This document shows, in pieces, positions 1 to 64,000 of a DNA stretch of 64,000 nucleotides. The translations under genes and the position numbers were made by a program. Position 1 is the first letter of the stretch; each line of letters starts with the position of its first letter. Source of the stretch: an uncultured Eubacteriales bacterium (GTDB lineage: Bacteria; Bacillota; Clostridia; Peptostreptococcales; Anaerovoracaceae); NCBI GenBank assembly GCA_902786815.1, contig CADADV010000007.1, positions 40,684-104,683 of the forward strand, read 5' to 3'. The notes below the pieces were generated by a model that was not told where the DNA came from, searched no databases, and was given only the letters and a program-made list of their open reading frames with translations.

Positions 1-609
1 TTTGTCGTCGACCACCGGCAGCGCGTTCAGCTTGTAATCCCAGAGCATGTTGTTGGCTTCGCTCAGGGTGATGCCTTCGCGGGCGTATACCAGCTTGTCG
101 AACGGCGTCATGAATTCAGATACGAGCGTGTCCGGTGACATTCTGCTGACCCTGTAGTCACGGCTTGTGACCATACCTACCATTTTGCCTTCTGCAGTAC
201 CGTCCTCTGTGACCGCAGTTGTCGAATGACCTGTCCGCTCCTTGAGATCCAGCAGATCCGCCAGTGTCTGATCCGGGCGGATGTTGGTGTTGCTGCGGAC
301 GAAACCCGCCTTGTGGTTCTTGACCTTCTGCACCATTGCCGCCTGGCTTTCGATTGGCTGGGATCCGAAGATGAAGGAGATGCCGCCTTCTTTTGCCAGC
401 GCGATGGCCAGTTCATCGCCCGATACGGCCTGCATGATCGCAGACGTCATCGGGATGTTCATGGAGATCTTAGGTTGTTCACCTTTTTTGAATTTCGTTA
501 CCGGTGTCTTCAGCGAAACGTTCTCGACCCGGCAGTCTGTCGATGAGTAACCCGGTACCAGCAGATATTCGTTAAAAGTTCTCGATGGTTCGTCACAATA
601 AAAAGCCAT
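1..609 (-). CDS. guaB: IMP dehydrogenase, N-terminal 203 residues (cut by window edge)
   Basis: Oxidises IMP to XMP with NAD+, the committed step of guanine nucleotide synthesis. The visible part begins [20 protein letters not shown] and carries the N-terminal half of the TIM barrel ([18 protein letters not shown], then [10 protein letters not shown]). The inserted CBS pair follows ([24 protein letters not shown], and [21 protein letters not shown] in pieces). The catalytic Cys loop lies beyond the left edge. An AGGGAG ribosome binding site stands 6 bases before the ATG at 609. The frame is open to base 1, so the gene continues outside the window. Confidence 0.93.
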
Positions 610-657
610 TTTTTCTCCCTTCCTCTCAAACCAGATAATTATGCAAACTCTATCTTC

Positions 658-1299
658 TCAGTATTTGATCAGCTTTGATGCTTCACTGTTCAGTGACCCG
701 TATTCTTCTCCGTCGGTAGCGATCAGCAACGCAGGCAAAAACCACGCTGCGTACTTGCCGGGATTTTTGAGCACATCCTGCATGACGTCCGCCACATCGA
801 CGAATTCCATGCGGGACGCTTCCTCCGGATTGGGCTGCGGTTCCTTGTCGAGCAGGTCCTTCCGGAGCCATCCGATCAGCACATGATCGAACTCATGCTC
901 CGTCAGTCCATTGTCGAACTCCGCAGTGTAGACGAACGCGCCTTTTTCCTCCAGGGCATTCGCAGCGCCGGCTTCGCCGTCCTCCAGATCAGATACGGTG
1001 TATCCGGTCTCTTCAGGCAGTCTCCGCGCAGCTGCTTCAAGCAGTGCCTCTCCGCTTCTCGGGTGAGAGCAGCAGCTGTTGGCCCAAAGTCCGCCGGAGT
1101 GGTACTTGTTTTCCGCCCGCTGCTGGATCAGCAGCTGGATGTGGAAAGTCCTCGTCCCATCAGGTTCATCGACCAGAATCTTCCGGAATATGAATATAGA
1201 AAACGCGCGGTGAAGAAGCCCCTTTTCATGGGCCTCAAGCTTACCAACGCGTCCTGTTTCTCTATCCTGTTCATCCACAAGAATGATCTGGTCTTCCAA
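658..1299 (-). CDS. idi: Isopentenyl-diphosphate delta-isomerase, type 1 (Nudix)
   Basis: Interconverts IPP and DMAPP for isoprenoid synthesis. The metal and catalytic elements of the type 1 family are visible: QLLIQQRAENKYHSGGLW, NSCCSHPRSGE with the conserved Cys and His, the Nudix-like helix EAAARRLPEETG, and a Glu-rich EHEFDHVLIG segment. I start at the TTG at 1299 because GGAGAGAG lies 5-7 bases upstream. An upstream TTG at 1320 would add 7 residues (MRSGERK) but has a weaker site. Many Clostridia use the FMN-dependent type 2 enzyme, so type 1 here is slightly unusual. It follows the DJ-1 gene by 26 bases and may be co-transcribed. Confidence 0.88.
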   Translation of the reverse strand: MEDQIILVDEQDRETGRVGKLEAHEKGLLHRAFSIFIFRKILVDEPDGTRTFHIQLLIQQRAENKYHSGGLWANSCCSHPRSGEALLEAAARRLPEETGYTVSDLEDGEAGAANALEEKGAFVYTAEFDNGLTEHEFDHVLIGWLRKDLLDKEPQPNPEEASRMEFVDVADVMQDVLKNPGKYAAWFLPALLIATDGEEYGSLNSEASKLIKY

Positions 1300-1325
1300 T
1301 TTTCTCTCTCCGCTACGCAACGCAG

Positions 1326-1883
1326 TTATATTTCCCCAATTCTATCATATAAAAGACCTGTTGCAACCTCTTTTTTGGTCTTTTCGCCTTTAAGAAAACC
1401 AACGAGGGCAAGGGCGAATTCCATTGCAAGCGCCGGTCCCATCCCCGTAATTACGCCGCCGTCGATAGTCACAGTCTCTCCGGTCGGCTTCGCGCCTGCA
1501 AGGTAGTCTTCCATTCCCGGGTAGATCGTGGCGTTCTTTCCTTCCAGCGCACCATGGGCAGCCAATGCCAGTGGCGCCGCGCAGATCGCAGCCTGCGGTT
1601 TTCCTGCTTTTGCAAACTCTTTGATCCGGGATGTAAGTCCTGCGTGATCCCGCAGATTCGTTGCACCCGGAAGTCCGCCCGGCAGGACGATCATCTCGCA
1701 GGCGCCATAGTCCGCATCCTCAAAGAGCATGTCTGCTTCGATGTTGATTCCGTGGGCGCCTTTAACGAGCAGGTTTCCTGTGACTGAAACCATCTTCGCA
1801 TCAACGCCGGCTCTCCGCAATACATCGACGCAGGTGAGGGCTTCCACCTCTTCGTATCCTTCTGCCAAATGTATAAATACCAT
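1326..1883 (-). CDS. DJ-1/PfpI family protein (YajL/ThiJ-like)
   Basis: A 185-residue DJ-1 superfamily protein, the usual full length. It has the early conserved Glu (EGYEEVEA, residues 8-15), a GG loop (LPGGLPGATNL) and the nucleophile-elbow cysteine in AICAAP near residue 100. Members act as glyoxalase/deglycase-like or chaperone-like stress proteins, and the exact activity cannot be read from sequence. AGGAGG precedes the ATG at good spacing. It lies between the CsoR-like regulator and idi on the same strand, which suggests a small stress-linked operon. Confidence 0.85.
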   Translation of the reverse strand: MVFIHLAEGYEEVEALTCVDVLRRAGVDAKMVSVTGNLLVKGAHGINIEADMLFEDADYGACEMIVLPGGLPGATNLRDHAGLTSRIKEFAKAGKPQAAICAAPLALAAHGALEGKNATIYPGMEDYLAGAKPTGETVTIDGGVITGMGPALAMEFALALVGFLKGEKTKKEVATGLLYDRIGEI

Positions 1884-1912
1884 CTCGTGCCTCCTTATTG
1901 CTTCGCACTATC

Positions 1913-2284
1913 TTACTTCATGAATGTATCGATCGCGGATTTGAGTTCTTCCAAAGCCTCCATGTCGTCCTGCTGCACGGCTTCGACGATGCAGGTGGAC
2001 ATGTGCTCCTTCAGCACGGCGCGACTGACCCCCTGCAGGGCTGAGTTCACCGCCGAAAGCTGTATGAGCACATCTGTGCAGTCCCGGTCGTTTTCAATCA
2101 TCTTTTTAACGGACTCCATGTGACCGATAATACGCGACATCCTGTTGAGCACGGCCTTCTTATGCTCCGGTGAATGGGTATGGGTATGCTCCCCGTGAAC
2201 ATGCACATGTACATGCTCCCCCTCGCCATGGCTATGCGTGTGAGTGTGGCTATGCCCATCATGAGTATGCTTATGTTCTGTCAT
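1913..2284 (-). CDS. CsoR/RcnR-family metal-sensing repressor with His-rich N-terminus
   Basis: A 123-residue repressor of the four-helix CsoR/RcnR/FrmR family (DUF156). In the core, Cys69, His94 and Cys98 (DCTDVLIQL and EHMSTC) keep the 25- and 4-residue spacing of the Cu(I) ligands of CsoR, so copper sensing is the simplest reading. The first 40 residues are unusual: runs of HTHTHSH and HVHVHVHGEH that resemble metal-storage tails of nickel/cobalt or zinc proteins. I start at the ATG at 2284, 8 bases after AGGAGG; a TTG two codons upstream is possible. No copper exporter or chaperone gene is adjacent, so the regulated target is not evident. Confidence 0.87.
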   Translation of the reverse strand: MTEHKHTHDGHSHTHTHSHGEGEHVHVHVHGEHTHTHSPEHKKAVLNRMSRIIGHMESVKKMIENDRDCTDVLIQLSAVNSALQGVSRAVLKEHMSTCIVEAVQQDDMEALEELKSAIDTFMK

Positions 2285-2296
2285 TTTCAATTCCTC

Positions 2297-3916
2297 CTAA
2301 GGGATGGCGATCCGTTTCTTCGTCCTGTATATTTTATCATCAATGCTGCCGATGGTGTTCATGAGAATCACGAGATATCCGTCATCGATCGTACAGCTCT
2401 CGATCTCGCCCAGGGAAACATCATAAGTCCCCAGATACGCGCCGTCGGATACCCTGTAAATGTCGATAAAGCTTTTGTTCTTTTTGATCCAGGTGCAGAT
2501 CATGAACGCGCTGTTATAAGCGCCGATATCCTGCGGGTTGATGTACCGGATGCTCTTCTTCAAAGTCTTTTCCAGCCGGAATTTGCTGTCGCACACATAC
2601 ATTTCATCGCCAAGCGCCAGATAGAACTTGTTCGTGCTGACGTCAAACGCGATGCCTGTTGCCGCCACCGGCAGAGTGACCTTGCCCAAGCGTTTGTGCG
2701 TTTTCGGATCGTACACAAAACACTTCTTGGAAAACTCGCCCTTCTTTCCTGCCAGATTATACAGTTTGTTCGTATATGGGTTATAGGCACTCCCGTTTCC
2801 GTGACCCAGCCCATTCACTCTCGTGATTTTCTTGAGTTCTCCGTTCTTTTTCTTGTAGGACAGCAGGTAGCCGATGGTACTCTTGCGGTTCACATATGTC
2901 ACAATGTACTTGTCCTTGGTCACGCTGATGCCCTGGGGGATCCTCGCTTTCGGACCTCCGTGGGGCGTGGCCACCAGTTCGAAATCCGCCTTCGTCAGTT
3001 TCCTGATGATCTTGAGTTTCGGGTATGCCGGGGATTCCTCCGTCGTGCCCCTGACTTCGATGACATCGGAGATCTTTCCGTCGATTCTCTGGCCATCCAC
3101 TTCCGCGATGCCTTTGACCGCGTAGTCATAATCGTTTCTGACGACCTCGAGATAGTTGACATCGTAAGTGGTTTCTTTCAGTTCTTTGAATTCCCCCGTC
3201 GCAGGATTTTTCCGCAGCACCTTATAGCCCGTTGCATACTCGTCCTGATTCCAGCGGATCAGCGCCTTTGTCGGCGACAGGTTTTCCACCGCTGTGCCGG
3301 TGATCTGGGCAAGCACTGCCGGATAGACGAACACCGTAACGGTTCGTTCGGCATCTGTGAAATAGCCGTTTCCCTCGGCGGTGATGCTGATCTCCGCCTC
3401 CCCGTTCTGGCCGAGTGTCACATTGCCCTTGCCGTCAACGGCTGCGATTCTTTCGTCCGAGGAACTGTACTGCAGATCGCCGTTAGCGGATGCGTCAAGT
3501 TTGAAGTCATTTCCTGCAAAACCATAAAAAGCGGTTTTTTCGATTGCAATGACCTGCTTCACTTTGTCTGCCCGCAGGGTTGCCTTTGCCGCCAGGGAAG
3601 GCACTCCGAACCAGAGTTTTGCCCTTACGATCACCTCGCAAATGTCCCCGGGCTGCACACCCTTCATCGTGTACATATTGTCTTTGACCACATGCGACTC
3701 CGTGAGCCTGCCGTTAACAAAGCAGTTCACCATGTATCCGCTGCAGTCAACCTCATCCCAATTGGCATCGACCTCAGTCCCCTCCTGGGTCAGCCGCAGA
3801 TGCTGAACCTGCGTCATGCCCTCCAGCGGGTCTCCCAAGAACGCCACATGCAGCAGATATCCTGCAAAAGCAAGAATCATGATCGTGATCAAAATAAATA
3901 ACAGCTTACCTCTCAT
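2297..3916 (-). CDS. Exported protein with Fn3/Ig-like modules and a C-terminal propeller-like region
   Basis: A 539-residue protein starting MRGKLLFILITIMILAFAG, a clear N-terminal membrane segment or signal anchor. The middle contains beta-sandwich modules. One resembles a BIG2-type Ig repeat (SSSDERIAAVDGKGNVTLGQ), and another is Fn3-like (ALIRWNQDEYATGYKVLRKN). The last 220 residues contain blade-like repeats (GISVTKDKYIVTYVN, GNGSAYNPYTNKLYNL, GIAFDVSTNKFYLA), suggesting a beta-propeller. I start at residue 33 of the longest frame, preceded by AAGGA, which overlaps the glycosidase-like gene by 11 bases and implies co-translation. Function is unknown; a surface adhesin or polysaccharide-binding role is an inference. 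Confidence 0.75.
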   Translation of the reverse strand: MRGKLLFILITIMILAFAGYLLHVAFLGDPLEGMTQVQHLRLTQEGTEVDANWDEVDCSGYMVNCFVNGRLTESHVVKDNMYTMKGVQPGDICEVIVRAKLWFGVPSLAAKATLRADKVKQVIAIEKTAFYGFAGNDFKLDASANGDLQYSSSDERIAAVDGKGNVTLGQNGEAEISITAEGNGYFTDAERTVTVFVYPAVLAQITGTAVENLSPTKALIRWNQDEYATGYKVLRKNPATGEFKELKETTYDVNYLEVVRNDYDYAVKGIAEVDGQRIDGKISDVIEVRGTTEESPAYPKLKIIRKLTKADFELVATPHGGPKARIPQGISVTKDKYIVTYVNRKSTIGYLLSYKKKNGELKKITRVNGLGHGNGSAYNPYTNKLYNLAGKKGEFSKKCFVYDPKTHKRLGKVTLPVAATGIAFDVSTNKFYLALGDEMYVCDSKFRLEKTLKKSIRYINPQDIGAYNSAFMICTWIKKNKSFIDIYRVSDGAYLGTYDVSLGEIESCTIDDGYLVILMNTIGSIDDKIYRTKKRIAIP

Positions 3917-5744
3917 AATCCCAAATTCCTTTATACATTCTATATGTATTTGCCGGTGATGCGCTGTGCCATGGTATGAATCCCCCGTCAAGTCCCGCTT
4001 CATAGAGCGCATCCACCTGCTGTTTCAGTTTCTTCTTATCGTATTTGACCTGCGGCGCCCAAAACGGCGTGTTGTATCCTGTGATCCAGGTGCGCGCCGC
4101 CGCAGGTGTCGGGATCTTCTTCTGATCCCTTGCCGCACCCTTCGCCCATACCTTCATGATGGCCTTCGGATGTGACCAGGTATCCGCATTCCCGAAGTGA
4201 TCCGTGTAGGGCATGCTGCTGATAGCGTCGACCACGTTGGATATGGCCGGCCAGTACTGTCCGTACGCTGTCACATAGCCGTTCGAACATTCGCCGAACA
4301 CATCGACACTGAAATAGGCTCCCGCTTCATGGATCTGGTCCGCCGCATAAAAGCAGAAGTTCTGTATCGCCTGTGCTTTTGTTTCGCCGAATTTATTCCT
4401 GAAATCAGTTTTCTTCTCGAGGGACATTTCGTACGCCGCCTCCGGGAACCTGACATAGTCGAATTGGATCTCATCAAAACCCATCAGTTTCACAGCCTCG
4501 ACTGCAAGGGCAACATTATAATACCACATATCCCGGCTGTACGCACTCGGCCAGCGGGAACCGGATACGTTGGTTTTGATGCAGTCCTCAGGATGATCTT
4601 TGGCGTAATTGAAATCATTAAAGCAGGTGATTCTCCCGATGGTATAAACACCTGCCTCCTTGAATTTCTGCACAGCTGCCTTGTATTCGTCCAGATCCGC
4701 ATGCGCTTTCTTATAGGCTTTTGGTGACAATTTCTTCGCCACCGGAGATTTATACGAAAGGTCGCCGCTCTTAATATCGATGACCACTGCATTGCACTTC
4801 GTTTGTTTGATGATCTTGATGTATGGCTTGTAGTTGAGCGTTGCAGCATAGTTCAGGTACATCCCCCGCGCCTCACGGCAGAATGCATTGCCTTTGATTT
4901 TCGTCCGTTCGAACGGATAATAATCCAGCCCGGTCGCCTTGCCTCCGTGCAGATTCATGCCGAACTTCGCTTTTTTCGCCTTGTCGTATTCGCCGTTTTT
5001 GTTGTAGTTTTTGTCGGCCTCCTCCTGCGAGCGAACCAGATACTTGCTGTATGCATAGCCTTCCGGTGAGGCGGCGTCCTTTGTGCCATCCGCATCACCG
5101 TCTTTCTTGCCTGCAGCCTCGCCGTCTGCTCCGGAAACCGGCCGCACCTTGTACTTGGCGACCTTGCCGTTCTCATCCAGGCCGGCAAAGCCTGTCACCT
5201 CGAGCCGGGTCCCCTTCGGGGCGAATCCTGCGATTTCCGGTCCATTGCTGCTGCGGTAGAGCGTGACAGGCGTGCGGACGAACAGTTCCTTCTCCTGCAC
5301 CACTTCATCTCTGCTGCTGACCAGATTCTCCGGCTTCGCATAACGCGGCGGCTCAGATGCGGTGATGTCTTTCAGCTCACTGCACATTTCTGCCGCAGTC
5401 GTTACATCTGTACTGAACACATCTGCTTCGGCTGCGTCTGCTTCGGCTGCGTCGGTTCCGGACTCTTCGCTGTCCATATCAATCCGCAGGAAGCTCCCTT
5501 CCGCCGTTTCCATCGGTTTCTCATCCGGCAATGTGACTTCCGTGCCGCGCGGGATTGCCTTTGCTTCCTGCAAGTTGCCATGTACATCCATCTCATAGGT
5601 TTTCACCATGGCATGATCGCCAGCAATAAAAGCCTTCTGTTCGAAGGCCGTCTGCTCGTTCGCTGACTGGGCTGACGCACACACCAGCCCCACCATCACG
5701 ATCCCTATTATGATTTTCACCGGCAGCTTGCTCAAGACACTCAT
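3906..5744 (-). CDS. Putative glycoside hydrolase, DUF4015 family, exported
   Basis: A protein of about 612 residues with an N-terminal signal or anchor (LSKLPVKIIIGIVMVGLVCA). An Asp/Glu/Ala-rich linker and an SH3-like stretch (VTLYRSSNGPEIAGFAPKGT) come next. A TIM-barrel DUF4015 domain fills roughly residues 260-600, with the family landmarks RGMYLNYAATLN, AVVIDIKSGDL, YTIGRITCFND, GFDEIQFDYVRFPE and a late AYFSVDVFGE. Asp and Glu in the last two motifs are the likely catalytic acids by analogy with related alpha-glycosidases. I start at the ATG at 5744 because an extended -10 (TGCTATAAT) ends 6 bases upstream. A TTG at 5762 lies upstream of that -10 and could not be on that transcript. 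Likely an operon with the next exported protein. Confidence 0.82.
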   Translation of the reverse strand: MSVLSKLPVKIIIGIVMVGLVCASAQSANEQTAFEQKAFIAGDHAMVKTYEMDVHGNLQEAKAIPRGTEVTLPDEKPMETAEGSFLRIDMDSEESGTDAAEADAAEADVFSTDVTTAAEMCSELKDITASEPPRYAKPENLVSSRDEVVQEKELFVRTPVTLYRSSNGPEIAGFAPKGTRLEVTGFAGLDENGKVAKYKVRPVSGADGEAAGKKDGDADGTKDAASPEGYAYSKYLVRSQEEADKNYNKNGEYDKAKKAKFGMNLHGGKATGLDYYPFERTKIKGNAFCREARGMYLNYAATLNYKPYIKIIKQTKCNAVVIDIKSGDLSYKSPVAKKLSPKAYKKAHADLDEYKAAVQKFKEAGVYTIGRITCFNDFNYAKDHPEDCIKTNVSGSRWPSAYSRDMWYYNVALAVEAVKLMGFDEIQFDYVRFPEAAYEMSLEKKTDFRNKFGETKAQAIQNFCFYAADQIHEAGAYFSVDVFGECSNGYVTAYGQYWPAISNVVDAISSMPYTDHFGNADTWSHPKAIMKVWAKGAARDQKKIPTPAAARTWITGYNTPFWAPQVKYDKKKLKQQVDALYEAGLDGGFIPWHSASPANTYRMYKGIWDYER

Positions 5745-5750
5745 GGCGAC

Positions 5751-5759
5751 ATTATAGCA
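5751..5759 (-). promoter_or_regulatory. Extended -10 promoter placed for a leaderless mRNA
   Basis: On the minus strand the string TGCTATAAT is followed by only 6 bases and then the ATG at 5744. Transcription normally starts about 7 bases after the -10, so the message would begin at or next to the start codon. No Shine-Dalgarno sequence lies between. The same TATAAT-N6-ATG layout occurs at 6870 and 45136. Confidence 0.55.
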
Positions 5760-5762
5760 CAA

Positions 5763-6089
5763 GATGTTCCTGATTCGCCTCCTCTTTCGGCACCCCTGGT
5801 GTAAAAATCGATCGTAGAATGTGGTTTTTTCATCACCGTATCGTCAATGACCTCTATTTTGAACAATTTAGTGTTAATATCTGCCAGTATTTGTATTTTA
5901 TTGGAATTTAAATGTTATATTTTGTAAATTTATCCAAATTATAGAAGTTTCTGTGACAAGAAGAACGCTTGACCTCTGTAGATGATGAAAAACGGATTAG
6001 AACAATTCAAAAATTACACCGACTGACTCATCGATGACTGCCTCCCAACGATCAACTAATCGGCGGCCTGTTCTTCACTGACGCCAAAT
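5763..6089. other. AT-rich intergenic region, no gene seen
   Basis: About 330 bases between the DUF4015 gene and the ferritin terminator. The 5850-5960 part is strongly AT-rich, with no convincing open frame, repeat or hairpin. It may hold upstream promoter elements for the minus-strand glycosidase gene, but I could not single out a -35 box. Confidence 0.5.
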
Positions 6090-6139
6090 AAGAAAAACCC
6101 CTCAAGTCCGTCCCGTGTCAGGGCGGATTCTGAGGGGTC
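6090..6139 (-). terminator. Intrinsic terminator of the ferritin gene
   Basis: Read on the minus strand, CCCCTCA and TCCGCCC pair with GGGACGGA and TGAGGGG around a short loop. TTTTTCTTATTT follows. It lies about 45 bases after the ferritin stop codon. Confidence 0.85.
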
Positions 6140-6185
6140 TGACTGTCTGCACACATGCCGCGCACGCGCTGTAGTCCCGATGACC

Positions 6186-6701
6186 TTAGTCGAGTGTGAG
6201 TGACGGAGCGGTGTATACTCTGGCCTTCATCTCTGCGTCCAGTTCGTAGAGGCTTCTGCTGTCGCTTCCGAAGAGTTTGAACTTGGTGACGTTGTCATCC
6301 GCGTTGTCTTCTTCTTCTGCCTGTTCCTTGACAAACCAGTCGAGGAACTGCATCGTTCTGAAATCGTGTTCTTCATAGGCCGCCGCATAAATCTTGTTGA
6401 TCAGGTCTGTTACGACTCTTTCATGCTCGGCGCCCATCTCGAGCGGATCGATGAATTCCTTGTATTCTTTATCCGGCTTGTCGATCGCTTCCAGGACGAC
6501 CGCTTCACCCTGCTGCTGCAGATACTGGATGAACAGCATTGCGTGATCGCGTTCTTCCTGGGCCTGGATCATGTACCAGTTCGCATATCCATCAAGGCCG
6601 GCGTCCTTGTAGTAGTTTGAAAAATCCAGATACAGATAAGCCGAATAAAATTCAGCATTGACCTGATTGTTGAGCAAATCTTTTACTTTCTTTGATACCA
6701 T
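6186..6701 (-). CDS. ftnA: Ferritin, FtnA type
   Basis: A non-haem iron storage protein of 171 residues that forms 24-subunit shells. All ferroxidase-centre residues align by number with bacterial FtnA: Glu17 (NAEFYSAYLYL), Glu50 and His53 (QEERDHAM), Glu94, Gln127 and Glu130 (FVKEQAEEE). I start at MVSKKVKDLL because GGAGG stands 8 bases before this ATG; 38 codons further upstream in frame are spurious. A terminator follows directly. The gene is divergent from the permease-kinase, and the 180-base gap between them carries a direct repeat that could control both. Confidence 0.95.
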   Translation of the reverse strand: MVSKKVKDLLNNQVNAEFYSAYLYLDFSNYYKDAGLDGYANWYMIQAQEERDHAMLFIQYLQQQGEAVVLEAIDKPDKEYKEFIDPLEMGAEHERVVTDLINKIYAAAYEEHDFRTMQFLDWFVKEQAEEEDNADDNVTKFKLFGSDSRSLYELDAEMKARVYTAPSLTLD

Positions 6702-6803
6702 TTTATGGTCCTCCTTCTTTTTTCTTTTGCGATGTCGCATGACTCGCATAGTAATCTTGATATGATCCACATGGATTATATCATGCTTCCGGTCTGTGAA
6801 ATA

Positions 6804-6838
6804 GATTGTTTTCACATGAAACTGATTATTTTCATATG
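6804..6838. repeat. Direct repeat in the ferritin/kinase divergent promoter region
   Basis: GATTGTTTTCACATG at 6804-6818 and GATTATTTTCATATG at 6824-6838 match at 13 of 15 positions with a 20-base period, two helical turns. Each half also contains a small inverted element (TTTCA..TGAAA in the first). The position between two divergent starts suggests an operator. The regulator is not known. Confidence 0.5.
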
Positions 6839-6866
6839 TTATTATTTCCCATATTTCAGCAATCAG

Positions 6867-6875
6867 TGGTATAAT
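6867..6875 (+). promoter_or_regulatory. Extended -10 promoter, leaderless layout
   Basis: TGGTATAAT ends at 6875. Six bases (AACAAT) separate it from the ATG at 6882, and no ribosome binding site is present. No good -35 box is visible, which fits an extended -10 promoter. Confidence 0.55.
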
Positions 6876-6881
6876 AACAAT

Positions 6882-9653
6882 ATGTACGATAGATATTTTT
6901 CATCATTAGATATATGGGCGATTTCCTTCGGCTGCATGGTCGGCTGGGGTGTTTTTGTCATGCCCGGAACGACCTTCCTGCCGGTGGCAGGACCGATCGG
7001 AACGCTGATTGCGATGGCGATCAGTGTGGTCATCATCCTCATCGTCGCGGCGAACTACATCTATTTGATGCGGGAGCGCCCGACAACCGGCGGCGTCTAC
7101 GCCTACACGAAGGAAGCCTTTGGCAGGGATCACGCATTCCTGTGTTCCTGGTTCCTCACCCTGTCTTATCTGACCATCGTCTTCTTGAACGGAACAGCGC
7201 TGTTCGTCGTTGTCAGGACCATGTTCGGAAACAAACTGCAGGGAGGCATCAGTTATGAGATCGCAGGAGTGGATATCTACCTCGGTGAAGTCGCTGTCTC
7301 AGTTCTGGCGCTGTTCATTGTCGGCATCATGTTCATTGTGGCCAAGCCGGTTCTGCAGTATGTCCACACGATACTGGCCGTCGTCCTCTTTTTGGGTATT
7401 CTGCTTGTGACCATCGTATGCGCGCCGCATGTGTCCCTCGGCCATGTGACGGCTGCCTTCGGTACAGGTCAGCTCAGTCCCGCCTACGGGATCTTCAGCA
7501 TCGTGCTTCTGGCGCCCTGGGCCTTTGTCGGCTTCGATGTCGTCTCCCTGGAGAGCGCCCACTTCCGGTTCCCGATGAAACGGGCGAAATGGGTACTGAT
7601 CATCTCGATCATCATGGCCGGTTTCGCATACAGCGCCATGGCCGTTGTCAGCATCGTCTCGGTCCCTGACGGATTCCATTCCTGGACGGGGTATTTCGAT
7701 AATCTGAATGAAATGCGCGGCGTGATGTCTGTCCCGACCTTCCATTCCGCAGTGGAAATCATGGGAAGCAAAGCCCTCTTCATCGTCGGCATCGCGGCGC
7801 TGGCCGCCATCCTGACGGGCATCATCGGAGCGTACCGTGCAACCCTCAGAATGCTGTCGACCATGGCTGAGGACAAGATCCTCTCTGAGAAATTCAGCAA
7901 CACGACGTACAGCATCATCTTCATCATGCTGATCTCGATTCTCATATCCTTCCTCGGCCGCAACGCCCTCAACTGGTTCGTAGAACTGACCTCTCTGGGC
8001 GCTGTCATCGGATTCGGCTACACCTCCGCGTCGGCGTTCAAGATGGCGAAACGATACGGGAACAAATGGATCATGGCCTCCGGTCTCATCGGGACCATCA
8101 TCACGATTGCCTTTGCGGCGGTGCAGCTCATTCCGAAGCTCACCGCTCTGGAAGCCATGGGCGCGCCAGCGTTCCTGCTGCTGGCCCTCTGGTGCATGAT
8201 GGGCTTCCTGTTCTACTGGCGTACCATCCGTAGCACGCCGCTCACGGAGTACACAGGCATCTCGACCTCCGGCATCGCGCTCTTCATTCTGCTGCTGTAT
8301 TCCGTATTCATGTGGTTCGGCAAACGCATCCTGGAACTGGGCAGCGGCGCGCAGCTTGAGTCCTTTGTCCTCCGCAACGGGATCGTCGCCATGTGCATCA
8401 TCTTCGTGGGTCTGGTGGTCATGCTGTACGTCCAGAATCTGACGCGCAAAAGACACGAGACCATTGCGATGGAGAAGATCCAGGTCGAGGAACGGAATAT
8501 TGCAAAGAGCCAGTTCCTCTTCAACATGTCCCATGATATCCGCACGCCTATGAACGCCATCGTCGGCTACACGACTCTCGCCATGAAGGAAAACGACAAT
8601 CCGCAGGTGGAGGATTATCTTTCGAAGATCACCCGGTCGAACGAGCAGATGCTCGGCATGATTGACGACCTTCTGGAGATGAGCCGCATCGAAAGCGGCA
8701 TGGTCGAGCACATCAATGAGCCGGTCGATCTGAACACCATCGGTGAAAACCTGCAGCAGCTGTTCAGTGAACAGATGGCACAAAAGCAGATTCGCTTCAC
8801 GGTAGACACCTCAGGCGTCCGGGATCCGTTTGTTATGTGCGATAAGCGGAACCTGACACGCGTGCTGATGAACATCGTCAGCAATGCTTATAAATTCACG
8901 CCGGAAGGCGGCTCGATCACAGTACGGATCGAAGAGATCACGGACGGCGTCTATGACTTCCATGTCAAAGACAGCGGCATCGGCATGTCGAAGGAATTCA
9001 CCGAGAAAATGTTTACTGCCTTTGAGCGTGAGCGCTCGTCCACGGACAGCGGCATCCAGGGAACCGGTCTGGGCCTCGCCATCGTCAAAAACCTGACGGA
9101 TGTTATGGAAGGTACGATCGATGTCATCACCGCGCCCGGCGAAGGAACGGAATTCATCATTCACCTGACCTTCGAGATGGCCGGCGAAGAGGATGTCGAA
9201 GCAGACGACGCCGATGCAAAGGCAGACGCCGAGTCTGTTCCGGATGTTGACTTCACCGATAAGCGTCTGCTCGTCGTCGAAGATAATGAGGTCAACCGTG
9301 AAATCGTGACCATGCTTTTGCGTGACGCAGGGTTCGGACTGGAGGCGGCCGAAAACGGGCAGATCGCCATCGATATGCTCATTGCCGGCGGACCCCACTA
9401 CTACGACGCAATCCTCATGGATATCCAGATGCCGGTCATGGATGGCTATACTGCGACCCGAAACATCCGCGCTCTCGAAGACCAGGATCTGGCAACGGTT
9501 CCGATCATCGCCCTGACGGCCAATGCCTTCTCAGAGGATGAAGAGGCGGCGAAGCGGTCCGGCATGCAGGCGCACATCTCCAAGCCGATCGAAGTCGACG
9601 TGCTCATGCGCACGCTGGCGGAGATCCTGTCTGAATCAGAAGATCCGTCTTGA
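6882..9653 (+). CDS. APC-family amino acid permease fused to hybrid histidine kinase
   Basis: A 923-residue membrane protein. Residues 1 to about 515 are a complete APC-superfamily transporter: the helix 1 motif WAISFGCMVGWGVFVMPG, RERPTTGGVYAYTKEAFG, and about 12-13 membrane segments. After a basic linker follow HisKA with the phospho-accepting His (FNMSHDIRTPMNAIVGYT), HATPase (NIVSNAYKFTPEGG, GIGMSKEF, GTGLGLAIVKN) and a C-terminal receiver (LLVVEDNEVNRE, phospho-Asp in AILMDIQMPVMDGYT, Lys in HISKPIEV). The transporter half probably senses or co-transports an amino acid and signals inward. The receiver needs an HPt partner, and one is encoded at 10094-10432. I start at 6882 because the upstream 59 codons look non-coding and a -10 sits 6 bases before this ATG. 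Confidence 0.9.
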   Translation: MYDRYFSSLDIWAISFGCMVGWGVFVMPGTTFLPVAGPIGTLIAMAISVVIILIVAANYIYLMRERPTTGGVYAYTKEAFGRDHAFLCSWFLTLSYLTIVFLNGTALFVVVRTMFGNKLQGGISYEIAGVDIYLGEVAVSVLALFIVGIMFIVAKPVLQYVHTILAVVLFLGILLVTIVCAPHVSLGHVTAAFGTGQLSPAYGIFSIVLLAPWAFVGFDVVSLESAHFRFPMKRAKWVLIISIIMAGFAYSAMAVVSIVSVPDGFHSWTGYFDNLNEMRGVMSVPTFHSAVEIMGSKALFIVGIAALAAILTGIIGAYRATLRMLSTMAEDKILSEKFSNTTYSIIFIMLISILISFLGRNALNWFVELTSLGAVIGFGYTSASAFKMAKRYGNKWIMASGLIGTIITIAFAAVQLIPKLTALEAMGAPAFLLLALWCMMGFLFYWRTIRSTPLTEYTGISTSGIALFILLLYSVFMWFGKRILELGSGAQLESFVLRNGIVAMCIIFVGLVVMLYVQNLTRKRHETIAMEKIQVEERNIAKSQFLFNMSHDIRTPMNAIVGYTTLAMKENDNPQVEDYLSKITRSNEQMLGMIDDLLEMSRIESGMVEHINEPVDLNTIGENLQQLFSEQMAQKQIRFTVDTSGVRDPFVMCDKRNLTRVLMNIVSNAYKFTPEGGSITVRIEEITDGVYDFHVKDSGIGMSKEFTEKMFTAFERERSSTDSGIQGTGLGLAIVKNLTDVMEGTIDVITAPGEGTEFIIHLTFEMAGEEDVEADDADAKADAESVPDVDFTDKRLLVVEDNEVNREIVTMLLRDAGFGLEAAENGQIAIDMLIAGGPHYYDAILMDIQMPVMDGYTATRNIRALEDQDLATVPIIALTANAFSEDEEAAKRSGMQAHISKPIEVDVLMRTLAEILSESEDPS

Positions 9654-9665
9654 TAAAGATTCTTT

Positions 9666-9700
9666 TGTGACGCTTTTTGTGACGCTTTTACAAGTATACT
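9666..9700 (+). promoter_or_regulatory. Direct-repeat activator site with -10 box
   Basis: TGTGACGC occurs at 9666-9673 and 9678-9685, a 12-bp period. Nine bases follow, then TATACT at 9695-9700. The repeats occupy the place of the -35 box, as in SARP-activated promoters. An identical arrangement lies at 14789-14823 on the other strand. Confidence 0.7.
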
Positions 9701-9739
9701 CCTTTCAAACATAGTTGAGTGCAGAAAGGAGTTTTTGAA

Positions 9740-10078
9740 ATGTTAGAGAGTGAGACCTGGGCGCTGATCGATCTGCTGTGCATGACGGCAACCGTGGTCC
9801 TGTCTCTGGTCCTGCTTGCCGGATTAGGCTGCAGGAAGCACGGCATGAAAGATTCACGTGAGACAGCCCATGACATCCGCGTCATGAAGCAGTGTATGGC
9901 GGCGCGTCTGCTGAGCATCCTGCCCGCAGCCGGCGCGGTCACTGCATTTCTCTTGTTGGAAGATTTAAACAATAAAATGGTCCTGATCGACAGCAGGACC
10001 ATCATGATGGCAGCGATTCTGATGGCGCAGATCGCCGCAGCGCTGCTCGCGAAGCGGCGGTGCACAGAATACAACTAG
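9740..10078 (+). CDS. Small membrane protein of the signalling block, unknown function
   Basis: A 112-residue protein with three hydrophobic segments (roughly 8-28, 52-72 and 86-104) and a basic C-terminus (KRRCTEYN). AAAGGAG stands 8 bases before the ATG at 9740. No known family is recognised. It has its own promoter carrying the TGTGACGC direct repeat shared with the cyclase operon, so it is probably co-regulated with the c-di-GMP genes. It converges on the HPt gene with only 15 bases between. Confidence 0.7.
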   Translation: MLESETWALIDLLCMTATVVLSLVLLAGLGCRKHGMKDSRETAHDIRVMKQCMAARLLSILPAAGAVTAFLLLEDLNNKMVLIDSRTIMMAAILMAQIAAALLAKRRCTEYN

Positions 10079-10093
10079 ATGCGCAGAATATAA

Positions 10094-10432
10094 CTACTCA
10101 AACGCGCGGAGCTTCTCAAGTTCCGAAAAGATCGTTTCAATGTAACCCGAATAGTCGATGTCTTTCCGTGCGCGGAGTTCCTCTGTCATCTCGGCAATCG
10201 GCTCATGCAGCTGGGTCAGCCCCACATTTCCCAGAACGCCCTTCAGCGCATGAGCAGCTTCAAATGCACCGTCCATATCTCCGCCGTCGATGGCGCTCCG
10301 GAGCTTTTCGAAATTGGCGTCCTGCAAAGACAGGTTCACCATCTTCAGATAAAACTCTTCATTGTTGATGCAGCGTGCGAGACCGCCTTCTGTATCAGCT
10401 CCCAGTTCTTTAAGGTTCTCAATCGTAAGCAT
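10094..10432 (-). CDS. HPt domain phosphotransfer protein
   Basis: A 112-residue single-domain histidine phosphotransfer protein. The phosphorylatable histidine is His61 in AAHALKGVLGNVGL, the standard HPt motif. Such proteins shuttle phosphate between a receiver of a hybrid kinase and a final response regulator. The neighbours supply both ends: a hybrid kinase at 6882-9653 and a REC-GGDEF-EAL protein directly upstream in the same operon. The second hybrid kinase in the window (39689-41695) could also feed it. GGAAGATAGAT before the ATG gives a ribosome binding site. Confidence 0.9.
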   Translation of the reverse strand: MLTIENLKELGADTEGGLARCINNEEFYLKMVNLSLQDANFEKLRSAIDGGDMDGAFEAAHALKGVLGNVGLTQLHEPIAEMTEELRARKDIDYSGYIETIFSELEKLRAFE

Positions 10433-10475
10433 ATCTATCTTCCTTTCATTTTTTCAATTCGTTTTTTTCAATCAT

Positions 10476-12176
10476 TTATTTTTTCTGTGCCTGCAGCACA
10501 TGCTCAACAAATTCTTTTTCCGCAAGAGGTTTGGAGAAATAATATCCCTGGATGACATCACATCCCACGGACCGGAGGAAGTCGACCTGTTCCTTGTCTT
10601 CGACGCCTTCCGCCACCACTTCCATCTTCAAATACTTGGCGATGTCCATGATCAGCCGGATCATCGTCTCCTGTTTTTCGCTGGAGTTGAGATTCTGCAC
10701 GAAGCGCATATCCATCTTCAGCACGTCGACCGGTACATCCGCCAGCATGTTCAGGGAAGAATAACCCGTTCCGAAGTCGTCCATCTCGATTTTGAATCCT
10801 TCTGCCCGCAGGCTGTTGATGATTTCGATCAGCTGCGCCGAATCGTCCATATAAGCGGATTCTGTGATTTCCAGATACAGATTCTTCTTGGAGATGTCGT
10901 AGTCGATCAGCTTCTCGATGATGAAATCGATCAGCGAGGAGTTATACAGGTCCATACGGGAAACATTCACAGAAAGCGGCAGTTCGATTCCGTGCTCCTT
11001 CCTCCATCTGCCCGCACATTCCAGCGCTCTGTCCCAAATGTAGAAGTCCAGTTTCTGGATCAGGCCGTTGTGTTCAAAGATCGGGATGAACTGTCCCGGG
11101 CTGATCCGTCCCAGTTCCGGATGATCCCACCGGACGAGCACTTCCGCGCTGGCCAGAACCGGCTCTTCGCCATGAACATTGTACTTCGGCTGGAAGTTCA
11201 AGTAGAACTGATGCGTCGCCATGGCCTCATCCATTTCGGTGATCAGCCGGTCTTCAAACATCTTCTTCTGGAATGTTTCGTTGTCGTAGCGGGCGATCGA
11301 CTTGGAATAATTGCCTTTGATCGTGTTGGCAGCCTGAACTGCCCGGTCGAATCTCGTTTCGATATCGAAGCTCTTATCGACGTTCTGATAGATTCCGCAG
11401 CGGACCCGCACATGGATGTCGCGGAAATCGTCGAAGTGGCTGTTGATTTCCTCTGCCATAGTGGTGTAACTCACCTTCCCATGTTCAATATAGACAAAGA
11501 ACTTGTCCGCCTCGACCCTGCCTGCGATGCACCTGGTCTTCTCCCGCAAGTCCTTCAGATAATCGGACAGATGGATCAGGACCTCATCGCCTGCCTTCCT
11601 GCCATAGAGTTCATTGATCAGATGGAAATGATTGATGTCGATAAACACCGCGTCCATGATCAATTCACTATGGAAGGTATCGAATTGCTCCGAGTAACGG
11701 TAGAAATATTCTTTATTAAACAGGCCTGTCAGATCCTCACGCTCTGTAGACTGAATGATGCTTCTGTCTTCATACAGTTCGATGGTCTTCTGCATTCTCG
11801 TCAGCACGACCTCCGGGACCAGCGGATCCTTGGTAAGAAAATCTGCCGCGCCCATCGTGAGGCTGTCGACCTCGGCATGCTTGTCGCCCGTGAGGACGAT
11901 GACAGGAATATTCACGTAATCGTCGCTCGATTTCAACCACTGGATCACATCATAGCCTCCCATCTTCGGCATATTCAGATCCAGCAGGATCAAGGACAGC
12001 AGATCACCGTGTTCCTTGATTTTCTCCACCGCTTCCTCACCGTCTTCCGCCATGACAACATCGAAATCATTCTGGACGATGTTTCGCAGCATCTCCCGAT
12101 TGACGATCTCATCATCGACAATGAGGACGAGCCGCTTGCCGGCGATGGAGTGGAATTTCACATGACTTTTTAACAT
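10476..12176 (-). CDS. Response regulator with degenerate GGDEF and active-looking EAL domain
   Basis: A 566-residue cytosolic protein. The receiver (about 15-135) has the Asp-Asp pair in LIVDDE, the phospho-Asp in LILLDLNMPKMGG and a Lys in FLTKDP. The GGDEF domain (about 150-300) is inactive: the signature reads EADKF. The EAL domain (about 315-565) keeps the key residues, with AEVLVRW for EAL, LSVNVSR, LEITES, EMDDFGTGYSS, KMDMRFV, EGVE and QGYYFSKP. It should hydrolyse c-di-GMP under control of phosphorylation, with the dead GGDEF as a possible GTP or c-di-GMP sensor. AGGAGGAGG precedes the ATG. It is 15 bases downstream of a diguanylate cyclase gene. Confidence 0.9.
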   Translation of the reverse strand: MLKSHVKFHSIAGKRLVLIVDDEIVNREMLRNIVQNDFDVVMAEDGEEAVEKIKEHGDLLSLILLDLNMPKMGGYDVIQWLKSSDDYVNIPVIVLTGDKHAEVDSLTMGAADFLTKDPLVPEVVLTRMQKTIELYEDRSIIQSTEREDLTGLFNKEYFYRYSEQFDTFHSELIMDAVFIDINHFHLINELYGRKAGDEVLIHLSDYLKDLREKTRCIAGRVEADKFFVYIEHGKVSYTTMAEEINSHFDDFRDIHVRVRCGIYQNVDKSFDIETRFDRAVQAANTIKGNYSKSIARYDNETFQKKMFEDRLITEMDEAMATHQFYLNFQPKYNVHGEEPVLASAEVLVRWDHPELGRISPGQFIPIFEHNGLIQKLDFYIWDRALECAGRWRKEHGIELPLSVNVSRMDLYNSSLIDFIIEKLIDYDISKKNLYLEITESAYMDDSAQLIEIINSLRAEGFKIEMDDFGTGYSSLNMLADVPVDVLKMDMRFVQNLNSSEKQETMIRLIMDIAKYLKMEVVAEGVEDKEQVDFLRSVGCDVIQGYYFSKPLAEKEFVEHVLQAQKK

Positions 12177-12191
12177 AGCCTCCTCCTTTGT

Positions 12192-13577
12192 TCAGGAAGT
12201 AACTTCAGTGTCTTCTTTATCTTCATAGAACGCAAACCCGTCGCGTCCCCCTTCCTTGACTTTGTAGAGCGCCAGGTCGGCCGTCTTGAACAGCGCGTCC
12301 GGGCTGTCCGGATCCTTCGCGTTTCCGGAGCTGAACGCGACACCGATGCTAAGCGTCACATCAGGCAGGCCATCGTCTCTGCGATGCAGCATTTCGTTCA
12401 CAGCTGCGATCTTGCTTTCGACAACGTGCTTCAGTTCCGGCCGCATCTGCACCATCAGCACCGCGAATTCATCACCGCCGATCCTGCAGACAAAGTCCTC
12501 AGAACGGAAACTGGAGGACAGGATCCTCGCGACTTTCTGCAGGACCTTGTCTCCCATCTCATGACCATAAGTATCATTGATGGATTTAAAGAAATCCACG
12601 TCGACGATCATCAGCGCCACCTCTTCACCAAACAGTTCCTCCCGTTTGTTATCGAAGAACTTCCGGTTGTACAGATCCGTCATTACATCATGGGTCGCCT
12701 CATAGGACAGGATCTCGTGATGTTTCTGGGTCGCCTGAAGCATTGTATTGTAGGCTTTGGCCAGATAAGTATACTCGGCGGCGCCTTTCACCGGAAGCAC
12801 CCTTTGCGTCCGGATATACTCAGTACTGTTTCGCAAAGGCAGCAGCACCAGCTGCGCGATAGCGAACAGCAAGATCAGCGCAAACCCAAGCAACAGGGCC
12901 ATCAGGATATTCTGAACGATGAGCCGGTGCTTCGCGCTCTCGTAGTACTCCAGCTCGAGGGCGCGGGTGTTCTCCATCAACTGCTCTGTGCTGTTGAGGA
13001 CACTGTCCCAGATCTCACTTTTCTTGTCTTCATAGCTTTGGTCAAAGACCATATTGCGCGCCTTCTGGCGCTTCTGCTGCGCGGTAAGCTGACTGTCTTC
13101 CTTCGTCAGGGTCACCTCTGTCAGATCCTTCGAGACCTCCGCAGGTTCCAGACTGTATCCTTCCGCGGCGAGACACATGGCGTAACCCTCGACTTCCGCC
13201 AACTCGTTAGATGCCTTCAGCGCATTCGCCAAAGAAGTGTAAATGCCATCTTCCTTGCCGTACGGCTCAATTGCCGCCAGCGAAGCCTCCCTGCGTTTGT
13301 CCACATCGACTTCCTTGTAATACGCTTCGGCTTCTTCGACATTTCCGGTCGCTACGAAAGCCTGGCACTTCTCCGTGAGGTAATCGGAAACCTCGCGCAT
13401 CTGGTTGATCGATTCCTCCTCAACAATATAAGCTTCCGTCGAATCCTGCATCTTCGTCAGCGACGTATCGATGCGGGACGAACCTACAACTAGCAGAAGT
13501 GAGATGACGATCAGCAGCGCAACGAAAACCGCGAAGAAATAGGTGATTTTAATTTCCTTCTTATTCTTCTGTTCCAT
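12192..13577 (-). CDS. Membrane diguanylate cyclase with extracytoplasmic sensor
   Basis: A 461-residue protein with a membrane segment at about 11-32, a 190-residue helical outer sensor, a second membrane segment at about 222-246, a short linker and a C-terminal GGDEF domain. The active site is intact (CRIGGDEFAVLM, with DVDFFKSINDTYGH). An inhibitory I-site RxxD (RSED) stands at the correct 5-residue distance before GGDEF, so product inhibition is expected. The sensor domain resembles four-helix-bundle ligand-binding domains, and the ligand is unknown. It overlaps the upstream cyclase gene by 17 bases. Confidence 0.9.
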   Translation of the reverse strand: MEQKNKKEIKITYFFAVFVALLIVISLLLVVGSSRIDTSLTKMQDSTEAYIVEEESINQMREVSDYLTEKCQAFVATGNVEEAEAYYKEVDVDKRREASLAAIEPYGKEDGIYTSLANALKASNELAEVEGYAMCLAAEGYSLEPAEVSKDLTEVTLTKEDSQLTAQQKRQKARNMVFDQSYEDKKSEIWDSVLNSTEQLMENTRALELEYYESAKHRLIVQNILMALLLGFALILLFAIAQLVLLPLRNSTEYIRTQRVLPVKGAAEYTYLAKAYNTMLQATQKHHEILSYEATHDVMTDLYNRKFFDNKREELFGEEVALMIVDVDFFKSINDTYGHEMGDKVLQKVARILSSSFRSEDFVCRIGGDEFAVLMVQMRPELKHVVESKIAAVNEMLHRRDDGLPDVTLSIGVAFSSGNAKDPDSPDALFKTADLALYKVKEGGRDGFAFYEDKEDTEVTS

Positions 13578-14736
13578 TCTTGGCCCCTGAAAGCTTCCTG
13601 CTTTCTGATTTTCTTTCCTTTTTTATATCATACAACATTTTATCCGCTTCGTGAATCAATTCTTTTGGTGTCTGCCCTTCCATATATTTCGCGACACCGA
13701 TGCTCATCCGCAGCTCGTACGGCGACACGTTATCAAAGCCAACAAGCTTCTCCTGGATCGATTCTGATAGGATCTCCACATCTTTCGGATCTGCAGTTTC
13801 GATCACGATGATAAATTCATCGCCGCCGTACCGGGCGATATAGGGGCGAGGGACATAACCGCCGCAGGCCTCCTTGATGCCTTTTGAAGCATTGACCAGG
13901 GCGTTATCTCCCTCCACATGCCCGTAAGTATCGTTGATCTGCTTGAAACTGTCCAGATCCATCATCATAAGGTATACGTCATGGTCATGGTTCCTCAGTT
14001 TGTAATCCATGAACCCCAGCAGATTCTGCCGGTTATTGACCTGTGTCAGTTTATCGATTGAGATCTGCTGCATGATCGTTCCCAGGAAGAGCAGCAGAAG
14101 CTCGACCATGACCGCAACGCAGATCACCGGAAACGCCTCGCCGGCAAAGGATAGGGCCCAGCTGGCCAGGATGCACAAGGGGAATGTCGCGGCGATGGCC
14201 AGATGCGACCGTGTAAGCGGCTCAGACTCTTTCTTGCACTGCAGCAGCAGCCGTACTGCAAACAGAACGGAGAATCCAAGCAAATAGAACATCTCAAACT
14301 GGAACCAGGATCCGCGGACGTATCCGCCCGCCGCATCGATCAGGAACAGTTGATGTGTTTTAAGATTGAGGAGCGCAAGCACGATTGGAACGACAGCCGG
14401 AACCATGATCAGACGGAACCGGAGTTTCTCTCCGGAATGGTGCTCCGTGATCTGCGCTTCTGCGTAGATGCACCAGGTGAAGACGCCGATGATCAGCGTG
14501 ATGTGATACAGGGTCTTGAATATATAGGATACGACCATCGCATCATCCAAATCAAGGATCCGGTCAAACAGGGTAAACAGGAAGTTTGCCGAAAAATTAA
14601 TCAAAAAACAAGCAAGCAGTCTGGAAAGACAAAGCTCAACAAAAGACTGCGTACCGCTTCTCCTCGTCCAGAAAAGCAGTATGCCTGTGATGATCATACA
14701 AATTGCGTAGACTTCTGCATATAGAATCGCATCCAT
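13561..14736 (-). CDS. Multi-pass membrane diguanylate cyclase
   Basis: About 391 residues: six or seven membrane segments in the first 230 residues, then a GGDEF domain. The signature is intact (ARYGGDEFIIVIE, with DLDSFKQINDTYGH), so it should make c-di-GMP. Unlike its neighbour it lacks the I-site Asp: PRPYIARYGGDEF has Pro at that position. It may therefore escape product inhibition. I start at the ATG at 14736, preceded by AGGGG. The longer frame begins inside the -10 box and is rejected. The promoter carries the TGTGACGC direct repeat. Confidence 0.88.
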   Translation of the reverse strand: MDAILYAEVYAICMIITGILLFWTRRSGTQSFVELCLSRLLACFLINFSANFLFTLFDRILDLDDAMVVSYIFKTLYHITLIIGVFTWCIYAEAQITEHHSGEKLRFRLIMVPAVVPIVLALLNLKTHQLFLIDAAGGYVRGSWFQFEMFYLLGFSVLFAVRLLLQCKKESEPLTRSHLAIAATFPLCILASWALSFAGEAFPVICVAVMVELLLLFLGTIMQQISIDKLTQVNNRQNLLGFMDYKLRNHDHDVYLMMMDLDSFKQINDTYGHVEGDNALVNASKGIKEACGGYVPRPYIARYGGDEFIIVIETADPKDVEILSESIQEKLVGFDNVSPYELRMSIGVAKYMEGQTPKELIHEADKMLYDIKKERKSESRKLSGAKNGTEE

Positions 14737-14788
14737 GTGACGGTGGCCCCTATTTTCCCTATTATATAAAACCTTTAGATTCTTCTGC

Positions 14789-14823
14789 ATTATAAGGGCA
14801 AAAGCGTCACAGAAAGCGTCACA
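14789..14823 (-). promoter_or_regulatory. Direct-repeat activator site with -10 box, cyclase operon
   Basis: On the minus strand TGTGACGC occurs twice with a 12-bp period (14816-14823 and 14804-14811). Nine bases follow, then TATAAT at 14794-14789. Repeat sequence, period and distance to the -10 are the same as at 9666-9700. The distal repeat begins two bases after the stop codon of the SARP-like regulator. Confidence 0.72.
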
Positions 14824-14825
14824 AA

Positions 14826-16052
14826 TCAGTCTAAAACGGGTAAGTCCTCTTTCTTGACCAGCAGGCTTTTGACAGCGTACGAAATGCCGGTGCGCTGCCT
14901 GCTCGTGAGGAAGTTTGCACTGATACGTTTTTCGATGATGTGGCAGTTCTCCTCGGTTGTGTTGATGAGGAGGATAAGATACTGGCCCTGCCCGTACTTG
15001 GTGACCGTATCCGTATTACGGATCGAACTGACGGCGGCTGTCTTCAGACGCTCGGACAAATCTGTGAGTTTCGGTCCCTCCCGCATCGGATTGCCTTTGC
15101 TGTCCACGATGGTGCAGAGCATAAGAAAGATTTTGTCGGCATTACGGCGCATGGTACGTTCGATGGTCTGATAGAGTTCCTGAAAGACCGGAAGAGAACA
15201 ATAATATCCGCGGCCGCCTGTATCGTCCGCATTGGTCAGTTTCTCCTGGATCTCATCGATAGTCTCGTGATCGTGGAACAGATGCTCGCCGAGGCGGCGG
15301 ATGAAATCGCGGACATGTTCGTTGGAACGGTCGCCGTATTCTTTGAGATAGAGGTTGACGGTATCTTCATAGTAACGCTCGGAATCCGCGAAGCGTCCCA
15401 GATTTGTCAGGGCTTCGACCACATAGATTTCCCATTCGGAGAAAGGATCAACACGAACCGCGTAGAGAGCCAGATCATACATGTCCTTGAATTTGTGCGT
15501 CTGTCTGTAATACTCCAGAAGCGCAGTAGTCGTCTGGTTAAACAGCGTGCGGTAGCGCTCGCCCTCCTGATAGATCCACGGAACGTTGTCCCTGCCCGCA
15601 AAGAAACGGCCTGCGTAACTGTAGCAGGCGCCGGACAGTTTGTCCTCCCTCTTTTTCGGATTTTCTTCGGCCAGCGCTTCCCCGGCCAGCCGTTCAAACT
15701 CGCGGGCGTCCTCGACGACCGGAACTTCATCCGTCCAGTAGTAGATACCTTTTCTCTGCTTGACGAACTTCGCCTCGGGAAGACCGTGGGATTTGAGGTT
15801 TTTGCGCATATTGTAGAGGACATTCCGGATGGCGTGGGACACGTCTTCGATGTCCCGGTCCTCAAAGAGCGTGTTCTTGATGAGGCTGCGGCTGGCGCCG
15901 TCCTTGCCGAAGTGAAACATCAGCAGCATGAGCAGGCCGATCTGGGATTCGTCTCTGGATCCGATGGCGATCTTGGCGCCGTTATAGTTGACGGAGTAAG
16001 AGCCCAGTGTCCTGACGTAGATCACATTTTTCTCTTCCTTTTTCCCGCTCAT
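14826..16052 (-). CDS. SARP-like transcriptional regulator with degenerate C-terminal GGDEF domain
   Basis: A 408-residue protein in three parts. Residues about 8-105 form an OmpR-type winged helix of the SARP kind (VRTLGSYSVNYNG, ESQIGLLMLLMF, RKGIYYWTDE). Residues about 106-255 are an all-helical BTAD-like region (EFERLAGEAL, YRTLFNQTTTALLEYY, AVRVDPFSEWEIYVVEAL). The last 130 residues align with a GGDEF fold (KIFLMLCTIVDSKGN, then IRNTDTVTKYGQGQYLILL), but the signature is GQGQY, so it cannot make c-di-GMP and may bind a nucleotide. SARPs bind short direct repeats at the -35 region; such a repeat follows this gene and recurs at 9666. I start at 16052, after AGGAGG. Confidence 0.8.
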   Translation of the reverse strand: MSGKKEEKNVIYVRTLGSYSVNYNGAKIAIGSRDESQIGLLMLLMFHFGKDGASRSLIKNTLFEDRDIEDVSHAIRNVLYNMRKNLKSHGLPEAKFVKQRKGIYYWTDEVPVVEDAREFERLAGEALAEENPKKREDKLSGACYSYAGRFFAGRDNVPWIYQEGERYRTLFNQTTTALLEYYRQTHKFKDMYDLALYAVRVDPFSEWEIYVVEALTNLGRFADSERYYEDTVNLYLKEYGDRSNEHVRDFIRRLGEHLFHDHETIDEIQEKLTNADDTGGRGYYCSLPVFQELYQTIERTMRRNADKIFLMLCTIVDSKGNPMREGPKLTDLSERLKTAAVSSIRNTDTVTKYGQGQYLILLINTTEENCHIIEKRISANFLTSRQRTGISYAVKSLLVKKEDLPVLD

Positions 16053-16101
16053 GCCGGCACCTCCTGCGGTATTTCTCACGGACCGTCAGACTTGCTTATC
16101 G

Positions 16102-17154
16102 TTAAACACGTTTGGAAACAAATTCGTAATTATTGCAGGTGTTCAGCAGCGTCTCCTTCGTGATCGTGCCCTGCTGATACAGTTCGAACAGACTGTTGTC
16201 CATGGTCATCATGCCTTCTGCTCTTGCCGCCTGCATGGCCGCTTCCAGCTGATGGAGTTTGTTTTCCCGGATCATGTTCTGGATGGCCGGGTTCGATTTC
16301 ATCACTTCGAATACCGGCGTGATCGTGCCGCTCGTCGTCGGGATCAGCTGCTGGCAGACAACGCCGCGGATCAGCTGGGCAAGCTGCCCTCTGACCTGGA
16401 CCTGCTGCGTGGCAGGGAACACATCGACGATACGATTGATGGTATTGGCAGCGCTGCTGGTGTGCAGGGTGCTGAACAGCAGGACGCCTGTTTCCGCTGC
16501 CGTGATCGCAGCGGAGATCGTTTCGAAATCACGCATCTCACCGAGCAGGATCACGTCCGGGCTCTCACGGAGCGCGGAACGCAGGGATTCCAGATACCCC
16601 GGTGTGTCGATAAACACCTCGCGCTGGCTGACGATGCTTTTGTTGTGGGAATGCAGATATTCGATGGGGTCTTCCATGGTGATGATGTGGGATTCCCTCT
16701 GATGGTTGATCCTGTCGATCATGCAGGCAAGCGTCGTGGATTTGCCTGATCCTGCCGCGCCCGCAACGAGCACAAGCCCCGTCATATTGTCCGCCAGAGA
16801 AAGAACGCTTTCGGGGATCCCCAGTTCACGGTAGTCCGGAATGCCGAATTTGATGACACGGATGACCGCGGAGAGAGAGCCGCGCTGACGGAACACATTC
16901 ACACGGAATCTGCCCAGTTCCGGAACGGAAAATGAAAAGTCATCGTCCAATCCCTTGTCCAGAATCGTTTTCTCTCTTCTGGCCGCTGCATAGATTTCAT
17001 CGATGACCGGCTCAATGGAGGCAGGCTTCATGATATCCCCGCCCATCCGGTCCTGGGTACCCTTGACCTTGCATGTCACGGGAAGGCCCGCGATGAGGAA
17101 GATGTCGGAAGCTCCTTTGAGTATGGCATTTTTGAGTATGTCCTGCAGCATCAT
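16102..17154 (-). CDS. pilT: Type IV pilus retraction ATPase, PilT-like
   Basis: A 350-residue hexameric ATPase that powers pilus retraction. It has the PilT N-domain (LQDILKNAILKGASDIFL), Walker A GAAGSGKST at 132-140, an Asp box ITMEDPIEYLH, Walker B DVILLGEMRD, and the His box FSTLHTSSAANTINRI. The AIRNLIRE-type motif of canonical PilT is only loosely conserved. No PilB/GspE extension ATPase lies in the window, so the encoded machine is incomplete here, or this ATPase drives both strokes. It overlaps the preceding small gene by 4 bases. The SARP-like regulator starts 50 bases downstream. Confidence 0.9.
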   Translation of the reverse strand: MMLQDILKNAILKGASDIFLIAGLPVTCKVKGTQDRMGGDIMKPASIEPVIDEIYAAARREKTILDKGLDDDFSFSVPELGRFRVNVFRQRGSLSAVIRVIKFGIPDYRELGIPESVLSLADNMTGLVLVAGAAGSGKSTTLACMIDRINHQRESHIITMEDPIEYLHSHNKSIVSQREVFIDTPGYLESLRSALRESPDVILLGEMRDFETISAAITAAETGVLLFSTLHTSSAANTINRIVDVFPATQQVQVRGQLAQLIRGVVCQQLIPTTSGTITPVFEVMKSNPAIQNMIRENKLHQLEAAMQAARAEGMMTMDNSLFELYQQGTITKETLLNTCNNYEFVSKRV

Positions 17155-17534
17155 TGATCAGCTCCTTTCCAGATATGCGTAAACGGATCGTCCGCATGCC
17201 AGTCCTTCCTGAGATCCCATTTCTCGATTTTATAATCACCATTCGCATCCGGTTCGGACACCCGGATCTCCAGAGTATAGCCGTCCCGTTCGATTTTTGT
17301 CTGTCTTTCCTTTTCTGTCACCGCGCCCGCAGCCGCCTTCGCATCGAAATCCCGAAGGAACTGCTGTCCCTCGGCTTCGAGTTCGTATCTGTTGGCGGTA
17401 ACCGCAGCGAAGCGCTCCGCCATGACCTTGTCTGCGTTAGTGGTTGCCAGCGTCAGCGTCGCCAGCGTCGTGAGTATGATCGCGACAACAACGAGGAAGA
17501 TCGCGATCGGCCCTAATCTGAGTTTGTGGTTCAT
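17151..17534 (-). CDS. Small type IV pilus-locus protein (pilin-like architecture)
   Basis: A 127-residue protein with one N-terminal membrane helix (PIAIFLVVVAIILTTLATL) followed by a helical and beta-rich outer domain. This is the layout of minor pilins or pseudopilins, but no prepilin peptidase motif (Gly before a Phe-Thr-Leu-type helix with Glu5) is seen. GGAGG precedes the ATG. It overlaps pilT by 4 bases. The assignment to the pilus machine rests on context only. Confidence 0.65.
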   Translation of the reverse strand: MNHKLRLGPIAIFLVVVAIILTTLATLTLATTNADKVMAERFAAVTANRYELEAEGQQFLRDFDAKAAAGAVTEKERQTKIERDGYTLEIRVSEPDANGDYKIEKWDLRKDWHADDPFTHIWKGADQ

Positions 17535-17965
17535 CGCGCTCCCTCCTTGATATAACTTCCTGTATGCATCTGGTAAATCGCCGTGCCGTCTCCCGGATAA
17601 ACATTGATCAGTTCATCCACATAGGTTCCGGTGTCCCCTTTTTCCGGCGTCAGCGTCACCTCGATGCGGTATCCGTTCTGTGTGGCTGTCACTGTATCCG
17701 CCGACACCTCCACCTTCGAGACATTCTCCATCTTCTCGAGGAGTGCTGCCGCTTCTTCCGCATTTGTTGCGTCCTTGGTGACCTCTGCTGCATTTTCAGC
17801 GCAGATGACGGCCTTCGTGAGGTCGCCCGCGTCAAGACTCTGCTCTCTTGCCGTCATACAGACCAAAGTGATCACCACGATGACGATCAGCAAGAGCAGG
17901 AACATCATGAACAGCTCCACAACGGAAGCGATATTGCTTTTTTTGTTGATCTTATCTCCGAACAT
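17531..17965 (-). CDS. Small single-pass protein of the pilus locus
   Basis: About 144 residues. I start at MFGDKINKKSN, preceded by GGAG, inside the end of the previous gene (14-base overlap). One strong membrane helix (ELFMMFLLLLIVIVVITLVC) sits after a short basic N-terminus. The outer part contains beta-strand patterns (VSKVEVSADTVTATQNGYRI). It shares this plan with the adjacent genes and overlaps the next by 4 bases. Function is unknown; a minor pilin-like subunit is an inference. Confidence 0.65.
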   Translation of the reverse strand: MFGDKINKKSNIASVVELFMMFLLLLIVIVVITLVCMTAREQSLDAGDLTKAVICAENAAEVTKDATNAEEAAALLEKMENVSKVEVSADTVTATQNGYRIEVTLTPEKGDTGTYVDELINVYPGDGTAIYQMHTGSYIKEGAR

Positions 17966-18404
17966 TGACGTAAGATGCTCCTTTATCCGTCTTGATCTCA
18001 AGCAGATTATCCGAAATGTAACTTATTTCAAACTGCGAAGTCTCCCCGATTTTGCTTGCTGTTTTGGGATCGACCGGCAGGTCGCTTTTGCTGTATTCTT
18101 CCATGAGGGCTCCGTCCGAAAGGTAGATTTTATGAGCGAATCCCGTATCTCCGTCCGCGATGGAGATGCCCGGGCAGCCGTCGAAATCCATCGGTGTCAC
18201 TTCCCCGCCGTCGTGGTCTTTGACCGCCGTCGCGACATAGGCGCAGACGATACGCTGCATGTCGTTCTCATGCTGACTGTCCGCCCCATGCTGGTAGGAC
18301 TTCGCCGCGAAGACGACCAAAAGCAGTATGACAAGGAACAGCACCGCGATGGTCAGTGCCGAGAGGATCTCTCCTATGCTTTTGTTGCTTTTGCTTTGCT
18401 CCAT
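17952..18404 (-). CDS. Small single-pass protein of the pilus locus (DUF4860-like plan)
   Basis: A 150-residue protein with a short N-terminus (SIGEILSALTIAVLFLVILL) entering the membrane and an outer domain with paired strands. The Ser-Ile-Gly-Glu start resembles pilus-locus proteins of Clostridia that carry pilin-like helices without a classical cleavage site. AGGGAG precedes the ATG. Neighbours on both sides have the same architecture, so these are probably subunits of one surface complex. Confidence 0.62.
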   Translation of the reverse strand: MEQSKSNKSIGEILSALTIAVLFLVILLLVVFAAKSYQHGADSQHENDMQRIVCAYVATAVKDHDGGEVTPMDFDGCPGISIADGDTGFAHKIYLSDGALMEEYSKSDLPVDPKTASKIGETSQFEISYISDNLLEIKTDKGASYVNVRR

Positions 18405-18406
18405 CT

Positions 18407-18721
18407 CTATTTATCTCCCTGGTATATGACCTTGACCTGCGGGGGCTGATTCTCCGCGAAGAGGTCATAGACAATCAGATAATCATCTTTGTTGACGGTG
18501 AGGCCGTAATTTTCTTCAAGGTAAGCGAGACTCTCCGGATAGGCGTTCTCGATAACGTAGCATTGAAGCGCCCTCTCCTGAACAGTCTCCTTGATGGCGT
18601 TCTCCCGGTCCGCAATGTCTTCTTCCGTAACTGCAAAAGCAGCATAAAGGACGATACAGACAAGGAGTACAGCCAGTATCACGCAAATGGTTATGAACTT
18701 GTGATCACGAATGATCTGCAT
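18407..18721 (-). CDS. Small membrane-anchored protein of the pilus locus
   Basis: A 104-residue protein with one membrane segment (FITICVILAVLLVCIVLYAAF). The rest resembles the helix-plus-strand core of type II secretion pseudopilins: a run of alpha helix, then AYPESLAYLEENYGLTVNKDD, where ayPesLayLe resembles the yP..L..L pattern of GspG-like pilins. AAAGGA precedes the ATG. The next gene starts 2 bases beyond its stop. Role inferred from context. Confidence 0.65.
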   Translation of the reverse strand: MQIIRDHKFITICVILAVLLVCIVLYAAFAVTEEDIADRENAIKETVQERALQCYVIENAYPESLAYLEENYGLTVNKDDYLIVYDLFAENQPPQVKVIYQGDK

Positions 18722-18742
18722 AAACGATATTCCTTTCGGTTC

Positions 18743-19771
18743 TCAGCCAATCGAATTCATGATGCCGATGAGCGGGACCATCAGCGAGATCAGCATCAGT
18801 CCCAGTGTGATCATGAGGAAGCCTGTCAGAAGCGGCTCGACTGTGTTGGCGATGCGCGCCACATAGGCTTCATTGTTGTCCTTCAGGTTGGTCAGTATTT
18901 TCTGCAGGATGGAATCCAGCATGCCGCTGCGCTCTGCCGGGATCAGCATCCTGTTGTTGATTGGATCGTAAAGTTTTTCTTCGCTTGCCGCCTGGGAGAA
19001 ACTGAGTCCCGTGCGCATTTTTTCGATGCAGTTGTTCAGTTTTTTCTTCAGGCCGTCTGTCTCGGCTACGGGCAGGCTCTTGGCGATGGCTTCGTCCTGC
19101 ATTTCGCCGCTTGAGATGAACATGTCGAAGCAGGAAGTGAACCGATACAGATCAAGGTTGTCAAAGAGCTGCCGGAAGGTGCTGATCTTTGAGAGCACGC
19201 CCCGCACTGTTGCTGACTTGCCGCCTCTCCACATGAAGACGCCGATGAGAAGCAGGATGACCAGGATGATCATGATCACCATCAGCACCTTGCACAGAGT
19301 GAAGGAAACATTGATGTAGTTCAAAGACGACGACGCCAGGCTTCCGGTCAGGTTGTTGTACACCCCGTAAAAGGCCGGGAAGACAATGGCCAGCATTGCG
19401 ATCAGCACTGCGATGACCATGAACAGCAAAATGATCGGATAGCGCACGGCGGACACGAAAGTGTTCCGCATGGAGTGTTCCGTCCTGTAATATTCGGACA
19501 GGTGGAACAAGGTTCCCTCAAGCTTTCCTGTATATTCTGAGGCATCGACCATATCCACGGCGTAATCCGGGAAGGCTTCTGACCCTTTCATGGCGTCCGC
19601 CAGAGAAGACCCCTCGGACATCTTCCGGGCCATCGCATCATAGGCTGCGTTGCCTTTGCCTGTGTCTTCGGATTCTTCTTTCAGAAGTCCCACCGCTTCA
19701 GATGGCGTGATCCCTGCTTTGATCATCATGCCCATGTTTTCAAAGAATGAGCCCATCTCGTTTGCATTCAT
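18743..19771 (-). CDS. pilC: Type IV pilus/type II secretion inner-membrane platform protein, PilC/GspF-like
   Basis: A 342-residue platform protein that connects the pilus ATPase to the growing fibre. It carries two GspF domains. The first is at about 5-125 (FFENMGMMIKAGITPSEAV, YPIILLFMVIAVLIAML), and the second is at about 205-330 (FDMFISSGEMQDEAIAKSL, IPAERSGMLDSIL, LLTGFLMITLGLMLISLMVP). Three membrane helices are clear. It is a little shorter than typical PilC (about 400). AAAGGAG precedes the ATG. It lies between the lipoprotein gene and the small pilin-like genes. Confidence 0.88.
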   Translation of the reverse strand: MNANEMGSFFENMGMMIKAGITPSEAVGLLKEESEDTGKGNAAYDAMARKMSEGSSLADAMKGSEAFPDYAVDMVDASEYTGKLEGTLFHLSEYYRTEHSMRNTFVSAVRYPIILLFMVIAVLIAMLAIVFPAFYGVYNNLTGSLASSSLNYINVSFTLCKVLMVIMIILVILLLIGVFMWRGGKSATVRGVLSKISTFRQLFDNLDLYRFTSCFDMFISSGEMQDEAIAKSLPVAETDGLKKKLNNCIEKMRTGLSFSQAASEEKLYDPINNRMLIPAERSGMLDSILQKILTNLKDNNEAYVARIANTVEPLLTGFLMITLGLMLISLMVPLIGIMNSIG

Positions 19772-19792
19772 TGCAAAGCTCCTTTCCTGTTT

Positions 19793-20740
19793 CTAATATT
19801 GATAAACGTCCTGGTAGTTGCTGCCGTCTCCGATGAAATCGGCGTTCTGTCCATTGGCTGAGAAGGTCAGGTCCACGCGGCTCCAGTCACCCGGATCCAC
19901 AGAGAATTCCACCGTCGTCCAGCCTTTCTCTTCTGTATAGAACATGTTCCATGCGTGGTACAAGTTGTTCGGCGCCACATATCCGAAGATGATCTTCGTC
20001 GGGATACCCTGGCTGCGCAGCATGGAGGCTGCCAGGCTGGCGTAATCAAAGCAGATGCCTTTGCCTGTTTCTATTACTTCGTCCGGATCGGGGACATATC
20101 CCGATTCGACCGTCTTCGCCTCCTCGTAGTCGTACTTGACTTTGTCGCAGATGTATTGGTAAACCTTGTCGACAAAGTCGCTCTCGCTATTGGACTCTGC
20201 AGCCATCTTCGCTGCCTTCTTCACGCAATCCGAGTCTTCCGAATAATCAGCGTAAGCGTTCGGCCTAAGGTATGGATCAAGAGGATCGTCCAGCTTGACA
20301 TCCGCACTAGTCACATAAAGTTCATAATAGCTGGTGCCGCTGACGTTCTTCATCACCTTGATTGTGTAAGTGCCGTCCCCGCACTGCAACGGAAAAATCT
20401 GCTCAGTGCCCTGCTCGATGTCATAGGTGTATGTTTCGTCACCCTTGATCACTTGCAGTTTCAGTCTGCTGTCGCTTTTTGCCACAACGCCGAAATACCC
20501 GTCGGCTACGCATGACAAATCCACCTGTACTTCGCCGGCTCCCTCTGCGCTGTCCTCATGGAATTCAGCGTCATGGTATTCGGATTCGAACGTTCCGCCG
20601 CCGCTGTTTTCGCTGCCGCCGCCACCGCTGTCACTGGAAGCCGCCGTGCTTGAGCCGCCGCCGCAGGCGGTCAAAGTCAGGCAAATCACAATAATTGCAA
20701 TAGTATATATTCTGTTTTTCGTCACGATTCGCTTCTTCAT
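19793..20740 (-). CDS. Lipoprotein with transglutaminase-like cysteine protease fold
   Basis: A 315-residue lipoprotein: signal peptide with lipobox LTAC, then a Gly/Ser linker. A beta-rich domain precedes a transglutaminase-like core with the expected triad: Cys in GKGICFDYASLA, His in LYHAWNMFY and Asp in EFSVDPGDW. Family members cleave or cross-link peptides at the cell surface. As first gene of the pilus-like operon it may process a surface protein. I start at the ATG at 20740. TATAAT lies 11 bases upstream, leaving a leader of only about 4-5 bases and no ribosome binding site. Confidence 0.85.
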   Translation of the reverse strand: MKKRIVTKNRIYTIAIIVICLTLTACGGGSSTAASSDSGGGGSENSGGGTFESEYHDAEFHEDSAEGAGEVQVDLSCVADGYFGVVAKSDSRLKLQVIKGDETYTYDIEQGTEQIFPLQCGDGTYTIKVMKNVSGTSYYELYVTSADVKLDDPLDPYLRPNAYADYSEDSDCVKKAAKMAAESNSESDFVDKVYQYICDKVKYDYEEAKTVESGYVPDPDEVIETGKGICFDYASLAASMLRSQGIPTKIIFGYVAPNNLYHAWNMFYTEEKGWTTVEFSVDPGDWSRVDLTFSANGQNADFIGDGSNYQDVYQY

Positions 20741-20751
20741 TGTGTGACACA

Positions 20752-20783
20752 ATTATACCATAAAGTATCCCGTTGGGTATCCC
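20752..20783 (-). promoter_or_regulatory. Promoter of the pilus-like operon with 12-bp-period direct repeat
   Basis: On the minus strand GGGATAC occurs twice (20783-20777 and 20771-20765) with a 12-bp period. TGGTATAAT, an extended -10 with TATAAT at 20757-20752, follows. The repeats cover the -35 region. Sequence differs from the TGTGACGC sites, but the geometry is similar, suggesting another activator-dependent promoter. Confidence 0.5.
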
Positions 20784-20915
20784 TAATAAATCAAACCTTT
20801 AACTGAAAGCTATGTTTGTATTTTAGAGTATTATTTGTTATTCTAATAGACGGATGTGCAAAAGCATCACAATCGGCCTGGTCCCCATTCGGACCGGCAT
20901 AGAGGAGGAGAGCAA

Positions 20916-22196
20916 ATGGCTGAAGAAAAGCCTGCCGGCAGTGCACCGGCTGAAACGATTACAACCAAAAAGCAACGTGACTATATGTTCGACACGTTCC
21001 GCGGAATCCTGATGCTGTCGATCCCGATTTCCCACTTCACGAAGGCTTCGGGCAACTGGTACGCCGCCTTGTATGGCGGCGCCGGATGGGCGCAGACACA
21101 CCCGACCGGATTCGTCTACATTACGATCAACGTTTTCGTCATGCAGGCGTTCATGTTTTTGTCCGGGTACTTTTCCAAGAAACCTGAGCGGGCGAGAGAA
21201 ACCGCTTTCCGCGGCATACTTTGGCCGTACCTGGTGTTTACGACCATCACCATGATCGCTGCATGGGGCTTCGACTGTCCGATCGGAAAGTACTTCGGCT
21301 ACCTGACCCCATCCTTCGCGTTGTGGTTCCTGGTCGCCCTGTTCCTGTACAGGTACTTCCTGGTGGAAATCGTTAAATTCAAGTGGGCGCTCCCCATGAG
21401 CATCTTCATGATGCTCGCCGCAGGCGTTCTGCCCTTCGGTCAGTTCATGGCGCTGGGACGTGTGTTCTCTTACTTCCCGTTCTTCATGATCGGATACTAC
21501 TGCTCGAAGGAAACCCTGGACATGGTCAGGACACTTAAGAAAAAACCTGTCCTGGTAGCATTGCTCGGCGCGGTGCTTGTGGGCATGTCGATCTGGCTTA
21601 TGTACAACGGTCCGACGCTTTCATGGTTCCTGCTGAAGGAAGACCTTACCCGATTCGGACATACCTGGTATACCGAATGTCTGTGGAGACTGCTGGTCTT
21701 CGGCCTGTCCGCCGGCTGGATCGCCTTCATGGTCAACATACTGCCGTCAAAGCAGAACTTCCTCTGCTACATCGGTACGAACACCATGCCGATCTACCTG
21801 TTCCACCTGGGACTGCGGCATGTGATCACCCAGTACAATGTCTACATGGGCGTCGTCGGATCACTGATCGTCGCATGGTTTGCCGGCATCTCCCTGCTCC
21901 ACAAGAAGCATAATAACTGGGCCGTATCCATCGTCATCACAGTCCTGTCCATCGCAGGCGTCTTCATCCTGTGCATGTCAGGCGTGCTGGATCCGCTGGC
22001 AGGCGGATGCCCGAAGAATCTGGTGCTCTTCTATATCCTGGTCTGGGGCAGCGCGCTGCTGACCGGTGTTTCCCTGGCAGCTCCGTTCTGGGTCAAACTC
22101 TATGACCTGCTTACCGAAGGACCGCTGCGTGCGTCATTCATCACCGAATGGCTGGAAGGAAAATACCTGAAGAAAAACAATGAAGAAGCCAAGTAA
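20916..22196 (+). CDS. Acyltransferase 3 family membrane protein
   Basis: A 426-residue integral membrane acyltransferase with about 10-12 helices. It has the family start RDYMFDTFRGILMLSIPISHF, in which the His after the first helix is conserved. LSGYFSKK follows, and a late TNTMPIYLFHLGLRHV segment is typical. These enzymes O-acylate cell-wall or surface polysaccharides. GAGGAGGAG precedes the ATG at 20916. The next gene overlaps its end by 17 bases, so the two are probably translated together. Confidence 0.88.
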   Translation: MAEEKPAGSAPAETITTKKQRDYMFDTFRGILMLSIPISHFTKASGNWYAALYGGAGWAQTHPTGFVYITINVFVMQAFMFLSGYFSKKPERARETAFRGILWPYLVFTTITMIAAWGFDCPIGKYFGYLTPSFALWFLVALFLYRYFLVEIVKFKWALPMSIFMMLAAGVLPFGQFMALGRVFSYFPFFMIGYYCSKETLDMVRTLKKKPVLVALLGAVLVGMSIWLMYNGPTLSWFLLKEDLTRFGHTWYTECLWRLLVFGLSAGWIAFMVNILPSKQNFLCYIGTNTMPIYLFHLGLRHVITQYNVYMGVVGSLIVAWFAGISLLHKKHNNWAVSIVITVLSIAGVFILCMSGVLDPLAGGCPKNLVLFYILVWGSALLTGVSLAAPFWVKLYDLLTEGPLRASFITEWLEGKYLKKNNEEAK

Positions 22197-23187
22197 GCGC
22201 ACAGAGAAATATACGAACAAAACAGCTGCCGTACATGTTGCGGCAGCTCTTTGTCTATGCCTTTGTCTTGCTTTTGCACTAGGGGCGGCGCTGACCGGAT
22301 GCACATCGTCGGAACCGGCTGCCGGTGATGAAAACGCTCTTGACCGCGGCCCGGAAAAGGTGATCACCGAAGATGTCTTCCTCCGGAATGAAGACGGCAC
22401 TTACACGTACTGTGAAATCGTCGCGCCCGACATTGAAGGCCCCTATCCGCTCGTCTGCATTTCCCACGGGATCTACGGCAGCCTGAACAGCGGCGGCGCG
22501 CGGCTCTTGTCTGAACTGCTGGCGTCAAACGGAATTGCCGCAGTCCGCGCGGACTTCAACCGCTGCCTGACAGACGATCCGGACAAGGCTCTTGCCAAGG
22601 ACAAGTCCGGACGCACCAACGATTACACACTCAAGGATATGCTTGAATCCAACATGCTCCTCATCGACTACACGATGGATCACTATAATGTTGATCCGGA
22701 CCGCATCGGTGTTTACGGCAGATCCTTCGGGGGCCGCGTCGCCATGATCATGGGCAATGAAAGCTGGGGCGGCATCGACTACAAAGCCATGGCGCTCATC
22801 GCGCCTGCCGGCAATGAGTACGCCCTCATCCACTATGTGGGCGGCCAGGAAGAATGGGACCGCATCCGCGCCGTCGTGGAAAAGGACGGCAAATGCAAAC
22901 GCGGCGTACTGACCTTTACCCCGGAGTGGTTTGAGGAATACTACGAGCTGAATCCTGCTCTCACCGGCGACAAGTTCGGTGACAAGCCCGTGATGGTCTA
23001 TTACAATACAAAGGACACAGTCGTCGAACCGAAAACCAGTCTTGACTGTGCCCATGCTTATTCTAATGTGGCGATCTATGAAGTGACGACTGACGACGGT
23101 CACGGTTACGAAATGTCCTATGATGTGTCCCCGATCAAAGTCGAGATCATGAACCGGGTCGTCAAATTCTTCAAGGACAATCTGTAG
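22180..23187 (+). CDS. Alpha/beta hydrolase lipoprotein (dienelactone hydrolase/PAF-AH-like)
   Basis: A 335-residue lipoprotein. A long signal peptide ends at LTGC. The hydrolase core has a PLVCISHGIYGS oxyanion loop, nucleophile elbow YGRSFGGR (Ser), an acid in YYNTKDTVV (Asp) and a catalytic His in TTDDGHGYE. The substrate is unknown. Overlap with the acyltransferase suggests that one enzyme adds and the other removes acyl groups at the cell surface, which is an inference. Confidence 0.83.
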   Translation: MKKPSKRTEKYTNKTAAVHVAAALCLCLCLAFALGAALTGCTSSEPAAGDENALDRGPEKVITEDVFLRNEDGTYTYCEIVAPDIEGPYPLVCISHGIYGSLNSGGARLLSELLASNGIAAVRADFNRCLTDDPDKALAKDKSGRTNDYTLKDMLESNMLLIDYTMDHYNVDPDRIGVYGRSFGGRVAMIMGNESWGGIDYKAMALIAPAGNEYALIHYVGGQEEWDRIRAVVEKDGKCKRGVLTFTPEWFEEYYELNPALTGDKFGDKPVMVYYNTKDTVVEPKTSLDCAHAYSNVAIYEVTTDDGHGYEMSYDVSPIKVEIMNRVVKFFKDNL

Positions 23188-23209
23188 CTCTGTCGTAACA
23201 GTCCTGTCG

Positions 23210-23755
23210 TTACAGTTCCGCGCCCAGTTTTTCCAGCTCCGCCAGCATCTGCTCATCCGCTGCCAGATCCTTTGGCTTGTTTGCGGATATGGATTTCGCG
23301 AAGACGATGTTCCATCCCAGATAATCGGAGATGCACTGGAACTGTTTCTGTATGATCTCGTACTCCGCATCATCGAGTTCTGCCTCGCCGATCACAACGG
23401 TTCCGATCTTCTTGCCGGTTCCCGAAAACTTCGACGCGCGGGCGTAGAACTTATCGATGACCAGTTTCAGTTGCGCCGTAATGCCCCACCAGTAGACCGG
23501 CGTTGCGAAGATGATCGCATCGGCTTCCTCGACTGCTGCGTTGATCTCCGGGGAATCATCCGCGAAGATGCACCTGCTCATGCATCCGCAGGCGTTGCAG
23601 GCTTTGCATGGGATAATTTCCTTTCCTGCCGCATCGATCTGCGTCACTTCGATATCTGCTGCATCCGGTCTTTCTTCAAGACCCTTCCGGATGGCTTTGA
23701 TTGCTGTCAATGTATTGCCCTTCCGCGGGCTTCCGTTCAGAATCAGTACTTTCAT
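23210..23755 (-). CDS. Flavodoxin-like NAD(P)H-dependent FMN reductase with Cys-rich insert
   Basis: A 181-residue flavoprotein of the NADPH-dependent FMN reductase/iron-sulfur flavoprotein family. It begins with the FMN phosphate loop KVLILNGSPRKGNT. A Cys-rich CKACNACGCMSRC segment at about 50-62 may hold an iron-sulfur cluster. FATPVYWWGITAQLK is the second flavin contact. The electron acceptor is unknown. GGAGGG precedes the ATG. It stands alone, converging on the hydrolase gene. A paralogue lies at 33866-34378. Confidence 0.87.
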   Translation of the reverse strand: MKVLILNGSPRKGNTLTAIKAIRKGLEERPDAADIEVTQIDAAGKEIIPCKACNACGCMSRCIFADDSPEINAAVEEADAIIFATPVYWWGITAQLKLVIDKFYARASKFSGTGKKIGTVVIGEAELDDAEYEIIQKQFQCISDYLGWNIVFAKSISANKPKDLAADEQMLAELEKLGAEL

Positions 23756-23959
23756 ATTGTTTCCCTCCTATACCATCGCATTTGCATTATCGCATTTGCT
23801 GCACCTATCATATCAAGGCCTCTGCTCTGAAGGCAATACCCCGTTGCTCTTTTATCTCCGTTGATTATTCCCATTTGATCGTTCTCATTGCAGAAGCAAA
23901 AGCTTACTATTGATTATGGGATTCGATTCGCCTATACTTCATGAGTGGAGGGAGAATCA

Positions 23960-24649
23960 ATGGATATTCAGACAATCAAATTAAAAAAGACAATTCTTGA
24001 AGACAATAATAAAGATGCGGACCTGCTGCGAAGTCAGCTCGAGGATGCGGGCACATATTATGTGAACGTCATGTCCTCACCGGGTTCAGGCAAAACCACA
24101 ACACTCATCAGCACGATCAGGCAACTGCAAAATCCGGACAGCGGCGCTGTACCTCTGAGAGTGGGCGTCATGGAGGCGGACATCGACAGCGATGTGGATG
24201 CGCAGACTATTGCTCGCGAAACCGGCGTTCCTTCCGTACAGCTGCACACCGGCGGCATGTGTCACCTGGATGCCGAGATGTCCCGACAGGGTCTGAAAGG
24301 GATCGGATACAAAGATCTGGACCTTGTTTTCCTGGAGAACGTAGGCAATCTGGTATGCCCCGCTGAGTTCGACACCGGCGCACACATGAAGGCAGTGATC
24401 CTCTCCGTGCCCGAAGGAGATGATAAGCCTTTGAAATATCCGCTGATGTTCGAGGAGGCGGATGTAGTGCTCGTCAGCAAAATCGACGCAATGGAAGCCT
24501 TCGATTTCGACCCGGAACGGTTCCGCGAAAATCTGGCCGGCTGCAATCCGGATGCACCTGTCTTTTTCCTGTCCGGCGCTACCGGCGAGGGCGTGCCGGA
24601 ATGGGCCGCCTGGCTCGAACAGAATGTGCGGGACAGGAGCGGGAAATGA
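23960..24649 (+). CDS. hypB: HypB-like nickel-insertion GTPase
   Basis: A 229-residue GTPase of the HypB/UreG class that delivers Ni to [NiFe]-hydrogenase. P-loop SSPGSGKTT, switch region MEADIDSDVDAQ, the metal Cys-His pair in GGMCHLDAE, and a guanine-binding SKIDAMEA motif are visible. There is no His-rich N-terminal tail. GGAGGGAG precedes the ATG at 23960. No hypA, hypC-F or [NiFe]-hydrogenase gene is in the window, and the hydrogenase at 36526 is the nickel-free [FeFe] type. Its client must be elsewhere, or it may serve another Ni or Co enzyme. Confidence 0.85.
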   Translation: MDIQTIKLKKTILEDNNKDADLLRSQLEDAGTYYVNVMSSPGSGKTTTLISTIRQLQNPDSGAVPLRVGVMEADIDSDVDAQTIARETGVPSVQLHTGGMCHLDAEMSRQGLKGIGYKDLDLVFLENVGNLVCPAEFDTGAHMKAVILSVPEGDDKPLKYPLMFEEADVVLVSKIDAMEAFDFDPERFRENLAGCNPDAPVFFLSGATGEGVPEWAAWLEQNVRDRSGK

Positions 24650-24772
24650 TTCCGCAGTCACATGGGATTTTTTGCTGTTAACTAATGCACTAAAGCAACC
24701 TTTGTGTTAGAATGATTATTGGAGTATTCATTCCGAAACAATCGTAAAACAATCTGAAAGGAGAATAAATAA

Positions 24773-25801
24773 ATGACTAAGAACATTGATTGGGGCAGCC
24801 TGAGTTTCAAGTATCAGCCGACCGACTACCGTGTTACCGCTTCCTATAAGGATGGTAAATGGAGCGAGCTGGAACTGATCACCGACCCAACAGTACACAT
24901 TTCCGAATGCGCAGGCGTGCTTCAGTACGCACAGACTGTTTTTGAAGGGCTCAAAGCTTACAGAACAGAAGACGGCAAAATCGTAACATTCCGTCCTGAC
25001 CTGAATGCGCAGAGAATGGTCGATTCCGCGAAAAGACTGGCGATTCCGGTCGTTCCTGAGGAAATGTTCATGGAAGCCCTGGACATGCTGGTCAAGGCAA
25101 ACGCAGATTGGGTTCCGCCTTACGGCAGCGGCGCAACGCTTTATGTTCGTCCGTTCATTTATGGAAGCGGCCCGATGATCGGCGTAGCTCCTGCTCCGGA
25201 GTATGAATTCCGTATGATGTGCATGCCGGTTGGTCCTTACTTCAAAGAAGGCATCAAGCCGATCGTCATCAAGGTATCGGATTTCGACAGAGCAGCTCCG
25301 CACGGAACAGGAAACATCAAGGCAGGTCTGAACTACGCTATGAGCCTCTACGCAGGCGAACTGGCCCATGCAGAAGGCTTTGCCGAAAACATGTATCTGG
25401 ATGCAGGCACGAGAACCTGTGTTGAGGAAACCGGCGGCGCCAACTTCATCTTCATCACGAAGGACGGCAAGGTTGTCACACCGAAGTCACACTCCGACTC
25501 CATCCTTCCTTCCGTCACAAGAAGAAGCCTGATGATCGTTGCTAAGGATATCCTGGGCATGGAGACAGAAACGCGCGAAGTCAAGTTCGAGGAAGTTCCT
25601 GAATTTGCAGAATGCGGACTCTGCGGAACAGCAGCTGTCATCTCACCGGTAGGAAAGATCAACGATCACGGCAAAGAGATCGCATTCCCAAGCGGCATGG
25701 ATGAAATGGGACCAACCCTCAAGAAACTCTACGATACACTGACCGGAATCCAGATGGGCAGAATCGAAGGGCCGGAAGGCTGGATCCACGAGATCAAATA
25801 A
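24773..25801 (+). CDS. ilvE: Branched-chain amino acid aminotransferase
   Basis: A PLP fold-type IV enzyme (342 residues) that transfers amino groups between Leu/Ile/Val and 2-oxoglutarate. Catalytic Lys183 lies in GNIKAGLNYA. Other marks are LQYAQTVFEGLKAYR, TLYVRPFIYGSG, EETGGANFIF and the phosphate-binding GTAAVISPVG. GAAAGGAG precedes the ATG. No T-box or other leader element is evident in the 120 bases upstream. A strong symmetrical hairpin ends the transcript. Confidence 0.93.
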   Translation: MTKNIDWGSLSFKYQPTDYRVTASYKDGKWSELELITDPTVHISECAGVLQYAQTVFEGLKAYRTEDGKIVTFRPDLNAQRMVDSAKRLAIPVVPEEMFMEALDMLVKANADWVPPYGSGATLYVRPFIYGSGPMIGVAPAPEYEFRMMCMPVGPYFKEGIKPIVIKVSDFDRAAPHGTGNIKAGLNYAMSLYAGELAHAEGFAENMYLDAGTRTCVEETGGANFIFITKDGKVVTPKSHSDSILPSVTRRSLMIVAKDILGMETETREVKFEEVPEFAECGLCGTAAVISPVGKINDHGKEIAFPSGMDEMGPTLKKLYDTLTGIQMGRIEGPEGWIHEIK

Positions 25802-25822
25802 AACATCCACCAATACGAAAAC

Positions 25823-25861
25823 AAAATGTGTCAAAAGGGACGGTTCTTTTGACACATTTTT
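25823..25861. terminator. 15-bp perfect hairpin with GGACGGTT loop, bidirectional terminator/REP-like
   Basis: AAAATGTGTCAAAAG (25823-25837) and CTTTTGACACATTTT (25846-25860) are perfect inverted copies around the loop GGACGGTT. It separates two converging genes and has A/T tracts on both ends, so it can stop transcription both ways. This hairpin type (GTCAAAAG..GGGACGGTT..CTTTTGAC) recurs in many Firmicutes from memory and resembles a REP element. Confidence 0.8.
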
Positions 25862-25867
25862 CATGCT

Positions 25868-26230
25868 TCAATCTCGTTTTCTGTTAAGGTAGCGGCGGAT
25901 CTGTTCCTCATCTTTGATTTCCAGTCCCCGCTCTCCTGCGAGGGATTCGATGTGATGGGTGAACTCGTGGCGGAGAACTTCTCTGAGCTGCTCTGTCATC
26001 TGGTCTTCCGACATCCAGCCGTAGACGCTGTTGATGGAGCCGCCGTAGATCACGATGCCGCGGCCGAGATTGGATCTGACATACTCGCCCATGATCACCA
26101 TATCATCGCCATATGGGCTTCTCTTGATTTCAGGCGTCAGAACAATGCCTGCATTGAGATCCTTATAAAATTCTTCCGGCAGTTCCTCGGCCAGCATGTC
26201 GAGGATCTCTCCCATTCTGTTCAGGTCCAT
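25868..26230 (-). CDS. Small zincin-like metallopeptidase family protein
   Basis: A 120-residue protein of the short metallopeptidase family found in Firmicutes and Actinobacteria. The zinc motif HEFTHHIE (HExxH) sits at about residues 88-95 in a helix, and a GERGLE segment follows. Known relatives have a minimal zincin fold with uncertain activity. GGGGAACA precedes the ATG. It is isolated between the hairpin on one side and the terminator of the repeat RNA on the other. Confidence 0.83.
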   Translation of the reverse strand: MDLNRMGEILDMLAEELPEEFYKDLNAGIVLTPEIKRSPYGDDMVIMGEYVRSNLGRGIVIYGGSINSVYGWMSEDQMTEQLREVLRHEFTHHIESLAGERGLEIKDEEQIRRYLNRKRD

Positions 26231-26263
26231 ACTTGTTCCCCTTGTCTGAATAATTTTTTAAAA

Positions 26264-26319
26264 CACAAAAAAGTAATGGGTTGCGTCCTACTTATTAGTA
26301 CTACGCAACCCATTACTTG
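26264..26319 (-). terminator. Very strong intrinsic terminator of the repeat transcription unit
   Basis: On the minus strand AAGTAATGGGTTGCGT (26318-26303) pairs perfectly over 16 bases with ACGCAACCCATTACTT (26286-26271). TTTTGTGTTTT follows. It lies just before the metallopeptidase gene on the same strand, so it closes an upstream transcript that is not that gene. Confidence 0.88.
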
Positions 26320-26453
26320 TCAACTTGTAACACCCTCATTTCTGTTACCTCGCTTTCTGCGGCCTGATCTTCCGTGCTTCGGGCTTCCTGTTCCCCCGTG
26401 GATTCTACTTCGGATTCCTGCACCTCTACGTTTCTACGATTCCCGGATAAACT

Positions 26454-27080
26454 TCGCTAATTCTCCGATTCTACGTTAGTTCCGTATTGTGACTTTTGCT
26501 TCTGTGCGTCCCTAATTCTACGATTCTTCGCTAGTTCCGTACGTTGAGATTCATGCATCTGCGCTTCGCTAATTCTTCAATTCTACGTTAGTTCCGTACA
26601 CGAGACTCCTTGCAATTGCGCTTCGCCAATTCTTCAATTCTACGTTGGTTCCGTACCTGAGATTTCAGATTTGTGCTTCGCCAATTCTTCAATTCTACGT
26701 TGGTTCCGTACCTGAGATTTCAGATTTGTGCTTCGCCAGTTCTTCAATTCTACGTTGGTTCCGTACCTGAGATTTCTGCAATTGTGCTTCGCCAATTCTT
26801 CGATTCTTCGTTGGTTCCGTACGATTGTACTATCTGTACTCTTCACGTACTGCATTGAGACTCTTGCATTCGCGCTTCGCCAATTCTCCAATTCTACGCT
26901 GGTTCGGTTCTCTAAGACTTCTCACATCTGCGCTTCGCCAATTCTTCGATTCTATGCTGGTTTCGCTCTCGAGATCGTTCCTGTCGCTTCGGTGTTCCGC
27001 CAATTCTTCGATTCTATGCTGGTTCGAATCTGTTTTGCGGGTTTCGCTAATTCTTCCATTCTTTCGCTAGTTCCGCTCGC
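26454..27080 (-). repeat. Array of 11 degenerate ~55-bp repeats with co-varying ends
   Basis: Copies begin near 26454, 26510, 26564, 26621, 26676, 26731, 26788, 26874, 26932, 26995 and 27044. On the plus strand the conserved part is CGCYAATTC, TTCNATTCT and ACGYTRGTTCCG. Y is T with R as A in copies 1, 2, 3 and 11, and C with G in copies 4-10, with no exception. The stretches between copies (15-54 bases, mostly 18-25) are more variable but also related (GAGATTTCAGATTTGTG-like). Confidence 0.85.
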
Positions 27081-27120
27081 CGAATCCTGCACTTGTTCTC
27101 TCTGTAGATCTTCACGCCGC

Positions 27121-27135
27121 TATTCAGTTTTCAAG
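27121..27135 (-). promoter_or_regulatory. boxA-like antitermination element
   Basis: The minus strand reads CTTGAAAACTGAATA, close to the TTTGAAAACTGAA boxA sequences found in leaders and spacers of Firmicutes rRNA operons, where NusB and S10 bind. It lies about 45 bases into the predicted repeat RNA. No rRNA gene is in the window. Confidence 0.6.
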
Positions 27136-27185
27136 GTGTATATTTTTCAGGCTCTCGGTCTTTCAACCTCCCTCCTGGTGACATT

Positions 27186-27214
27186 AAAATACACCCCCTC
27201 CCGGAACAAGTCAA
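27186..27214 (-). promoter_or_regulatory. Promoter of the repeat RNA
   Basis: On the minus strand TTGACT (27214-27209) is separated by exactly 17 bases from TATTTT (27191-27186). An A-rich stretch lies upstream. No coding gene follows on this strand before the repeats. Confidence 0.65.
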
Positions 27215-27469
27215 TAGGTTCGGCTCATGTCTTTTGTTGTTTTTATGTACTGAAAATACAACGCTGTACAATGCCTTCACGCGTAAAAGTATCCATAAAA
27301 AAATCTTTCACACCCCGGCAGAAAAAACGATCAAAAGTATAGATCAAAAGTATAATTATTACTTGTTGATGATACGTCATCGTTGTAACATTATCATAGG
27401 CAAGAATATAACTGTAAGTTGCCCGACCTTGGCTGGATATTCGAAGACTAAAATCAGGGAGGTGTATAG
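27215..27469. other. AT-rich intergenic region with 13-bp tandem duplication and palindrome
   Basis: GATCAAAAGTATA is repeated in tandem at 27329-27341 and 27342-27354, followed near 27367 by GATGA-TACG-TCATC, a 5-bp inverted repeat. They lie upstream of the small membrane protein gene and may be its promoter and operator. No gene is seen. Confidence 0.45.
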
Positions 27470-27706
27470 ATGAAAGTAGTAATTGGTATCGTTCTGGTAG
27501 CTGTCGCAGCAGCGATCGTATATCTGTTTTACAGAAATGCTCTTGACAGAAGCAAAAGCAACAAGACGAGTCTTTTCGGATCATTCAATAACGAGTACGG
27601 AGAAAAGGACAACCTGTTCAAAGTGAGTTCCGGTACTCTTGAAGGTCTGGACGAGGCTGAACGACGGAAGAAAGAACAATCAAAAGAAGATATAAAGGGC
27701 GCCTGA
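27470..27706 (+). CDS. Small single-pass membrane protein, unknown
   Basis: A 78-residue protein: an N-terminal hydrophobic helix (VVIGIVLVAVAAAIVYLFY) and a charged cytosolic tail rich in Lys, Glu and Asp ending EQSKEDIKGA. GGGAGG stands 7 bases before the ATG, and a terminator overlaps the last codons, so the gene looks real although no family is recognised. Its upstream region holds a 13-bp tandem duplication. Confidence 0.68.
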   Translation: MKVVIGIVLVAVAAAIVYLFYRNALDRSKSNKTSLFGSFNNEYGEKDNLFKVSSGTLEGLDEAERRKKEQSKEDIKGA

Positions 27707-27722
27707 CAAGGCGCTTTTTTTC
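27694..27722 (+). terminator. Intrinsic terminator overlapping the end of the small gene
   Basis: GCGCC (27699-27703) pairs with GGCGC (27710-27714), extended by A-U and G-U pairs and followed by TTTTTTT. The stem begins inside the last codons of the 78-residue gene. Confidence 0.8.
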
Positions 27723-27759
27723 TCTCGCAAAAACAGGATCTCCTGCCTTTGCAAAAGCT

Positions 27760-27789
27760 TTGACGAAGGGCTTATGCAGGTGCTAATAT
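27760..27789 (+). promoter_or_regulatory. proBA promoter
   Basis: TTGACG at 27760-27765, an 18-base spacer, and TAATAT at 27784-27789. Directly upstream is CTTTGCAAAAGC, a near-palindrome containing the GCAAAAGC word seen in several intergenic regions. Confidence 0.6.
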
Positions 27790-27813
27790 TAGAGCATACA
27801 GGAGGAATTCTAA

Positions 27814-28587
27814 ATGAGAATCGTAGTGAAAATCGGAACGTCGACGCTGGCCCATCCGGGCGGCAGACTGAACATCAGAAACGTTGAAGAACTTGTCAAG
27901 GTCCTGGCGGATCTGAAGAACGCAGGACATGAGATCATCCTTGTTTCTTCCGGCGCCATCGGCATGGGAATCGGTAAACTGAATATGGACCGCAGCCACA
28001 TGGATGTGCCGGCGAAGCAGGCGGCGGCAGCGGTCGGTCAGTGCGAACTTATGCATACCTATGACACGTTGTTTTTGAAGTACAGCCACACAGTTGGTCA
28101 GATTCTCATTACCAGCGAGGACATTGAGGATCCGGAGCGCCGGGAGAATTTTGAGAACACGATGAAGACGCTGCTCGAGTTCGGCGCACTGCCGGTCGTC
28201 AACGAAAACGACACCGTCGCAACGACAGAAATCAACAGCGTCGGAGATAACGACACCCTGGGCGCCATCGTCGCGAAGACGATCGGCGCGGACATCCTGG
28301 TGCTGATGTCCGATATCGACGGACTGTTCACTGCAGATCCGAACAAAGACGCAGACGCCAGACTCATCGAAATCGTTGAGGAAATCACCAGCGAAATCGA
28401 GTCCTTCGCGGGAGGCGCGGGTTCGGAACTTGGGACCGGAGGCATGTCCACGAAGATCGGCGCTGCGCGCATGGTCACCCAATCCGGGTGCGACATGGTC
28501 ATCATCAACGGGAACAACCCCGAAAAATTATACGATATCGTCGAAGGCAAAACAGCCGGAACATTATTCAAAGGAAACAAGAAATGA
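27814..28587 (+). CDS. proB: Glutamate 5-kinase
   Basis: Phosphorylates glutamate, the first step of proline synthesis. At 257 residues it is the short form without the C-terminal PUA domain. Amino acid kinase motifs are present: [38 protein letters not shown] in two parts, [13 protein letters not shown], and [18 protein letters not shown] precedes the ATG. The stop overlaps the proA start by 4 bases (ATGA). No proC is nearby. Confidence 0.94.
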
Positions 28588-29840
28588 ACACACAGGAACT
28601 GATGAGAAGCGCCCGCAGCGCGCGCACAGCGCTGGCAGCGGCGGATACAGAAACAAAGAACGGCGCGCTGCTCGCCATGGCAAATGCGCTTGAAGAAAAC
28701 ACCGCTCCGATCCTCGCGGCAAACGCAGAGGATATGGAATCTCAGCGGGGAATTATTTCCGATGTCATGCTGGACAGACTCGCACTGAGCGAGGAACGCA
28801 TCCGCGGCATGGCCGACGGCATCCGCCAGGTAGCTGCCCTTCCCGACCCGGTGGGCAAGGTGCTGGCATCCCACGTGCGACCCAACGGCATCAAGATCAG
28901 TAAGGTACTCGTCCCCATGGGCGTGATCGCGATCATCTATGAGAGCAGGCCAAACGTAACTTCAGACGCAGCTGCCCTCGCCATCAAAGCCGGCTCTGCC
29001 TGCGTGCTCCGGTGCGGCAAGGAGGCCCACCGCTCTGCGGCAGAAATCGTGAAGGCTCTGAAGACAGGATTGACCGAGGCCGGCCTTCCGGCAAACGCCA
29101 TCGAACTGATCGAGGACACCACCCGCGCATCCGCTTCCGAGATCATGGAAGCACGCGGCATCATCGACCTGCTCATCCCGCGTGGGGGCAAAGGTCTGAT
29201 CAGCTCCTGCGTTGATAACGCCAAGGTCCCGGTCCTGGAAACGGGAACCGGCATCTGCCACATCTACGTGGACAAAGACGCGAACCAGGACATCGCGCTG
29301 GACATTCTGGAGAACGCCAAAACCAGCCGCCCTTCAGTCTGCAACGCAGCGGAGGTCTGCATCGTGCACAAAGACATCGCAGCAGAGTTTCTTCCCAAAT
29401 ACTACGCGCGTCTTGTCTCTGACCGTCAGGCTGCAGGACAGACGCCGGTCGAACTGCGGCTTGACGAAACCGCTGCCGGGATCATCGATGGAACGGCGGC
29501 AGGGCCTGCGGATTTCGACACGGAGTTTCTGAATTACATCATGGGCGTGAAAGTCGTCGACAATGTAGAAGAAGCCATCGCCCACATCGACGCCCACTCT
29601 ACGGGTCACTCCGACTGCATCATCACGGAGAACGAAGAAGCCGCTGCGCTCTTCACTTCACTTGTGGATTCAGCAGCCGTCTACGTTAACGCGTCCACCC
29701 GCTTCACCGACGGGGGTGAATTCGGACAGGGATGCGAGATGGGCATCTCCACGCAAAAGCTCCACGCGCGCGGACCGCTGGGCCTGGAAGAGATCTGTAC
29801 CTTCAAGTACATCATCAGAGGCGAAGGACAGGTCAGATAA
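28584..29840 (+). CDS. proA: Gamma-glutamyl phosphate reductase
   Basis: Reduces glutamyl-5-phosphate to the semialdehyde with NADPH, the second step of proline synthesis. The length of 418 residues is standard. Motifs include [38 protein letters not shown], catalytic Cys in RPSVCNAAE, and [18 protein letters not shown] start at 28584, overlapping proB by 4 bases with AAAGGA upstream. A strong terminator follows within 45 bases. Confidence 0.94.
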
Positions 29841-29883
29841 GCAGATTAAAATCCGTTGAGATACGAAATCAATCGGGATACGA

Positions 29884-29911
29884 AAAAGCCGGCAAACGTC
29901 TGCCGGCTTTT
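29884..29911. terminator. Bidirectional intrinsic terminator
   Basis: AAAAGCCGGCA and TGCCGGCTTTT form an 11-bp perfect stem around a 6-base loop. It ends proBA on one strand and the queuosine operon on the other. Confidence 0.88.
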
Positions 29912-29951
29912 GTTGATTGTTGATTGTTGAGTTGTTGTCTTGATGCTTCCG

Positions 29952-30434
29952 TTACCTGTTGTCCACCCGCTCCGGATACAGGTCGTGGGACGCCAGACGG
30001 TCCGCAGCGATCTGTTCCCACTTGGTGCCCGCCTTTCCGTAGTTGCAGTAGGGGTCGATGGACAGGCCGCCCCGCGGCAGGAACTTGCCCCACACCTCGA
30101 TGTACTTCGGATCCAGCAGTTTGATCAGATCCTTCATGATGATGTTCACAACATCCTCGTGGAAGTCGCCGTGGTTCCGGAAGGAGAACAGATACAGTTT
30201 CAGGGATTTGCTCTCCACCAGATACTCATCCGGTACATAGGAAATGATCACTGTCGCAAAATCAGGTTGGCCCGTGATGGGACAAAGGCTTGTGAATTCC
30301 GGACAGTTGAACTTGACGAAATAATCGTTGTCCGGATGTTTGTTGCTGAACCGCTCCAGAACATCCGGCGCGTAGTTCATGCTGTATTCGGTGCTTTTGC
30401 TTCCGAGCTGTGTCAGGTTTTCTTTCTCTCTCAT
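29952..30434 (-). CDS. queF: 7-cyano-7-deazaguanine (preQ0) reductase
   Basis: An NADPH-dependent nitrile reductase that makes preQ1 for the queuosine tRNA modification. The 160-residue length marks the short (unimodular) type. Marks include the catalytic Cys in [14 protein letters not shown], the QueF motif [16 protein letters not shown] in pieces, Asp in FHEDVVN, and [10 protein letters not shown] near the end. The start codon overlaps the stop of the transporter gene by one base (TAATG), with AAGGAG upstream. Confidence 0.93.
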
Positions 30435-31129
30435 TACTCTGCGCTCCTTACAAATCTGTATTTGATATTGCTGTCATAGGTGTCGATGCCTTCTTTTCTC
30501 TTGACCCATCCGACGACGGCATACGTAAGCGGCGTGGCGACGATTTCGTAGCATACTTTGAACAGGTACTGGAACAGGATCATCTGCAGCAGGACCTTTG
30601 TTTCCATGGTTCCCGCAAATGAAATGGTGATGAATAGGACCGAATCGAATCCTTCGCCCACGATTGTCGACAGAATCGTTCTGACCCAAAGATGCTTGCC
30701 CTTCATTGCGACTTTGATCCTGGACAGAATCATGGAATTGGAGAACTCGCCGCAGAGGTACCCTGCGAAGGAAGCCAAAGCCACACGCGGCGTCGTGCCG
30801 AGAACGGTCGCGAAGCTTTCCTGCCCTTCCCAGAAGCCCGGGTGCGGCAGCGCGATGGTGATCAGGTAAATAAGCACCGCGAAAAAGCTGCATCCGAAGC
30901 CGAGCCAGATGATCCGGCGCGCCTTCTCGAATCCGTAAACTTCCGTGAAAACATCGCCCAGTATGTATGTCACCGGAAAGAGGATCACCGCCGCCGGCAG
31001 CGTGATGTTCTCCGTCACTGCCCACATCTTGCCTGCGATCAGATTCGAAAGCAGCAGGCATGTGACGAAGACGATCCCGATGACCATGAATAATTGTGAT
31101 ACGTTTTTTTGTTCTTGTGTTGTCTGCAT
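30434..31129 (-). CDS. yhhQ: Queuosine precursor transporter, YhhQ/VUT family
   Basis: A 231-residue membrane protein with six helices of the YhhQ family, which imports preQ0/preQ1-type precursors. Family marks are [39 protein letters not shown] and [17 protein letters not shown] precedes the ATG at 31129. It is co-transcribed with queF, and the leader upstream carries a probable preQ1 riboswitch. This fits a cell that both salvages and reduces the precursor. Confidence 0.88.
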
Positions 31130-31160
31130 CAACTAGTCTCCTTACTATAGTCTCCTCACT

Positions 31161-31187
31161 AAAACAGCTCCGGCCGATCCGGAGCTG
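31161..31187 (-). terminator. Second hairpin with U-tract in the yhhQ leader
   Basis: On the minus strand CAGCTCCGG (31187-31179) pairs with CCGGAGCTG (31173-31165), followed by TTTT. It stands between the riboswitch terminator and the yhhQ ribosome binding site, and may be a second attenuator or an RNA-stability element. Confidence 0.6.
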
Positions 31188-31209
31188 CAGGATGCAAAAA
31201 CAGCATTCA

Positions 31210-31294
31210 ATAAAAATTGCGCGAACGGGACCCGACGCGCAAAATAAGCAGTCCCGGTTTTGTTTATCGACAGGAAGGTACAAATGAACTGTCG
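31210..31294 (-). promoter_or_regulatory. Probable preQ1-I riboswitch with terminator/antiterminator
   Basis: On the minus strand CGACAG (31294-31289) pairs with CTGTCG (31273-31268). The loop begins UUC and contains UUUGU, which can pair with ACAAA in the A-rich tail, the H-type pseudoknot of class I preQ1 riboswitches. Downstream TTGCGCG and CGCGCAA form a terminator with TTTTT. CGGGAC in the aptamer-proximal strand (31256-31251) can instead pair with GTCCCG (31231-31226) in the terminator loop. A TTGACT-N16-TAGAAT promoter lies at 31344-31317. Confidence 0.65.
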
Positions 31295-31316
31295 TATGAT
31301 TTTGTGTCGCCACATG

Positions 31317-31344
31317 ATTCTAACAGAGACCGGCCAAAAGTCAA
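31317..31344 (-). promoter_or_regulatory. Promoter of the yhhQ-queF operon
   Basis: On the minus strand TTGACT (31344-31339), a 16-base spacer and TAGAAT (31322-31317). It overlaps the last codon and stop of the Uma2 gene upstream. Confidence 0.6.
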
Positions 31345-32144
31345 TCCCTTCCTTCACATTTGTCGATATACTTCTGCACGTATGCATCGATTTCTGCAAA
31401 GTCAATAAAGCAGTCCTCAAAGATACTGACGGGAACCTTGTCGCTGAACGTATAAAAATGTATTTGTGCGTTTCCTTCTGCATCTTCGAACAGAATGACT
31501 GTGATGCTTTTGTTGTCGTAATTCACCGCCCAGTATTCGGGCACGCCGGCGTCGCGGTATTTGAGCATCTTTTCATTCATCTTCGATTCGCTGTTCGACG
31601 GGGACAGGATCTCAACAACCAGATCCGGCGCGCCGGTCATCCGCTTCAGTCCCAAAACCTGCGGATCGCAGATGACGAACACATCCGGCTGCACCATGGT
31701 CTTATTGCTGTCCGGATCCAGTTTGAAATCCGTAGCGGCCATGCCGGCCATGCAGTCTCCGCCCTTTTTATCGATATGTGATTTCAGCCTCACAAAGATT
31801 TCACCCGCAATGACCTGATGTATGGGCGTCGGCGCCGCTAAATAATAGAGTTTCCCGTCGATCAGTTCCACCCGGACTTTCTCCGGGATCTTTTCCACAT
31901 CCTCGATGGTGTATTCCCCCTGCTTTTTCTGACCGGCATAATACTCGAACGCCGCCTCGCGCATTTCAATGGCGCCCACCGAAAAGAACGCCTCCAGCGC
32001 AGCCATAGTGTCGTAGCGCGGCGTCTTCACATAGCCGCCGAATATCTTTTTGACCGTACCAAGAGATACCCCGGAGCCCTTCGCGATCATTTCATAGGAA
32101 AGTCCCATTTCTTCTTTGATAAACCTCATATCTTCGATTTTCAT
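31341..32144 (-). CDS. Uma2 family endonuclease with N-terminal helix-turn-helix
   Basis: A 267-residue protein. Residues 1-55 form a HTH domain of the Xre/Cro kind (LSYEMIAKGSGVSLGTVKKIF). Residues about 75-260 are a Uma2/DUF820 domain with a PD-(D/E)XK nuclease core: VELIDGKLYYL, the catalytic Asp in MVQPDVFVI, and DLVVEILSPSN, where Glu-x-Leu is the active site pattern. Whether it cuts DNA in the cell is unknown. GGGAGG precedes the ATG. A homologue with the same layout lies at 32806-33681, on the other side of a repeat-protein gene. Confidence 0.85.
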   Translation of the reverse strand: MKIEDMRFIKEEMGLSYEMIAKGSGVSLGTVKKIFGGYVKTPRYDTMAALEAFFSVGAIEMREAAFEYYAGQKKQGEYTIEDVEKIPEKVRVELIDGKLYYLAAPTPIHQVIAGEIFVRLKSHIDKKGGDCMAGMAATDFKLDPDSNKTMVQPDVFVICDPQVLGLKRMTGAPDLVVEILSPSNSESKMNEKMLKYRDAGVPEYWAVNYDNKSITVILFEDAEGNAQIHFYTFSDKVPVSIFEDCFIDFAEIDAYVQKYIDKCEGRD

Positions 32145-32253
32145 CTCAATACCTCCCTTTTTTTATCCATATATTATCCTTTTATTATCCTGATTATATC
32201 TCCTTTCCGTGCCGTAAGTCAAGCATCGATGCATTGTTTTGCAGTCCTTTGTA

Positions 32254-32282
32254 TTGATTTGCATTCTTTGATGCAATATAAT
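32254..32282 (+). promoter_or_regulatory. Consensus-like promoter of the helical-repeat protein
   Basis: TTGATT at 32254-32259, a 17-base spacer and TATAAT at 32277-32282. The palindrome GCATCGATGC lies upstream at about 32223-32232, and GCATTCTTTGATGC spans the spacer, so a repressor site is possible. Confidence 0.7.
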
Positions 32283-32320
32283 ATAAGCATCAATTTTCTG
32301 ATAATGAAAGGAGAATACAC

Positions 32321-32743
32321 ATGGGTTTACTTGACAATCTGAAAGACAAAGTTGATGAAGTTCTGGAAAAGACGGACATCGACGATAAAATCAAAGAAAA
32401 AGCTGACGAAGTTCTGGAAAAGACGGATATCGATGATAAGATCATCGCAGGCGCAAAGGGTCTGAAGGATAAGGCCGGCGATGCGCTGGACAAGACGGAT
32501 CTCGACGATGACATCAAGGGCAAGGTAAAGGATCTGGTGGACAAAGCCGATGACGTCGTCGATACTGCGCTCGAGAAGACAAGCGTTGATGACAAGCTCA
32601 AAGAAAAGGTTGACGGTGTTCTGGAGAAGACAAACTTTGACGAAAAGATCAAAGAAAAAGCGGACGAAGTACTTGGCAAGAAAGACGTCGTCGAAAAAGC
32701 CGAAGAAATCGTTGAAGAAAAAGTCGAAGAGCCAAAAGAATAA
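32321..32743 (+). CDS. Charged amphipathic helical-repeat protein (LEA/CsbD-like)
   Basis: A 140-residue, highly charged protein without Cys or Trp, built of imperfect 19-25-residue repeats around (K)EKADEVLEKTDIDDKI. The pattern predicts long amphipathic helices as in LEA-like or plasma-membrane-stress proteins. There is no signal or membrane segment. The promoter is close to consensus, AAAGGAG precedes the ATG and a strong terminator follows, so expression may be high. It is enclosed by two Uma2 nuclease genes on the opposite strand. Confidence 0.75.
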   Translation: MGLLDNLKDKVDEVLEKTDIDDKIKEKADEVLEKTDIDDKIIAGAKGLKDKAGDALDKTDLDDDIKGKVKDLVDKADDVVDTALEKTSVDDKLKEKVDGVLEKTNFDEKIKEKADEVLGKKDVVEKAEEIVEEKVEEPKE

Positions 32744-32765
32744 TCATACGCAACAGACACATCAA

Positions 32766-32794
32766 AAGACCCCTGCCGCGCGGCAGGGGTTTTG
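32766..32794. terminator. Bidirectional intrinsic terminator
   Basis: CCCCTGCCGC and GCGGCAGGGG form a perfect stem at about 32770-32789, with AAAAGA on the left and TTTTG on the right. It separates the helical-repeat gene from the converging Uma2 gene. Confidence 0.88.
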
Positions 32795-32805
32795 TATTGC
32801 ACTGT

Positions 32806-33681
32806 TCATTCCTTGTCAAGGTTCTGCCGCGCAAGTCTTTCGCGGATCGAAGGGAAATCAATGCTGCATTTGCCCTCTGAAAGACGGACCGGAACTTTGT
32901 CATCAAAGGTATAATGGACCGCTGTTTCATCTCCGGCAAAATCATAGACCGTCACTGTCATCAGCTCCGGATCCACGATCCAGTACTCCTTGCATCCCGC
33001 ATTCCAGTATTTGTTCAGCTTGATCAGCAGATCTCTCCTTCGCGTGGTCGGCGAGAGAACTTCCAATACGAAATCCGGCGCGCCGTAGATGCATCGTTTG
33101 ATGGCCTTATCCATATCGCAGAGTACGACCACATCCGGTTCGACCATCGTCTTGTCATCCATATCAAGCTGAACATCCACCGGAGAAATATACACCTCAC
33201 AACCCTCCTCCTCAAAGGCGTCCATGCAGAGCAGAAACTGATATGCAATTTGAAGCGCAACCGTCTGATGAGCCAAACCCGGAGACGTCATGTTGTAGAG
33301 CACGCCATCGATCAGTTCCGCTCTCGCATCATCCGGTAATTCGTAATAATCCTTCAGTGTGAACTGCCCCTGCCGTTTTTCATCGGCGCCTTCCGGAAGT
33401 TCCGGCCGGTATTTGTACGCCACCTCTCTAAGACGGGCATCCTCGTCACTGCCCAGGTCATCCGCAAACGCATAAGATACGCCTTTCTCTTTGTGCTCCG
33501 GCCTGCCCCAGCCGGCCTTGAGCACCGCTTCGAGCGCCAATATTGTCTCCCGCCTGGGCGCTTTCGTCACATTCCCGAAAATCTTCTGAACAGTGCCGAG
33601 CGGGACCCCTGATAAATCCGCCAGCTGCTTGTTGCTGAAGCCGAGCGCGCGTTTCCGCTCTTTCATCTCCTCAATCGTCAT
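32806..33681 (-). CDS. Uma2 family endonuclease with N-terminal helix-turn-helix (second copy)
   Basis: About 291 residues with the same plan as the Uma2 protein at 31341: N-terminal HTH (GFSNKQLADLSGVPLGTVQKIF), a linker, and a Uma2 PD-(D/E)XK domain (AELIDGVLYNMTSP, catalytic Asp in MVEPDVVVL, FVLEVLSPTTRRRD). I start at MTIEEMKERK because AAAGGAG lies 10 bases upstream. The two copies are clearly diverged paralogues. HTH fusion suggests these enzymes bind defined DNA or regulate their own expression. Confidence 0.83.
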   Translation of the reverse strand: MTIEEMKERKRALGFSNKQLADLSGVPLGTVQKIFGNVTKAPRRETILALEAVLKAGWGRPEHKEKGVSYAFADDLGSDEDARLREVAYKYRPELPEGADEKRQGQFTLKDYYELPDDARAELIDGVLYNMTSPGLAHQTVALQIAYQFLLCMDAFEEEGCEVYISPVDVQLDMDDKTMVEPDVVVLCDMDKAIKRCIYGAPDFVLEVLSPTTRRRDLLIKLNKYWNAGCKEYWIVDPELMTVTVYDFAGDETAVHYTFDDKVPVRLSEGKCSIDFPSIRERLARQNLDKE

Positions 33682-33791
33682 CTCTGATAATCTCCTTTCC
33701 AATACTTCTTATCTACTTCTTATTTACTTCTTGTGCGTAATCATACCATAATCATACCGTTATTTTACCATGTTTTAACCGTTTGGCAAAC

Positions 33792-33842
33792 AAAACCTCC
33801 TTCGCTTGCGCAAAGCCTTACACAATACGAAGAAGGTTTTTC
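33792..33842. terminator. Bidirectional terminator between divergent units
   Basis: AAAACCTCCTTCG and CGAAGAAGGTTTT form 13-bp arms with one wobble or mismatch, around a loop that itself contains GCTTTGCGCAAGC on the minus strand. T-runs flank both sides. It ends the FMN-reductase gene on the minus strand. Confidence 0.7.
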
Positions 33843-33865
33843 ATTACTCAAGTCAGATTGTACTT

Positions 33866-34378
33866 CTACAGATTCTTCGCGAATTCACGAACCTCTGCCA
33901 GCTTGGTCTCGGACTTGTTCTCATCGCCGACTGCAGTGATCACGCCTGCGTCCTCGAGTCCTGTGAATGCCAGATATCCCCTGAACTGCCCCATCGGTCC
34001 GTCATAAACGCCCGGTGATGCAGAGCTGAGGAGCATTGCTGCCTTTGTAGCCTTTGGCGGCTGCCCGATGCAGTAGATTCTCTGGATCGCGGCCTGCATC
34101 TGTGCCGTCAGTGTGAAATAATAGATCGGTGATGCGAAGACTACCATATCGCAGTCTTTGTATGCAGGGAGCACTTTCTCCCAGTCGTCTTTCTGGACGC
34201 ACTGACCCTCGCCCTTGGTGTGGCAGTATTCGCAGCCCATGCATCCCGAGATCTTCATCTTTCCTACCTGAAGTACTTCCACTTCATGGCCTGCCTCCTG
34301 CGCGCCTTCTACAAAAGCGTCGACCATAGCGGACGTGTTTTCCTTTCTTGGACTTCCATTCAAAACTGTGATTTTCAT
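33866..34378 (-). CDS. Flavodoxin-like NAD(P)H-dependent FMN reductase
   Basis: A 170-residue paralogue of the 23210 flavoprotein. FMN loop KITVLNGSPRKENTSA, Cys-containing SGCMGCEYCHTKGEGQC at about 44-60 (possible iron-sulfur ligands), and FASPIYYFTLTAQMQ. Likely a cytosolic electron-transfer or quinone/disulfide reductase; the partner is unknown. GGAGGAAC precedes the ATG. It is divergent from the hydrogenase operon and shares its upstream region. Confidence 0.87.
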   Translation of the reverse strand: MKITVLNGSPRKENTSAMVDAFVEGAQEAGHEVEVLQVGKMKISGCMGCEYCHTKGEGQCVQKDDWEKVLPAYKDCDMVVFASPIYYFTLTAQMQAAIQRIYCIGQPPKATKAAMLLSSASPGVYDGPMGQFRGYLAFTGLEDAGVITAVGDENKSETKLAEVREFAKNL

Positions 34379-34580
34379 TATTGTTCCTCCTCTCTACTAA
34401 CTTAAACGTAATTTTATCATATTTCTTTTGTTTGATTCAAAACCCGTTCCGAAGTTCATGCCGAACGCAAACTAGTTATTTTTAGTACCTTTTTCAGTTG
34501 CATTATCCCACGCAAAAAAGCAGTTATTCAACTACTTTGCGATTCTGTTTTCTGTAACCGTTTTCATTGTAACGAAGTTC
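34379..34580. other. AT-rich intergenic region upstream of the hydrogenase operon
   Basis: About 200 bases with no open frame or clear hairpin. It should hold the minus-strand promoter for the FMN reductase. The hydrogenase promoter and Rex-like site follow downstream. Confidence 0.45.
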
Positions 34581-34609
34581 TTGAAATACCATATAGCAAT
34601 ATGTATATT
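34581..34609 (+). promoter_or_regulatory. Hydrogenase operon promoter
   Basis: TTGAAA at 34581-34586, a 17-base spacer and TATATT at 34604-34609, predicting a start near 34616. Confidence 0.65.
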
Positions 34610-34622
34610 TACATTATTCAGT

Positions 34623-34640
34623 TAGTTAAAGCGTTAACTT
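34623..34640 (+). promoter_or_regulatory. Rex-like operator
   Basis: GTTAA-AGCG-TTAAC at 34625-34638 matches the core of the Rex consensus TTGTTAA-N4-TTAACAA. It sits about 10 bases after the predicted start of the hydrogenase transcript, a repressing position. Rex senses the NADH/NAD+ ratio and is known to control hydrogenase and fermentation genes in Clostridia. Confidence 0.65.
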
Positions 34641-34678
34641 TTTTCACATCTTATGTTTTGAAATGAGGTAAATACAGA

Positions 34679-36532
34679 ATGAGCAGATTGGAATTCAAAC
34701 AGAAAAGCCAGGCTCAGAAGGAAGTGGAAGCTCTGTACGGAGATATCCAGCGCAGAGTCATCGCCAGCCCTCCGAGCCAGTGCCAGGTAGACATGACTTG
34801 TTCGTTCCTGAAGCTGTGCCAGGCACAGTCCTGCGGCAAGTGTGTCCCCTGCAGAGTCGGCGTCTATCAGATGATCCAGATCCTGGAGAACATCCTGGAC
34901 ATCGACACAGACAGTTCAACCGATGATCTGGTGCTTTTGCAGAAGACGGCGGAAACGGTCCGTGATTCTTCGGACTGCGCCATTGGGTGGGAGACCGCGG
35001 AAATCGTTCTCAAATCCCTGCAGAGTTTCAGTGAGGACTACATGTCCCACATCGAGAGAAAGCGCTGTTCCGACAGCGTCACAGACCTGAGAAACACGGT
35101 TCCATGTGTTTCCAAGTGCCCTGCAGAAGTCGACATCCCGGGTTACATTTCCCTGATCAAGGCCGGAAGATATGACGACGCCGTCAAGCTGATCCGAAAG
35201 GACAACCCGTTCCCGACCGTGTGCGCGCTGATCTGCGAGCATCCGTGCGAGGGCCACTGCAGAAGAAACATTCTGGACGCCTCCATCAACATCAGAGGTC
35301 TCAAGATGTTTGCCGTGGACAACTGCTCAGACGTTGTTCCGATTCCTGAGATCAGAGAGAACACCGGCAAGAAGATCGCCATCATCGGCGGCGGCCCGAG
35401 CGGACTGACCGCGGCGTATTACCTGTCACTGATGGGACACAAGTGCAAGATTTTCGAGCGCAGAGCACAGCTGGGCGGCATGCTCCGTTACGGCATCCCG
35501 AGCTACCGTCTGCCGCGTCACAGACTGGACTGGGACATCAAGTCCATCCTGTCCGCCGGCATCGATGTTGAGCTCAACGCGGATATCAATACAGAAAAAG
35601 CAGTCAATAAACTGATGAACGAATACGACGCTGTCTACGTTGCCATCGGCGCCCACAACTACAAGATGATCGGCATCGAAGGCGAAGAGAGCAAAGGCGT
35701 CATCTCCGCGGTAGACATGCTCCGCGGCATCGGCGATGAGAAGATGCCGGACTTCAAAGGAAAGAGAGTCGTCGTAGTCGGCGGCGGAAACGTGGCCATG
35801 GACGTGGCTCGTACCGCAATGCGTCTGGGCGCGGCCCATGTGGACATCGCTTACAGAAGACGTAAGATCGACATGACTGCGCTGCCTGAGGAGATCGACG
35901 GCGCCATCGCAGAAGGCTGCCGTCTGCTGGAGCTGCGGACCCCTGTCAGAATCGAACATGACGATGACGGCAACGTCAAGGCGCTGGTCGTGCAGCCGCA
36001 GAAAGTCGGCCCGTACGATTCCTCCGGACGTCCGAAATCCTTCCCGGCGCAGAAGGACGAACAGGTTCTCGAATGCGACATCGTCGTCGGCGCCATCGGA
36101 CAGGAAATCGACTCTGAAGTCTTCGAAAAAGCCGGCGTCTCCGTACTGTGGAAGAAACTGAATACCGACGAATCCATGGCCGTGGAAGGCATGGAAGGCG
36201 TCTTCGCCGGCGGCGACAGCGTAACCGGTCCTTCTACCGTCATCAACGCCATCGCCCAGGGCAGAGTCGCTGCAGCAAACATCGACAACTACCTCGGCTA
36301 CAACCATGAAATCAAAGTCGAACTCGATATACCGGAACCGGATCTGAAGGACTACATCCAGTGCGGAAGATCCGAGCTCACAAGCCGTTATCCTGACGAG
36401 AGAAACCACGACTTCGACGGATTCGAAAACGGACTCCTGCTCGAAGAAGCGATCCAGGAAGCCGGCCGCTGCCTGCGGTGTGACTGCAACAATCTCGGCG
36501 CATTCAGAGGAGGGAGGCACACATCATGGTAA
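34679..36532 (+). CDS. NuoF-tail/GltD-like flavoprotein, electron partner of the hydrogenase
   Basis: A 617-residue fusion. Residues about 35-115 resemble the C-terminal iron-sulfur part of NuoF/HydB (AQSCGKCVPCRVGVYQMI). The rest is a GltD/NfnB-type NAD(P)H oxidoreductase: N-terminal cysteine clusters (CVSKCPAEVDIPGY, CEHPCEGHCRRN), an FAD-binding IIGGGPSGLTAAYY, an NAD(P)-binding VVVGGGNVAMDVARTA and a C-terminal CLRCDCN. It probably links NAD(P)H to HydA. The pairing of HydA with a glutamate-synthase-like subunit resembles group A2 [FeFe]-hydrogenases as I recall that classification. Its stop overlaps hydA by 7 bases. Confidence 0.85.
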   Translation: MSRLEFKQKSQAQKEVEALYGDIQRRVIASPPSQCQVDMTCSFLKLCQAQSCGKCVPCRVGVYQMIQILENILDIDTDSSTDDLVLLQKTAETVRDSSDCAIGWETAEIVLKSLQSFSEDYMSHIERKRCSDSVTDLRNTVPCVSKCPAEVDIPGYISLIKAGRYDDAVKLIRKDNPFPTVCALICEHPCEGHCRRNILDASINIRGLKMFAVDNCSDVVPIPEIRENTGKKIAIIGGGPSGLTAAYYLSLMGHKCKIFERRAQLGGMLRYGIPSYRLPRHRLDWDIKSILSAGIDVELNADINTEKAVNKLMNEYDAVYVAIGAHNYKMIGIEGEESKGVISAVDMLRGIGDEKMPDFKGKRVVVVGGGNVAMDVARTAMRLGAAHVDIAYRRRKIDMTALPEEIDGAIAEGCRLLELRTPVRIEHDDDGNVKALVVQPQKVGPYDSSGRPKSFPAQKDEQVLECDIVVGAIGQEIDSEVFEKAGVSVLWKKLNTDESMAVEGMEGVFAGGDSVTGPSTVINAIAQGRVAAANIDNYLGYNHEIKVELDIPEPDLKDYIQCGRSELTSRYPDERNHDFDGFENGLLLEEAIQEAGRCLRCDCNNLGAFRGGRHTSW

Positions 36533-38244
36533 ACATTACGATCAACGGAAGAAAAACTTCAGTGCAGCAAGGAACCACGATCCTGAACGCTGCGAAATCC
36601 GTCGGTGTGGAGATCCCCCACATCTGCTACTGGGAAGGTCTCAACGACATCGGCGCCTGCCGCATCTGTGTTGTAGAACTCGAAGGAAAGGACAAGCTCG
36701 TTTCCTCATGTAATACAGAAGTCGAAGAAGGCATGGTCATCTACACCAACAGCCCGCGCGTCAGACAGGCGAGAAAGATCAACATCCAGCTTGTGCTGGC
36801 AGAGCATGACTGCAAATGCGCATCCTGCCCGAGAAGCGGCAACTGCGCGCTGCAGAGCATCGCCAGAGACCTGGGCGTGGTCGGCACCTCCTACGTGGAG
36901 AACGCCGACGACTACCGCTGGGACGACTCCTTCCCACTCATCCGGAATGCCGCCAAGTGCGTGACCTGCCTGCGCTGCGTACAGGTCTGCGACAAGATCC
37001 AGAACATGAACGTATGGGAAAAACTCGGGTCCTCCTTCAGGACTACAGTCGGCGTGACTGACGGCGTGCCGATCCGGAACGCCAACTGCAGCCTTTGCGG
37101 TCAGTGCATCACCCACTGCCCGGTCGGCGCGCTCAGCGAAAGAAACGATACGGACAAAGTCCTCGACGCGCTGGCAGATCCGGAGACCATCACCATGGTC
37201 CAGTTCGCGCCGGCCGTCCGCGTCGCATGGGGCGAGAAGATCGGCATGAACCGCGTGGAGCAGACAACGGGCAAACTGGTTGCCGCTCTGAAGCAGATCG
37301 GCTTCGACTACGTCTTCGATACTGTCTACACTGCGGACATGACCATCATGGAGGAAGGCAGCGAACTGATCGACCGCATCGGACATAAGGACGATCACCC
37401 GTGGCCGATGTTCACCTCCTGCTGTCCGGGCTGGCTGCGGTTCGTGCAGCTCGAATATCCGGAACTCATTCCGAATCTTTCGACTGCAAAATCACCCCAG
37501 CAGATGTTCGGCGCCATCGCTAAGACATACATGGCCGAAAAACTCGGCGTGGATCCCGCGAAGATCTGCTGTGTATCCATCATGCCTTGTACAGCCAAGA
37601 AGTACGAGTGTGATGAGCACACTCTCCGCGATTCCGGATTCAAGGACGTGGATGTTGTCCTGACGACCCGCGAACTGGATAATCTGATTTCCATGGACGG
37701 CATCAAAGCAGCCCAGCTTCCGGAAGCGCCATTTGACGATTTCTTCGGCGAAGGAACCGGCGCGGGCGTCATCTTCGGCGCCACCGGCGGCGTTATGGAA
37801 GCGGCTCTGCGTTCCGCGTATTTCCTGATCACCGGAGAGAATCCTCCGGTCGACGCGTTCCAGAATGTCCGCGGCATGGACGGCTGGAAAGAAGCCACCT
37901 TCACAGTCGCAGGAATCAAACTGCGCGTGGCCATTGCCAACGGACTGGGCAACACTCGCAAACTGATCGAAGCGATCAAAGCCGGTGAGGCCAGCTACGA
38001 CTTCGTCGAGATCATGGCCTGCCCGGGCGGATGCTCCGGCGGCGGCGGACAGCCGATCCATGACGGAACCGAAATGGCACAGCTCCGCGGAAGCGAGCTC
38101 TACAATATTGACAATACGTTGGACATCCGGTTCTCACATGAGAACCCGACCGTCGCCATGAGTTATGAAGAGTACTTCGGCGCGCCGAATTCAGAAAAGG
38201 CGCACCACCTGCTCCACACAGACGTATCACAGTGGAGGCTCTAA
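36526..38244 (+). CDS. hydA: [FeFe]-hydrogenase catalytic subunit
   Basis: Catalyses reversible H2 oxidation/production at the H-cluster. 572 residues: [2Fe-2S] ligands Cys34, 45, 48 and 62; a His94/Cys98/Cys101/Cys107 cluster; two [4Fe-4S] sets (Cys145-148-151-155 and 188-191-194-198). The H-cluster motifs are L1 TSCCPGW (297-303), L2 MPCTAKKYE (353-361) and L3 MACPGGCSGGGGQP (497-510). Gly replaces the usual Ala in L1 (TSCCPAW). Domain set M3-like. It is translationally coupled to the flavoprotein before and hydG after, pointing to one complex and its maturation. Confidence 0.95.
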   Translation: MVNITINGRKTSVQQGTTILNAAKSVGVEIPHICYWEGLNDIGACRICVVELEGKDKLVSSCNTEVEEGMVIYTNSPRVRQARKINIQLVLAEHDCKCASCPRSGNCALQSIARDLGVVGTSYVENADDYRWDDSFPLIRNAAKCVTCLRCVQVCDKIQNMNVWEKLGSSFRTTVGVTDGVPIRNANCSLCGQCITHCPVGALSERNDTDKVLDALADPETITMVQFAPAVRVAWGEKIGMNRVEQTTGKLVAALKQIGFDYVFDTVYTADMTIMEEGSELIDRIGHKDDHPWPMFTSCCPGWLRFVQLEYPELIPNLSTAKSPQQMFGAIAKTYMAEKLGVDPAKICCVSIMPCTAKKYECDEHTLRDSGFKDVDVVLTTRELDNLISMDGIKAAQLPEAPFDDFFGEGTGAGVIFGATGGVMEAALRSAYFLITGENPPVDAFQNVRGMDGWKEATFTVAGIKLRVAIANGLGNTRKLIEAIKAGEASYDFVEIMACPGGCSGGGGQPIHDGTEMAQLRGSELYNIDNTLDIRFSHENPTVAMSYEEYFGAPNSEKAHHLLHTDVSQWRL

Positions 38245-39683
38245 TGGCTGAATACAACAGCACATCGAAAAAAGCAGAAGAATTCATCAACGACGAAAAG
38301 ATCAAAGCCACGCTTGCTTTTGCGGAGGCTCACAAGGATGACCTGGAACTGATGCAGGTCATCCTTGATAAAGGCAGGGAGTACAAGGGCCTCTCGTACG
38401 CAGAGGCCGCGACCCTGCTCGAATGCGAAGACCCGGATATCATCCGGCAGATCTTCGACCTGGGCAAAGAGATCAAGGAGCATTTCTACGGCAACCGCAT
38501 CGTTATGTTCGCGCCACTCTATCTCTCCAACTACTGCGTGAACGGCTGTGTCTACTGTCCTTACCACGGACAGAACAAAACCATCCCGCGCAAGAAGCTG
38601 ACCCAGGAAGAGATCCGCGAAGAGGTCATCGCTCTGCAGGATATGGGACACAAGCGGCTCGCCATCGAAGCCGGTGAGCACCCTCGCGAAAATCCCATCG
38701 AGTACATCCTGGAGAGCATCAAGACCATCTACAGCATCAAGCACAAGAACGGCGCGATCCGCAGGGTCAATGTCAACATCGCAGCGACCACAGTGGAGAA
38801 TTACAAGAAGCTCAAGGATGCCGGCATCGGCACCTACATCCTGTTCCAGGAAACCTACAACAAGGAGGCTTACGAACAGCTCCATCCGACCGGTCCGAAG
38901 AGCGACTACGCCTACCACACAGAGGCGATGGACCGTGCCATGCAGGCCGGCATCGATGATGTCGGCTGCGGCGTACTCTACGGGCTCAACAATTACAAAT
39001 ACGACTTCGTCGGCATGCTGATGCACGCCCATCACCTGGAGAAGACCTACGGCTGCGGGCCGCACACCATCAGCGTGCCCCGCGTACGTCCTGCTGACGA
39101 TATCGATCCGGACACCTTTGATAACGGTGTGCCTGACGATATCTTCAAACGCATCGTCGCCGTGCTCCGCATCGCAGTTCCGTATACGGGCATGATCATG
39201 TCCACCCGGGAAAGCGCAAAGACCAGACGCGAATGTCTGGAGATCGGCATCACCCAGATCAGCGGCGGCAGCCGGACCAGCGTCGGCGGTTACGGAGATG
39301 AACTGGACGAACAGGGCGGATTCGAATCCGAAGGCACTGCGCAGTTCGATGTAGAAGACCGTCGCACCCTCGCCGAGGTCGTCGACTGGCTCATCGATCT
39401 TGGCTACGTGCCGAGTTTCTGCACCGCCTGCTACCGGGAAGGTCGCACCGGCGACCGCTTCATGAGCCTGCTCAAGTCGGGCCAGATCGCCAACTGCTGC
39501 CAGCCTAACGCCATGATGACACTCAAGGAGTTCCTCATGGACTACGCAGGCGAGGAGACCCGCGCCAAAGGCGACGCCCTGATCGAGGAGAAACTGTCAC
39601 TGATCCCCAACGAGAAGGTTCGCGAGATCTGCCGGCAGCGCCTCGCAGCGATCGAAGCCGGCGAACGGGACTTCCGGTTCTAA
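38244..39683 (+). CDS. hydG: [FeFe]-hydrogenase H-cluster maturase HydG (radical SAM)
   Basis: Cleaves tyrosine to supply the CO and CN ligands of the H-cluster. About 479 residues. The SAM cluster motif is NYCVNGCVYCPYHG (CxxxCxxC). The C-terminal auxiliary cluster ligands are in CTACYREGRTGDRF and ANCCQPNAM. The start overlaps the hydA stop by one base (TAATG), with GGAGG upstream. The other maturases follow after an inserted kinase gene. Confidence 0.95.
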   Translation: MAEYNSTSKKAEEFINDEKIKATLAFAEAHKDDLELMQVILDKGREYKGLSYAEAATLLECEDPDIIRQIFDLGKEIKEHFYGNRIVMFAPLYLSNYCVNGCVYCPYHGQNKTIPRKKLTQEEIREEVIALQDMGHKRLAIEAGEHPRENPIEYILESIKTIYSIKHKNGAIRRVNVNIAATTVENYKKLKDAGIGTYILFQETYNKEAYEQLHPTGPKSDYAYHTEAMDRAMQAGIDDVGCGVLYGLNNYKYDFVGMLMHAHHLEKTYGCGPHTISVPRVRPADDIDPDTFDNGVPDDIFKRIVAVLRIAVPYTGMIMSTRESAKTRRECLEIGITQISGGSRTSVGGYGDELDEQGGFESEGTAQFDVEDRRTLAEVVDWLIDLGYVPSFCTACYREGRTGDRFMSLLKSGQIANCCQPNAMMTLKEFLMDYAGEETRAKGDALIEEKLSLIPNEKVREICRQRLAAIEAGERDFRF

Positions 39684-39688
39684 GATAA

Positions 39689-41695
39689 TCACACCAGTTG
39701 CTCGAGTAGTTTGTATAGTTGTTCAGGCTGGAAGGGTTTGGCGATGTGGGCGTTCATGCCGATGTCGAGGCATGTGCGGACGTCTTCTTCGTAAGCGTTG
39801 GCGCTCATCGCGATGATGGGAATGTTCCGGCAGTAGTCGCCCGGGAGGCTGCGGATCGCTTCGGTGGCCTCGTAACCGTTCATGACGGGCATCTGGATGT
39901 CCATGAGAACGGCGTCGTAATATCCTTCGCCCTTTGCGCGGATCTGATCGAATCCGACTTGCCCGTTCTCCGCGCGGTCGACTTCGGCGCCCTTCTGGGC
40001 GAGGACCATCTTGGCGATTTCAGCATTGATGTCGTTGTCTTCTACCAGCAGGATCTTCATACCGGTGAGGGCTTCGCCGGATTCTGCTTCCTGTGCGGGC
40101 TGATCCGGTTTCACTTCTTCGGCGGCTTCCAGGTCCAGATCGACCGTGAATTCCGAGCCCTCGCCCAGTTTGCTTTTGACCGAGATTGTTCCGCCCATCA
40201 TTTCTACGACTTTGGCGGTGATAGCCAGGCCCAGACCGGTTCCCTGCGTACGGTTGACGAGGGTACTCTGTTCCCGTGTGAAACTGTCGAAGATGTGCGG
40301 GAGATACTCTTCGCTGATGCCGACGCCGGTGTCACGCACGATGAAGCGGTAATGGTTTTTGCCGGGATCTTCTGACGGCTCTTCCCCCGCGATCAGTGCA
40401 ACACTTTTCCCGTTCGGAGTATACTTGATCGCATTGCTGACGATGTTGATCAGGATCTGCTCGATGCGCATCTCGTCCCCGCGGACCATGTAATGCTGCA
40501 CGCTGGAATGGTCGTATGAAATGACAAGTGACTTGTTCTGCGCCTGCAGGTATGTGATGTCTTCGATCCTGTGAAGCACCGCTGCCAGGTCGCACTCGCC
40601 TTCATTGATCTGCATCCTGCCGCTTTCGATTTTCGAAATGTCCAGGACATCGTTGATCAGCGACAGCAGGAAGTGGCTGGAGGAGCCGATTTTCTCCAGC
40701 GAGTCTTCGACGACCGCCGGTTCATCCAAGCGGCTCTTCGCAATATTTGTGTATCCAATGATGGCGTTCATCGGCGTGCGGATATCATGGGACATGTTGG
40801 CGAGGAAGTCGTTCTTCGCGGTGGTTTTCGCCTCCGCCATCTTCTTCTGATAGTTCTCTTCCCGCTTCATCTGCGCGTCAATGTTGCTGGTTCCGATGAT
40901 CAGATGCCTGCCGTCCTCGTCCTCCAGCAGTGTCGCCTTCATGCTGGTGTAGGTCGGTTCTCCTCCGATCATCAGCCGGTACTTCATGGTGAAACTGCCG
41001 TCCCGCTCCAGAATGGTCATAATCTTCTCTTTGGTGAAGATCCCCATGAAGCGGTCTTTATCTTCCGGATAGATGATCCTGTCCATGTTTTTTCGGCTCA
41101 GGTTGAAGAAGTCCCCGCCGGATGTCTCAACGCCGAGCTCATCAAACGCTCCGGCGGAACTGTACAGGACAAATTCATCTGTGTCCGGCTCGACAACGTA
41201 GATGCTGAAATAGTCTCCTGTCAGCGCCTGCGCAATGCGGCTGTGTCTGACTCTCGCATCATGCGCCTGCCGGAATGCCTGCTGCGTCCGTATCTGATCG
41301 TCGACACTGCTGATCCCGATCACGGCGTGCCGTCTCTCTTCTTCGATCATCCTGGTGACTTTGAGATGGACATAAGTGGATTTGCCCGCAAACATCATGC
41401 GGAAGGTGAGTGTATAGATTCCATGATCGTCCAGCGCTGCGATCACATTTGCTTTCGTGAAGCAATCCAGAAACATTTCTCTGTCATCCGGATCGATGAG
41501 CAGCTCAAACCGCTCCCGTGAAAAACCGATGAAATCGTCACCGCTCTTGGGCAGGCCCAATGCCCTGTACTCTTTCGAAGCGCTGTATTCAGTGAATTTG
41601 TTGTTCTCCACGTTCACGTAGTAGATGCAGAAATAGTCTGCTGCCAAGGCCTGCGCAATACTTTCCTGCGATACATTCTGTAATTCTTCCTTCAT
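39689..41695 (-). CDS. Soluble double-PAS hybrid histidine kinase with receiver
   Basis: A 668-residue protein without membrane segments. Two related PAS-like sensor repeats (about 12-130 and 150-275; LAADYFCIYYVNVENNKFTEY and LTGDYFSIYVVEPDTDEFVLY in part) lead into HisKA (FLANMSHDIRTPMNAIIGYT), HATPase (NIVSNAIKYTPNG, DTGVGISEEY, GTGLGLAITAKVVEMMGG) and a receiver (ILLVEDNDINAE, phospho-Asp in VLMDIQMPVMNGYEA, Lys in IAKPFQPEQL). It interrupts the hydrogenase maturation genes on the opposite strand. It may signal redox state, and a ligand is not evident. Confidence 0.9.
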   Translation of the reverse strand: MKEELQNVSQESIAQALAADYFCIYYVNVENNKFTEYSASKEYRALGLPKSGDDFIGFSRERFELLIDPDDREMFLDCFTKANVIAALDDHGIYTLTFRMMFAGKSTYVHLKVTRMIEEERRHAVIGISSVDDQIRTQQAFRQAHDARVRHSRIAQALTGDYFSIYVVEPDTDEFVLYSSAGAFDELGVETSGGDFFNLSRKNMDRIIYPEDKDRFMGIFTKEKIMTILERDGSFTMKYRLMIGGEPTYTSMKATLLEDEDGRHLIIGTSNIDAQMKREENYQKKMAEAKTTAKNDFLANMSHDIRTPMNAIIGYTNIAKSRLDEPAVVEDSLEKIGSSSHFLLSLINDVLDISKIESGRMQINEGECDLAAVLHRIEDITYLQAQNKSLVISYDHSSVQHYMVRGDEMRIEQILINIVSNAIKYTPNGKSVALIAGEEPSEDPGKNHYRFIVRDTGVGISEEYLPHIFDSFTREQSTLVNRTQGTGLGLAITAKVVEMMGGTISVKSKLGEGSEFTVDLDLEAAEEVKPDQPAQEAESGEALTGMKILLVEDNDINAEIAKMVLAQKGAEVDRAENGQVGFDQIRAKGEGYYDAVLMDIQMPVMNGYEATEAIRSLPGDYCRNIPIIAMSANAYEEDVRTCLDIGMNAHIAKPFQPEQLYKLLEQLV

Positions 41696-41900
41696 TTCCT
41701 GCTGCCTTTATCACTGCCTTCATTCATGTTCCGTCCAAAATTATACTCTCTTCTGCCGTATCTTACAAATCCCTCATCTCACTATCTTGCGCTTTTGCAA
41801 TCCTCCGCCTTTTTCAAAAGCAATACTTCTTGAATTCTGTTGATTCTGTAGTATATTTACTTTAGCCGATTAAACAACTAACAAATCGTAAAGATCTCCT

Positions 41901-42941
41901 ATGAAACTATCGAACGAAAAAATAATGCAGTTTCTGCACAAAACAGATGACGCAGAACTCTTCGCAGAAGCCGACCGCATCCGCCGGGAAGTGTACGGCG
42001 ACGAGGTCTATTTGCGCGGGCTGATCGAGTTTACGAACTATTGCGCAAACAACTGCTATTACTGCGGCATCCGCGCAGGCAATACCAGACTCGACCGGTA
42101 TCGTCTGGACAAGGACACGATCCTGGACTGCTGCCGGGCCGGATATGATGCCGGGTTCCGGACCTTCGTGCTGCAGGGCGGCGAGGATCCGTACTTTGCA
42201 GACAGCACCGCCGGTGATGACCGTCTTTGCGATATCGTTTCATCGATCCGCGGCGAATTCCCGGACTGCGCAGTTACATTGTCTGTCGGCGAACGTTCCC
42301 GCGAAAGCTACCGGCGCCTGTTCGATGCAGGCGCCCGCAGATATCTGCTGCGGCACGAGGCGGCATCACCCGACTTGTACCGGACGCTCCATCCTTCAGA
42401 AATGAGCCTTGAAAACCGTATGCGCTGCCTCTATGATTTAAAGGAAATCGGCTACCAGGTCGGCGCCGGGCTCATGGTCGGCGCACCGGGACAGACAACA
42501 GATCATCTGCTCGAAGACATCCGCTTCATGCAAAAGCTGCAGCCGGATATGATCGGCATCGGGCCGTACATTCCGCAGGCGGACACGCCTTTTGGGAGAA
42601 GTTCCGCCAAGTGCGCGCAAGGCCTCGATAAAGCACAGAAACTGCAGCTGACCCTCCGGCTTCTGGCCATTCTCCGCATCCTGTTTCCGTATGCGCTCAT
42701 TCCATCTACGACAGCGCTGGGCACCATCGATCCGCAGGGACGCGTATTGGGACTGAAAGCCGGCGCGAACGTCATCATGCCGAACCTCACCCCGGAAGCC
42801 GCACGGGCAAATTACACGATCTATGACAACAAACTTTTTACCGGAGCCGAGTCCGCTGAAGGCATGGACTTGCTTAAGCGGCAGGTCGCAGAGGCCGGTT
42901 TCCGGATCGTAACAGATATAGGAGATGTGAAATGTCACTGA
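41901..42941 (+). CDS. hydE: [FeFe]-hydrogenase maturase HydE (radical SAM)
   Basis: A radical SAM enzyme acting on the H-cluster precursor to build the di-iron core and dithiolate bridge. 346 residues with the motif FTNYCANNCYYCGIRAGN (CxxxCxxC), LQGGEDP, SVGERS, and GLMVGAPGQT. No convincing ribosome binding site precedes the ATG (AAAGATCTCCT), so initiation may be weak. A GCTTTTGC word lies upstream at about 41786. It overlaps hydF by 10 bases. Confidence 0.94.
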   Translation: MKLSNEKIMQFLHKTDDAELFAEADRIRREVYGDEVYLRGLIEFTNYCANNCYYCGIRAGNTRLDRYRLDKDTILDCCRAGYDAGFRTFVLQGGEDPYFADSTAGDDRLCDIVSSIRGEFPDCAVTLSVGERSRESYRRLFDAGARRYLLRHEAASPDLYRTLHPSEMSLENRMRCLYDLKEIGYQVGAGLMVGAPGQTTDHLLEDIRFMQKLQPDMIGIGPYIPQADTPFGRSSAKCAQGLDKAQKLQLTLRLLAILRILFPYALIPSTTALGTIDPQGRVLGLKAGANVIMPNLTPEAARANYTIYDNKLFTGAESAEGMDLLKRQVAEAGFRIVTDIGDVKCH

Positions 42942-44275
42942 ACAATACACCGCGAGCGGGCAGACTGCACATTGGAATATTCGGACGGCGCAATGCAGGG
43001 AAATCCTCTCTCATCAACGCCCTGACAGGTCAGAATCTGGCTATCGTTTCGGACACTCCGGGAACGACGGCTGACCCTGTCTATAAATCCATGGAGCTGC
43101 ATCCCATCGGCCCGGTCGTGTTCATCGACACTGCCGGCTTCGACGACGAAGGCGAACTGGGTGAACTTCGCACGGCGAAAACAGCTTCCGTCATCGACCG
43201 TACCGATGTCGCGATTCTTGTCATCGATGGATCTAAGTTCTTGAACAATGACGGAGCGGAATCCCCGGCAGTTGGTGACAGCGTTCTGCCCGGGTACACA
43301 GCATGCTCCGCCCTGACCGATGCTCCGCAGGCAAAAGCTCCCGATCCTCGTGACATTGCCTGGCTGTCTCGTCTTGAGGATGCCGGCATTCCGGTCATCA
43401 CGGTGCTGAATAAAATCGATGCGGCCAGTCAGGCTGATTTGTCCGGTGCTGATTTGCCCGGCAATGATGCTTTTGCATCCGCGATTCCGATGAGTGCGAA
43501 GACGGGCGAAGGCATCGACGCTCTGCGTACTGCGATCGTAGACGCAGTGCCGGAAGAATATATGGAAGAAAATCTGCTCGGTGACTTGCTGGAGGACGGC
43601 AGTCTGGTGTTGCTTGTGATGCCGCAGGATATCCAGGCGCCAAAAGGCCGTCTGATCCTGCCGCAGGTGCAGACGCTGCGCGCGCTCCTCGACAGGAAGT
43701 GCCAGGTCATGTCCTCGACAGCGGACGGACTCTCGCAGGCGCTGCAGTCGCTTAACCGCGCGCCGGATCTGATCATCACCGACTCACAGTGTTTCGATTT
43801 GGTCTATCAGAAAAAGCCAGAGCAGAGTGCTCTGACTTCTTTCTCGATTCTCATGGCAGCCGCCAAAGGCGACCTGGACGTATTTCTGGATGGCGTGAAC
43901 GCGATCGATACGGCGCTGCAGAATTCCGGCATAGAATCATCCGGCACAGATTCAACGGACTCCTTCCGTGTTCTGATCGCCGAAGCCTGCACCCACGTGC
44001 CGCAGAATGAAGACATCGGGACCGTCAAGATCCCGCGCCTTCTGCAGAAGATGCTTGGCGCACGAGTCAATATCACAAACGTCCGCGGAAGTGATTTCCC
44101 CGATGTTGAAGAACTCCAGCAGTATGATCTCATCATTCACTGCGGCGCCTGCATGTTTAACCGCAGGCACGTCCTGAGCCGCATCGCATCCGCGCGTGAA
44201 GCAGGCGTTCCCATCACCAATTACGGCATCTTCCTGGCGAAGATGGCAGGGATCCTGGACAAGGTCAGCCTCTAG
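42932..44275 (+). CDS. hydF: [FeFe]-hydrogenase maturation GTPase HydF
   Basis: Scaffold GTPase on which the di-iron cluster is finished before delivery to HydA. 447 residues: P-loop [10 protein letters not shown], switch [23 protein letters not shown], then a dimerisation domain. The C-terminal cluster domain has Cys-x-His ([11 protein letters not shown]) and [18 protein letters not shown] precedes the ATG inside the end of hydE. An acidic and Ala-rich insertion within the G domain (about 110-125) is longer than in typical HydF. Confidence 0.94.
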
Positions 44276-44802
44276 AGTTTCTTGATCTCCCCATCATAAG
44301 GACGCTTTGACCGCTCATCGAGGAAGATCCATTCCACCAAATCCAACGCATCCGGATGCGCCTGCACGAAATCATGCACGGTGCTGACGGCGATCTGCGC
44401 CGCCAGATCCAACGGGAAGTGATATATACCTGTGGATATGGATGGGAAAGCGATCCTTCTGACACCATTCTCCACCGCAACCTCCAGTGATCTGCGATAG
44501 CAGGACGCCAGTTTTTCAGGCTCGCCGCTGCCGCCGCCGCGCCAGATCGGACCGACGGTATGGATGACATATTTGCATGGCAGCTTATATGCGCCGGTGA
44601 TTTTGGCGTCGCCTGTTTCGCACCCATGCAGAGTCCTGCATTCTTCCAGCAGTTCCCTTCCTGCCGCCCGATGGATAGCGCCGTCCACTCCGCCGCCTCC
44701 GAGCAGCGATGTGTTGGCCGCATTGACGATAGCGTCCACGTCAGAGATCTTCGTCAGATCACCGATCTGCGTTTCAATACGCGTTGTGTTGTCTTTGCTC
44801 AT
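44272..44802 (-). CDS. Macro domain protein (O-acetyl-ADP-ribose deacetylase-like)
   Basis: A 176-residue macro domain that binds ADP-ribose and commonly removes it from proteins or from O-acetyl-ADP-ribose. Motifs are [21 protein letters not shown] in part, [16 protein letters not shown], and the phosphate loop [15 protein letters not shown] start at MSKDNTTR because AAAGGA lies upstream and the ATG overlaps the cupin stop by 4 bases. It converges on hydF with a 4-base overlap. Confidence 0.88.
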
Positions 44803-45125
44803 AAGTAATCCTTTCTGACCGGTGAAAACGCCACCACAAGCGTGCCCTCTTCCAGGCACTTGACGCAGTGGGGTTCGTCCGGTCCCATGTAAGCCGTGTC
44901 CCCTTCTTTCAGCACGAAAGTCTCATCGCCGGCCGTGAATTCGAACACGCCGCATTTGACATACGGAATCTGCACCGGCGTGTGCGTGTGCACCTTTGAC
45001 TGCGCACCCTCTTCGAAGACCAGTTCCTCAACCATCAGGCTGTCGTCATAGGAGAGGATCCGCTTCGTGATTCCGTTGTTCATTACTTCCGGTTCCGCGT
45101 CTTCGTGACGCTTGAAATGTTTCAT
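44799..45125 (-). CDS. Small cupin-domain protein
   Basis: About 108 residues forming one cupin barrel. Metal ligands include His in [13 protein letters not shown] and His in [19 protein letters not shown] is the typical turn. The substrate is unknown. I use the ATG at 45125, 5 bases after AGGTG; a GTG at 45134 is possible. It is coupled to the macro-domain gene by a 4-base overlap, so the two may act in one pathway. It is divergent from a small membrane protein with only 22 bases between starts. Confidence 0.82.
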
Positions 45126-45141
45126 CTTGTTCACCTATAAT
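45112..45141 (+). promoter_or_regulatory. Promoter with leaderless layout
   Basis: TTGAAA at 45112-45117, an 18-base spacer and TATAAT at 45136-45141. Six bases (ATAGAT) follow, then the ATG at 45148. There is no ribosome binding site. Confidence 0.6.
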
Positions 45142-45147
45142 ATAGAT

Positions 45148-45378
45148 ATGGAAACACTGATAGTATTGATCATCATATTTGTCGCGGTCCTGTCGACGCC
45201 CCTTTCCCTGAAAAAGCTGATCGACCACGCCAACCGCCACAAACAATTAGAGCTGAATGCAAAACCTGACGAGCAGACGAACGCAAAGTCTGACGATTCG
45301 TCAGTCGATTCTCCGGATATAATACCATCCGACAAATCCAATAAATGGGACGACTGGGATGACCCGTGGAACGACTGA
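45148..45378 (+). CDS. Small membrane protein with acidic tail, probably leaderless
   Basis: A 76-residue protein: one N-terminal helix (ETLIVLIIIFVAVLS), a short basic stretch, and an acidic tail rich in Asp and Ser that ends WDDWDDPWND. No family is recognised. The gene is supported by a good promoter whose -10 ends 6 bases before the ATG. It lies head-to-head with the cupin gene. Confidence 0.6.
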   Translation: METLIVLIIIFVAVLSTPLSLKKLIDHANRHKQLELNAKPDEQTNAKSDDSSVDSPDIIPSDKSNKWDDWDDPWND

Positions 45379-45396
45379 TGCTATAACTGACTGATG

Positions 45397-45717
45397 CTAT
45401 AGCTGATCGTATTTCGCCGCGCTTCCTCTCGCCTTCTCGACCGGATACTTAGCTTCGTTCTTGTCCATCTTGGAGTTTACGATCTCGTCCGCGTCCAGCC
45501 CCAGCTCGTCCAGCATGTTCTGGCAATAGACGAGCACATCCGCCAGTTCCTCTTTCACATGTTCTCTGTCAAAATCCGTATCGTTCCACTGAAAACACTC
45601 CAGCAGTTCTCCGGCCTCGATACTGATCGATTTCGCCAGATTCGATGGAGTGTGGAACTGCTCCCAGTCCCGGTCTTCTGTGAATTTACGGATGCGTTCG
45701 ATGGTTTCCTGTTTCAT
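45397..45717 (-). CDS. MazG-like nucleotide pyrophosphohydrolase
   Basis: A 106-residue all-helical NTP pyrophosphatase of the MazG/RS21-C6 group. The metal-binding motifs are SIEAGELLECFQW (ExxE) and VKEELADVLVYCQNML (ExxD). Relatives hydrolyse non-canonical or excess dNTPs. AAGGAGG is 16 bases before the ATG, further than usual. The 670-base region upstream contains the 74-bp repeat array. Confidence 0.88.
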   Translation of the reverse strand: MKQETIERIRKFTEDRDWEQFHTPSNLAKSISIEAGELLECFQWNDTDFDREHVKEELADVLVYCQNMLDELGLDADEIVNSKMDKNEAKYPVEKARGSAAKYDQL

Positions 45718-45954
45718 CTCGAATACCTGATGTCCTCCTTTTTTCTTATCTTATCAATACGGCACGGATTATTCAACTTCTCGTCAGAATTTGTAAAGGC
45801 ATGTGATCGTCGTGCGAGTTCGGAGTTGGCGGGGTGGGCACCGTCATTTGCCCCATGCAGCAAGGCCGTTAATGTCAAAGTACAAAAGCCAGGCATCTGA
45901 ACCGTTGATACTTCGTAAATCGTTTGTGCTTCAATCCTTCAACCACTAGCAAAA
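45718..45954. other. Intergenic region, no gene seen
   Basis: About 240 bases upstream of the MazG-like gene. GAACCGTTGATACTTCG at about 45899 faintly resembles the repeat that follows. Apart from that, I see nothing convincing. Confidence 0.4.
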
Positions 45955-46311
45955 CGTAGTATCAAGGGTTTCAAGGGCCAGCCGTTGGTTTCAGGCGAGC
46001 TGTGTACTGTCCTCAACCAACGGCCTGACGTAGTATCAAGGGTTTTAGGGGTCAACCGTTGGTTTCAGGCGAGCTGTGTACTGTCCTCAACCAACGGCCT
46101 GACGTAGTATCAAGGGTTTTAGGGGCCAGCCGTTGGTTTCAGGCGAGCTGTGTACTGTCCTCAACCAACGGCCTAACGTAGTATCAAGGGTTTCCGGGGT
46201 CAACCGTTGGTTACAGGCGAGCTGCGAACTGTCCTCAACCAACGGCCTAACGTAGTATCAAGGGTTTCCGGGGTCAACCGTTGGTTACAGGCGAGCTGCG
46301 GACCGTCCTCC
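45955..46311. repeat. Tandem array of a 74-bp repeat (four full copies and one partial)
   Basis: Units start at 45955, 46029, 46103, 46177 and 46251, each exactly 74 bp; the last is cut at about 46311. Each begins CGTAGTATCAAGGGTTT and contains the inverted pair CCGTTGGTT / AACCAACGG, 9 bp, around a conserved loop (CAGGCGAGCTG..ACTGTCCT). An inner AGG/CCT pair is possible. Copies differ mostly outside the stem. The array ends 13 bases before a consensus promoter. Confidence 0.93.
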
Positions 46312-46323
46312 CCCGAGTCAAAA

Positions 46324-46352
46324 TTGACCGCTGGCGAGGCATGTTCTATAAT
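46324..46352 (+). promoter_or_regulatory. Near-consensus promoter of the aminotransferase fusion
   Basis: TTGACC at 46324-46329, a 17-base spacer and TATAAT at 46347-46352. It begins right after the 74-bp repeat array. Confidence 0.8.
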
Positions 46353-46391
46353 GAGTTAGCGGAACACAAGTTACAGGAACGGAGCACACAG

Positions 46392-48353
46392 ATGGAGATA
46401 CAGAACGCGGCAGACAAAGCAAAAGCAGTAGAAGCAGAAGCAGTAGAAGCAGAAGCAGCAGAAACGGCAGCCGAAACAACAACCGGATTCGGTCAATCCC
46501 CGATGCTGACTGATCCGGCGTCATTTGATTTCGAGAAGTGGGAGAAGTGCATGACCCAGGTCCTGCACGAGATGCCTCAGGAGCTTCTCACGGAGAGCGA
46601 CAAGCAGGGCGAGCCTGTCCTGCGGGCGGAGATCGCGGATTACCTGTACCGGTCCAGAGGCGTGGTCTGCAATCAGAACCAGGTCATCATCAGCGCCGGC
46701 GCGCAGCAGCTGTTCAACCATCTTGCCAGGATCCTGAAGCTGATGGGGATCGAGCATGTATGCACGGAAGAACCCGGATACACGCCGGTCAGAAGCATCC
46801 TGAGAGACTGGGGATTCAGTATCAGCAACATCCCTGTGAAAGATGACGGACTTGCCATCGAAAAGCTACCGACAAACATCCGCACGGCGGCGTATGTGTG
46901 CCCGCAGAACCAGTTCCCGACGGGCGCTTTCATGCCGGTCAGCAACCGGTATCTGCTCCTCGACTGGGCGGAGGAAAACGACAGTCTCATCATCGAGGAC
47001 GACTACAACAGCACGCTCAGCAATGCAGATGAAGCAGCACCGACACTTCAGGGACTCGACGGCGGGGAGCGCGTCGTCTATATGGGCACCTTCAGCCCTA
47101 CCCTTTTCCCTGCCGTGCGCATCAGTTACATGGTGCTGCCTGAAGACATGGCAAAACTGTTCAGCAGAATCAAGGACGAATACGACCAGACCTGTTCCAA
47201 GACAGAGCAGCTGACGCTGGCTCGTTTCATGCACGAGGGCTTCTATCAGGATAACCTGAACCGTGTCAGAACACTCTATGCAGAGAAGCTGCAAATCGTT
47301 CTGGAGGCTATCAACGCATGCGATCCGAAGGGCAGTTTCATCACCATCGAAAACACCCAGTCCGGCGTCAATGTGATGCTGAAGATCGACACCCACGCGC
47401 GCACGATCTGCCTGGGCTCTTCCGGAGAAGAGCGTTCCGAAGAGATCCGTCTCGAAATGACGGACCGCATGATCGCGTCTGCTGCAGATCTGGGCGTCAA
47501 GGTCCGGGGCGTCAGCCAGCTGAACAGCAACGGCCAGATCTATCTCACCCTGTCCTACGACCAGATTCCTTCCGGACAGCTCAGCGAAACAGTCAAAGAG
47601 CTCATCCAGACCTTCAAATCGGTCATCATGATGGGCGGTCTCGACATCCCGTCCGTCTACGAAGTCATCCGGCTTATGAACGGCAGACCGCAGTTCCTGC
47701 CGGAACATTTTGCGCGTCTTGAAGGGTCGCTGGGCGCCATCGGAAAGACTGTTCCGTTCACCTATGAGACGCTGGAACAGAGCATCACGGATCTTGCCGA
47801 GGAAGGCCAGATCAAAGACCACAACCTCAAGCTTGAAGTCGACATCAGCGGCCACGGCGTGCTCTACATGAACCCGACCCACTACCCATCTCCAAAACAG
47901 TACGCAGAGGGCGTCCGCACCGGTCTCTTTGAGGGCGAAAGGAAGAACCCGAACATCAAGATGATGGACCAGGCGCTGCGCGACGCCACCAACGCGGCCA
48001 TCCGGGAGCGCAGTCTGTACGAAGTGATCCTCGTCGACCGCAATGGTCAGATCACCGAAGGCAGCCGCTCGAATGTTTTCTTTATCAAAGACGGCGAAGT
48101 TTATACCTCACCGCTCCATCAGGTCCTCCCCGGCATCACGCGCGGCAAGATCATCGAAATCCTGAATGGCAAAGGCATCACAGTCCATGAGGAGCCGATT
48201 GCCGCATCGGATATCGCGTCCTTCGACGCGGCGTTCATCAGCGGCACATCGCCGAAAGTCCTGCCCATCGCGCAGATGGAAGACGCTTCTTATGATGTGA
48301 ACGATCCGCTGCTGCGGGATCTGATGAACTGGTACGACCAGACTCTGGACTAA
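46392..48353 (+). CDS. Fusion of a dead MocR-type aminotransferase domain and an active-looking class IV aminotransferase
   Basis: A 653-residue fusion. After an Ala/Glu-rich tail, residues about 40-410 match the aminotransferase domain of MocR/GabR regulators (ISAGAQQLFNHLARIL, EEPGYTPVRSILRDWG, CPQNQFPTGAFMP, IEDDYNSTLS) but without the DNA-binding part. The PLP lysine is lost: YMGTFSPTLFP has Pro236 where relatives have TFSKTLFP. Residues about 420-650 form a class IV (BCAT/ADC-lyase-like) domain with Lys523 (NPNIKMMDQALRDATN) and EGSRSNVFF. The first half may have become a scaffold or sensor. I start at 46392, after GGAG. Confidence 0.85.
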   Translation: MEIQNAADKAKAVEAEAVEAEAAETAAETTTGFGQSPMLTDPASFDFEKWEKCMTQVLHEMPQELLTESDKQGEPVLRAEIADYLYRSRGVVCNQNQVIISAGAQQLFNHLARILKLMGIEHVCTEEPGYTPVRSILRDWGFSISNIPVKDDGLAIEKLPTNIRTAAYVCPQNQFPTGAFMPVSNRYLLLDWAEENDSLIIEDDYNSTLSNADEAAPTLQGLDGGERVVYMGTFSPTLFPAVRISYMVLPEDMAKLFSRIKDEYDQTCSKTEQLTLARFMHEGFYQDNLNRVRTLYAEKLQIVLEAINACDPKGSFITIENTQSGVNVMLKIDTHARTICLGSSGEERSEEIRLEMTDRMIASAADLGVKVRGVSQLNSNGQIYLTLSYDQIPSGQLSETVKELIQTFKSVIMMGGLDIPSVYEVIRLMNGRPQFLPEHFARLEGSLGAIGKTVPFTYETLEQSITDLAEEGQIKDHNLKLEVDISGHGVLYMNPTHYPSPKQYAEGVRTGLFEGERKNPNIKMMDQALRDATNAAIRERSLYEVILVDRNGQITEGSRSNVFFIKDGEVYTSPLHQVLPGITRGKIIEILNGKGITVHEEPIAASDIASFDAAFISGTSPKVLPIAQMEDASYDVNDPLLRDLMNWYDQTLD

Positions 48354-48378
48354 TCTGTTATTTGAACCAGCATTTGAG

Positions 48379-48392
48379 GCTTTTGCAAAAGC
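48379..48392. promoter_or_regulatory. 14-bp perfect palindrome GCTTTTGCAAAAGC
   Basis: A perfect palindrome between the aminotransferase fusion and the YfcC carrier gene, about 60 bases before a TATAAG -10-like box. It contains the GCAAAAGC word found in at least seven other intergenic regions of the window. It may be an operator. Confidence 0.45.
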
Positions 48393-48479
48393 AATAAATA
48401 TACAATTTCCCCATTCATTTTTCCCACAAAAAGTGTTACATTATAAGATGTTCGTTTTATGAAAGGAGATTGTAAAATT

Positions 48480-50021
48480 ATGATCAAGAAAAAAGAAAAG
48501 AAAAAACGTGGTTTTCTCTCTTCATTCTCGATCTGCTTCCTCGTAGTCCTTCTGGCGGCGATCCTGTCATGGGTCATCCCGGCCGGTAACTACGACACGT
48601 TAGTATATGATGAAGGCTCCGGCCAGTTCGTCGTATACTCGGCAGATTATGATGAAGAGGCGGGCACCGGCACTACAAAGGAATATCCGGCGACCCAGGA
48701 AACACTCGACAGCTTCGGCATCACTGCAGGGCTCGACAGTTTCACAAACGGCGACATCTACAAGCCAATGTCCATTCCGGGCACATACCAGAAGGTGGAA
48801 GCGCATCACCAGGGCATCAAAGAATTTCTGGCTTCTCCGGTACAGGGTACCGCTGACGGTTTCGACATCATCTTCTTTATCCTGATGCTTGGTGGTACGA
48901 TCGGTGTCATCAACTATATCGGCGCCTTCAACGCCGGTATTGGCGCACTGGCCAGATCATGCAAGGGACGCGAGCAGATCATCCTGATCCTGGTCACTTG
49001 TCTGATCGCACTGGCAGGAACGATCGAAGGCTTCTGCGAAGAGACCATCGCTTTGTATCCTGTGCTTGTGCCTGTGTTCCTGGCAGCGGGCTATGACGCC
49101 ATTACGGCTGTCGGCGCGATCTACATGGGATCCACCATCGGCTGCATGTTCTCAACGATCAACCCGTTCTCCGTAGGTATCGCATCCTACGCTGCAGGAA
49201 CATCCATGAACGCAGGCATCGGCTTCAGACTGGTAGGACTGATCCTCGGTACAGCCATCACAGTTCTGTACCTGATGAGATATGCCAGCAAAATCAAGAA
49301 AGACCCTGAAAAGTCACTGGTATACGATCAGAGAGATCTCGTCCACGAGAAGTTCTCCGCCATCGATCTGGAGAACATTCCGGATTTCACAACCAGAAGA
49401 AAGCTGGCTCTGCTGGCATTCGTTCTGACATTCGCACTCATGATCCTCGGCATCATGAAGCTGGGCTGGTGGTTCGAAGAACTGTCGATCCTGTTCATGT
49501 GCTCTGGTGTTGCAATCGGCATCATCGGTGGTATCGGTGAGAAGAACATCGTTCGTGAATTCGTAAACGGCGCAGCTGACCTTGTCGGCGTTGCCCTGAT
49601 CCTGGGCGTTGCCCGTGCGGTCACGATCCTGCTGGACAACGGAAACATTTCCGGAACGATCCTGCAGGGACTGTCCACCGCTGTTTCCGGCATGCCGCCT
49701 GCAGTATTCATCGTACTGCTCATGCTGGTATACGTCATCCTCGGATTCTTCATCAATTCGTCATCCGGACTGGCTGTACTGTCCATTCCTATCATGGCGC
49801 CGCTGGCTGACATCGTAGGAATTCCAAGAGAACTGATTGTATCCGCATACGTATATGGTCTGGGAATCATCACATTCATCACACCGACCGGTATCGTCAT
49901 GCCGTCCCTGGAAGTTGTTGAAACGACCTACGACAGATGGCTGAAACTGTCGATTCCGCTCGTACTGATCCTGACCGTGTTCGGCGCGATCATGCTTATC
50001 GTTCAGCTGATGTTCTCATAA
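48480..50021 (+). CDS. yfcC: YfcC-family carrier (C4-dicarboxylate/basic amino acid type)
   Basis: A 513-residue membrane carrier with about 12 helices of the YfcC/ArcD-like branch of the C4-dicarboxylate anaerobic family. Signs are the first helix with LLAAILSWVIPAGNYD, GTIEGFCEETIALYPVLVP, NPFSVGIA, and GFFINSSSGLAVLSIPIMAPLAD in part. The substrate is uncertain: peptides, amino acids or dicarboxylates. AAAGGAG lies 11 bases before the ATG at 48480. The dipeptidase gene begins 13 bases after its stop, suggesting dipeptide or histidine-peptide use. Confidence 0.87.
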   Translation: MIKKKEKKKRGFLSSFSICFLVVLLAAILSWVIPAGNYDTLVYDEGSGQFVVYSADYDEEAGTGTTKEYPATQETLDSFGITAGLDSFTNGDIYKPMSIPGTYQKVEAHHQGIKEFLASPVQGTADGFDIIFFILMLGGTIGVINYIGAFNAGIGALARSCKGREQIILILVTCLIALAGTIEGFCEETIALYPVLVPVFLAAGYDAITAVGAIYMGSTIGCMFSTINPFSVGIASYAAGTSMNAGIGFRLVGLILGTAITVLYLMRYASKIKKDPEKSLVYDQRDLVHEKFSAIDLENIPDFTTRRKLALLAFVLTFALMILGIMKLGWWFEELSILFMCSGVAIGIIGGIGEKNIVREFVNGAADLVGVALILGVARAVTILLDNGNISGTILQGLSTAVSGMPPAVFIVLLMLVYVILGFFINSSSGLAVLSIPIMAPLADIVGIPRELIVSAYVYGLGIITFITPTGIVMPSLEVVETTYDRWLKLSIPLVLILTVFGAIMLIVQLMFS

Positions 50022-50033
50022 CGGAGGAGACTT

Positions 50034-51476
50034 ATGTCAGTATTAAATGGATATGAACCTGCAAAGGTTCTCGGATTCTTCGAGGAGATCTGTCAGATCC
50101 CCCATGGATCCGGCAACACCAAACAGCTCAGCGACTGGCTCGTGGATTTCGCAAAGGCAAGAAATCTGGAGCATTACCAGGACGAGCTGAACAACGTGAT
50201 TATCATCAAAGAGGCTTCGGCAGGCTATGAGGGAAGCGAACCCGTGATACTGCAGGGACACATCGATATGGTCTGCAATCAGGAAGAATCCTGCACGAAG
50301 GACATGGCAACGGAAGGTCTGGACCTTGCTGTTGACGGCGATCTGCTCTATGCAGAAGGCACGACCCTCGGCGGCGACGACGGCATCGCGGCAGCATTCA
50401 TGCTGGCGATGCTGGATGATGACAGCCTGGCCCACCCGCGCGTAGAAGCGGTCTTCACAACAGAAGAAGAAACCGGCCTGTACGGCGCGGAAGCCATCGA
50501 CGTTTCCCCGCTCAAGGGCAAACGCTTCATCAACATCGATTCCGAAGACGAAGGAATCGTTACTGTCGGCTGCGCCGGCGGCGTGACCGGGATCGGTTCT
50601 GTTCCGTTCGGCAGAGAGGCTTTTGACGGACAGGCTTTCGAAGTGAAGATCTTCGGCCTGCGCGGCGGCCACTCCGGCACGGACATCATCTTCGGACAGG
50701 AAAACGCCGCAAAGGTTCTGGGCAGACTGCTTTATGAGCTGCAGGAAGAAGCGGGCGCGCGTATCGTCAGCCTGGAAGGCGGCGTTGCGGACAATGTCAT
50801 CCCGACCTCTGCTTCCGCGCTCATCAAAGTTCCATCAGCTGCCGCTGCAAAAGCACACGAAGTTTTCGACGCATGCAAGGCGACTTTCGCGCACGAGTTC
50901 AAAGTCGATCCGGACTTTGACATGACTTTAAGTGAAACAGACTGCGCACTCGATCCGATGGACGCCGATTCCTGCCAGAGGGTTCTGGCTTATCTCATCG
51001 GCACGCCGAACGGCATCGAGAAGATGACCCACGGAATCGACAAGCTCCCGCAGACATCGCTCAGCCTGGGCGTTCTCAGAACCCTTGACGATGCAGTCGA
51101 ATATGTTTTCTGCATCCGCAGCGCGGTAGATTCCGAATGTGAAATGCTGGCGCGCCGTCTGGAATGCCAGATCAAGCCGCTCGGCGGAACACTCAGAAGA
51201 GAAGGCCCGTACCCCGGCTGGGAATATCAGGCCGACTCCCCTCTGCGTGATCTGATCTGCGAAGTCTACAAGGAGCAGACCGGCAAGGACATGATCGTTG
51301 AAGCGATCCACGCCGGCCTCGAGTGCGGTTACTTCTCCGGCAAGATGCCGGGGCTGGACTGCGTCTCCATCGGACCGGACGTCAACGACGTGCATACACC
51401 GAACGAGACCTTGAGCATCAGCTCTACCCAGCGCACCTGGGAACTGGTCAAGGAAGTCGTCGCCAGAATGAAATAA
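50034..51476 (+). CDS. pepD: Aminoacyl-histidine dipeptidase (PepD, M20 family)
   Basis: A cytosolic di-zinc dipeptidase, 480 residues. Zinc ligands and catalytic residues are seen in LQGHIDMVCNQ (His, Asp), LGGDDGIAAA (bridging Asp), TTEEETGLYGA (Glu pair), NIDSEDEG (Asp) and a late EAIHAGLECGYF (His). Releases amino acids from Xaa-His and other dipeptides. GGAGGAG precedes the ATG. It forms an operon with the YfcC carrier, so import and hydrolysis are probably coupled. A terminator follows. Confidence 0.93.
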   Translation: MSVLNGYEPAKVLGFFEEICQIPHGSGNTKQLSDWLVDFAKARNLEHYQDELNNVIIIKEASAGYEGSEPVILQGHIDMVCNQEESCTKDMATEGLDLAVDGDLLYAEGTTLGGDDGIAAAFMLAMLDDDSLAHPRVEAVFTTEEETGLYGAEAIDVSPLKGKRFINIDSEDEGIVTVGCAGGVTGIGSVPFGREAFDGQAFEVKIFGLRGGHSGTDIIFGQENAAKVLGRLLYELQEEAGARIVSLEGGVADNVIPTSASALIKVPSAAAAKAHEVFDACKATFAHEFKVDPDFDMTLSETDCALDPMDADSCQRVLAYLIGTPNGIEKMTHGIDKLPQTSLSLGVLRTLDDAVEYVFCIRSAVDSECEMLARRLECQIKPLGGTLRREGPYPGWEYQADSPLRDLICEVYKEQTGKDMIVEAIHAGLECGYFSGKMPGLDCVSIGPDVNDVHTPNETLSISSTQRTWELVKEVVARMK

Positions 51477-51525
51477 TCGCGGAATAATCGGCGAAACAAA
51501 GCGAAACAACGCAATACAAACAAGA

Positions 51526-51550
51526 GGAGCAGCGCGGGCTGCTCCTTTTT
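51526..51550 (+). terminator. Intrinsic terminator after pepD
   Basis: GGAGCAGC (51526-51533) pairs with GCTGCTCC (51538-51545), followed by TTTTT. Confidence 0.88.
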
Positions 51551-51660
51551 GTGTGCCGTCTTTTCTTTCCTGTTTGCATCTGCAGCGATTCTTCGATAGA
51601 ATGAGAGTGTAAGCAGAAGTGAGTGGAAGCAGGGCTGATCGAAAGCAGGAACGGTAACCT

Positions 51661-52194
51661 ATGATCAAGATCATTGCGAACGGATGCGGTGTATTATCCA
51701 CCATCTGTTTCATCATTTCATTTCAGGTGAAATCGAATAAAGGTCTGTTTATCATTCAGTCGATTGCGAATGTATTTTACGGGCTGCAGTTTTTCCTGCT
51801 CGGAGCAACGGGCGGGCTGTTCAACATGTTCATGCAGATCGTGAGAAATATGCTGCTGCTGAAGATCAACGACTGGAAGTGGCTCCAGTGGAAAGGCTGC
51901 GCGCCTATCTTCTGCATTCCGAGCCTCATCTATATGATCATCGAATGGGGCGGACCGCTGGATATCCTGCCGTTTATCGCATTCACTGTCGGCACTCTCG
52001 CCTTCTGGACGAACGATGCGAAAATGCTGCGGCTCTGTGAGCTGGTCTGCGTTTCGCCGGCGTGGCTTCTCTATGATTTCATCACAGGCGCCTACGGCGG
52101 CATCCTCACTGAACTTGTGATACTCGGTTCCGTCGTCGTTTCGATCATCCGCTTTGGCTGGAAGGGTCTGGACGATCCGGAATTCACCAAATAG
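51661..52194 (+). CDS. YgjV-like inner membrane protein
   Basis: A 177-residue protein with about six membrane segments. The features NGCGVLSTICFIISFQ, QSIANVFYGLQFFLLG and FWTNDAKMLRLCELVC match the YgjV family of unknown function. AGGAAC precedes the ATG. It lies 45 bases before the purine permease gene and may be co-transcribed with it. Confidence 0.75.
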   Translation: MIKIIANGCGVLSTICFIISFQVKSNKGLFIIQSIANVFYGLQFFLLGATGGLFNMFMQIVRNMLLLKINDWKWLQWKGCAPIFCIPSLIYMIIEWGGPLDILPFIAFTVGTLAFWTNDAKMLRLCELVCVSPAWLLYDFITGAYGGILTELVILGSVVVSIIRFGWKGLDDPEFTK

Positions 52195-52239
52195 ACATCT
52201 GGAATGCGTTGCAGGTCAATGCAGCCGAGGGGGAAGGCT

Positions 52240-53601
52240 ATGGACAAACTCTTCAAACTAAAAGAAAACAACACCTCAGTCAGAAAGGAAATCGCCGCCG
52301 GGCTGACCACCTTTATGACCATGGCCTATATCATTGCGGTCAACCCAAGCATCCTGGGGGATGCGGGGATGAATCCGCACGCTGTGCTCATTGCTACGTG
52401 CCTCGCGTCCGTGATCGGATGCTTTTGCATGGGATTTATGGCGAACCTGCCCTTCGCGCTGTCGGCAGGCATGGGGCTGAATGCGTTCCTTGCCTATACC
52501 GTCGTACAGGGAATGGGGATTTCCTGGCACATTGCTCTGCTGGCTGTTTTCTTCGAAGGGCTGATCTTCATTTTCATGTCCCTGACGAGCATCCGGGAAG
52601 CGATCTTCAACGCTATCCCGCTGCCCCTGAAAAAGGGCGTTTCCGTGGGCATCGGTATTTTCATCGCGTTCATCGGCCTGCAGAATGCAGGTCTGGCTGT
52701 AGACGCATCCACGCTGGTGACCATCGTCAGCTTTCCGGAAAACTTCACCACCACCGGCATCTGCGCCCTTCTGGCCATGGTCGGTTTCTTCGTAACTGCG
52801 ATCCTGTACATCAAGAACGTCAAGGGTTCCATCCTGTTTGGGATCATCATCACCTGGGGTCTCGGCATGCTTTGCCAGCTTGTGGGCCTGTACGTTCCGG
52901 ATCCGGAAAATGGAGTGTACAGCCTGTTCCCGGAACATATCATCAGTCTGGATTTCTCCTCTCTCGGCGATACTTTCGGGGCGTGTTTCCATACAAACTT
53001 CCATGATGTAGGCATCTTTAACTTCATCATGGTCATGTTCTCGTTTCTCTTCGTGGACATGTTCGATACGATCGGCACGCTAATCGGTGTCAGCGCCAAA
53101 GCGAAGATGCTGGACGAGGAAGGCCGTCTTCCGGCGATCCGTCCTGCCCTTTTGTCCGACGCGATCGCCACTACCTGCGGTGCGATCCTGGGAACATCGA
53201 CTACGAGTACTTATGTTGAATCCTCCGCCGGCATTGCTGTCGGGGGAAGGACAGGTCTGACTGCAGTCACGACCGGCTGCCTGTTCCTGCTGTCCTGCAT
53301 GTTCTCACCGCTGTTCACAGCGATTCCTTCCTTCGCGACGGCGCCCGCCCTGCTCATGGTCGGCTTCCTCATGTTCGAAGGAATCAAAGAACTGGAATTC
53401 CACCAGAATAACATGACTGATACGATCCCGGCCTATCTGTGCATCATCTCGATGCCGCTGTTCTACAGTATTTCGGAAGGTATTTCGATCGGCGTCATCT
53501 CCTACGTACTGATCAACCTGGTCTGCGGAAAGCGCAGCAAAATCACACCGCTCATGTACATTCTGGCCGTGCTGTTCATTCTGAAGTATGTTTTCCTTTG
53601 A
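52240..53601 (+). CDS. NCS2 family purine permease (AzgA-like)
   Basis: A 453-residue permease of the AzgA-type NCS2 group for hypoxanthine, adenine or guanine. Marks are RKEIAAGLTTFMTMAYII near the N-terminus, SAGMGLNAFLAYTVV, FLFVDMFDTIGTLIG and GTSTTSTYVESSAGIAVGGR. I start at 52240 with GGGGGAAGG upstream. No purine riboswitch is visible in front. Confidence 0.92.
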   Translation: MDKLFKLKENNTSVRKEIAAGLTTFMTMAYIIAVNPSILGDAGMNPHAVLIATCLASVIGCFCMGFMANLPFALSAGMGLNAFLAYTVVQGMGISWHIALLAVFFEGLIFIFMSLTSIREAIFNAIPLPLKKGVSVGIGIFIAFIGLQNAGLAVDASTLVTIVSFPENFTTTGICALLAMVGFFVTAILYIKNVKGSILFGIIITWGLGMLCQLVGLYVPDPENGVYSLFPEHIISLDFSSLGDTFGACFHTNFHDVGIFNFIMVMFSFLFVDMFDTIGTLIGVSAKAKMLDEEGRLPAIRPALLSDAIATTCGAILGTSTTSTYVESSAGIAVGGRTGLTAVTTGCLFLLSCMFSPLFTAIPSFATAPALLMVGFLMFEGIKELEFHQNNMTDTIPAYLCIISMPLFYSISEGISIGVISYVLINLVCGKRSKITPLMYILAVLFILKYVFL

Positions 53602-53626
53602 GATTAAGTAAGAGTAAACGACAGGG

Positions 53627-54547
53627 TCAAGCGACGCCGGCTTCCACCAGCTGTTCATGTTTCATACCCAGCTCCCTGAGCCGGCCGTTTTTTGCTGCCA
53701 AAGCGAGGCAGATGATGCCGAGAATCGCGTCCGCTGCAACAGCAGGGATCGCGCCCTCCACGCCAAAGGCAGCATCGTAGATCAGATTGGATTTGGCGGA
53801 CGCAGCATCAAGAGTGAAGACCGAAGCCTCTGAAACCAGGCCGCTGTTTGGCAGCCCGAACAGGAAGTTCTGCGTGAAATTCCACGCCGTATGGATCCCC
53901 ATCGGGAACCAGATGCTTTTCGTATACCACTTCGCAACAGAGAAAGCCAGACCGCAGACGGCGATATCGGCGATCGGAAGCACCGTTGCTCCCGGATTGC
54001 CCAGATGCAGTGCCGCGAAGAACAGACCGTTCACAATGATCGCCACCCAGAGCGGATAGCGGACCGTCACTCTCTCATAGATGAATCCTCTGCACCATAG
54101 TTCCTCCGATGTGCTCTGGATGAAAACGCACACCAACGCGAACAGCATCAGCGGAATCTGGCTCAACGCAAAATCATAATAGAGCTTGATGTCACCATGG
54201 ACGAGGGCGCACACGATGCATCCGAAGTTCATAATGAATCCAACGAGCAGCCCCTGCAGCAGGGTTTTCATCCCGTTCCGCTGATACCCCGGAAGGAAGG
54301 ACCGAAATACGAAGCGATTCCGTTTCGTAACTCCTGTATAGACCAGAATGCCTATAAACGGAACGATCGTGCCCAAATACAGGGAGATGATAAACTTCAT
54401 CCCATCGGATGTCTGATCCAGACCCACCAGACTCAACACCTTATTCGATGTGGCGGCAGCTTCCAAAAAACCAAAAACAAAGAGATACCAGAGCACCGTC
54501 ACCAAAAGGATCCAAATAATCAAGTCATTCTTAACAAAAGTCTTCAT
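53627..54547 (-). CDS. CPBP family intramembrane metalloprotease
   Basis: A 306-residue, 8-helix protein of the CPBP (Abi/CAAX-like) family. The active-site motifs are STSEELWCRGFIYE (EExxxR), FFAALHLGNP (FxxxH) and MGIHTAWNFTQN (HxxxN). Roles include peptide pheromone or bacteriocin self-immunity processing; no bacteriocin gene is nearby. The Shine-Dalgarno sequence GAGGTGA lies in one arm of a 12-bp inverted repeat. It converges on the purine permease gene. Confidence 0.88.
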   Translation of the reverse strand: MKTFVKNDLIIWILLVTVLWYLFVFGFLEAAATSNKVLSLVGLDQTSDGMKFIISLYLGTIVPFIGILVYTGVTKRNRFVFRSFLPGYQRNGMKTLLQGLLVGFIMNFGCIVCALVHGDIKLYYDFALSQIPLMLFALVCVFIQSTSEELWCRGFIYERVTVRYPLWVAIIVNGLFFAALHLGNPGATVLPIADIAVCGLAFSVAKWYTKSIWFPMGIHTAWNFTQNFLFGLPNSGLVSEASVFTLDAASAKSNLIYDAAFGVEGAIPAVAADAILGIICLALAAKNGRLRELGMKHEQLVEAGVA

Positions 54548-54551
54548 AAAA

Positions 54552-54601
54552 AATCACCTCGTGCGATCACTGATCAAGATTTATTACACGAGGTGATTAT
54601 A
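54552..54601 (-). promoter_or_regulatory. 12-bp inverted repeat spanning promoter and ribosome binding site of the CPBP gene
   Basis: AATCACCTCGTG (54552-54563) and CACGAGGTGATT (54587-54598) are perfect inverted copies 23 bases apart. On the minus strand the proximal arm contains GAGGTGA, the ribosome binding site. The distal arm overlaps TATAAT (54601-54596), which has TTGAGA 18 bases upstream. It could be an operator or, if transcription starts slightly upstream, an RNA hairpin hiding the ribosome binding site. Confidence 0.6.
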
Positions 54602-54621
54602 ACACTATGTCAGATAGTTTC

Positions 54622-56397
54622 TCAAGATATCGGCGTCAGATACGCTGCCTCATAGCTGCGGCGGAACTGCGCGTACATATCCCTTTCTGCTGCACGGCTT
54701 TCGTCGTCAGTGAGCACTGTATGGGTGCTGAGTTCCTGCCCGTTGATCCTCTGCCGCAGATGCTGGCAGACGTTCTCGCAGTGGTCGGAAATGCGCTCGA
54801 TATCGGTAAGCATTTCAATGAAGCTGACACCGCGTTCGACTGTACAGAGTCCATCCTTGAGTCTTGCCGCATGATTGTTTTTCATCACGGTGACCATATC
54901 ATCGATGACATCCTCCAGCGCTTCGACGCGCAGAGCCATCATGACGTCTTCCGTTTCATACGCCTTGGCTGTGCAATCCAGGATCTCATCGATAGCGCTC
55001 TTCAGATACCCGAATTCTTCCATGCTCTCGTCAGAATAGCGGATGCCGTCGTTGTGGACCATTTCCGCACCCTCTGCTATGTTGTCGATGTGGTCGCCGA
55101 TACGCTCCATATCGCCAACTGTATGCAGCAGTTCCGTTGCGAAGAGGTTCTGCTTGGAGCTGAGTCCATGCTCTGTGATATGCACGATGTACTCTCCAAG
55201 AACCGTTTCTGTTTTGTCCAGGAACGCCTCATTGTCATTGACGATCTGGCGCTTCTGGTCGTCGTATTTGTCAACAAGCCCGCAGGCGACATTGAAGCTT
55301 TCCTTGCCGGTGTCGCACATGATGTTGATGACCTTGCGGCACTGTTCCAGTGCAACGTTCGGCGTCTCGAAGAATCTCGGATCCAGCATAGCCAGTTCCT
55401 GATCCATCTTGGTGAAGCCGCCCTTGTCCTTGACGACCTTCTTGGAAATCGCGATGAGTGTATTGACGAACGGCAGGAAGACGATGGCTACGACCACATT
55501 GAACAGGGTGTGGAAGTTAGCGACGCCTCCTCTGTTAACGGTATCTTCCCAGAAATCGAATCCGATCACAGCCTGATACAGATAGATAGCCGCCAGGAAC
55601 AGCGCGGATCCGAGTACGCACATGGTCACGTCGATGGTGACGGCACGCTTGGCGTCCTTATTGACGCCGATGCTGGCCAACAGAACCGTGACGCATTTTC
55701 CCAGGTTGCATCCGATGGTGATCGGAGCCGCCATAGCGAAGGTGACAACGCCGGTGGACGCGGTTGCCTGCAGAACGCCGACCGCCGCGGAGGAGCTCTG
55801 CAGCAGGATCGTTACGGCCATACCGACCGCGACGCCCAGAGCCGGGTTCGTGAACAGCGTGAACACCTTGCCGAACTCTTCGGATTCAGCCATTGGCGCG
55901 AAGCTGGTCTCCATGAGGGTCATGCCCATAAACAGGATACCGAGGCCCATGAAGATGCCCATCTTGTCCTTCAGGGACTGGCGCTTCGACATGAGGATGA
56001 CAAATGCGCTTATCACAATCAGGATCGGTGCGAAAGATGAGGGCTTGAGCAGGGTAAGAATGATATTGTCCCCGCTGATATCTCCCATCCGGAGAATCTG
56101 TGCTGTAATTGTCGTGCCGATGTTGGCTCCCATAATGACCGGAACGCCCTGTGCCAGTTTCAGGATCCCGGCATTGAGGAAACCGACGACCATAATGATC
56201 GTTGCGGCTGAACTCTGGATCACTGCCGTTACGCCGGCACCGAGTGCGACACCTTTGGCCTTGTTGCTCGTCAGCCGTTCCAGGATCTTCTCCATCCTGG
56301 CGCCTGCAGCGCTTTCCAGGGAGTTTCCCATCAGTTTCATGCCGTACAGGAACATTCCGATCCCGCCCAGCATCATGAGTACTGCTTCAAAAGTCAA
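54622..56397 (-). CDS. Na+/phosphate cotransporter family protein with PhoU-like domain
   Basis: A 591-residue protein. The first about 330 residues are the duplicated Na/Pi-cotransporter domain with the paired QSSSA-type motifs (VIQSSAATIIMVVGF and LLQSSSAAVGVLQA) and MGANIGTT. Residues about 360-570 are a PhoU-like helical domain (ERIGDHIDNIAEGAE, ERISDHCENVCQHL). It imports phosphate or relays its status. The likely start is a TTG at 56397 with AAGGAG 8-9 bases upstream. It follows the PhoR/PhoB-like pair and may be part of the same regulon. Confidence 0.88.
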   Translation of the reverse strand: MTFEAVLMMLGGIGMFLYGMKLMGNSLESAAGARMEKILERLTSNKAKGVALGAGVTAVIQSSAATIIMVVGFLNAGILKLAQGVPVIMGANIGTTITAQILRMGDISGDNIILTLLKPSSFAPILIVISAFVILMSKRQSLKDKMGIFMGLGILFMGMTLMETSFAPMAESEEFGKVFTLFTNPALGVAVGMAVTILLQSSSAAVGVLQATASTGVVTFAMAAPITIGCNLGKCVTVLLASIGVNKDAKRAVTIDVTMCVLGSALFLAAIYLYQAVIGFDFWEDTVNRGGVANFHTLFNVVVAIVFLPFVNTLIAISKKVVKDKGGFTKMDQELAMLDPRFFETPNVALEQCRKVINIMCDTGKESFNVACGLVDKYDDQKRQIVNDNEAFLDKTETVLGEYIVHITEHGLSSKQNLFATELLHTVGDMERIGDHIDNIAEGAEMVHNDGIRYSDESMEEFGYLKSAIDEILDCTAKAYETEDVMMALRVEALEDVIDDMVTVMKNNHAARLKDGLCTVERGVSFIEMLTDIERISDHCENVCQHLRQRINGQELSTHTVLTDDESRAAERDMYAQFRRSYEAAYLTPIS

Positions 56398-56416
56398 ATT
56401 ATAGTCTCCTTCCTGC

Positions 56417-57181
56417 TCACGCTTTCATGCCTTTCGGAAATGTAATCGTGATCGTTGTTCCGTATTTCGGAACACTAACCAGGTGTATTTCCCCATTGTG
56501 GATCGCAGCCGCGTGCTTCACGATGGAAAGCCCCAGCCCGGTCCCGCCGACTTCTTTGGAGTGGCTCTTGTCCACCCGGTAAAACCGCTCAAAGACGCGT
56601 TCCTGCTGGTCCAAGGGAATTCCGATTCCATTATCGTTGACAGTCAGGACGGTTCTGTCCTCAAAGTCATTGATGTCCACCTTGACGCTTCCATGAGGAT
56701 TGTTGTATTTGATTCCGTTTTCACAGAGGTTGTAAACGATCAGGCTGAGCATCTGCCCGTATCCATTGATAACGCTGTTCTCGCCAGTCAGCTGCAGCGA
56801 TACGTCTGCGGCTTCTGCTTCTTCTTCCAGGGATTCAACAGCGCTGGCCGCTACCCTGTACAGATCCACATCTTCGCGGACCATATCCTCCATGCCCTCA
56901 TCCAGATGGGACAGTTCCAGGATATCGTTTACCAATGTGATCATCCGCTGCGCCTCTGAGTAGATTCTCTCAGAGAATTGCTGTACATCTTCTTCCTTGA
57001 CCATGCCGCTCTTGAGCAGCTCCGCGTATCCGGAAATGGACTGGAGCGGCGTCTTCAGTTCATGGGAAACGTTGGCCGTAAATTCCTGGCGCATCCGTTC
57101 CGCTTCACGCTGCGCTTTGCCCCGCTCTTCCGATGCGATTTTTCTGGACAGTCGGTCATATATGATATTCTTTTTAGTCAT
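56417..57181 (-). CDS. Soluble PhoR-like histidine kinase
   Basis: A 254-residue kinase core: HisKA (FTANVSHELKTPLQSISGYA) and HATPase (LCENGIKYNNPHG, NDNGIGIPLDQQ, GTGLGLSIVKHAA). It is unusual in lacking the membrane helices and PAS domain of typical PhoR, so it must sense through a partner, possibly the PhoU-like tail of the transporter next door. The start follows the regulator stop by 5 bases. A weak GGAACGG site lies upstream. Confidence 0.88.
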   Translation of the reverse strand: MTKKNIIYDRLSRKIASEERGKAQREAERMRQEFTANVSHELKTPLQSISGYAELLKSGMVKEEDVQQFSERIYSEAQRMITLVNDILELSHLDEGMEDMVREDVDLYRVAASAVESLEEEAEAADVSLQLTGENSVINGYGQMLSLIVYNLCENGIKYNNPHGSVKVDINDFEDRTVLTVNDNGIGIPLDQQERVFERFYRVDKSHSKEVGGTGLGLSIVKHAAAIHNGEIHLVSVPKYGTTITITFPKGMKA

Positions 57182-57186
57182 CCGAC

Positions 57187-57879
57187 TTACCGTTCCTTCC
57201 CGGAGAACCGGTATCCCACGCCGCGGACGGTTTCAATATAGCTGCCGTATTCTCCTAGTTTTGTCCGCAATGTTCCTATGTGCACGTCCACTGTCCTCGT
57301 CTCTCCGGCATACTCAATGCCCCAAACGGAGGAAAGCAGTTTTTCTCTCGTAAACACGTGTCCTGGATTTTGCATAAAGAGCTGCAATAGTGCATACTCT
57401 TTGAGTGTCAGATTGATTTCCTCTTCTCCGGAAGTGACTTTGTGAGCGTCTTTGTCGACTGCCAGTTTCCCGACTCGAATGGTATCACTTCTTGAGGAGT
57501 GTTCTGTCCGGCGAAGCACCGCATTCACCCTGGCGATCATCTCCATCATGCCGAAGGGCTTTGTCAGAAAATCATCTGCGCCCGAATCCAGGCCTATGAC
57601 TTTATCAAACTCTGTCCCTTTTGCAGTCGCTATGATTACCGGAATCCTCTCTGTTGCAGGATCAGCCTTGAGCTTGCGCAGGATCTCCATGCCGTCTTCC
57701 CCGGGCAGCATGATATCCAGCATAATGAGTTCCGGGTCTTCACCCGCTCTGCCCGCTTCCTCCAATGCCGCATACAGCTCCTCGCCGTCGTTGCACCCGC
57801 GCGCTTCGAACCCTGAGGTCCGCAGGGCGTAAATCATCAGATCCCTGATGGATGTGTCATCTTCAACACAGATAATCAT
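57187..57879 (-). CDS. PhoB-like response regulator
   Basis: A 230-residue OmpR/PhoB regulator. The receiver has IICVEDDTSIRDL, phospho-Asp in LIMLDIMLPGEDG and Lys in FLTKPFGMM. The winged helix has LTLKEYALLQLFMQNPGHVF and TVDVHIGTLRTKLG. With the adjacent kinase and Na/Pi transporter it suggests phosphate control. AGGAG precedes the ATG. Its own promoter carries TTTACA repeats in an 11-bp phase, indicating autoregulation. Confidence 0.9.
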   Translation of the reverse strand: MIICVEDDTSIRDLMIYALRTSGFEARGCNDGEELYAALEEAGRAGEDPELIMLDIMLPGEDGMEILRKLKADPATERIPVIIATAKGTEFDKVIGLDSGADDFLTKPFGMMEMIARVNAVLRRTEHSSRSDTIRVGKLAVDKDAHKVTSGEEEINLTLKEYALLQLFMQNPGHVFTREKLLSSVWGIEYAGETRTVDVHIGTLRTKLGEYGSYIETVRGVGYRFSGKER

Positions 57880-57918
57880 TCGCTACTCCTGTATTTCTCT
57901 CCAAAATTCACCACATAT

Positions 57919-57972
57919 ATAATACAGGTACAAGGTAAAGCCAACGGCATCAAAATGTAAAATCGCTGTAAA
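57919..57972 (-). promoter_or_regulatory. PHO-box-like repeats and -10 of the phoB-like gene
   Basis: On the minus strand TTTACA occurs at 57972-57967 and 57961-57956, and TTTACC at 57939-57934. All are in an 11-bp phase, as in the TT(A/T)ACA repeats bound by PhoP in Bacillus. TATTAT follows at 57924-57919, about 10 bases from the last repeat. Confidence 0.6.
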
Positions 57973-58005
57973 GTTTAAAGTCTTGTGTCTTCAATTCAGC
58001 CGCGC

Positions 58006-59757
58006 TCATGTCGAACTACCTTTGTATTCCACGCAGAGCATGGTCAAATCGTCAAACTGCTCCGCGTCGCCAACAAACTCATCTACCGCGCTTCTGATCC
58101 CGGCGAGCGTCTCTTCCGGGGTGGCTGCGCGGAGTTTGTCCGCAGCTTCCATCATCCGGTCTGTGGTGAACATTTCCTTGTCAGCTGCCGTAGCCTCCGG
58201 TACGCCGTCCGTGTACAGGAACAGCTTCGCACCAGGCTCAAGCTGCAGCTCGTAGTCATGATACTTCATGTTCTCCATACCGCCGACCACGAACCCATGC
58301 TTATCCCTGATCATCTCAGCTTCCCTGTCCGGATGGATGATCACAGGCCGTTCATGACCTGCATTCGCCGCAGTGATCTTCCCGGTAGACAGTTCCAGCA
58401 CGCCAAGCCATACCGTGACGAACATCTCCACTATGTTGCCTTTGCAAATGGCATTGTTGACTTGTTCAAGCGTCTTCGCCGGCGAAAGGTCTTCAACGAG
58501 TCTGTTGTCCAGCATGATCTTTGATACCATCATGAACAGCGCTGCCGGGATGCCTTTGCCTGAAACATCGGCTATCGTGAGAGCCAGATGGTCTTCGTCG
58601 ATCAGGAAGAAACTGTAGAAATCGCCGCCGACTTCTCTTGCCGGGGTCATTGTCGCATAGATGTCGAAATCATCGCGATCCGGGAATGCCGGGAAGTCTG
58701 TCGGCAAAGTGGCTGACTGAATGCGCGCCGCCAGCTCAAGTTCTGTGAGGAGACGCTCTTTTTCTGCCGTTGCCCTTGTCAGGTTCTCTACATACTCTGA
58801 CAGGCTGTCCTCCATATCGGCCATCGTCAGACTCAGTTCTTCGATTTCATTCCCTTTTCGTATCTTGAGCTTTCTGAAGTGATCCGTTGCCGGGTTTCCG
58901 CTCTTTTTATCTTCCGAATATCTGTGGGCAGCATCTGCCATGCGGTCGATCGGGTTGACCATGGCCCGCCTGATCAGGATGATCGCAATCACGCCGATAA
59001 GAATGAGAACACAAAGCAGAAGAACGACATACTGCATCAGGAACACCTTGCTGATTTCCTTCAGGTTATCCAGTTTCTCATCCAGACAGACCATGACTGT
59101 ATAGCGTTCTGTTTCATAGAGAACTGCGCCGCCGGTGCATCTGGTTCCGAACCTTTCTGTATGCGTTATCGCTGCATTCGGATGTTTTTTCAATCCGTAT
59201 TTGCCCTGCAGGGAGCTCTTCTGTTCGCCGTGCGCCAGTTCGCTCATTTCCTCGACAGGATAGACGTCCCAGGTTCCGGGCTGACAGAACGACTCCGGTT
59301 TGGGATCGGAGTCCACGAGATAAATCATTCTGCCGTCAGACTCACTGATCGCCGCGATAAACGCGTTTCGGAGTCCGACTTCTTCCTTCATGTGCAGCAT
59401 CCTTCTCTGGATGTCCCGGAATTGTTCGTCCTGAACCGATGCATACTTCTCCAGATACTCCGTGGAAAAACCGTCGCCCTTCTCGCTGTCCGGAACACTG
59501 TCGTAGATCGACAGGATCTCGTCGGTCTTCACCCTCGTCTTCTCCGGATCCAGCATCACGGATTCGGCCTTCGCCATCTGCGACGTTTCCACCTTGTATT
59601 CATATATGATTCCCTTGTAATACAACATGAACCCCGCGAACAGGACTACAGCGCCTACCGCGAGAGCCAAGAGCTGCACACCGATTGTTGACCTGACAGT
59701 CAGGCTGTTGAGCCACCTTTCCAAGGGACCCATATCCCGGACTGATTTTCTGCCCAT
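58006..59757 (-). CDS. Membrane sensor PP2C/SpoIIE-type phosphatase with HAMP
   Basis: A 583-residue protein with a membrane helix at about 22-46, an extracytoplasmic sensor of about 200 residues, a second helix at about 243-265, a HAMP-like linker (RRAMVNPIDRMADAAHRY), a coiled coil, and a C-terminal SpoIIE/PP2C domain (EVGGDFYSFFLIDEDH, ADVSGKGIPAALFM, NAGHERPVI, LYTDGVPEA, FDDLTMLCVEY). It probably dephosphorylates an anti-sigma-factor antagonist. No such partner is encoded nearby. AAGGAG precedes the ATG. Confidence 0.9.
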   Translation of the reverse strand: MGRKSVRDMGPLERWLNSLTVRSTIGVQLLALAVGAVVLFAGFMLYYKGIIYEYKVETSQMAKAESVMLDPEKTRVKTDEILSIYDSVPDSEKGDGFSTEYLEKYASVQDEQFRDIQRRMLHMKEEVGLRNAFIAAISESDGRMIYLVDSDPKPESFCQPGTWDVYPVEEMSELAHGEQKSSLQGKYGLKKHPNAAITHTERFGTRCTGGAVLYETERYTVMVCLDEKLDNLKEISKVFLMQYVVLLLCVLILIGVIAIILIRRAMVNPIDRMADAAHRYSEDKKSGNPATDHFRKLKIRKGNEIEELSLTMADMEDSLSEYVENLTRATAEKERLLTELELAARIQSATLPTDFPAFPDRDDFDIYATMTPAREVGGDFYSFFLIDEDHLALTIADVSGKGIPAALFMMVSKIMLDNRLVEDLSPAKTLEQVNNAICKGNIVEMFVTVWLGVLELSTGKITAANAGHERPVIIHPDREAEMIRDKHGFVVGGMENMKYHDYELQLEPGAKLFLYTDGVPEATAADKEMFTTDRMMEAADKLRAATPEETLAGIRSAVDEFVGDAEQFDDLTMLCVEYKGSST

Positions 59758-59801
59758 GCTGCTTCTCCTTCTCTACAACAAATATATTTTACCCTCATTC
59801 G

Positions 59802-59841
59802 GAGCAAAAGCATATTTGTTTTTTGCTCATTGTGGTATGAT
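59802..59841 (+). promoter_or_regulatory. Inverted repeat and extended -10 of the CoA-transferase gene
   Basis: GAGCAAAA (59802-59809) and TTTTGCTC (59821-59828) form an 8-bp inverted repeat just before TGGTATGAT (-10 at 59836-59841). The repeat occupies the -35 region, so it is a likely operator. It contains the GCAAAAGC word. Confidence 0.55.
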
Positions 59842-59862
59842 ATTCCCTGCGAGGTGAAAAAA

Positions 59863-61233
59863 ATGACAGAAGACAAGACAGACAACAAAGCAACCATTGA
59901 TGCAGCTATCGACAAGCAAATCACTCCTGCCGAAGCGGCGGCAAGTGTCCGTTCGGGCGACCGGGTCTACGTGGGCACGAGCAGCAGTTTCGCGTACGCC
60001 ATCATGGATGCGCTCTACGACAGGAAAGATGAACTGGAGGACGTCACCCTGCTGGGTTCCATGTCCCTGACCCCCTGCAGAATGTTCGATACAGACTGGC
60101 CTTCCGACATCCCTGCCGGGCGCAAAGGCAACCCATTCATATTCGACACATTCTTTCTGGGATCCGGCGAGCGCAGCGCCCATCGGAAGCACAACCTGGC
60201 GCTGGAGTATACATCCTTCCATCTGAGCCAGGTCGACCTGTGGATGCAGGAAATCGGGAAGCCGGATGTCAGCTTCCTGCAGGTTTCCTCTCCTGATGAG
60301 GACGGATGTTTTTCCTACAGTTGCTCCGGCATCTGCAATCACAAATACGTTGTGGAAGAGACGAAGCGGCAGGTGTTCCTGGAAAGCAATACGGGAAGCC
60401 CCTATGTCTTCGGACAGAACAATCTGATCCGTGCAGATCATCCTAAGGTCGCCGGCATCGTATATACAGAAGGTGATGCGCCGACGCTCGAGCCTGATGA
60501 GATCGACGATGTTTCCAAGCAGATCGCGGATGTGATACTCGAGGAGATCCCGGACGGAGCGACTCTCCAGCTGGGACTGGGCAAAGTTTCCACCGCCATC
60601 GGTTACGATCTGCGGCAGAGAAACGACCTGGGCATCTTCTCTGAGCTGTTCAGTCAGCCTATGATGATGCTCATGAAAAACGGCAACGTCACCAACAAAT
60701 GCAAAGGATTCATGGACGGGATGAGCGTGTTCTCCTTCTCGGAAGGCACACAGGAAATGTATGATTTCATGGACCGCAATCCCGAAATTTACGGCGCACC
60801 CTTCCCCTTCGTCAATGACGCCCGCAACATCGCCAAAAACAAGAGGATGTTTTCCATCAACTCGGCAATGGGCGTCAACCTGTATGGCGAAGTGGCGGCA
60901 GACGCCATCGGATACCGGCAGCAGAGCGCTGTCGGCGGACAGCTCGATTTCGTGAAAGGCGCACAGTGGTCGGAAGGCGGTAAGTCCATCATCGTACTGT
61001 CTTCCTCCTTCATGAAGGACGGCGCGCGCAAAAGCAAGATCTCTCTGCAGTTCGCGCCGGGAACACCCGTAACGACGCCCCGCTCCGAAGTCCAGTACGT
61101 CGCCACAGAATATGGCTGCGTCAACTTGAAGATCCTGAATATGTCCGATAGGGTGCGGGCTTTGATCAGCCTGGCCCATCCGGATTTCAGAGATCAGTTA
61201 ACACAGGAAGCAAAAGACTGCGGACTCATCTGA
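59863..61233 (+). CDS. Acetyl-CoA hydrolase/transferase family CoA-transferase
   Basis: A 456-residue family I CoA-transferase of the acetyl-CoA hydrolase/4-hydroxybutyrate and butyryl-CoA:acetate CoA-transferase group. Features are ITPAEAAASVRSGDRVYVG at the N-terminus, LQLGLGKVSTAIGYDL, the catalytic Glu in LGIFSELFSQ, and GVNLYGEVAADAIGYRQQSAVGGQ in part. It moves CoA between acetate and acyl-CoAs in fermentation; the acyl specificity cannot be decided. GAGGTG precedes the ATG at 59863. A terminator overlaps its last codons. Confidence 0.88.
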   Translation: MTEDKTDNKATIDAAIDKQITPAEAAASVRSGDRVYVGTSSSFAYAIMDALYDRKDELEDVTLLGSMSLTPCRMFDTDWPSDIPAGRKGNPFIFDTFFLGSGERSAHRKHNLALEYTSFHLSQVDLWMQEIGKPDVSFLQVSSPDEDGCFSYSCSGICNHKYVVEETKRQVFLESNTGSPYVFGQNNLIRADHPKVAGIVYTEGDAPTLEPDEIDDVSKQIADVILEEIPDGATLQLGLGKVSTAIGYDLRQRNDLGIFSELFSQPMMMLMKNGNVTNKCKGFMDGMSVFSFSEGTQEMYDFMDRNPEIYGAPFPFVNDARNIAKNKRMFSINSAMGVNLYGEVAADAIGYRQQSAVGGQLDFVKGAQWSEGGKSIIVLSSSFMKDGARKSKISLQFAPGTPVTTPRSEVQYVATEYGCVNLKILNMSDRVRALISLAHPDFRDQLTQEAKDCGLI

Positions 61234-61246
61234 GCCGCAGTCTTTT
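61212..61246. terminator. 12-bp perfect bidirectional terminator
   Basis: AAAAGACTGCGG (61212-61223) and CCGCAGTCTTTT (61235-61246) pair perfectly. The first arm lies inside the last codons of the CoA-transferase, and the converging foldase gene ends 28 bases further on. Confidence 0.88.
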
Positions 61247-61273
61247 CATCTTGCGCTGTATGGCTTTTGCCTG

Positions 61274-62386
61274 TTATTTCTTTGTCACCTTCGCATTGTC
61301 TTCGACATAGTCGAGCACCTTTTCGCGCAGAATCTGATCTTCCATGTTGTTCTGCTTGACATAGTCCTCGACCGTCATTCCCGTGTACTTTTCGAATTCT
61401 TTTTCGGTGACGTCGTTCTCTTTCAGAATCTTTTTATAGAAGGCCTTGCGGTCTTTCTTTGAAATCTTGAGATGCTCCTTCTTGGCAATGGCGTGGAGTG
61501 CGAGCTTCTCCTTCAGAGATTCCTTCGCAAATTCCTTATACTGGTCCTCTGTGATGCCCATCTGTTCCGGGGTTGAGCCGTACTGGGACGCCATCTGCTC
61601 GTACTGCTGTTTCATGATTTCGGTTTCCTCTGTCAGAAGTTCCTTCGGATACTTCTTGACCTTGGATTTCTCGAGCACCTTTGACCAGAGATCTTCTCTC
61701 AGCTGATTTTCAGCCTCTTCCTTTTTCTGCTTGGTCAGCTCTTTCCTGATGGATTTCTCATAGTCTTTCTTGTTTTTGTATTTGGAGTTCTTCTTGATGA
61801 ATTTCTCATCATACTTAGGCGTAACGGTCTCTTTTTTGCTTTTGATCTTGATTTCGAACTCTGCGTCCTTGCCTGCTACTTCCGCGGCCTGATAATCCTC
61901 CGGGAATGTTACGTTGATCTTGCATGTCTTGCCGATTTTTTTACCGATGAGCCCATCCTCAAATCCCGGGATCATTGATCCGGAACCAATCTTGAGATCC
62001 TGGTCCTGCGCGGTTCCGCCGTCAAATTCCTTGCCGTCGATCCTGCCGGTGTAATCTATGACGATCGTGTCGCCTTTCTTGACCTTTCCCTTCTTGACGG
62101 TCTTCGTTGTAGCTGCTTCCGCAAGCCGATTATCGATTTCCGCCTGAACGTCCTCATCCGTTACCTTCACTGTGGTAAGCGTTCCTTTGACGCCTTCGTA
62201 CTTGCCTACTTTGATGACCTTGTCATAGTCCATCTTGGTATAGGTATCCAACTGATCATAGATAATGATCCCTGCGCCTGCCAGAACGATTGCCGCGATG
62301 ATCGCAGACATGATCCATGTGCTTTTTTTGACCTTCTGGTACCAGGGGATTTTCACTTCTTCAATTACTTTTCTCTTCTTTGACAT
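61274..62386 (-). CDS. Membrane-anchored trigger-factor-like peptidyl-prolyl isomerase
   Basis: A 370-residue extracytoplasmic foldase. A short cytosolic basic start is followed by one membrane helix (WIMSAIIAAIVLAGAGIIIY). An FKBP-type PPIase domain follows (KGDTIVIDYTGRIDGKEFDG, GSGSMIPGFEDGLIGKKIG). A Lys/Glu-rich helical domain like the C-terminal chaperone arms of trigger factor completes it (QLREDLWSKVLEKSKV, EEFEKYTGM-like). The ribosome-binding N-domain of trigger factor is absent. It probably helps secreted proteins fold, as PrsA does. GGAG precedes the ATG. Confidence 0.88.
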   Translation of the reverse strand: MSKKRKVIEEVKIPWYQKVKKSTWIMSAIIAAIVLAGAGIIIYDQLDTYTKMDYDKVIKVGKYEGVKGTLTTVKVTDEDVQAEIDNRLAEAATTKTVKKGKVKKGDTIVIDYTGRIDGKEFDGGTAQDQDLKIGSGSMIPGFEDGLIGKKIGKTCKINVTFPEDYQAAEVAGKDAEFEIKIKSKKETVTPKYDEKFIKKNSKYKNKKDYEKSIRKELTKQKKEEAENQLREDLWSKVLEKSKVKKYPKELLTEETEIMKQQYEQMASQYGSTPEQMGITEDQYKEFAKESLKEKLALHAIAKKEHLKISKKDRKAFYKKILKENDVTEKEFEKYTGMTVEDYVKQNNMEDQILREKVLDYVEDNAKVTKK

Positions 62387-62577
62387 TTGTCAGTCTCCAT
62401 TTCATTTTTGTTTGTGTCGCAACGCTCTCATTATACTCGTCTCTGCGTGAAACTGCAATGCGTCTGAGGCAAATTCAATTCGAGTTGATTCCGGGTTTCA
62501 ATTATGCTTTAATATAGCCAGATCATTTGTTTTAAACTGTTATCGCAGGAAAGCGCTGCAGCAATGAGGGATTTACG
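62387..62577. other. Divergent intergenic region
   Basis: About 190 bases between the foldase and tocopherol-cyclase-like genes. A possible plus-strand promoter is TTGATT near 62484, then 18 bases, then TTAATA. Nothing else is evident. Confidence 0.35.
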
Positions 62578-63708
62578 ATGTTCAACAAACCGGATCTTCA
62601 GAAAAACGAATTCATGCTGACGGGGCCTTTGCGCCGGAAAGGGTACGACTGGTGGTGGCATTCCTTCACCGGCCGGAACGCGAAAACCGGCGAAGAGCGG
62701 GCTTTCTTCATTGAATTCTTCGTATGCAACCCGGCTCTCGGCTGGGAGAAACCTGTTCTGGGACAGCTCCCGGAAAACCGCAAACGCGGCAAACGGCCCT
62801 CCTATCTGATGGTCAAGGCCGGCACATGGGGCGAGGACGGCACCCAGCTGCACCGGTTCTTCCCGTGGAAGGACGTAAGGCTGCGGGGGAAAGCGCCTTA
62901 CTCCGTCTCAGCAGGGGACTGCTACGCTTCCGACACTGTACTCAAAGGCCGTGTCGATATCACGCCGGAAGAAGCCAAAGCACACCCCGAATGGATGTGC
63001 GGCAGCGGCTCCCTGCGCTGGGAACTGCTGATTGAAAAGCAGACTGCCTTCAATGTTGGGTACGGCACCAGCCACCTGCTGCGTTTCCTGAAGGCCTTTG
63101 AAATGTACTGGCACGTGGAAGGCATGAAGACCGGCTACACAGGCAGCGTCTGGTACAACGATGAGGAATACATCATCACCCCGGACACCTGCTACGGCTA
63201 CGCGGACAAAAACTGGGGCAGGAATTTCACCAGCCCGTGGGTATGGCTCTCTTCCAACGACCTAAAGAGCAACCTGACGGATGAGGTCCTCACAGACAGC
63301 GCTTTCGATATCGGCGGCGGCTGCCCGAAGATCTATTTTGTTCCGCTGAAACGCAAGCTGCTGTCCGCCTTCTGGTACGAAGGTATTCCTTACGAGTTCA
63401 ACTTCTCCAAGTTCTGGACTCTCACCAGAACGCAGTTCGACTTCCACGAAACAGACGATGATGTCTTCTGGCATGTCCGTCAGGAGACCACCCGGGCCGT
63501 CATGGACGCGAACATCACCTGCCACAAGAAGGACATGCTGCTGATCAACTACGAGGCGCCGGACGGAACGAAACGGCACAACCGCCTCTGGAACGGCGGC
63601 ACCGGCACCGGCACCATTTCTCTATATGAAAAATCCCGGGGCACACTCTTCCTGGTGGATGAGGTGTCCGCGGGACATATCGGATGCGAGTACGGAGAAT
63701 ACGATTGA
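62578..63708 (+). CDS. Tocopherol-cyclase-like family protein
   Basis: A 376-residue beta-rich protein resembling the tocopherol cyclase family (two lipocalin-like halves). Landmarks are a Trp-rich GYDWWWHSFTGRN start, WNVEG-type FEMYWHVEGMKTGYTG, the conserved YGYADKNWGRNFTSPWVW in part, and FWHVRQETTRAVM. Bacterial members of this family are widespread in anaerobes with unknown substrates; real tocopherol synthesis is not expected. There is no signal peptide. GAGGGA precedes the ATG. Confidence 0.78.
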   Translation: MFNKPDLQKNEFMLTGPLRRKGYDWWWHSFTGRNAKTGEERAFFIEFFVCNPALGWEKPVLGQLPENRKRGKRPSYLMVKAGTWGEDGTQLHRFFPWKDVRLRGKAPYSVSAGDCYASDTVLKGRVDITPEEAKAHPEWMCGSGSLRWELLIEKQTAFNVGYGTSHLLRFLKAFEMYWHVEGMKTGYTGSVWYNDEEYIITPDTCYGYADKNWGRNFTSPWVWLSSNDLKSNLTDEVLTDSAFDIGGGCPKIYFVPLKRKLLSAFWYEGIPYEFNFSKFWTLTRTQFDFHETDDDVFWHVRQETTRAVMDANITCHKKDMLLINYEAPDGTKRHNRLWNGGTGTGTISLYEKSRGTLFLVDEVSAGHIGCEYGEYD

Positions 63709-63714
63709 GACATG

Positions 63715-63747
63715 CGGCGCAGCGAACATCCGCTGCGCCGTTTTTTT
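63715..63747 (+). terminator. Strong intrinsic terminator
   Basis: CGGCGCAGCG (63715-63724) and CGCTGCGCCG (63731-63740) form a 10-bp perfect stem, followed by TTTTTTT. Confidence 0.93.
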
Positions 63748-63760
63748 ATCATAAAACAGC

Positions 63761-63925
63761 AGAGAAAACCCCCGCTTCTTAAGCGGCGGGATGAATCTGC
63801 AACAGTTGCATGAAGAAAAGATAAAGAAGAGCAGAAAAAACGAATCCGACTGTAGACGTTCCGCTGCTTCTGTGGTATGATACCCATAGAGATCAGAACA
63901 CATGTTCTCAAAAGGGGTATCTATC
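63761..63925 (+). mobile_element. Left end of an IS1341/IS605-type element
   Basis: The segment holds a hairpin CCGCTT-CTT-AAGCGG at about 63772-63786 and a promoter TGGTATGAT at 63873-63881. AGAACACATGTTCT, a small palindrome, lies just before the tnpB start. Subterminal hairpins of this kind are recognised by Y1 transposases. No tnpA lies on this side. The exact element border cannot be set without the right half. Confidence 0.55.
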
Positions 63926-64000
63926 ATGGATCGAGCATACGAATTCCGGATCTATCCGGACCGGCTGCAGCGCCAGCTCATCGCAAAGACTTTCGGCTGC
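63926..64000 (+). CDS. tnpB: TnpB-like RNA-guided nuclease/transposase accessory protein, first 25 residues
   Basis: The frame from 63926 reads MDRAYEFRIYPDRLQRQLIA and continues KTFGC to the window edge. This is the highly conserved TnpB/IS1341 N-terminus (AYKFRIYP..Q..LI.KTFGC). AAGGGG stands 9 bases before the ATG. The rest, including the RuvC-like site and the downstream omega-RNA region, is outside the window, so activity cannot be judged. Confidence 0.85.
   Translation, partial: MDRAYEFRIYPDRLQRQLIAKTFGC

Follow-up and report, generated by a model that had tools for sequence, protein, structure and literature searches.

We found that the minus strand of the window (the whole stretch of 64,000 nucleotides analysed, from a gut bacterium) carries, from 27214 to 26267, a promoter, a boxA-like 16-mer, 11 degenerate units and a long terminator stem with T residues, which together look like a complete, autonomous transcription unit with a boxA of the rRNA type. 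The preliminary description took this unit for a non-coding structured RNA, perhaps a sponge, in which no frame is open. Its points on structure and boxA stand, but the non-coding label falls, as the predicted RNA ends in a conserved eight-codon ORF (26339-26313, just 5' of the terminator) with a wider spread than the array (29 vs 13 of 49 genus genomes). Because of this difference in spread, and because 18 of the 33 ORF loci lack units, we suggest, at a probability of about 0.45, that the locus is a micro-gene whose rRNA-style leader varies and is at times giant, that its ORF is translated repeatedly in the manner of mccA, and that the array is a binding or stabilising part of the leader. The locus is real and conserved; the covariance models of Rfam 15 gave no match in the window at gathering score, in line with the earlier statement that no described family was recognised (of six sub-threshold matches, with E up to 5, five fall on the terminator hairpin). 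Among open-licence PMC papers, four peptide strings gave no paper, and no title shown by the other searches described this RNA.

The ORF (ATG AGG GTG TTA CAA GTT GAC AAG TAA; 26313-26339, minus strand) was identified by its conservation and would encode the peptide MRVLQVDK. It is preceded by an SD-like GAGGT (26347-26351) located 7 nt 5' of the start codon, and purine-rich sequence lies 5' of the listed ORFs, the best being AGGAGG in L004, L005 and L037. A pattern search allowing up to three mismatches placed the ORF at 29 positions in 25 of the 49 genus genomes, and the reversed pattern gave none in all 49. The exact pattern occurred in 25 stretches of genome_contigs (84,980 species), 24 of which are loci already known in the genus and the 25th of which is L072, and in none of viral_contigs. 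A model of the SD, ORF and terminator detected 33 loci in 29 of the 49 genus genomes, all with E below 1e-9 (one of them, L048, is cut at the contig start), and gave weak matches in 9 of 300 genomes of other genera (E 3e-5 to 0.008), the best of which, L113, contains no such ORF by eye. This search and that with the model of the unit were run with the stricter filters applied above 40 genomes.

For the quantification of the coding signal, codon changes were counted on a minimum spanning tree of 32 of the 33 loci (26 distinct sequences; the decayed L046 was left out). In frame, 33 synonymous and 20 non-synonymous changes were counted, compared with 6/45 and 7/45 in the other two frames, and random placement of the changes gave a mean synonymous fraction of 0.32 versus the observed 0.62, which none of 2000 placements reached. 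The ends of the ORF are exchanged as well: among the 32 copies the start is ATG in 18, GTG in 10, TTG in three and, in one, TGG with an ATG one codon earlier, and the stop is TAA in 30, TAG in one and TGA in one. The peptide consensus is M-R-[VK]-L-[QMR]-[VILFG]-[DN]-[KRN], with K or R at the C-terminus of 31 of the 32 and Asn in the remaining one. Judged by these codon changes, the ORF is coding, its peptide sequence is conserved, and it represents a putative octapeptide gene kept between related species. Arg2 is AGG in 32 of 32 copies and the other codons vary freely; this invariant AGG may reflect a second constraint, on the nucleic acid, at AUGAGG. The intrinsic terminator (26267-26318, minus strand) begins in the last sense codon and includes the stop codon. 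The terminator stem with a T-run of the preliminary description is thus present, with two 22-nt arms (26318-26271) that are 91% complementary; a simple terminator scan did not have this stem among its calls. Over 26 sequences, 97.7% of the 260 cells of the core stem are paired, and double changes occur at five of its ten pairs. The decayed copy, L046 in G016, keeps the terminator and the last seven sense codons, but no start codon, upstream element or leader can be made out in it.

The array recurs in relatives: units are present in 13 of the 49 genus genomes. A DNA search of 61 genomes (the window's own, 36 of the same genus and 24 of the same order) gave matches in 13, all in the genus, and the unit model gave weak matches in two of 300 genomes of other genera (E about 1e-3). 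Twelve of the 13 genomes contain 6-11 units and G002 contains one; the number is 7-11 in 11 of them, the other two being G263 (six units, its contig beginning within the array) and G002, which is degenerate. All 13 unit-bearing genomes also have the ORF. At the 18 array-less loci the leaders are shorter and of other sequence, many of them sharing a 5' hairpin by eye, and G002, G003 and G017 each possess one array-bearing and one array-less form. The distance from the -10 box to the ORF ranges from about 120 nt (L108) to 846 nt (the window). Since the part shared by the 33 strong loci in 29 genomes is the ORF with its terminator, the array is found in a subset, and leader length varies, we consider the array an elaboration of the leader and not the constant part. 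The ORF module gave no match in 20 of the 49 genus genomes, six of which are 97-100% complete, and the locus is therefore not essential to the genus. When these 20 genomes were searched for the metallopeptidase-like protein that neighbours the locus, six matched, and the five fuller loci among them (L116-L120) showed loose, chance-like pattern matches and no convincing unit, upstream element or ORF.

The promoter named in the preliminary description, TTGACT-N17-TATTTT, is present on the minus strand at 27214-27186. It is one of five promoter-like sites in the scan, and because shuffled sequences gave 2.4 on average, the scan alone is little proof; what proves the promoter is its conservation in the array-bearing loci. 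In all 12 of these with the promoter on the contig the spacer is 17 (the scoring favours spacers near 17), its letters varying between loci by eye, and an A-rich conserved upstream element, TACATAAAAACAACAAAAGACATG (27226-27249, minus strand), has a 15-nt core ending 19 nt 5' of the -35 box, a distance that is likewise the same in 12 of 12. In five of the 18 array-less loci, our script found no promoter pattern. Alignment of ten array-bearing RNAs showed, by eye, a 5' leader hairpin CAGG...CCUG (27148-27177, minus strand), in which CAGG/CCUG alternates with CAGAA/UUCUG between RNAs. Further downstream, GCGGC (27116-27120, minus strand) is present in nine of the ten and absent from L009, being conserved without covariation. 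It is predicted to pair with GCCGC (26363-26359) and so to close the array domain, and this pairing is unproven. The GCCGC belongs to the post-array linker (26359-26439, minus strand), which in the same alignment also contains the conserved GGAAGCCC. Another long-range pairing, of UGUCAAC at the 5' end of the RNA with GUUGACA in the ORF, was predicted and then dropped, because its pairs are lost in L009 and L010 and short forms do without it (by eye).

The boxA-like element of the preliminary description, CCTTGAAAACTGAATA, is located at 27136-27121 on the minus strand, and all 16 of its letters match a 16-mer in the 16S-23S spacer of the same-family genome G119, where it sits between the 16S with tRNA and the 23S (L155). 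We made this comparison in 16 genomes (the window's own plus 15 others from its family or order) because no 16S match was found in any of the 49 genus genomes. Ten loci from the boxA search were given to Rfam, and rRNA was found in six. The boxA pattern at two mismatches also matches unrelated places, and the reversed control matches in most of the 16 genomes, so that only exact or near-exact copies inside rRNA operons were counted. G038 and G045 have an element similar to that of the window in the 16S leader, and G049 has one in the spacer. The identity with the rRNA operon of G119 supports, at the level of sequence, the assignment of the element as an rRNA-type boxA. Its CYTTGAAAA is kept in eight of the ten aligned array-bearing RNAs, with one mismatch in L002, and is not recognisable in L008. 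Among the 18 array-less loci, 11 contain ACAACTGAATA in the middle of the leader, three more contain it with one mismatch, and four have none. Two other matches were noticed in the course of this search: an exact copy of CCTTGAAAACTGAATA near position 1500 of L142 (G126, same family), in a stretch without an Rfam match, is possibly another boxA-led non-rRNA transcript, and CTTTGAAAACCGAATA in L157 (contig 14 of G000, the window's own genome), shortly 5' of an AGGAGG and an ATG, is probably a chance match to the pattern.

The array extends over 26440-27083 of the minus strand. The matches to the unit model are at 27083-27030, 27035-26983, 26973-26921, 26915-26863, 26827-26775, 26771-26719, 26716-26664, 26661-26609, 26604-26552, 26547-26495 and 26492-26440. 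The 11 degenerate repeats first described are thus confirmed as 11 copies of a 20-nt core, spaced by 55, 57, 57, 55, 55, 56, 88, 58, 62 and 47, and TRF detected them as two blocks (scores 438-439 and 173). Chance is excluded, because the core pattern matches ten times on the minus strand of the window and never on the plus strand, and because all 11 units found by the covariance model in the window's genome are at this locus. ORFs of 83 aa (minus strand) and 204 aa (plus strand) overlie the array; they look spurious, as most distances between units are not divisible by three, and coding across the array was rejected on the same ground, the frame being broken. The window contains two other repeats. 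At 45953-46310, a 74-bp unit is repeated 4.8 times in tandem (94% matches), every copy containing the inverted repeat CCGTTGGTT...AACCAACGG; this stretch overlaps the beginning of a 690-aa ORF called from 46281. Positions 32342-32444 hold two copies of a 51-bp unit, 88% alike, within a small lysine-rich ORF (32321-32743).

To characterise the unit, 94 candidates were collected; removal of five false or incomplete rows and collapse of duplicates left 71, and seven units of L009 were added by hand, giving 78 rows, 77 of them distinct, from 12 loci (the units of L037 duplicate those of L004). Selection did not demand covariation, since the core pattern accepts either purine or pyrimidine at the 3' stem letters. 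In the 77 distinct units, the first pair of the stem is C-G in all 77, the second is U-A in 41, C-G in 35 and U-G in one, the third is A-U in 53, G-C in 17 and G-U in seven, and the fourth is G-U in 34, A-U in 22 and G-C in one, being unpaired in 20. For the four-pair stem, the proportion of paired cells (93.5%), the number of double-change cells (52) and the covariation score (0.518) were each reached by none of 500 shuffles, and controls in which the stem was slid scored 0.20 or lower. Two of the five measures, the number of pairs with a double change (two; 489 of 500 shuffles) and of further pair types (six; 499 of 500), did not exceed the shuffles, which is to be expected of such a short stem. 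These controls leave relatedness among the units unsettled, and a tree was therefore built without the stem columns; on this weak tree of 48 columns, about six and five double changes map to the two variable pairs. The same two pairs rank first and second in an unsupervised MI-APC scan of the unit alignment. The RNA-type covariation claimed for the window thus holds across the 77 units, and the division of its own 11 into four CTA/TAG and seven CC/GG copies is correct, ten of them having been seen again in a second scan.

Inside the stem, the loop is nearly invariant (CNNAGAAUYGNAGAA). Outside it lie an internal loop, mostly GGAA/CGAA, and a partial second helix in which 58.2% of cells are paired, with G-C in 60 of 77 at columns 6-45. 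The predicted folding stability was no better than that of shuffled sequences for any of the five single units tested (z -0.40 to 0.45) or for the whole RNA (z -0.40). Our interpretation is that the motif depends on non-canonical pairs or on a protein.

In ten of the 13 unit-bearing genomes, the locus adjoins a small HExxH protein and is usually flanked by ilvE and, at the other side, by proB-proA, the exceptions being G017, G003 and G002. This protein has no Pfam match at 1e-5, and from its motif we take it to be metallopeptidase-like. The array-less loci are elsewhere; four have a DUF3048 gene as neighbour, and at three of the four an ABC ATPase is called on the other side. Among the 18 neighbour proteins scanned (14 of 16 picked from loci, and four of the window), we recognised no toxin family, no modifying enzyme and no constant partner. 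Genes for modification, export or a receptor were not seen to accompany the locus consistently. The downstream genes are unrelated to each other (amino acid kinase, YgjP, ABC ATPase, permease, CpsB, PALP, pyridoxamine oxidase, peptidase C26, POR and disulphide reductase), and those of the window (metallopeptidase-like), L074 and L067 have no Pfam match at 1e-5.

These observations bear on what the product of the locus might be. The RNA itself could be the product, an abundant scaffold or sponge with 11 protein-binding units, in which the ORF would park a ribosome for 3' protection or termination. The strong covariation with the nearly invariant purine loop, the 7-11 units in 11 of the 13 unit-bearing genomes and the rRNA-type boxA agree with such a role, yet 18 of 33 loci have no array and their leaders have other sequence, and a parked ribosome needs no conservation of amino acids; we regard this explanation, the main rival of the micro-gene, as rather unlikely. 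The position of the stop codon at the base of the terminator stem would also suit a leader-peptide attenuator, in which ribosomes translating the ORF would open the terminator and thereby turn on the gene behind it, and that gene is often close and co-oriented (the putative metallopeptidase gene in the window, proB, ygjP, an ABC ATPase gene). However, the genes downstream are unrelated and at times on the other strand, the next called gene being opposite at L081, L037 (the same locus as L084) and L063, which makes attenuation less likely, and the synonymous codon variation is unlike that of leaders with regulatory codons. Attenuation therefore appears improbable to us.

The length of the ORF, its MR start and the terminator directly 3' of it resemble mccA, raising the idea of a precursor for a peptide-nucleotide antibiotic like microcin C. 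MccB is a ThiF-family member and needs Asn. ThiF-family genes, unclassified, are present in all 49 genus genomes, but they are also present in the genomes without the ORF, the single match in the window's genome is on another contig, and no ThiF domain was found in the 18 neighbour proteins scanned; with no ThiF gene linked to the locus, and with K or R ending nearly all of the peptides, microcin C chemistry is very improbable. A repeat array followed by a terminator also recalls type III toxin-antitoxin RNAs, CRISPR arrays and CsrB-type sponges. No known toxin family was found among the downstream genes tested, the units are degenerate and the spacers alike, in contrast to CRISPR, and CsrA, the best known protein target of a sponge, was found in none of 25 genus genomes, compared with 13 of 16 same-order genomes above cut-off, so that a CsrA sponge was rejected. 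We give this group of explanations hardly any probability. Replacement of tmRNA was rejected as well, ordinary tmRNA being above cut-off in 33 of the 49 genus genomes, and the window's own genome having its match, of 192 bits, on a different contig.

Among known systems, it is mccA that the 3' module resembles in its build. With mccA of microcin C7 (seven codons) it shares an ORF of 7-8 codons with a Shine-Dalgarno sequence and a terminator downstream, and, as in mini-genes of this type, an ORF within 2-8 codons, an SD-like site and a terminator directly downstream occur together. ORFs of 2-8 codons are described as open to repeated translation without ribosome dissociation, the seven-codon mccA ORF having a fitted n_rec of 71 rounds without dissociation in vitro, and a terminator is placed between mccA and mccB (PMC6495379). 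McC precursor sequences are reported as not conserved (PMC6495379), unlike the peptide sequence here. The locus differs further in its long rRNA-like leader, boxA and repeat array, and in having no mccB or pump next door. The order of promoter, leader and (C/T)TTGAAAACT-type boxA is like that of an rRNA operon leader or 16S-23S spacer, but what follows is a unit array and a micro-ORF, and no rRNA. CsrB/RsmZ sponges contain many short stem-loop units in one untranslated RNA; the units here are of about 55 nt with an AGAAUYGNAGAA loop, not simple GGA loops, and an ORF lies 3' of them. ToxI-type antitoxins are tandem RNA repeats ended by a terminator, a likeness shared by our locus, but no toxin gene was recognised downstream and the unit spacing is irregular. 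The locus resembles OLE, ROOL, GOLLD and raiA/ModT as a predicted long non-rRNA transcript in anaerobic Bacillota, and differs from them in consisting of an array and a micro-ORF and in being found in one genus only.

For the micro-gene with a variable leader, we propose the following course of events. RNA polymerase would start at the TTGACT promoter under the conserved upstream element, pick up a boxA antitermination complex and so read the 840-nt untranslated leader without Rho termination. The transcript would then form the 11 short units of stem and purine loop and would end at the strong terminator right after the ORF. The SD-like site may load ribosomes onto the ORF, and these probably translate it repeatedly without leaving, as for mccA in vitro, given an ORF of just eight codons whose stop codon is part of the base of the terminator stem. 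The product would be fMRVLQVDK or a close variant, and this peptide would be what selection preserves, with the array serving as a protein-binding or stabilising platform that was expanded in some species and is missing in others. Features that appear to count for the micro-gene are the shared ORF and terminator, the synonymous bias, the exchange of start and stop codons, the identity of the boxA and the covariation of the units. The invariance of AGG, the ORF-less genomes, the lack of a constant partner gene, the weak folds and the loss of boxA in L008 count against it. A bolder and doubtful form of the proposal would make the locus a new class of gene, in which an eight-codon gene on an rRNA-style transcript has an array RNP that stabilises the mRNA or delivers ribosomes, and the octapeptide has a target within the cell, such as a regulator or the ribosome.

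Genes of eight codons are missed by gene finders, and to our knowledge very few genuine ones exist outside mccA and leader peptides. The ORF described here has conservation at the codon level, leads no single constant operon and is tied to rRNA-type signals and to a new covarying RNA motif. Other sequences can be screened for its signature of a boxA, an untranslated leader, an SD and a tiny ORF that runs into a terminator. If our reading is true, it would become directly testable how small free-standing genes can be and what tandem RNA motifs in leaders bind.
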